Shown: piece after piece, positions 1 through 14,330 of the stretch
Layout of the letters: every line of letters begins with the position of its first letter
Numbering within the stretch: the first letter of the stretch is position 1
The notes under the pieces: model-generated
What the model saw: the letters and a program-made list of their open reading frames with translations, nothing else
What the model was told of the DNA's origin: nothing
Databases searched by the model: none
Assembly: GCA_025464695.1 (NCBI GenBank)
Contig: JAODNQ010000166.1
Coordinates: 1-14,330 of the forward strand
Reading direction: 5' to 3'
DNA length: 14,330 bases
Origin: Frankiales bacterium
GTDB lineage: Bacteria > Actinomycetota > Actinomycetes > Mycobacteriales > SCTD01
Made by a program: the position numbers and the translations under genes

Positions 1-3000
1 CGTGCTGACCGTGGTGCTGTTGCCGGCCTTGTCGACCGCGGTCCCCTTGACGCTCTGACCCATGCCGTCGGCGTCGACGACGACCGGGGCGGGGCAGGAG
101 GCGATCCCTGAGGTGGCGTCGGCGCAGTCGAAGGTGACGGTGACCGGGCCGGTGTAGATGCCGTTGCTGCCGACCGTGCCGTGCAGGCTCGGCTCGACCG
201 TCGGCCCGGCCTGGTCGATCTTGACCGGCGCGGCGAGGGTGGTGGCGGAGTTGCCGGCCACGTCGGAGCTGGAGCCAGCGACGCTCTTGCTGGCGGTGTC
301 GGTGCTCAGCTCGACGTCGTCGGTGCACGACTTGACCCCCGACAGCGCGTCCTCGCAGGCGAAGTGCACGGTGACCGGCTTGGTGTACCACTCGTTCGTG
401 CCGGTCGGCTTGGACGTCGCCGCCCCGCTGATGGTCGGCGCGGTCAGGTCGATGTTGACCTGCCCGGTGGTGGTGTTGCCGGTGTTGCCGGCGCGGTCGC
501 TGACGGCGCCGGGGAAGACCTGGCCGGCGCCCTCGGTGTTCACCACTGTGCCCTGCGTGCAGGAGGCAACGCCGGAGCCGGGCAGGGTGTCGCGGCAGGT
601 GAAGCCGACGCTGACCGGCGCGTTGTGCCAGTTGGCGGCGTTGCCCGGCTCGACCAGCGCGCTGATCGTCGGGTCGATCCGGTCGAGCTTGACCAGGACG
701 GCCGCGTTGGCGCTGTTGCCGGCGGTGTCGACCGCGGTGCCGTTGATGTCGGTGCCGACGGTGTCGGTGTCGACGGTGACCGGGTGCGTGCACGAGGCGA
801 GGGTGGAGCCGCCGGTGTCAGCGCAGTCGAACGTGACCGTCACTGGGGTGCGGTTCCATCCGGCCGCGTTCGCCTCCGGGTCGCGGGTGCCGCTGATTGT
901 CGGCACGGTCTTGTCGATCTTGACGGTGGCCGAGCGGGTGGTCTCGACGTTGCCGGCCTTGTCCACGCTGGAGAACGCCACCGTGTGGACGCCCTCCCCT
1001 GCGACGGCGATCTTCGTTCCGTGCTGCGTCGCCGCGCCATCGAGGGTGTACGTGGTGTCGGCGACGCCGGAGAGCGCGTCAGCCGGGTCAAGGGTCAGCG
1101 TGATGTCGTCCTTGAGCCAGCTGGTCGGAGCCTCGAGCGCGGTGGCCGGGGCGGTCCGGTCGATGCGGACCGGCTCGCTGGTGGCCCGGGTGTTGTTGCC
1201 GGCGACGTCGGTGGCGTCGGCCTGGGCGACGAGACCAGGTCCCTCGCCCGTGATCGTCGAGCTGGCCGGGTTGGTGACGCCGCTGATGGCGTCGGTGGCC
1301 GTCCAGTCGACGGTGACGTCGTTGCGGTACCAGCCGTTGTCGTTGGGCTCGGTGGTGGCCGCACCGGTCAGGGTGGGCGCGGTGCCGTCAAGCAGGTAGG
1401 GACCGAAGGCCCGCTCGGTGGAGCGACCTGCGGCGTCGACCGCGGTGACGGTGAACGAGTGCTTGCCGTCGGTGGTGAGCTTCTCGATCGGCGGGCAGAT
1501 CACGTAGCCGGAACCGGCGGCGGTGTCGGTGCAGGAGAAGGCGATGTCGACCGGGCCGGTGTACCAGCCGGACGCACCCGGAGCCCGGGCGGGCAGGGCG
1601 GTGATCGTCGGGTCGACCAGGTCCAGGGCCAAGCCGCTGACGGTGGTGCTGGTGGTGTTGCCCGCCTTGTCGGTGACGGTGCCGAGGATCGGCTCCGCGA
1701 GGCCCTCGCTGTCGAGGGTCACGGTCTGCGGGCAGCTGGCGATACCGGACAGGTCGTCGTCGCAGGTGAACTCCACGGTGACCTTGCTGATGTAGTAGTT
1801 GCCGAACTTGGTGCCCTTGACGACGGCAGCGATCGCCGGGGGCGTCGTGTCGACGTTGATGGCGGCCAGGGAGGTGCTGGCGCGGTTGCCGGCGTTGTCC
1901 ACTGCCTCAGCGGTGACGGTCTGACCGGCGCCCTGGACCAGGGTGGTGGCCTCGGCGCACGCTGCGATGCCCGACAGTGCGTCGTCGCACACGGGCGTCG
2001 CAGTGACCTTGCTGTTGATCCATCCGGCGCTGTTGGCCTTGTCGCTGAGCGACAGGGCGACAGTCGGTGCGGCGCCGTCGAGCTTGACGCCCGACAGCGT
2101 GCGGGTGGTGGCGTTGCCAGCGGCGTCCGTGCTGTGCAGGACGACGTCGCCCGCTGCGGTGTCCTCGCTCAGGGTGCTCGAGGTGCAGGTGACCACGCCG
2201 GACTTCGGGGCCGGGTCGACGCAGGTGACCTCAGCGGTGACCGGTGCGCGGTACCAGCCGCCGTCGCCGGCGGGCGGCAAGGTGCCTTCGATGCTCGGCG
2301 CTGCGGTGTCCAGCGGGACGGTGAGCGCGGCCTGGGCGCTGTTGCCGGCGTTGTCGACCGCGTTGCCGACCTGGATGCTGGTGCCGTCGGTGGTGACGTC
2401 GATCGGGTCGGTGCACGTGGCGACACCGGAGACACCGCCGGCGACCCCGGTGTCGGTGCAGGTGAAGCTGACGCGGACGGCACGGCGGTACCAGCCGGAG
2501 GCGTTCGGGGTCGCGTCGGCAGCGGCGGTGATGCTCGGGGCGGTCGCGTCGACGGTGACGGTGACGCTGCGCTCGGTCTCGGCGTTCCCGGCGATGTCGG
2601 TGCTGGCATAGCGCAGGGTGTAGGTGCCGCTGCTGGCGAACGTGTAGCTGTTGCGCGCCGGCTGCAGGACGTCGTTGACGTACAGACGGCTGCTGGCGAC
2701 GCCGGACAAGCCGTCGTAGGCACTGAGCTGCACGGTGGCGCTCTTGACCCAGCCTTGCGGGGCGGTCAGCGTGGTGACCGGCGCGGTCCGGTCGATGGAC
2801 ACCGCCGGGGAGGTGCCGGTGCCCCGGTTGCCGAAGCGGTCTGTCGCGGACGCGGTAGCCGTCTGGTTACGACCTTCGCCGATCAGGACGCTGGGCGCGG
2901 GCAGGTTCTCGGGGGCGACACCGCTGCCGGTGTCGGTGACGGTCCAGTCGACGGTGACGTCACCGCGGTACCAGCCGCTGACGGCGTTGGTCCGGGCCTT

Positions 3001-4212
3001 GCCGGTCACCACCGGCACCTTGGTGTCGCGCACCACGATGGTGGTGGTGAAGTTGTTGCTGTTGCCGGCCGCATCGGTCGCGGTGCAGGTCACTGGCGTG
3101 CTGCCGAAGGCGAAGGCGGTGCCGGGGTTCTGCGAGCAGTTGACCGCCAGAGGGCCGTCGACGATGTCGCTGGCGGTCGGCTTGACGTAGCTGACGGTCG
3201 CGCCGGAGGTGCTGGTCGCCTCGAACGTCTGGGTCGCCGAGCCGGTGATGTTCGGCTTGACGTCGTCGAAGCGCGTGTACGTGGCGACGGCGGTGCCGGT
3301 GCCGCCGGTCGGGTCGTTGTAGGTGCACGTCGCGGTCGTCGGGCCGACCGGCTTGGTCGCGCCCGCGATAACGGCGGAGAAGGTGTTGGTGGAGCCGCCG
3401 AACGGCGTCGCGCTGCAGCGTGGAGCGGCGGCGGTGTAGCTGACGCTGTCACCGTTGCTGATGCCGGTGACTTTGACGTCGGGGGTCGCGCCGAGCAGCG
3501 TCCAGGTGTTCGACCCCGGCATCATGACCTGGGCGCCGGACGCACCGTCGCAGCAGCCCTCCGCGCCGAACAGGGTCAGCGTGTGCGCGCCGGCGCTGAA
3601 CGTGCGGGTGATGTCGAAGTAGGAGACACCGGGCGTGCCGCTGAAGTTGGGGTCGTACATGTCGAACGGGTTGTTGGTCGCGTCGACGCCGTCGACGAGC
3701 ATCCCGCCGCCGAAGCCGTTGTCCGGGGCGATCCGCATCCGCCAGCTGGCGTTGTCCGCGGAGTTGATCGGGATGTCGATGCGGAACGCGTAGTTGTCCT
3801 GGCGCCCGCCGGGGCAGAACGTGCGGTTGCTCTGCCCGTTCAGGGTGCGGGCGTTGGTGTTCTTGCAGACACCGGGGCTGGTCGCGCCGCTGTTGAAGGC
3901 GCTCCGAGCGGCGTTGAGACCGTAGGTGGTCAGAGGAGAGATCACGCGGCTCTCCCACGTGGTCGGGAAGATCCGGTTGCCCGTTGCGGGGACGTCCGCG
4001 GATGCCGGAGCGGCGCTCAGGCTCAGGACGGGCAGCAGCGCGGCGACAACGGCCAGGACGAGCAGCACGAGCCGCCCTCGCGCCCCCCCATTAGCTGACG
4101 AAGACGGGGGGCGGACGGCCGCGGCGGCCGAAGCGGTGGGAGACAAGGCGTTCCTCGAAAGCACGGCGGCAGTGTGGATTCGCCCCTCGCTCACCCTGGC
4201 ACCGGCGACCAT
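1..4212 (-). CDS. Large secreted Ig-like/HYR repeat surface protein (3' end beyond window)
   Basis: The frame is open without a stop from position 4212 to the left edge, about 1,404 codons, so the C-terminus is missing. From the ATG at 4212 the N-terminus is long; a charged stretch (GGARGR) precedes the hydrophobic segment LVLLVLAVVAALLPVLSLSA and a likely signal-peptidase site after APASA near residue 72. GTG codons at 4194 and 4164 are alternative starts; none has a strong ribosome site. Residues about 73-235 form a domain with GAEGCCDG near residue 215-222. An Ig-like domain and a HYR domain (DGPLAVNCSQ ... GSTPVTCTATDAAGN, about residues 320-396) follow, then at least 13 Ig-like repeats, many with a Cys pair (FTCTD ... 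CT) and ending in D.AGN. Export is inferred from the signal; adhesion or a cell-surface role is inference from architecture. No anchor can be seen because the C-terminus is outside. Confidence 0.88.
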   Translation of the reverse strand, partial: MVAGARVSEGRIHTAAVLSRNALSPTASAAAAVRPPSSSANGGARGRLVLLVLAVVAALLPVLSLSAAPASADVPATGNRIFPTTWESRVISPLTTYGLNAARSAFNSGATSPGVCKNTNARTLNGQSNRTFCPGGRQDNYAFRIDIPINSADNASWRMRIAPDNGFGGGMLVDGVDATNNPFDMYDPNFSGTPGVSYFDITRTFSAGAHTLTLFGAEGCCDGASGAQVMMPGSNTWTLLGATPDVKVTGISNGDSVSYTAAAPRCSATPFGGSTNTFSAVIAGATKPVGPTTATCTYNDPTGGTGTAVATYTRFDDVKPNITGSATQTFEATSTSGATVSYVKPTASDIVDGPLAVNCSQNPGTAFAFGSTPVTCTATDAAGNSNNFTTTIVVRDTKVPVVTGKARTNAVSGWYRGDVTVDWTVTDTGSGVAPENLPAPSVLIGEGRNQTATASATDRFGNRGTGTSPAVSIDRTAPVTTLTAPQGWVKSATVQLSAYDGLSGVASSRLYVNDVLQPARNSYTFASSGTYTLRYASTDIAGNAETERSVTVTVDATAPSITAAADATPNASGWYRRAVRVSFTCTDTGVAGGVSGVATCTDPIDVTTDGTSIQVGNAVDNAGNSAQAALTVPLDTAAPSIEGTLPPAGDGGWYRAPVTAEVTCVDPAPKSGVVTCTSSTLSEDTAAGDVVLHSTDAAGNATTRTLSGVKLDGAAPTVALSLSDKANSAGWINSKVTATPVCDDALSGIAACAEATTLVQGAGQTVTAEAVDNAGNRASTSLAAINVDTTPPAIAAVVKGTKFGNYYISKVTVEFTCDDDLSGIASCPQTVTLDSEGLAEPILGTVTDKAGNTTSTTVSGLALDLVDPTITALPARAPGASGWYTGPVDIAFSCTDTAAGSGYVICPPIEKLTTDGKHSFTVTAVDAAGRSTERAFGPYLLDGTAPTLTGAATTEPNDNGWYRNDVTVDWTATDAISGVTNPASSTITGEGPGLVAQADATDVAGNNTRATSEPVRIDRTAPATALEAPTSWLKDDITLTLDPADALSGVADTTYTLDGAATQHGTKIAVAGEGVHTVAFSSVDKAGNVETTRSATVKIDKTVPTISGTRDPEANAAGWNRTPVTVTFDCADTGGSTLASCTHPVTVDTDTVGTDINGTAVDTAGNSANAAVLVKLDRIDPTISALVEPGNAANWHNAPVSVGFTCRDTLPGSGVASCTQGTVVNTEGAGQVFPGAVSDRAGNTGNTTTGQVNIDLTAPTISGAATSKPTGTNEWYTKPVTVHFACEDALSGVKSCTDDVELSTDTASKSVAGSSSDVAGNSATTLAAPVKIDQAGPTVEPSLHGTVGSNGIYTGPVTVTFDCADATSGIASCPAPVVVDADGMGQSVKGTAVDKAGNSTTVST
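130..2990 (-). repeat. Array of 13 Ig-like domain repeats within the surface protein gene
   Basis: A GW-type motif (GWY, GWV, GWI, NYY, SWL, GWN, NWH, EWY, GIY) recurs at roughly 2970, 2748, 2490, 2253, 2018, 1793, 1560, 1329, 1122, 855, 636, 390 and 150. Spacing is 207-267 bp, about 78 residues per domain. Most repeats follow the pattern GWY..PVTV.F.C.D..SG...C ... GQ.V.G.A.D.AGN. Repeats 1 and 8 lack the Cys pair and have VDWT.TD. Repeats 2 and 9 resemble OmpL47-type beta-barrel domains (TYTLRYASTDIAGN; HTVAFSSVDKAGN). Confidence 0.85.
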
Positions 4213-4696
4213 GTCTCGGCCAGGGGTCAATGCGTCCTACCGCTGAGCCCGCGACGCTAGGAGGCCCAGAGCACATGGTATGTAGTCCCTTTTGGCCGGA
4301 CGGGCCTGCCCATCTGGCGAACCTGCCGGGCAGCCAGTGCCACGCTTTTGACTCTTGAGGACCAGCGCACGGGTGAAGCACGTCCGCAGCAGCCGCCGGA
4401 CCCGCACTGGTCCACTGCGTCGTATCCCGAGCCGTCGCCGCGACGACCGAGCGCTCGGCGGCATGAGCGGATGTTCGTCGCCTGAGAGCGAAGCGCTGAC
4501 CTACTTGCTGTAGAGCGTGGCGTAGAGGCGGGGCCGTTCAAGACGATCGAGCGCCAGCGCCCGATGCTGTCGCTCGCGGGAACGACCTCGAGAGAGGAAC
4601 GCGACCTGGAGTTCTAAGCCGCTATTCTATTGTGCTCCAGGTGACTCGTGCCTCGTTGACGCCAGGGCCGCCACAGCCTGCCTAGCGAATTGCAGA
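4213..4696. other. Gene-poor stretch between the surface protein and the broken nuclease gene
   Basis: I see no supportable gene here. Minus-strand open frames between about 4237 and 4541 look like by-products of high GC, although the end of one (ending TTYHVLWAS at about 4257) reads less like noise than the rest and might be a remnant. The stretch should contain the promoter of the surface protein gene and possibly the left limit of the island. It holds the left copy of the imperfect direct repeat (4452-4479). Confidence 0.5.
4452..4479. repeat. Imperfect direct repeat, left copy
   Basis: Matches 8902-8929 in the same orientation at 24 of 28 positions. The best-conserved core, GGCATGAGCGGATGTTCGTC here, differs at two positions from the right copy. 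Similarity may resume after a gap (AGCGCTGACCT at 4492-4502 against AGCGCAGACCT at 8951-8961). Function is unknown. Confidence 0.6.
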
Positions 4697-5377
4697 TCAG
4701 GGGATGAGGAAGTCGCGGGTCAATCCCGCCAATCTGGAGCCAGAGTTGACGAGCGAGTCAAGTCGGCGGGCGAACTCTATGAAGGCGACCGTGCGCCACG
4801 GGGCGACTGGATTGTTGAGGTAGTGCGCGCCCTTATATGCGTCTTCGCATGGATAGGGCAGCAGTTCACCCGTCCATGTCGCTCGGTTGGGAGCCAGCAG
4901 AATGAATTGGTTGATGCCATAACCAGCAGCGTCACACTCCGCTCTCCACCACGTTCCAGGTAGAGTTGCAGACGCTATGTCACACTGCCAAAGGCCGTCA
5001 CAGGTTGCCTGCTGCTGCTGCCCGGCTTCATTCAGGTAGTCGTTACTGCACTCCAGGGCGTTCGAGGGAGTGCCGTACGTCTTCACCTCAACGCCGATGG
5101 CGTGCCGCCGATCACGGAGTTAGTCCAGAGCCAGAACGAGGTCGATCGGCGACGATGGACTGTAGACCTGATGAACGCCAACAATATCGTCGTCGCCAGT
5201 CAGTGCTCGGGCCAGTTCGACTCCTTCGTCGCTCAGGAGCCCGGCGAGCAACACCCCCGTTAACGTCGTTTCCGGCGCGGGTCGAGCACGCCCCTCGATA
5301 GCAAGGTCGTCCAAGAAGGCACGCTGCAGCTTGTTACTGCGCTTCGGCGCCTTGCGCTCCTTCCTGGGCCCACACAC
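4697..5377 (-). pseudogene. PD-(D/E)XK nuclease-like reading frame interrupted by in-frame TAA
   Basis: Two open segments lie in one frame, separated only by a TAA at 5120-5122. The upstream part (GTG at 5377) ends SPIDLVLALD; directly after the stop the frame continues LRDRRHAIGVEVKTYGTPSN and runs to a stop at 4697. Read through the stop, the junction gives ID ... GVEVK, with the Asp codon at 5141-5143 and the Glu codon at 5087-5089, 18 codons apart. This is the acidic D ... ExK layout of PD-(D/E)XK nucleases. The downstream segment has a believable protein composition (Trp, Tyr, Cys spread; GTWWRAECD; FIEFARRLDSL). The frame upstream of 5377 stays open back to a TGA near 5415 without an ATG, so the N-terminus may also be damaged. 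The call rests on a short motif; it could be another restriction-fold or unknown protein. A sequencing error or recoding at the TAA is also possible. It follows the ATPase and beta-flower genes on the same strand. Confidence 0.55.
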
Positions 5378-5599
5378 CGTCGCAGCATGGCACGGGTGCC
5401 CACGGGCATCTTCACGGCGGAATCACGCCACTGCTGCAGGTGGGGCCCGCTGTCGGACAGGCGCCGGCGCGCCTGAGTGGCCTCGGCCTGGTCGAGTTGT
5501 CGCTTAGGAACAGCGGTACGCACCCGACTGGTCCTCGTTGCGGCATAAGCGGAAGATGACTCAAGCCCGCCCGACTCCCATGCCGTGCACATAGAGCCG
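5378..5599. other. Short stretch without a supported gene
   Basis: A minus-strand open frame across it is Arg/Ser-rich and looks like a shadow. One short segment in that frame (KRQLDQAEATQARRRLSDSG, about 5440-5510) could be a displaced N-terminal part of the broken nuclease-like gene, joined by a frameshift near 5400. I cannot support that further. Confidence 0.35.
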
Positions 5600-5932
5600 C
5601 TAGTTCGCGAACAACTCCGCGGGTACGTCCGAGAAACCCGATTGGTAGCCGGCGTAACCGGCATGACCGGGGTAGCCGGGGTAGCCGGGGTAGCCGGGGT
5701 ACCCCGGGTAGCCCGGATACCCGGGGTAACCGCGGTAGGGCTGACTAGTCCGTCGCAGGAGCCGGTTGCCTACGACCGAGCCCAAGTACTTGCCCTCCTT
5801 GGTCACGGCGTCATCGTCATCCCACGGAAACCAGCCAATCCATCGCGCCGCCTTGTTGTAGAGGTAGTGGTCATCTGGCGACGTGCGAAACGCAATCCAC
5901 GTGCCGCTCGTATCGAAGAGATAGACAGTCAT
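5600..5932 (-). CDS. 4-fold beta flower-like small protein with Gly-Tyr-Pro repeat tail
   Basis: 110 aa from ATG at 5932. The N-terminal 65 or so residues carry short beta-rich units rich in aromatics and glycine: VYLFDTSGTWIAF, YLYNKAARWIGWFPW, GKYLGSVVGNRLLRR. From memory this is the pattern of the protein family called 4-fold beta flower. The C-terminal third is a run of YPG triplets (seven YPG, flanked by YRG, HAG, YAG), likely extended and disordered. No signal peptide or membrane segment is seen. The start lies 46 bp after the ATPase stop, on the same strand. TTACCGTGGCCGG just before the ATG includes a TACCGT hexamer six bases upstream, so a separate leaderless transcript is possible. 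Biochemical role is unknown; the location next to a Rad50-like ATPase is the only functional clue. Confidence 0.75.
   Translation of the reverse strand: MTVYLFDTSGTWIAFRTSPDDHYLYNKAARWIGWFPWDDDDAVTKEGKYLGSVVGNRLLRRTSQPYRGYPGYPGYPGYPGYPGYPGYPGHAGYAGYQSGFSDVPAELFAN
5645..5737 (-). repeat. 9-bp tandem repeat coding Tyr-Pro-Gly
   Basis: About ten nine-base units (consensus TACCCCGGC on the minus strand) encode YRG, seven YPG, HAG and YAG. The central units are nearly identical at DNA level, so copy number could change by slippage without breaking the frame. Confidence 0.85.
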
Positions 5933-5978
5933 CCGGCCACGGTAAGACGCACCTCCGACAGAGAGGCGCTGGCCCGGG

Positions 5979-8444
5979 TCATTTCTCTACGAGGTTGAGG
6001 TTGAGCTTGGCGCAGCGGCATCGCAGGGTCGTCGGGTTCGGGTAGCCCTCGGTGACGATCGGGTGGTTGCAGATGTCGCACTCGAAGACGGCCAGAAGAG
6101 CTCGGGTGGCGGCGACGGTTTCGGCGAACTCGCCGGGGCTGACCTCAAGCGTGGGGTTGAAATGCGTCATAACGTTGATCGCCCACTCCTCGACGCTGTA
6201 CCCCTTCCTCGCCGCCTTCCACGCCGCGTCAAGGTCCTCGACGCGCGCTGTCTGCTCGGTGTTGCCCCACTTGGCCGCCGACTTCTTCGCCTTTTCGAGC
6301 AGTCGTGTGTACCGGGCGCCGACAGCCGTCAGGAGGGGGCCGAGTTCATAGCGGTTGTCCTCGCGGAACACGACCAGAGCGCCCAGGTCATGAGCGTGGG
6401 TACGCATCCGGTTCTCGAGCAGCTGCCGCAGCATCGGCGCGGCTGTGTTCACTGAGCCTTTGGCGAGTTCCGTGTCGATGCGTGCGAACACGTCGCCCTT
6501 CTCGGCACGGATTGGCCCGGTGTCGACGTGCCAGTCCTGGAACTCGATGACGTTGTCGCGCTTGACCACTCCGAGCTTCTCGATCGTCTTCGCCCACGGC
6601 TTCTCGTGAGTGGTGACGATGAACTGGACCCGCGGGAACTTGTCCAGGAGCAGCTCGCAGATCTTGCGACGATGGGCGATGTCGATGCTAGTGATGACGT
6701 CGTCGAGGACGACGAAACTAAGCTCCTCGCCGAGCATGTGGTCGAGTAGCGCCAGGTACAGGGCCAAGCCCATCCCGTCCTGGTGGCCCTCGGAGTGATA
6801 TGCCCCCGGTGGAAACAATCCGAGGTCGTAGAAGCCGACGGCGAGGTCGAGCTTTCCTGCGGCCGGGGCGAGCTCGGCCCGGAACGTGTCCTCGTCACCG
6901 GCGTTCATTTGCTGGTAGTGGGCGGAGAACTGCGTCTCGATGCTGCGATATAGCTCGTCGAGCGCGGAATCCATCGCTGCGCAGTACTTCTCGTACAGCG
7001 CGTCGGCGATCCTCGCGTGCTCGTCAGCGTCGCGCTGGGTTGCCTTTGCGTGCGCGAGGCGTGTCCAGCGCTCCTGCGCGTGGGCGAGCCAGCCCGACGC
7101 CGCCTGCAGCTCCGACTGGTCGGGCAGGGCGTCGGCTGCCGCTGCGAGTGCTTCGACGGCAGTGCTCGTCTGAGTCGTCGTGCTGGTCAAGGTGGCGGCG
7201 GCCTCGCCGTGGGTACGGGCGTCTGCGATGGTGGCGGCGCTGTCCTGGGCGAGTCGCTGACGTGTCTGTGTCAGTTCTGCGGCCCAAGTCCGCATCGTCT
7301 CGGTGTGGGCTGTGCCAACCAGGAGTGTCGCAGCGCTTTCGGCCGCTGTGAGGATCTTGCGCTGGAGCGTTTCTAGCTGGACGCCCAGTTGGCTGGATGC
7401 CGTCGAGATCCTGCTCTGGACCGCTCCGGCGTGCGCCGATGCGGCGATCTTGCCGGTGAGGTGCGTGCGGAGGGCTTCTTCGCTGTCCCAGTCGAGGTCA
7501 CAGACCGGACAACGACTGCCGCTGACCTGCCCAAGAGCAGCGACGAGCAGGGTCCGCTGTGCGAGGGCGTGCTGTGCAGCGGTGAGGTCGCCAAGTTCAG
7601 CGACGGCGGCATTGAGCTCGCCGACGAGTTCGGCGGTGCGGGCAGTGACGCTGATGGCGGTGGCTTGCAGCTCGGACGCGATCCGGACAGCGCCGACGCG
7701 GTTGATGCCTGAGGTCTCGCGGCTGACTCCGTCGTCGAGCGCGATCCAGTCCCGGCCGCTCGTCAGGTTCGCCTCAGTGAGCACAGGCAGGTTCAGCAGC
7801 ATTCGGCGCTTGTTCGCCGCGGCGGTCACGTCGGCGCGGGCGGTCGTCCCGCCGCCGAGGAGCGCGGCGAGGTCCGGGGCGGCCGCTGCGACGCGCCCGT
7901 CGGCGGAGTTCTTCTCCTTGGTCAGCTGGGTCTTGGCGGTCCGGAGCGTCTGCCGGAGGCTCTCGAGGCTTTCGAGCTTGAGCAGAGTCTGGACGGCTTG
8001 GGAGCGTTCGCCGGGCTTGGCGAGGATGAACTTGAGGATATCCCGTCTGGTCAGGATGAGCTCGGTGTGCTCGCCGGCCTCGTTGACGGCTGCGCGGAAC
8101 TCCTCGGTGTCGGGAGTGAGCTCGTACTCGTTCGGCCGGCGAACGGTCCTGCTCAGCGTTGCTTCGGTTCCTCCCTGAGTGCGGAACCGCAGGCTGACGC
8201 GTGCAGCGTCAGGGTTGCTGCGCTGCAGGACGTGCGGCCCGTGCACCTTGACGCTCACGCCGGCGGTGCCTTCTCCGGTGAGGCGCGCCACGCTGCCGGT
8301 GAGGGCGAAGTCGATCGCGTCAACGACGCCACTTTTGCCGGTGCCATTGGGTCCGTGCACGAGGAGCGATTCGCCAGCCATTTGAATAATCAGGTGCCGG
8401 ATGCCGCGGAACTCGATGATCTCGAGCTCGACGAGTCGGATCAC
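5979..8444 (-). CDS. Rad50/SMC-like AAA ATPase with CxxC hook and C-terminal zinc-ribbon motif
   Basis: 821 aa from a GTG at 8444, preceded by GGGAGG six bases upstream. N-terminal RecF/Rad50-type start (LVELEIIEFRGI) and Walker A GPNGTGKS at residues 31-38. Predicted helical, Ala/Gln/Thr-rich segments (about 150-300 and 320-480) flank a hook motif CPVC at 312-315, as in Rad50. The C-terminal half of the ATPase has signature SEGHQDG (551-557), Walker B FVVLDD (577-582), D-loop SID and switch His in TTHEKPW (His 613). Walker B ends in Asp-Asp rather than Asp-Glu. An extra C-terminal domain (about 650-821) ends with C789xxC792 and C809xC811, probably a zinc ribbon. Known relatives bind DNA ends or act in repair and phage defence. 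The coupled small gene, island location and nearby nuclease-like remnant favour defence, by inference. It could equally be a repair protein carried by the element. It does not show features that let me assign a named system. Confidence 0.87.
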   Translation of the reverse strand: MIRLVELEIIEFRGIRHLIIQMAGESLLVHGPNGTGKSGVVDAIDFALTGSVARLTGEGTAGVSVKVHGPHVLQRSNPDAARVSLRFRTQGGTEATLSRTVRRPNEYELTPDTEEFRAAVNEAGEHTELILTRRDILKFILAKPGERSQAVQTLLKLESLESLRQTLRTAKTQLTKEKNSADGRVAAAAPDLAALLGGGTTARADVTAAANKRRMLLNLPVLTEANLTSGRDWIALDDGVSRETSGINRVGAVRIASELQATAISVTARTAELVGELNAAVAELGDLTAAQHALAQRTLLVAALGQVSGSRCPVCDLDWDSEEALRTHLTGKIAASAHAGAVQSRISTASSQLGVQLETLQRKILTAAESAATLLVGTAHTETMRTWAAELTQTRQRLAQDSAATIADARTHGEAAATLTSTTTQTSTAVEALAAAADALPDQSELQAASGWLAHAQERWTRLAHAKATQRDADEHARIADALYEKYCAAMDSALDELYRSIETQFSAHYQQMNAGDEDTFRAELAPAAGKLDLAVGFYDLGLFPPGAYHSEGHQDGMGLALYLALLDHMLGEELSFVVLDDVITSIDIAHRRKICELLLDKFPRVQFIVTTHEKPWAKTIEKLGVVKRDNVIEFQDWHVDTGPIRAEKGDVFARIDTELAKGSVNTAAPMLRQLLENRMRTHAHDLGALVVFREDNRYELGPLLTAVGARYTRLLEKAKKSAAKWGNTEQTARVEDLDAAWKAARKGYSVEEWAINVMTHFNPTLEVSPGEFAETVAATRALLAVFECDICNHPIVTEGYPNPTTLRCRCAKLNLNLVEK

Positions 8445-8698
8445 GCGGCACCTCCCGGCCGTGGGTCCGGCTTCGTGGCGTGCTTGCGGACGAGATCGAC
8501 GACCTGCTGGGTGTCCGCAGCGGCGCCGCTTCGCGTTAGCAGGTCCCGGAGCGCTGTGGCGACCGGTTCTGGGATGGACTCGTCGTTATGGACGGAGGTC
8601 AGGAAGTTCTCTATGACGGTAATGCGGACAGTGCTCAAATCGCGGCCTTCGGGTGCTCGGGAGCCTTCGCTCCCATCGCTGCGGGTCGCGACGTCCAA
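8441..8698 (-). CDS. Small unrecognised protein coupled to the Rad50-like ATPase
   Basis: 85 aa if started at the TTG at 8698. Its TGA (8443-8441) overlaps the ATPase GTG as GTGA, which implies translational coupling and a joint function. The N-terminal 20 residues are Ser/Gly/Arg-rich and may not be translated: an in-frame TTG (LSTVRITVIENF) would give about 65 aa. The rest looks helical (IPEPVATALRDLL, ADTQQVVDLVRK) and ends PDPRPGGAA. The frame is open upstream of 8698 for only about nine more codons (RVVTKRENL) after a TAA, with no standard start in them, so the N-terminus is uncertain. I do not recognise the family; it may be an accessory or adaptor subunit of the ATPase. Confidence 0.65.
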   Translation of the reverse strand: MDVATRSDGSEGSRAPEGRDLSTVRITVIENFLTSVHNDESIPEPVATALRDLLTRSGAAADTQQVVDLVRKHATKPDPRPGGAA

Positions 8699-8901
8699 CA
8701 GGTTCTCACGCTTCGTGACGACTCGTTAGGGATCAGAGCTTCCTCGTTGACGCTGTCGCGGTGAGTCCTGTGCGAGGTTCGAGCCCGAAGCAGAAGTTGC
8801 ATCGAGATCCGACGCCCCGTACCGCTCACACCCGCCGATGTCAGCCGTGAGCAGCACCGCGCGCGGCCTGTCGGAGGTGACGTCGCCTGGCGGTCCAAGT
8901 C

Positions 8902-8929
8902 CGCTCATCGGCATGAGCGAACGTTCGTC
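8902..8929. repeat. Imperfect direct repeat, right copy, with palindromic core
   Basis: 24 of 28 bases match 4452-4479 in direct orientation. The core CGAACGTTCG is a perfect 10-base palindrome here, but CGGATGTTCG in the left copy. It lies 254 bp upstream of the integrase start. Confidence 0.6.
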
Positions 8930-9170
8930 AGCCGCTTGACGAGCTTCCGAGCGCAGACCTGACGGTGCTCGGCGGTCAGCCGTGACCGGCGGCTCGGGCC
9001 GGAACATCCGAGGCGAAACGCCCACCTCGCCTCCGCCTGAGGGCCGCGACTAGTTCTCCACAACTTCGCGTCCCGGCCGTCGCAGGCGTCAAGAACGCCG
9101 TCATGGTCGAGCAGCACATGCCCACCGGGCGGGGGTGCTCGTGCCCGCCCAGGGCTACTCACCGAGTGCT

Positions 9171-9176
9171 GGAGGA
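9171..9176 (+). promoter_or_regulatory. Ribosome binding site fixing the integrase start
   Basis: GGAGGA six bases before the ATG at 9183. The frame is open further upstream to a GTG at 9135, but that start has no comparable site. Confidence 0.8.
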
Positions 9177-9182
9177 CGAGTC

Positions 9183-10463
9183 ATGGCCGACCACAAGCGG
9201 CGCGGGTACGGCGACGGCGGCGTGAGCCCCTACGACACGGCCGCCGGCGAGCGCTTCAGCATCGTCTTCCGGGCCTTCGATCCCAAGCGCGGGGAGTCGC
9301 GTCAGTTCCGGGAGCGCGGCTTCAAGACGCGCCGGGAGGCCCAGACGGCGCTGCGGCAGCGCGTGGCCGAGGCCGAAGCCGGCCAGCACGTCGCCCCCGA
9401 CGCCGAGACCCTCGCCGACTGGGTCGAGCGCTGGCTCGTCGCGGAGAAGACACAGGTCCGGCCCAGCACCTGGAGCTCCTACTCCCGGAACCTCCAGCTC
9501 CACGTCGTGCCGGCGCTCGCCTCGAAGCGCCTGCAGCACCTGCGGCCGTCATACCTCTCCGGCCTCTACGCCCGGCTGCTCGAGGGCGGACGAGCCGACC
9601 ACGCGTCCGGCCGAGGGCTGTCGCCCCGCACCGTCCGGTACATCCACACCATCTTGCGCAAGTGCCTGCAGGGCGCCGTCGACGAGGAGGGGCTGCTGCA
9701 GACCAATCCGGCCGCGAAGGCCAAGCCACCCAAGGCGTCCGCCAGCGGCGACAAGCACACGAAGATCTCGTACTGGACCGGCCCGCAGGTCGGGCAGTTC
9801 CTCGAGCGGACCGCGTACCAGCGGCACCACGCCGCCTGGCTGCTGCTCGCGACCACCGGCATGCGGCGCGGGGAGGCCCTGGGCCTAGCCTGGGCCGACC
9901 TGGACCTGGAGGTCGGCCGGCTCTCCGTGCGCCGGACCCTGGTCGACCTGCTGGCCGGTGCAGTCCCCGTCTGGTCGGACCCCAAGACCGCAAAATGGCG
10001 GCGCACAGTCGACCTCGATGAACGCACCGTTGCCGTTCTCCGGTCACATCGGGCCAGCCAGGCCAGAGAGCGCCTCTCGACGGGTCCGAGCTACGAGCAG
10101 CACGACCTCGTCCCCGCGATGCCGGACGGCAGGCCCGTCCACCCCGAGCGGTCTAGCCGCGACACCGAGACCGTCGCCCGCTCCGACCTGCCCCGCATCC
10201 GGCCGCACGACCTGCGCCACACCTGGGCCGTGCTGGCCCTCCAGGCCGGTGTGCACCCCAAGGTCGTCCAGGAGCGACTGGGCCACTCCGGCATCAGCTT
10301 CACGCTCGACACCTACAGCCACGTCCTGCCCGCCAGGCAGACCAACGCAGCAGCCCAGGTCGCGGCGCTGATCTTCGGCTCGACACCGAGCCGACGCACC
10401 CGCACCGACCCGGTGACAGTCCGCTCGCATACGTCCTTGTTGGCTTGGAAGCAGCGGGTCTGA
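9183..10463 (+). CDS. Tyrosine recombinase (site-specific integrase)
   Basis: 426 aa from the ATG at 9183. Residues about 24-66 form an arm-type DNA-binding region (FDPKRGESRQFRERGFKTRR). A SAM-like core-binding domain covers about 75-185 (LADWVERWL, RPSTWSSYSRNL, SPRTVRYIHTILRK, NPA). The catalytic domain shows TTGMRRGEALGL (Arg228), the beta-hairpin Lys region PKTAKWRRT (Lys268/Lys271), HDLRHT (His342, Arg345), LGHSG (His368) and the nucleophile in DTYSHV (Tyr378). All expected catalytic residues are present, so it looks functional. It would cut and rejoin DNA at attP/attB to integrate or excise the element. Its 3' end faces the tRNA-Leu 3' end 76 bp away, the usual arrangement for actinobacterial elements. 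No excisionase gene is seen next to it. Confidence 0.96.
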   Translation: MADHKRRGYGDGGVSPYDTAAGERFSIVFRAFDPKRGESRQFRERGFKTRREAQTALRQRVAEAEAGQHVAPDAETLADWVERWLVAEKTQVRPSTWSSYSRNLQLHVVPALASKRLQHLRPSYLSGLYARLLEGGRADHASGRGLSPRTVRYIHTILRKCLQGAVDEEGLLQTNPAAKAKPPKASASGDKHTKISYWTGPQVGQFLERTAYQRHHAAWLLLATTGMRRGEALGLAWADLDLEVGRLSVRRTLVDLLAGAVPVWSDPKTAKWRRTVDLDERTVAVLRSHRASQARERLSTGPSYEQHDLVPAMPDGRPVHPERSSRDTETVARSDLPRIRPHDLRHTWAVLALQAGVHPKVVQERLGHSGISFTLDTYSHVLPARQTNAAAQVAALIFGSTPSRRTRTDPVTVRSHTSLLAWKQRV

Positions 10464-10502
10464 GGGCACCTGTCACCACAGGCTCCTCGACGACCAGAGC
10501 CC

Positions 10503-10523
10503 CTGACCAGAGATGCTGGTCAG
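10503..10523. terminator. Hairpin terminator between integrase and tRNA-Leu
   Basis: CTGACCAG (10503-10510), loop AGATG, CTGGTCAG (10516-10523): a perfect 8-bp stem. On the plus strand it is followed by AGGCCCTTT. It lies between the convergent integrase and tRNA-Leu genes and may serve both. Confidence 0.75.
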
Positions 10524-10539
10524 AGGCCCTTTGATCTTG

Positions 10540-10625
10540 TGTCCGAGGGGGGACTTGAACCCCCATTCCCCGTAAAGGGAACTAGCACCTCAAGCTAGCG
10601 CGTCTGCCAATTCCGCCACCCGGAC
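10540..10625 (-). tRNA. tRNA-Leu (anticodon GAG)
   Basis: The reverse strand folds as a class II tRNA of 86 nt including the discriminator A. Acceptor GTCCGGG pairs with CTCGGAC with one G-U. D-arm region is TGGCGGAATTGGCAGACGCG. The anticodon stem CTAGC/GCTAG encloses loop TTGAGGT with anticodon GAG (10589-10591), reading CUC and CUU leucine codons. The long variable arm (TTCCC ... GGGGAA) is typical of tRNA-Leu, and the T-arm is GGGGGTTCAAGTCCCCC. The 3' CCA is not encoded. It appears intact despite the adjacent integrase, as expected when an element restores the 3' end on insertion. Confidence 0.97.
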
Positions 10626-10671
10626 GAGGTGACCCGGCGACGTCCACCGGGGCGGGGGCAACCATAGCAAC

Positions 10672-10677
10672 TACGGT
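10672..10677 (+). promoter_or_regulatory. Probable -10 hexamer of a leaderless promoter
   Basis: TACGGT with exactly seven bases before the GTG at 10685. This spacing puts the transcription start at the start codon, as in leaderless actinobacterial genes. No clear -35 is visible. Confidence 0.5.
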
Positions 10678-10684
10678 CGACGCC

Positions 10685-10933
10685 GTGAGCAGACCCGACC
10701 GCGAGGACCTGTCCCGGCAGCAGGAGGCCCTGGCGCAGGCCCGGGCCGACCTGGCCGTCGCCCTCGACGACCTGTCGTCGGAGGCCCACACGGCGTCGCG
10801 CGCGGCCCGCAGCAAGCGCGGGGTCCCGGACCTGCCCGCCGTGCACGCTGCGGCCCGCGCGGTGGAGCGCGCCGAGGAGGCGCTCGACCTCGCCGCCCTT
10901 GACGTGCGGACCGCCGCCGGCGAGGACGCCTAG
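10685..10933 (+). CDS. Small hypothetical coiled-coil protein
   Basis: 82 aa from GTG at 10685, rich in Ala, Asp, Glu and Arg. The sequence is almost entirely heptad-like helix (SRQQEALAQARADLAVALDD; AVERAEEALDLAALDVR), with a short break near GVPDLP. No signal peptide or membrane span. No ribosome site precedes it, which fits the leaderless promoter at 10672. Its TAG overlaps the stop of the convergent Lys-rich gene by three bases. I do not recognise the family. Confidence 0.7.
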   Translation: MSRPDREDLSRQQEALAQARADLAVALDDLSSEAHTASRAARSKRGVPDLPAVHAAARAVERAEEALDLAALDVRTAAGEDA

Positions 10934-11100
10934 CCCGACACGACCTTCTCGGCCACGAGGGACAGCGCGAACAGGACTCCCACGAGGTTCGTGACCCGCT
11001 CGAGCAGCCGGCCCTTGACCTTGACCTTGACCTTCTCGGCCTTTGCAGGGCCGCCCTTGCCCGGCCCCTTGCCGGCCTTGGGCTCCTTGGTCTTCGCCAC
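10930..11100 (-). CDS. Small Lys-rich protein with one hydrophobic helix
   Basis: 56 aa from GTG at 11100 (MAKTKEPKAGKGPGKGG), with GGGAGG about six bases upstream. The N-terminal half is strongly basic with alternating Lys (EKVKVKVKGR). The C-terminal half has one hydrophobic stretch (VTNLVGVLFALSLVA) that could be a membrane helix, with the basic tail inside the cell. A longer frame upstream of this GTG is shadow-like, so the start is set by the ribosome site. Function unknown; nucleic-acid or membrane-surface binding is possible but unsupported. Confidence 0.7.
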   Translation of the reverse strand: MAKTKEPKAGKGPGKGGPAKAEKVKVKVKGRLLERVTNLVGVLFALSLVAEKVVSG

Positions 11101-11178
11101 GGCGACCTCCCTGTCGTCGAGGAGGTCCTCGGCGCCAGAGCCGTCCACCTGCTCACCCGACCGGGCACACTCCCGCCC

Positions 11179-11712
11179 GTGACCCGGTGCGTGCTCCTGC
11201 TGCGCGGCCTCAACGTCGGCAAGGCGAACCGCATCCGCATGCCCGACCTCGTCGTCCTCGTCGAGCAGGCCGGCGGCGAGGCGGTCAGCACCTACGTGCA
11301 GAGCGGCAACGTCCTCGCCGACGCCGACGACCCCGTCGCGCTGGCCGCCCGGCTCGAGCGCGCCCTGGCCGACGTCGGGATCTCCAGCCCCGTGCTCGTC
11401 CGCAGCCGCGCCGACCTCGACGACGTGATCGCGTCCGACCCGTTCGCAGGGCGCGACCTGGACCCGAAGCTCGTGCACGTCGCGTTCCTGTCCGGCCCGC
11501 CGGACGCCGCCGCGGTGGCAGCGGTCGACCACGCCGCCCTGCTGCCCGAGGAGCTCGTGGTGCGCGGCCGCGAGCTCTACCTCTGGTACGCCGAGGGCGT
11601 GCAGCGCAGCAGGCTGGACCGGGTCACGAGGGGGTTCGGCGTGGTCGCCACCGCCCGCAACTGGCGCACGGTGAACGCCCTCCGCGACCTGCTCGCGGGC
11701 GCGAGCGGATAG
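11179..11712 (+). CDS. DUF1697 family protein
   Basis: 177 aa from GTG at 11179. The N-terminal signature CVLLLRGLNVGKANRIRMPD and STYVQSGNVLAD match the DUF1697 family over its usual length of about 175-180 aa. It ends with the family-like RNWRTVNALRDL. Cytosolic, no known activity for the family. A CACACT hexamer seven bases before the GTG may be a weak leaderless -10. The gene is divergent from the Lys-rich gene, with 78 bp between the two start codons. Its TAG is the first half of the next gene's likely -10. Confidence 0.9.
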   Translation: MTRCVLLLRGLNVGKANRIRMPDLVVLVEQAGGEAVSTYVQSGNVLADADDPVALAARLERALADVGISSPVLVRSRADLDDVIASDPFAGRDLDPKLVHVAFLSGPPDAAAVAAVDHAALLPEELVVRGRELYLWYAEGVQRSRLDRVTRGFGVVATARNWRTVNALRDLLAGASG

Positions 11713-11715
11713 CGT
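11710..11715 (+). promoter_or_regulatory. Probable -10 hexamer of a leaderless promoter, overlapping a stop codon
   Basis: TAGCGT, seven bases before the ATG at 11723. Its first three bases are the TAG stop of the DUF1697 gene. The arrangement suggests separate transcription of the following gene from its own leaderless start. Confidence 0.5.
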
Positions 11716-11722
11716 CGGCCGC

Positions 11723-12007
11723 ATGGTCCTCGAGGTCGCCCTGATCGACGTGAAGCCCGGCTCGGAGAGCGCCTTCTCTGCCGCGTACGGGCAGGCGAAG
11801 GAGCTCATCGCGACCCTGCCCGGGGCGGGCGCGATGCGCATGACGCAGGGCGTGGAGACGCCGACCCGCTTCGTGCTGCTGGTCGAGTGGGACTCCGTCG
11901 AGGCGCACCAGGAGTTCCGCGACAGCGAGCGCTTCGGACAGTGGCGCGCCCTGATCGGTCCCCACTTCGCCGGCCCGCCGCACGTGGAGCACTTCCAGGA
12001 CGTCTAG
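11723..12007 (+). CDS. Antibiotic biosynthesis monooxygenase (ABM)-fold protein
   Basis: 94 aa from ATG at 11723. The pattern is a single dimeric alpha/beta-barrel (ferredoxin-like) domain: VALIDVKPGSESAFSAAY, a helix to the middle, RFVLLVEWDSVEAHQEFRDS, and a C-terminal HVEHFQDV. The full length fits one ABM domain. Members are small cofactor-free oxygenases or quinol-related enzymes, many of unknown substrate. No signal peptide. It lies 10 bp after DUF1697 and abuts the convergent SDR gene with no spacer (TAG followed directly by CTA). Confidence 0.85.
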   Translation: MVLEVALIDVKPGSESAFSAAYGQAKELIATLPGAGAMRMTQGVETPTRFVLLVEWDSVEAHQEFRDSERFGQWRALIGPHFAGPPHVEHFQDV

Positions 12008-12877
12008 CTACGGCATCGGCATCCCGCCGGCCACCGTCAGCCGCTCCCCGGTGATGTAGCTGGCGGCGTCGGAGGCCAGGAAGACGAACGCGTTGGCCAC
12101 CTCGACCGGCTGACCCGCCCGTCCGAGGGGCGTCTCGCTGCCGAAGTCCTCGACCTGCTCGGGCGGCATGGTCGCCGGGATGAGCGGCGTCCAGATCGGG
12201 CCGGGCGCCACCGTGTTCACCCGGATGCCGCGCGGCGCCAGCTCCTGCGCCAGGCTCTTGGTCATGTTCACCAGCGCGGCCTTGGTCGCGGCGTAGTCCA
12301 TCAGCGCCGGCGTCGGCTCGTAGGCCTGCACCGAGCTGGTGACGAGGATGCTCGAGCCGGGCTGCAGGTGCGGCAGCGCCGACTGCACCAGCCAGAAGAA
12401 GGCGTACACGTTGGTGCGGAAGACCCGGTCGACCTGCGCGGTCGAGAAGTCGGCGATCCCGCCCTGGGTCATCTGGTAGGCCGCGTTCGACACGAGCAGG
12501 TCCAGGCCGCCGAGCTCCTGCACCGCTGCCCCGACGACGCCGCGGGCGAAGGCCTCGTCGGTGAGGTCGCCCGGCAGGGAGACCCCCTGGCGTCCGGCGG
12601 CCGTCACCAGTCGGACGGTCTCGTCGGCGTCGGACTGCTCGTCCGGCAGGTGCACGACCGCGACGTCGGCGCCCTCGCGGGCGAAGGCGACGGCGACGGC
12701 CCGCCCGATGCCCGAGTCGCCCCCGGTGACCAGGGCCCGCTTCCCGAGCAGGCGGCCGCTGCCGACGTAGGAGTCCTCGCCGTGGTCGGGCTGCACCTGC
12801 AGGTCGGTGGTGAGACCCGGGTGCTCGACCTGCTCGGCGCCGGGCTGGGGGGTGGTCGACGTGGTGGGGTCGGTCAT
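12008..12877 (-). CDS. Classical short-chain dehydrogenase/reductase, YghA/YhdF-like
   Basis: 289 aa from ATG at 12877. A polar N-terminal extension of about 45 residues precedes the Rossmann fold, as in YhdF/YghA-like (stress-linked) SDRs. Nucleotide-binding TGGDSGIG is at 51-58, NAAYQ at 131-135, structural Asn156, and the catalytic set Ser182, Tyr195, Lys199 (YAATK). The C-terminal part has PGPIWTPLIP and SYITGERLTVAGG. NAD(P)H-dependent reduction or oxidation of a small alcohol or carbonyl is expected; the substrate is unknown. The frame upstream of 12877 runs through the GST gene as a shadow and is excluded. It is divergent from the GST-like gene across 60 bp. Confidence 0.93.
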   Translation of the reverse strand: MTDPTTSTTPQPGAEQVEHPGLTTDLQVQPDHGEDSYVGSGRLLGKRALVTGGDSGIGRAVAVAFAREGADVAVVHLPDEQSDADETVRLVTAAGRQGVSLPGDLTDEAFARGVVGAAVQELGGLDLLVSNAAYQMTQGGIADFSTAQVDRVFRTNVYAFFWLVQSALPHLQPGSSILVTSSVQAYEPTPALMDYAATKAALVNMTKSLAQELAPRGIRVNTVAPGPIWTPLIPATMPPEQVEDFGSETPLGRAGQPVEVANAFVFLASDAASYITGERLTVAGGMPMP

Positions 12878-12890
12878 GCCGGAGCCGGTG

Positions 12891-12906
12891 CCCGTCCGGG
12901 GACGGG
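12891..12906. promoter_or_regulatory. Inverted repeat in the SDR-GST divergent intergenic region
   Basis: CCCGTCC, GG, GGACGGG: perfect 7-base arms with a two-base spacer, centred in the 60-bp gap between the two divergent starts. Its position fits an operator for a shared regulator, but no regulator gene is seen nearby and GC-rich palindromes can be fortuitous. Confidence 0.35.
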
Positions 12907-12937
12907 TCACACGACCGGGGCGGGGCAGGGACGGTGC

Positions 12938-13942
12938 ATGCCGTACGTCGAGCAGGGCGAGTTCACCCGGGACACGCAGTACGTCCCGGACCGCATCACC
13001 GCCGACGGGAGGGACGGCTGGCCGGTCGAGCCGGGGCGCTACCGCCTGGTGGTCAGCCGGGCCTGCCCGTGGGCCAGCAGGGCGGTCATCGTGCGCCGCC
13101 TGCTGGGGCTCGAGGACGCCCTGAGCATGGGCGTGTGCGGCCCGACGCACGACGAGCGCAGCTGGACCTTCGACCTCGACCCCGGCGGCCGCGACCCCGT
13201 GCTGGGCTACGAGCGGCTGCAGGAGGCCTTCTTCGCCCGCTACCCCGACTACCCGCGCGGCATCACGGTGCCGGCGATCGTCGAGGTCGAGAGCGGCACG
13301 CTCGTCACGAACGACTTCGGGCAGATGACGCTCGACCTCATCACGGAGTGGACCGCCCACCACCGCGAGGGCGCACCCGACCTCTACCCCGAGCACCTGC
13401 GGGAGGAGTTCGCGGTCGTCGACAAGCGGGTGTTCACCGAGGTGAACAACGGCGTCTACCGCTGCGGGTTCGCCGGCTCGCAGGGCGCGTACGAGGCGGC
13501 CTACGACCGCCTGTTCACCGCACTCGACTGGTTGGAGGAGCGGCTCGCCGGCCAGCGCTACCTGCTGGGCGACACGATCACCGAGGCCGACGTCCGGCTG
13601 TTCACGACGCTGGTGCGCTTCGACCCCGTCTACCACGGCCACTTCAAGGCCAACCGGACCAAGCTGGCCGAGATGCCGGTGCTGTGGGCCTACGCCCGTG
13701 ACCTGTTCCAGACCCCCGGCTTCGGCGACACCGTCGACTTCGCCCACATCAAGAGCCACTACTACGAGGTCCACCGCGACATCAACCCGACCGGCATCGT
13801 CCCGAAGGGGCCGGAGCTGGCGGGCTGGCTGACGGCGCACGGCCGCGAGGAGCTCGGCGGGCGGCCGTGGGGCGACGGCACTCCCCCGCCGCCGGTCGCC
13901 GAGGCGGAGCGGGTCGACCCCGGGCACACGCCTCTCAGCTGA
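12938..13942 (+). CDS. Xi-class glutathione S-transferase-like hydroquinone reductase (YqjG/ECM4 type)
   Basis: 334 aa from ATG at 12938, with GGGA seven bases before it. The open frame extends far upstream, but that part is antisense to the SDR gene. The N-terminal thioredoxin-like domain has the Xi-class active-site motif CPWA (Cys43 in RACPWASRAV), followed by GITVPAIVE and TNDFGQMTLDLITEW. The helical C-terminal domain includes YLLGDTITEADVRLFTTLVR, FDPVYHGHFK, TPGFGDTVDF, HIKSHYYEVH and DINPTGIVPKGP, all typical of the family. Relatives reduce glutathionyl-hydroquinones using the active Cys. Actinobacteria usually make mycothiol instead, so a mycothiol conjugate substrate is a reasonable inference. 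Cytosolic. The stop overlaps the end of the convergent winged-helix gene by eight bases. Confidence 0.93.
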   Translation: MPYVEQGEFTRDTQYVPDRITADGRDGWPVEPGRYRLVVSRACPWASRAVIVRRLLGLEDALSMGVCGPTHDERSWTFDLDPGGRDPVLGYERLQEAFFARYPDYPRGITVPAIVEVESGTLVTNDFGQMTLDLITEWTAHHREGAPDLYPEHLREEFAVVDKRVFTEVNNGVYRCGFAGSQGAYEAAYDRLFTALDWLEERLAGQRYLLGDTITEADVRLFTTLVRFDPVYHGHFKANRTKLAEMPVLWAYARDLFQTPGFGDTVDFAHIKSHYYEVHRDINPTGIVPKGPELAGWLTAHGREELGGRPWGDGTPPPPVAEAERVDPGHTPLS

Positions 13943-14330
13943 GGTACGCCAGCACCGCGTCGGCGTCGTCGGCCAGGGTCTGCGCGACGTCGTCGTCGTA
14001 GGGCTCGAGCGGGGTGACCGCGACCCGTCCGCCGGCGAGCGACCAGGTGGCCACCGCCCGCCCCTCGACCATCGCGAACGGCCGGAACAGCCCGTTGGTC
14101 GTCACGAGCTGCAGGTGCGGCCCGACGACGTCCTCCCGAGAGGTCCAGCCCAGCAGCACCGGCTCGAAGCCGCCGAGCAGCCGCGGCGGCGGGAGCGCGG
14201 GCACCGGCCCCCCGGCCGGTGCCCGCGCGCCGGTCAGGGCCTGCCGCGCCTCGCCCAGCGGTAGGGCGGCCCAGCGCGCGAGGTCACGGGCGTCGGCGGG
14301 CGCGTGACCTGCGAGGTACCGGCGGCCCAG
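13935..14330 (-). CDS. Winged-helix DNA-binding domain protein (HTH_42/YcaQ-like), C-terminal part
   Basis: The frame is open from the right edge to a TGA at 13937-13935, 131 codons; the start lies outside. Visible sequence: LGRRYLAGHAPADARDLARW near the edge, then LLGGFEPVLLGW and LFRPFAMVEGRAVATWSLAG. This order matches the C-terminal half of HTH_42 (YcaQ/AlkX-like) proteins, in which these segments follow the winged helices. Some relatives are DNA glycosylases that open interstrand crosslinks; catalytic residues cannot be checked here because the N-terminal part is missing. Confidence 0.85.
   Translation of the reverse strand: MGRRYLAGHAPADARDLARWAALPLGEARQALTGARAPAGGPVPALPPPRLLGGFEPVLLGWTSREDVVGPHLQLVTTNGLFRPFAMVEGRAVATWSLAGGRVAVTPLEPYDDDVAQTLADDADAVLAYLS

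What the first reader, a model, noticed from the sequence alone, without database searches (positions are those of the whole stretch)
5979..8698. Coupled small protein plus Rad50-like ATPase as a candidate DNA-conflict cassette
The sequence shows an ATPase with Walker A, CPVC hook, SEGHQDG signature, Walker B LDD and an additional C-terminal domain ending in a CxxC/CxC zinc motif. It is coupled by a GTGA overlap to an unrecognised small protein, in an island beside an integrase and tRNA. Small partner plus SMC-like ATPase is a recurring plan in phage defence (Lamassu-like, ABC-three-component), but no effector intact enough to name a system is present. A defence role is inference.
Basis: partly seen in the sequence, partly recalled or inferred. 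Interest (0 to 1): 0.72.

Follow-up and report, generated by a model that had tools for sequence, protein, structure and literature searches.

The report
Mobile Rad50-like ATPase with mini-partner
A rare, wandering two-gene unit makes a DNA-sensing ATPase together with a tiny partner protein, and it looks like an unnamed bacterial and archaeal self-defence device in which the ATPase's tail may be a built-in RNA-cutting toxin.

Summary
The window carries an intact 821-residue Rad50-like ABC ATPase (5979-8444, minus) whose GTG start overlaps by 4 bp the stop of a small ORF. Homologues put the small gene's start at TTG 8638 (65 aa, not 85). Pairing is close to obligate: 71 of 81 relatives have exactly a 4-bp overlap, and 8 more show the small gene at another spacing or partly masked. 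A blind profile search for the small protein gave five hits in 372 genomes: four beside the ATPase and one marginal. The small gene is under purifying selection. The unit is rare (about 1% of sampled genomes), moves between orders at 99% identity, and its commonest neighbours are recombinases, integrases and relaxases. In one archaeon it sits inside a BREX operon. No third gene is conserved, so an effector, if any, is probably the ATPase's C-terminal domain: helical plus zinc ribbon, with invariant R-x3-E...N-x3-H. The R-x3-E...H residues recall RloC-type anticodon nucleases, but the spacing differs and the domain alone does not match them. I read it as a sensor-plus-RNase conflict system that works like RloC with a dedicated small subunit. 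It meets no known family's definition. RNase activity and defence are inferred.

The parts
8441..8638 (-). small partner gene, 65 aa, TTG start (85 aa if the TTG at 8698 is used); predicted three-helix protein
   Evidence: Homologues P0122, P0124 and P0125 start MSTVR at this point; GAAGG upstream; model pLDDT 83.8 with helices 3-18, 24-34, 43-54; no Pfam, PADLOC or NCBIfam match for the window's protein at E 0.1.
8441..8444 (-). GTGA: ATPase GTG start overlapping the small gene's TGA stop (probable translational coupling)
   Evidence: Sequence; same 4-bp overlap in 71 of 81 relatives and in 12 of 13 plasmid records opened.
5979..8444 (-). Rad50/SMC-like ABC ATPase, 821 aa, with C-terminal extension
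8331..8354 (-). Walker A, GPNGTGKS
   Evidence: G31 P32 N33 G34 G36 K37 S38 invariant in alignment A3, 97 sequences.
7500..7511 (-). apical CPVC zinc-hook motif between the two coiled-coil arms
   Evidence: C312, P313 and C315 invariant in 97 sequences.
6774..6794 (-). ABC signature, SEGHQDG
   Evidence: S551-D556 invariant, G557 nearly so in 97 sequences.
6699..6716 (-). Walker B, VVLDD (Asp at the catalytic Glu position)
   Evidence: D581 and D582 invariant in 97 sequences.
5982..6497 (-). C-terminal domain, residues 650-821: helical part plus zinc ribbon; candidate effector
   Evidence: Predicted helices 652-785 and strands 797-817; absent from two haloarchaeal relatives that keep the small gene.
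6414..6428 (-). R673-x3-E677 on the first long helix of the C-terminal domain
   Evidence: R and E 26 of 26 in A6; equivalent R and E 115 of 115 in one group of RloC-like proteins.
6156..6176 (-). N757-x3-H761-x-N763 before the last helix
   Evidence: N and H 26 of 26 in A6; N 114 and H 115 of 115 in one group of RloC-like proteins; a second AAA_13 protein, L157, has no N-x3-H.
6012..6080 (-). C-terminal zinc ribbon, C789-x2-C792...C809-x-C811
   Evidence: four Cys invariant in 26 sequences.
9135..10463 (+). tyrosine integrase of the island (neighbour, not part of the cassette)
   Evidence: Phage_integrase 3.3e-19.
10539..10625 (-). tRNA-Leu (gag), possible attachment gene
   Evidence: ARAGORN; no second attachment site found in the window.

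Best explanation
A mobile two-gene conflict (probably anti-phage or anti-plasmid) system. Shown: the ATPase and its partner of about 55-77 aa form one genetic unit that is found, selected and transferred together, and the ATPase has a Rad50-type head with a short coiled coil and a zinc-hook motif. Inferred: the dimeric Rad50-like head senses abnormal DNA (ends or stalled invader DNA). The co-translated three-helix partner binds the head or neck of the ATPase as an obligate subunit that holds it in check or licenses it. ATP-driven rearrangement then releases the C-terminal R-x3-E...N-x3-H domain, an RloC-like ribonuclease with a zinc ribbon for RNA binding, which stops translation in the infected cell. 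In short, it works like RloC, with a dedicated subunit as its guard.
For: Pairing: 71 of 81 loci with a 4-bp overlap, 8 more with the small gene visible, 13 of 13 plasmid loci opened. The small-protein profile hits 5 of 372 genomes: 4 beside the ATPase and one marginal (0.0098) inside a 524-residue frame. dN below dS in all 7 of 10 pairs where dS could be estimated; third positions vary most in 9 of 10, one tie. Mirror-tree Spearman 0.68 over 47 pairs, 0 of 2000 permutations (not corrected for shared ancestry). Mobility: 99.0% over 4.8 kb between Paracoccus and Rhizobium, 93-94% over 4.5-4.9 kb between Gordonia and Tessaracoccus or Kocuria. Commonest neighbour clusters: serine recombinases in 10 loci, tyrosine integrases in 7, TrwC-type relaxases in 5. 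Rare: 5 of 394 and 4 of 385 genomes, one of each being the seed. Context: between pglX and pglZ in Halorhabdus; defence genes in 6 of 13 focal versus 0 of 13 control stretches, p 0.015. No third gene conserved. Effector: R, E, N and H 26 of 26 here; 115, 115, 114 and 115 of 115 in the L158 group of RloC-like proteins. The full-length profile alignment to that group (probability 77%, E 2e-5) runs through the hook and places R-x3-E on R-x3-E. R, E and H were each necessary in RloC (PMC2610378, passages).
Against: The C-terminal domain alone does not match RloC by profile (probability 0.2-0.3%), and the full-length alignment ends before N-x3-H. No Pfam family. The E-to-H gap is 83 residues against 36-52 in RloC. 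N-x3-H is not general to RloC-like proteins: L157 lacks it though it has R-x3-E. The classical HEPN Rx4-6H arginine is missing. Two haloarchaeal relatives lack the whole domain yet keep the small gene. 7 of 13 plasmid loci show no annotated defence gene, and three of these lie among conjugation genes. With the looser control count (1 of 13) the context test gives p 0.07. No activity has been measured.
Confidence: 0.4

Rival explanations
1. DNA-acting conflict system: the ATPase and its partner bind or loop invader DNA (Lamassu or Wadjet style), and the C-terminal helical/zinc domain is a DNA- or partner-binding platform, not an RNase.
For: Rad50-type head; best PADLOC model is LmuB at 4.7e-22; two haloarchaeal forms lack the C-terminal domain and keep the dyad, so the core dyad may be the functional unit; the DndDE and CxC-DndE dyads are a precedent (PMC10853773, passages).
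Against: No nuclease gene recurs among the neighbour clusters that I identified; the C-terminal polar residues are invariant 26 of 26, which suggests an active site.
Confidence: 0.28
2. Toxin-antitoxin-like addiction module: the small upstream protein is an antitoxin and the ATPase a toxin that stabilises plasmids and islands; defence is secondary.
For: Small gene first, overlapping, mostly acidic: 44 of 53 with net negative charge, the window's at -1; found on plasmids and beside integrases and relaxases.
Against: An 800-aa ATPase with a zinc hook is unusual for addiction; split ATPase copies exist (G308, G480), and one small gene carries an in-frame stop beside its ATPase (L043), which a tight addiction module would punish.
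Confidence: 0.16
3. Accessory DNA-repair or DNA-protection unit of mobile elements (for example handling ends during conjugation), unrelated to defence.
For: Plasmid annotation carries the GO term double-strand break repair; three loci lie among T4SS or relaxase genes; one lies near ImuA and error-prone polymerase genes.
Against: No SbcD/Mre11 partner recurs; insertion inside BREX and near Abi, AbiE, R-M, TIR and DarT genes; several copies lie on contigs over a megabase.
Confidence: 0.13

Closest known systems
RloC / PrrC anticodon nucleases (ABC ATPase plus HEPN)
   Same: Rad50-like ABC ATPase, CxxC zinc hook on coiled coil, C-terminal helical domain with conserved R-x3-E and H (and N-x3-H in the L158 group); sometimes beside R-M or Pgl systems (PMC3710099, passages).
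   Different: Obligate small overlapping partner gene; extra C-terminal zinc ribbon; E-to-H gap 83 instead of 36-52; the window protein gives no Pfam AAA_13 match at E 0.1.
Lamassu / ABC-3C (LmuB ATPase, LmuC middle component, LmuA effector)
   Same: Rad50-like ATPase of about 650 aa core, many with a zinc hook, and a smaller protein encoded directly upstream (4-bp overlap at L164).
   Different: Partner is about 55-77 aa, against 182-293 aa for the upstream ORFs at three LmuB loci (taken as LmuC by position); no separate effector; LDD instead of the usual E-to-Q Walker B (PMC10586767, passages); 77 bits to a LmuB model that its five best actinobacterial hits reach at 338-427 bits.
DndD-DndE and CxC-DndE dyads (Dnd, Pbe)
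   Same: A coiled-coil ABC ATPase paired with a small protein and co-evolving with it, in defence loci (PMC10853773, passages).
   Different: DndE consists of two ribbon-helix-helix units; this partner is predicted as three helices with no strand; DndD scores 16 bits against a cut-off of 246; no modification genes conserved.
Rad50-Mre11 / SbcCD
   Same: Head fold and hook motif.
   Different: No nuclease subunit gene beside it; short coiled coil; extra C-terminal domain; sporadic distribution.

Membership tests
RloC/PrrC anticodon nuclease | Rad50-like ABC head with CxxC zinc hook (RloC) | tested here: met
RloC/PrrC anticodon nuclease | catalytic R-x3-E-x36-52-H triad in the C-terminal region | tested here: not met
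   R673-x3-E677 and H761 are invariant in 26 but 83 residues lie between E and H; the residues match, the spacing does not.
RloC/PrrC anticodon nuclease | Pfam AAA_13 above its cut-off | tested here: not met
   No AAA_13 match in the window protein at E 0.1; weak matches in 15 of 24 members of A1, best 0.00017.
RloC/PrrC anticodon nuclease | tRNA anticodon cleavage | not testable with these tools
   needs an experiment
HEPN superfamily | Rx4-6H active-site motif | tested here: not met
   W754-A-I-N757-x3-H761: no Arg at the required distance in the window; N before x3-H in 26 of 26.
HEPN superfamily | HEPN helical fold | tested here: inconclusive
   Helical in the model, but the domain was not folded and searched alone; structural rows cover residues 1-649; single-sequence DUF4145 comparison weak.
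Lamassu / ABC-3C | LmuB-type ATPase | tested here: inconclusive
   E 4.7e-22, 77 bits to one LmuB model versus 338-427 bits for its five best of eight actinobacterial hits; profile alignment to only three LmuB sequences covers residues 2-53.
Lamassu / ABC-3C | LmuC middle component and separate LmuA effector gene | tested here: not met
   Small protein has no PADLOC match at E 0.1 and is 65 aa; no third conserved gene.
Dnd/Pbe ABC-DndE dyads | DndE with two ribbon-helix-helix units | tested here: not met
   Predicted three helices, no strand.
Rad50/SbcC | Mre11/SbcD nuclease partner gene | tested here: not met
   No such gene recurs within up to 8 kb (52 of 81 loci have at least 5 kb on both sides); the adjacent gene is the small protein.
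Anti-phage defence system | protection against phage or plasmid | not testable with these tools
   Only indirect context: 6 of 13 versus 0 or 1 of 13.

The most novel reading that the evidence does not exclude
A separate class of Rad50-like sensor nucleases, shared by bacteria and haloarchaea, in which a tiny obligate subunit takes the guard role that PrrC gives to a restriction enzyme. The core dyad can carry or lose a C-terminal RNase-like effector, so that sensor and effector are modular.
Probability: 0.3. Interest if true: 0.75.

Novelty: new variant of a known kind. Interest (0 to 1): 0.6.

Why it matters
In the plasmid records opened, the ATPase is annotated 'AAA family ATPase' or 'ATP-binding protein' and the partner 'hypothetical protein', so the unit goes unrecognised although it is paired from actinobacteria to haloarchaea. 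If it is a defence system, it adds an architecture in which a tiny dedicated subunit controls a Rad50-like sensor. That makes a direct test possible of how such sensors tell foreign DNA from a cell's own breaks.

Tried and rejected

Limits: the 81 loci are the best 80 of 195 genome-contig relatives plus one viral contig; several are near-identical, and 52 of 81 have at least 5 kb on both sides. The 13 plasmid records are 13 of 24 with a match. My defence-gene count is a keyword reading made after seeing the focal regions: L135, L137, L139, L141, L142 and L143 count as positive; pure toxin-antitoxin genes were not counted on either side; counting the control PD-(D/E)XK nuclease with helicase (L178) gives 1 of 13. 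The 115 RloC-like proteins are 115 of the 120 listed of 287 found, all relatives of one query at 58% identity or more by the listing. On rechecking, the other AAA_13 protein (L157) lacks N-x3-H; for that reason I lowered the best explanation from 0.42 to 0.40 and raised two rivals by 0.01 each.

Full report
Observation. The stretch is low in GC (62-66% over the cassette and just left of it, against 72-74% in the integrase and right flank) and sits beside an integrase and tRNA-Leu. No second attachment site was found in the window.

The partner is close to obligate. I took 80 genome loci and one viral contig. An ORF ends exactly 4 bases into the ATPase in 71 of 81. By reading the frames of the other ten, 8 show the small gene at another spacing or partly masked (in L078 it runs on past the ATPase start), one (L013) has it split between frames, and one (L012) has lost it together with the 5' end of the ATPase. 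In one of the 71 (L043) the small gene carries an in-frame stop. All 13 plasmid records that I opened (of 24 with a match) have it, 12 with a 4-bp overlap and one with 11 bp. A blind profile search with the small protein over 372 genomes of one alphaproteobacterial class sample gave 5 hits: 4 directly beside the ATPase in the four ATPase-positive genomes of the companion search, and one marginal hit (E 0.0098) inside a 524-residue frame. In ten gene pairs third codon positions change most (one tie), and dN is below dS in all seven where dS could be estimated. ATPase and partner distances co-vary over 47 pairs, two having been dropped (Spearman 0.68, 0 of 2000 permutations, not corrected for common ancestry). 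The protein is 56-77 aa in 53 aligned copies, mostly acidic (44 of 53), predicted as three helices, with no convincing family or fold match.

Mobility and rarity. The family occurs in 5 of 394 genomes of the class of Blastococcus and 4 of 385 of the class of Jannaschia, one of each being the genome used as centre, and in 1 of 23 of one genus, that genome itself. Copies are 99.0% identical over 4.8 kb between Paracoccus halophilus and Rhizobium subbaraonis, and 93-94% over 4.5-4.9 kb between Gordonia and Tessaracoccus or Kocuria. In more diverged pairs (L025/L039, L007/L011, L004/L045) the main alignable block is the two genes plus at most about 120 bases. The Gordonia match to an uncultured Propionibacterium bin at 99.9% may be mis-binning. 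The commonest neighbour clusters are serine recombinases (10 loci) and tyrosine integrases (7); TrwC-type relaxases are among those of 5 loci.

Context. In Halorhabdus tiamatea the pair lies between genes annotated BREX-5 pglX and pglZ. Others lie near abortive-infection and AbiE genes and HsdS, an N-6 DNA methylase and patatin, DUF262, DarT, TIR and RES, or a restriction endonuclease. Defence genes were annotated in 6 of 13 focal stretches and in 0 of 13 control stretches taken from the same plasmids at a distant place (p 0.015). Counting one PD-(D/E)XK nuclease with helicase as defence makes it 1 of 13 and p 0.07. Three focal stretches hold mainly conjugation, plasmid or metabolic genes, searches show nothing clear, and one search has TerB-like and helicase genes that I did not count. 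No third gene is conserved.

Candidate effector. In 26 diverse C-terminal domains R673, E677, N757 and H761 are invariant, as are four cysteines. RloC, a Rad50-like ABC ATPase with a zinc hook and C-terminal anticodon nuclease, has a triad R-x3-E-x36-52-H, each residue shown necessary (PMC2610378, passages). It responds to DNA breaks (PMC3874168, passages). I fetched two AAA_13 proteins. For one, L158, six of 120 listed relatives are named 'wobble nucleotide-excising tRNase'; in 115 of these 120 the residues R, E, N and H of R-x3-E...N-x3-H are conserved in 115, 115, 114 and 115. The full-length profile comparison gives probability 77%, E 2e-5, aligning the hooks and both R-x3-E motifs. Against this, that alignment stops before N-x3-H, the C-terminal domains alone do not align significantly, the other AAA_13 protein L157 has R-x3-E but no N-x3-H, the spacing differs (83 residues between E and H), the HEPN Arg is absent and Pfam finds no family. 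Two haloarchaeal relatives of 654-657 aa lack the domain but keep a 58-aa partner and the 4-bp overlap, so the dyad may be the core and the tail a removable effector.

Verdict. Pairing, mobility and anatomy are shown. Conflict function is likely but inferred. RNase action is the best single mechanism at moderate confidence. It works like RloC and resembles Lamassu and the Dnd/Pbe dyads (PMC10586767 and PMC10853773, passages) but is a member of none by the features tested. The literature searches listed nothing that describes it; the main ABC-ATPase classification paper was not available.

Noticed in passing
window 1-4230 (-): Left part is one open frame of at least 1410 aa running off the window, a repetitive, secreted-looking protein with repeat copies about 231-246 nt apart; the 1305-aa plus-strand ORF is its antisense.
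   Followed up: partly
window 5600-5932 (-): Small protein with a below-cut-off 4-fold beta-flower match followed by GYP collagen-like repeats, 46 bp downstream of the ATPase; no counterpart in the fetched loci.
   Followed up: partly
L139 8805-11469: Halorhabdus tiamatea carries the pair between genes annotated BREX-5 pglX and pglZ; no mention of such an insert turned up in the passages read of a 2026 BREX survey.
   Followed up: partly
L144 8822-10968 and L145 8822-10959: Haloarchaeal ATPases of 654-657 aa end before the C-terminal domain but keep a 58-aa partner with the 4-bp overlap.
   Followed up: partly
L031-L034: Four Rhodobacterales loci share the cassette at 99% and the cassette with 2-kb flanks at about 95% identity, with a strawberry-notch-type helicase frame upstream as on the Phaeobacter plasmid; looks like a recently spread plasmid backbone.
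   Followed up: partly
L081 672-3325: The only copy matching over the full length among 52 viral-contig hits, with an intact 62-aa small ORF; whether the contig is truly a provirus was not checked.
   Followed up: no
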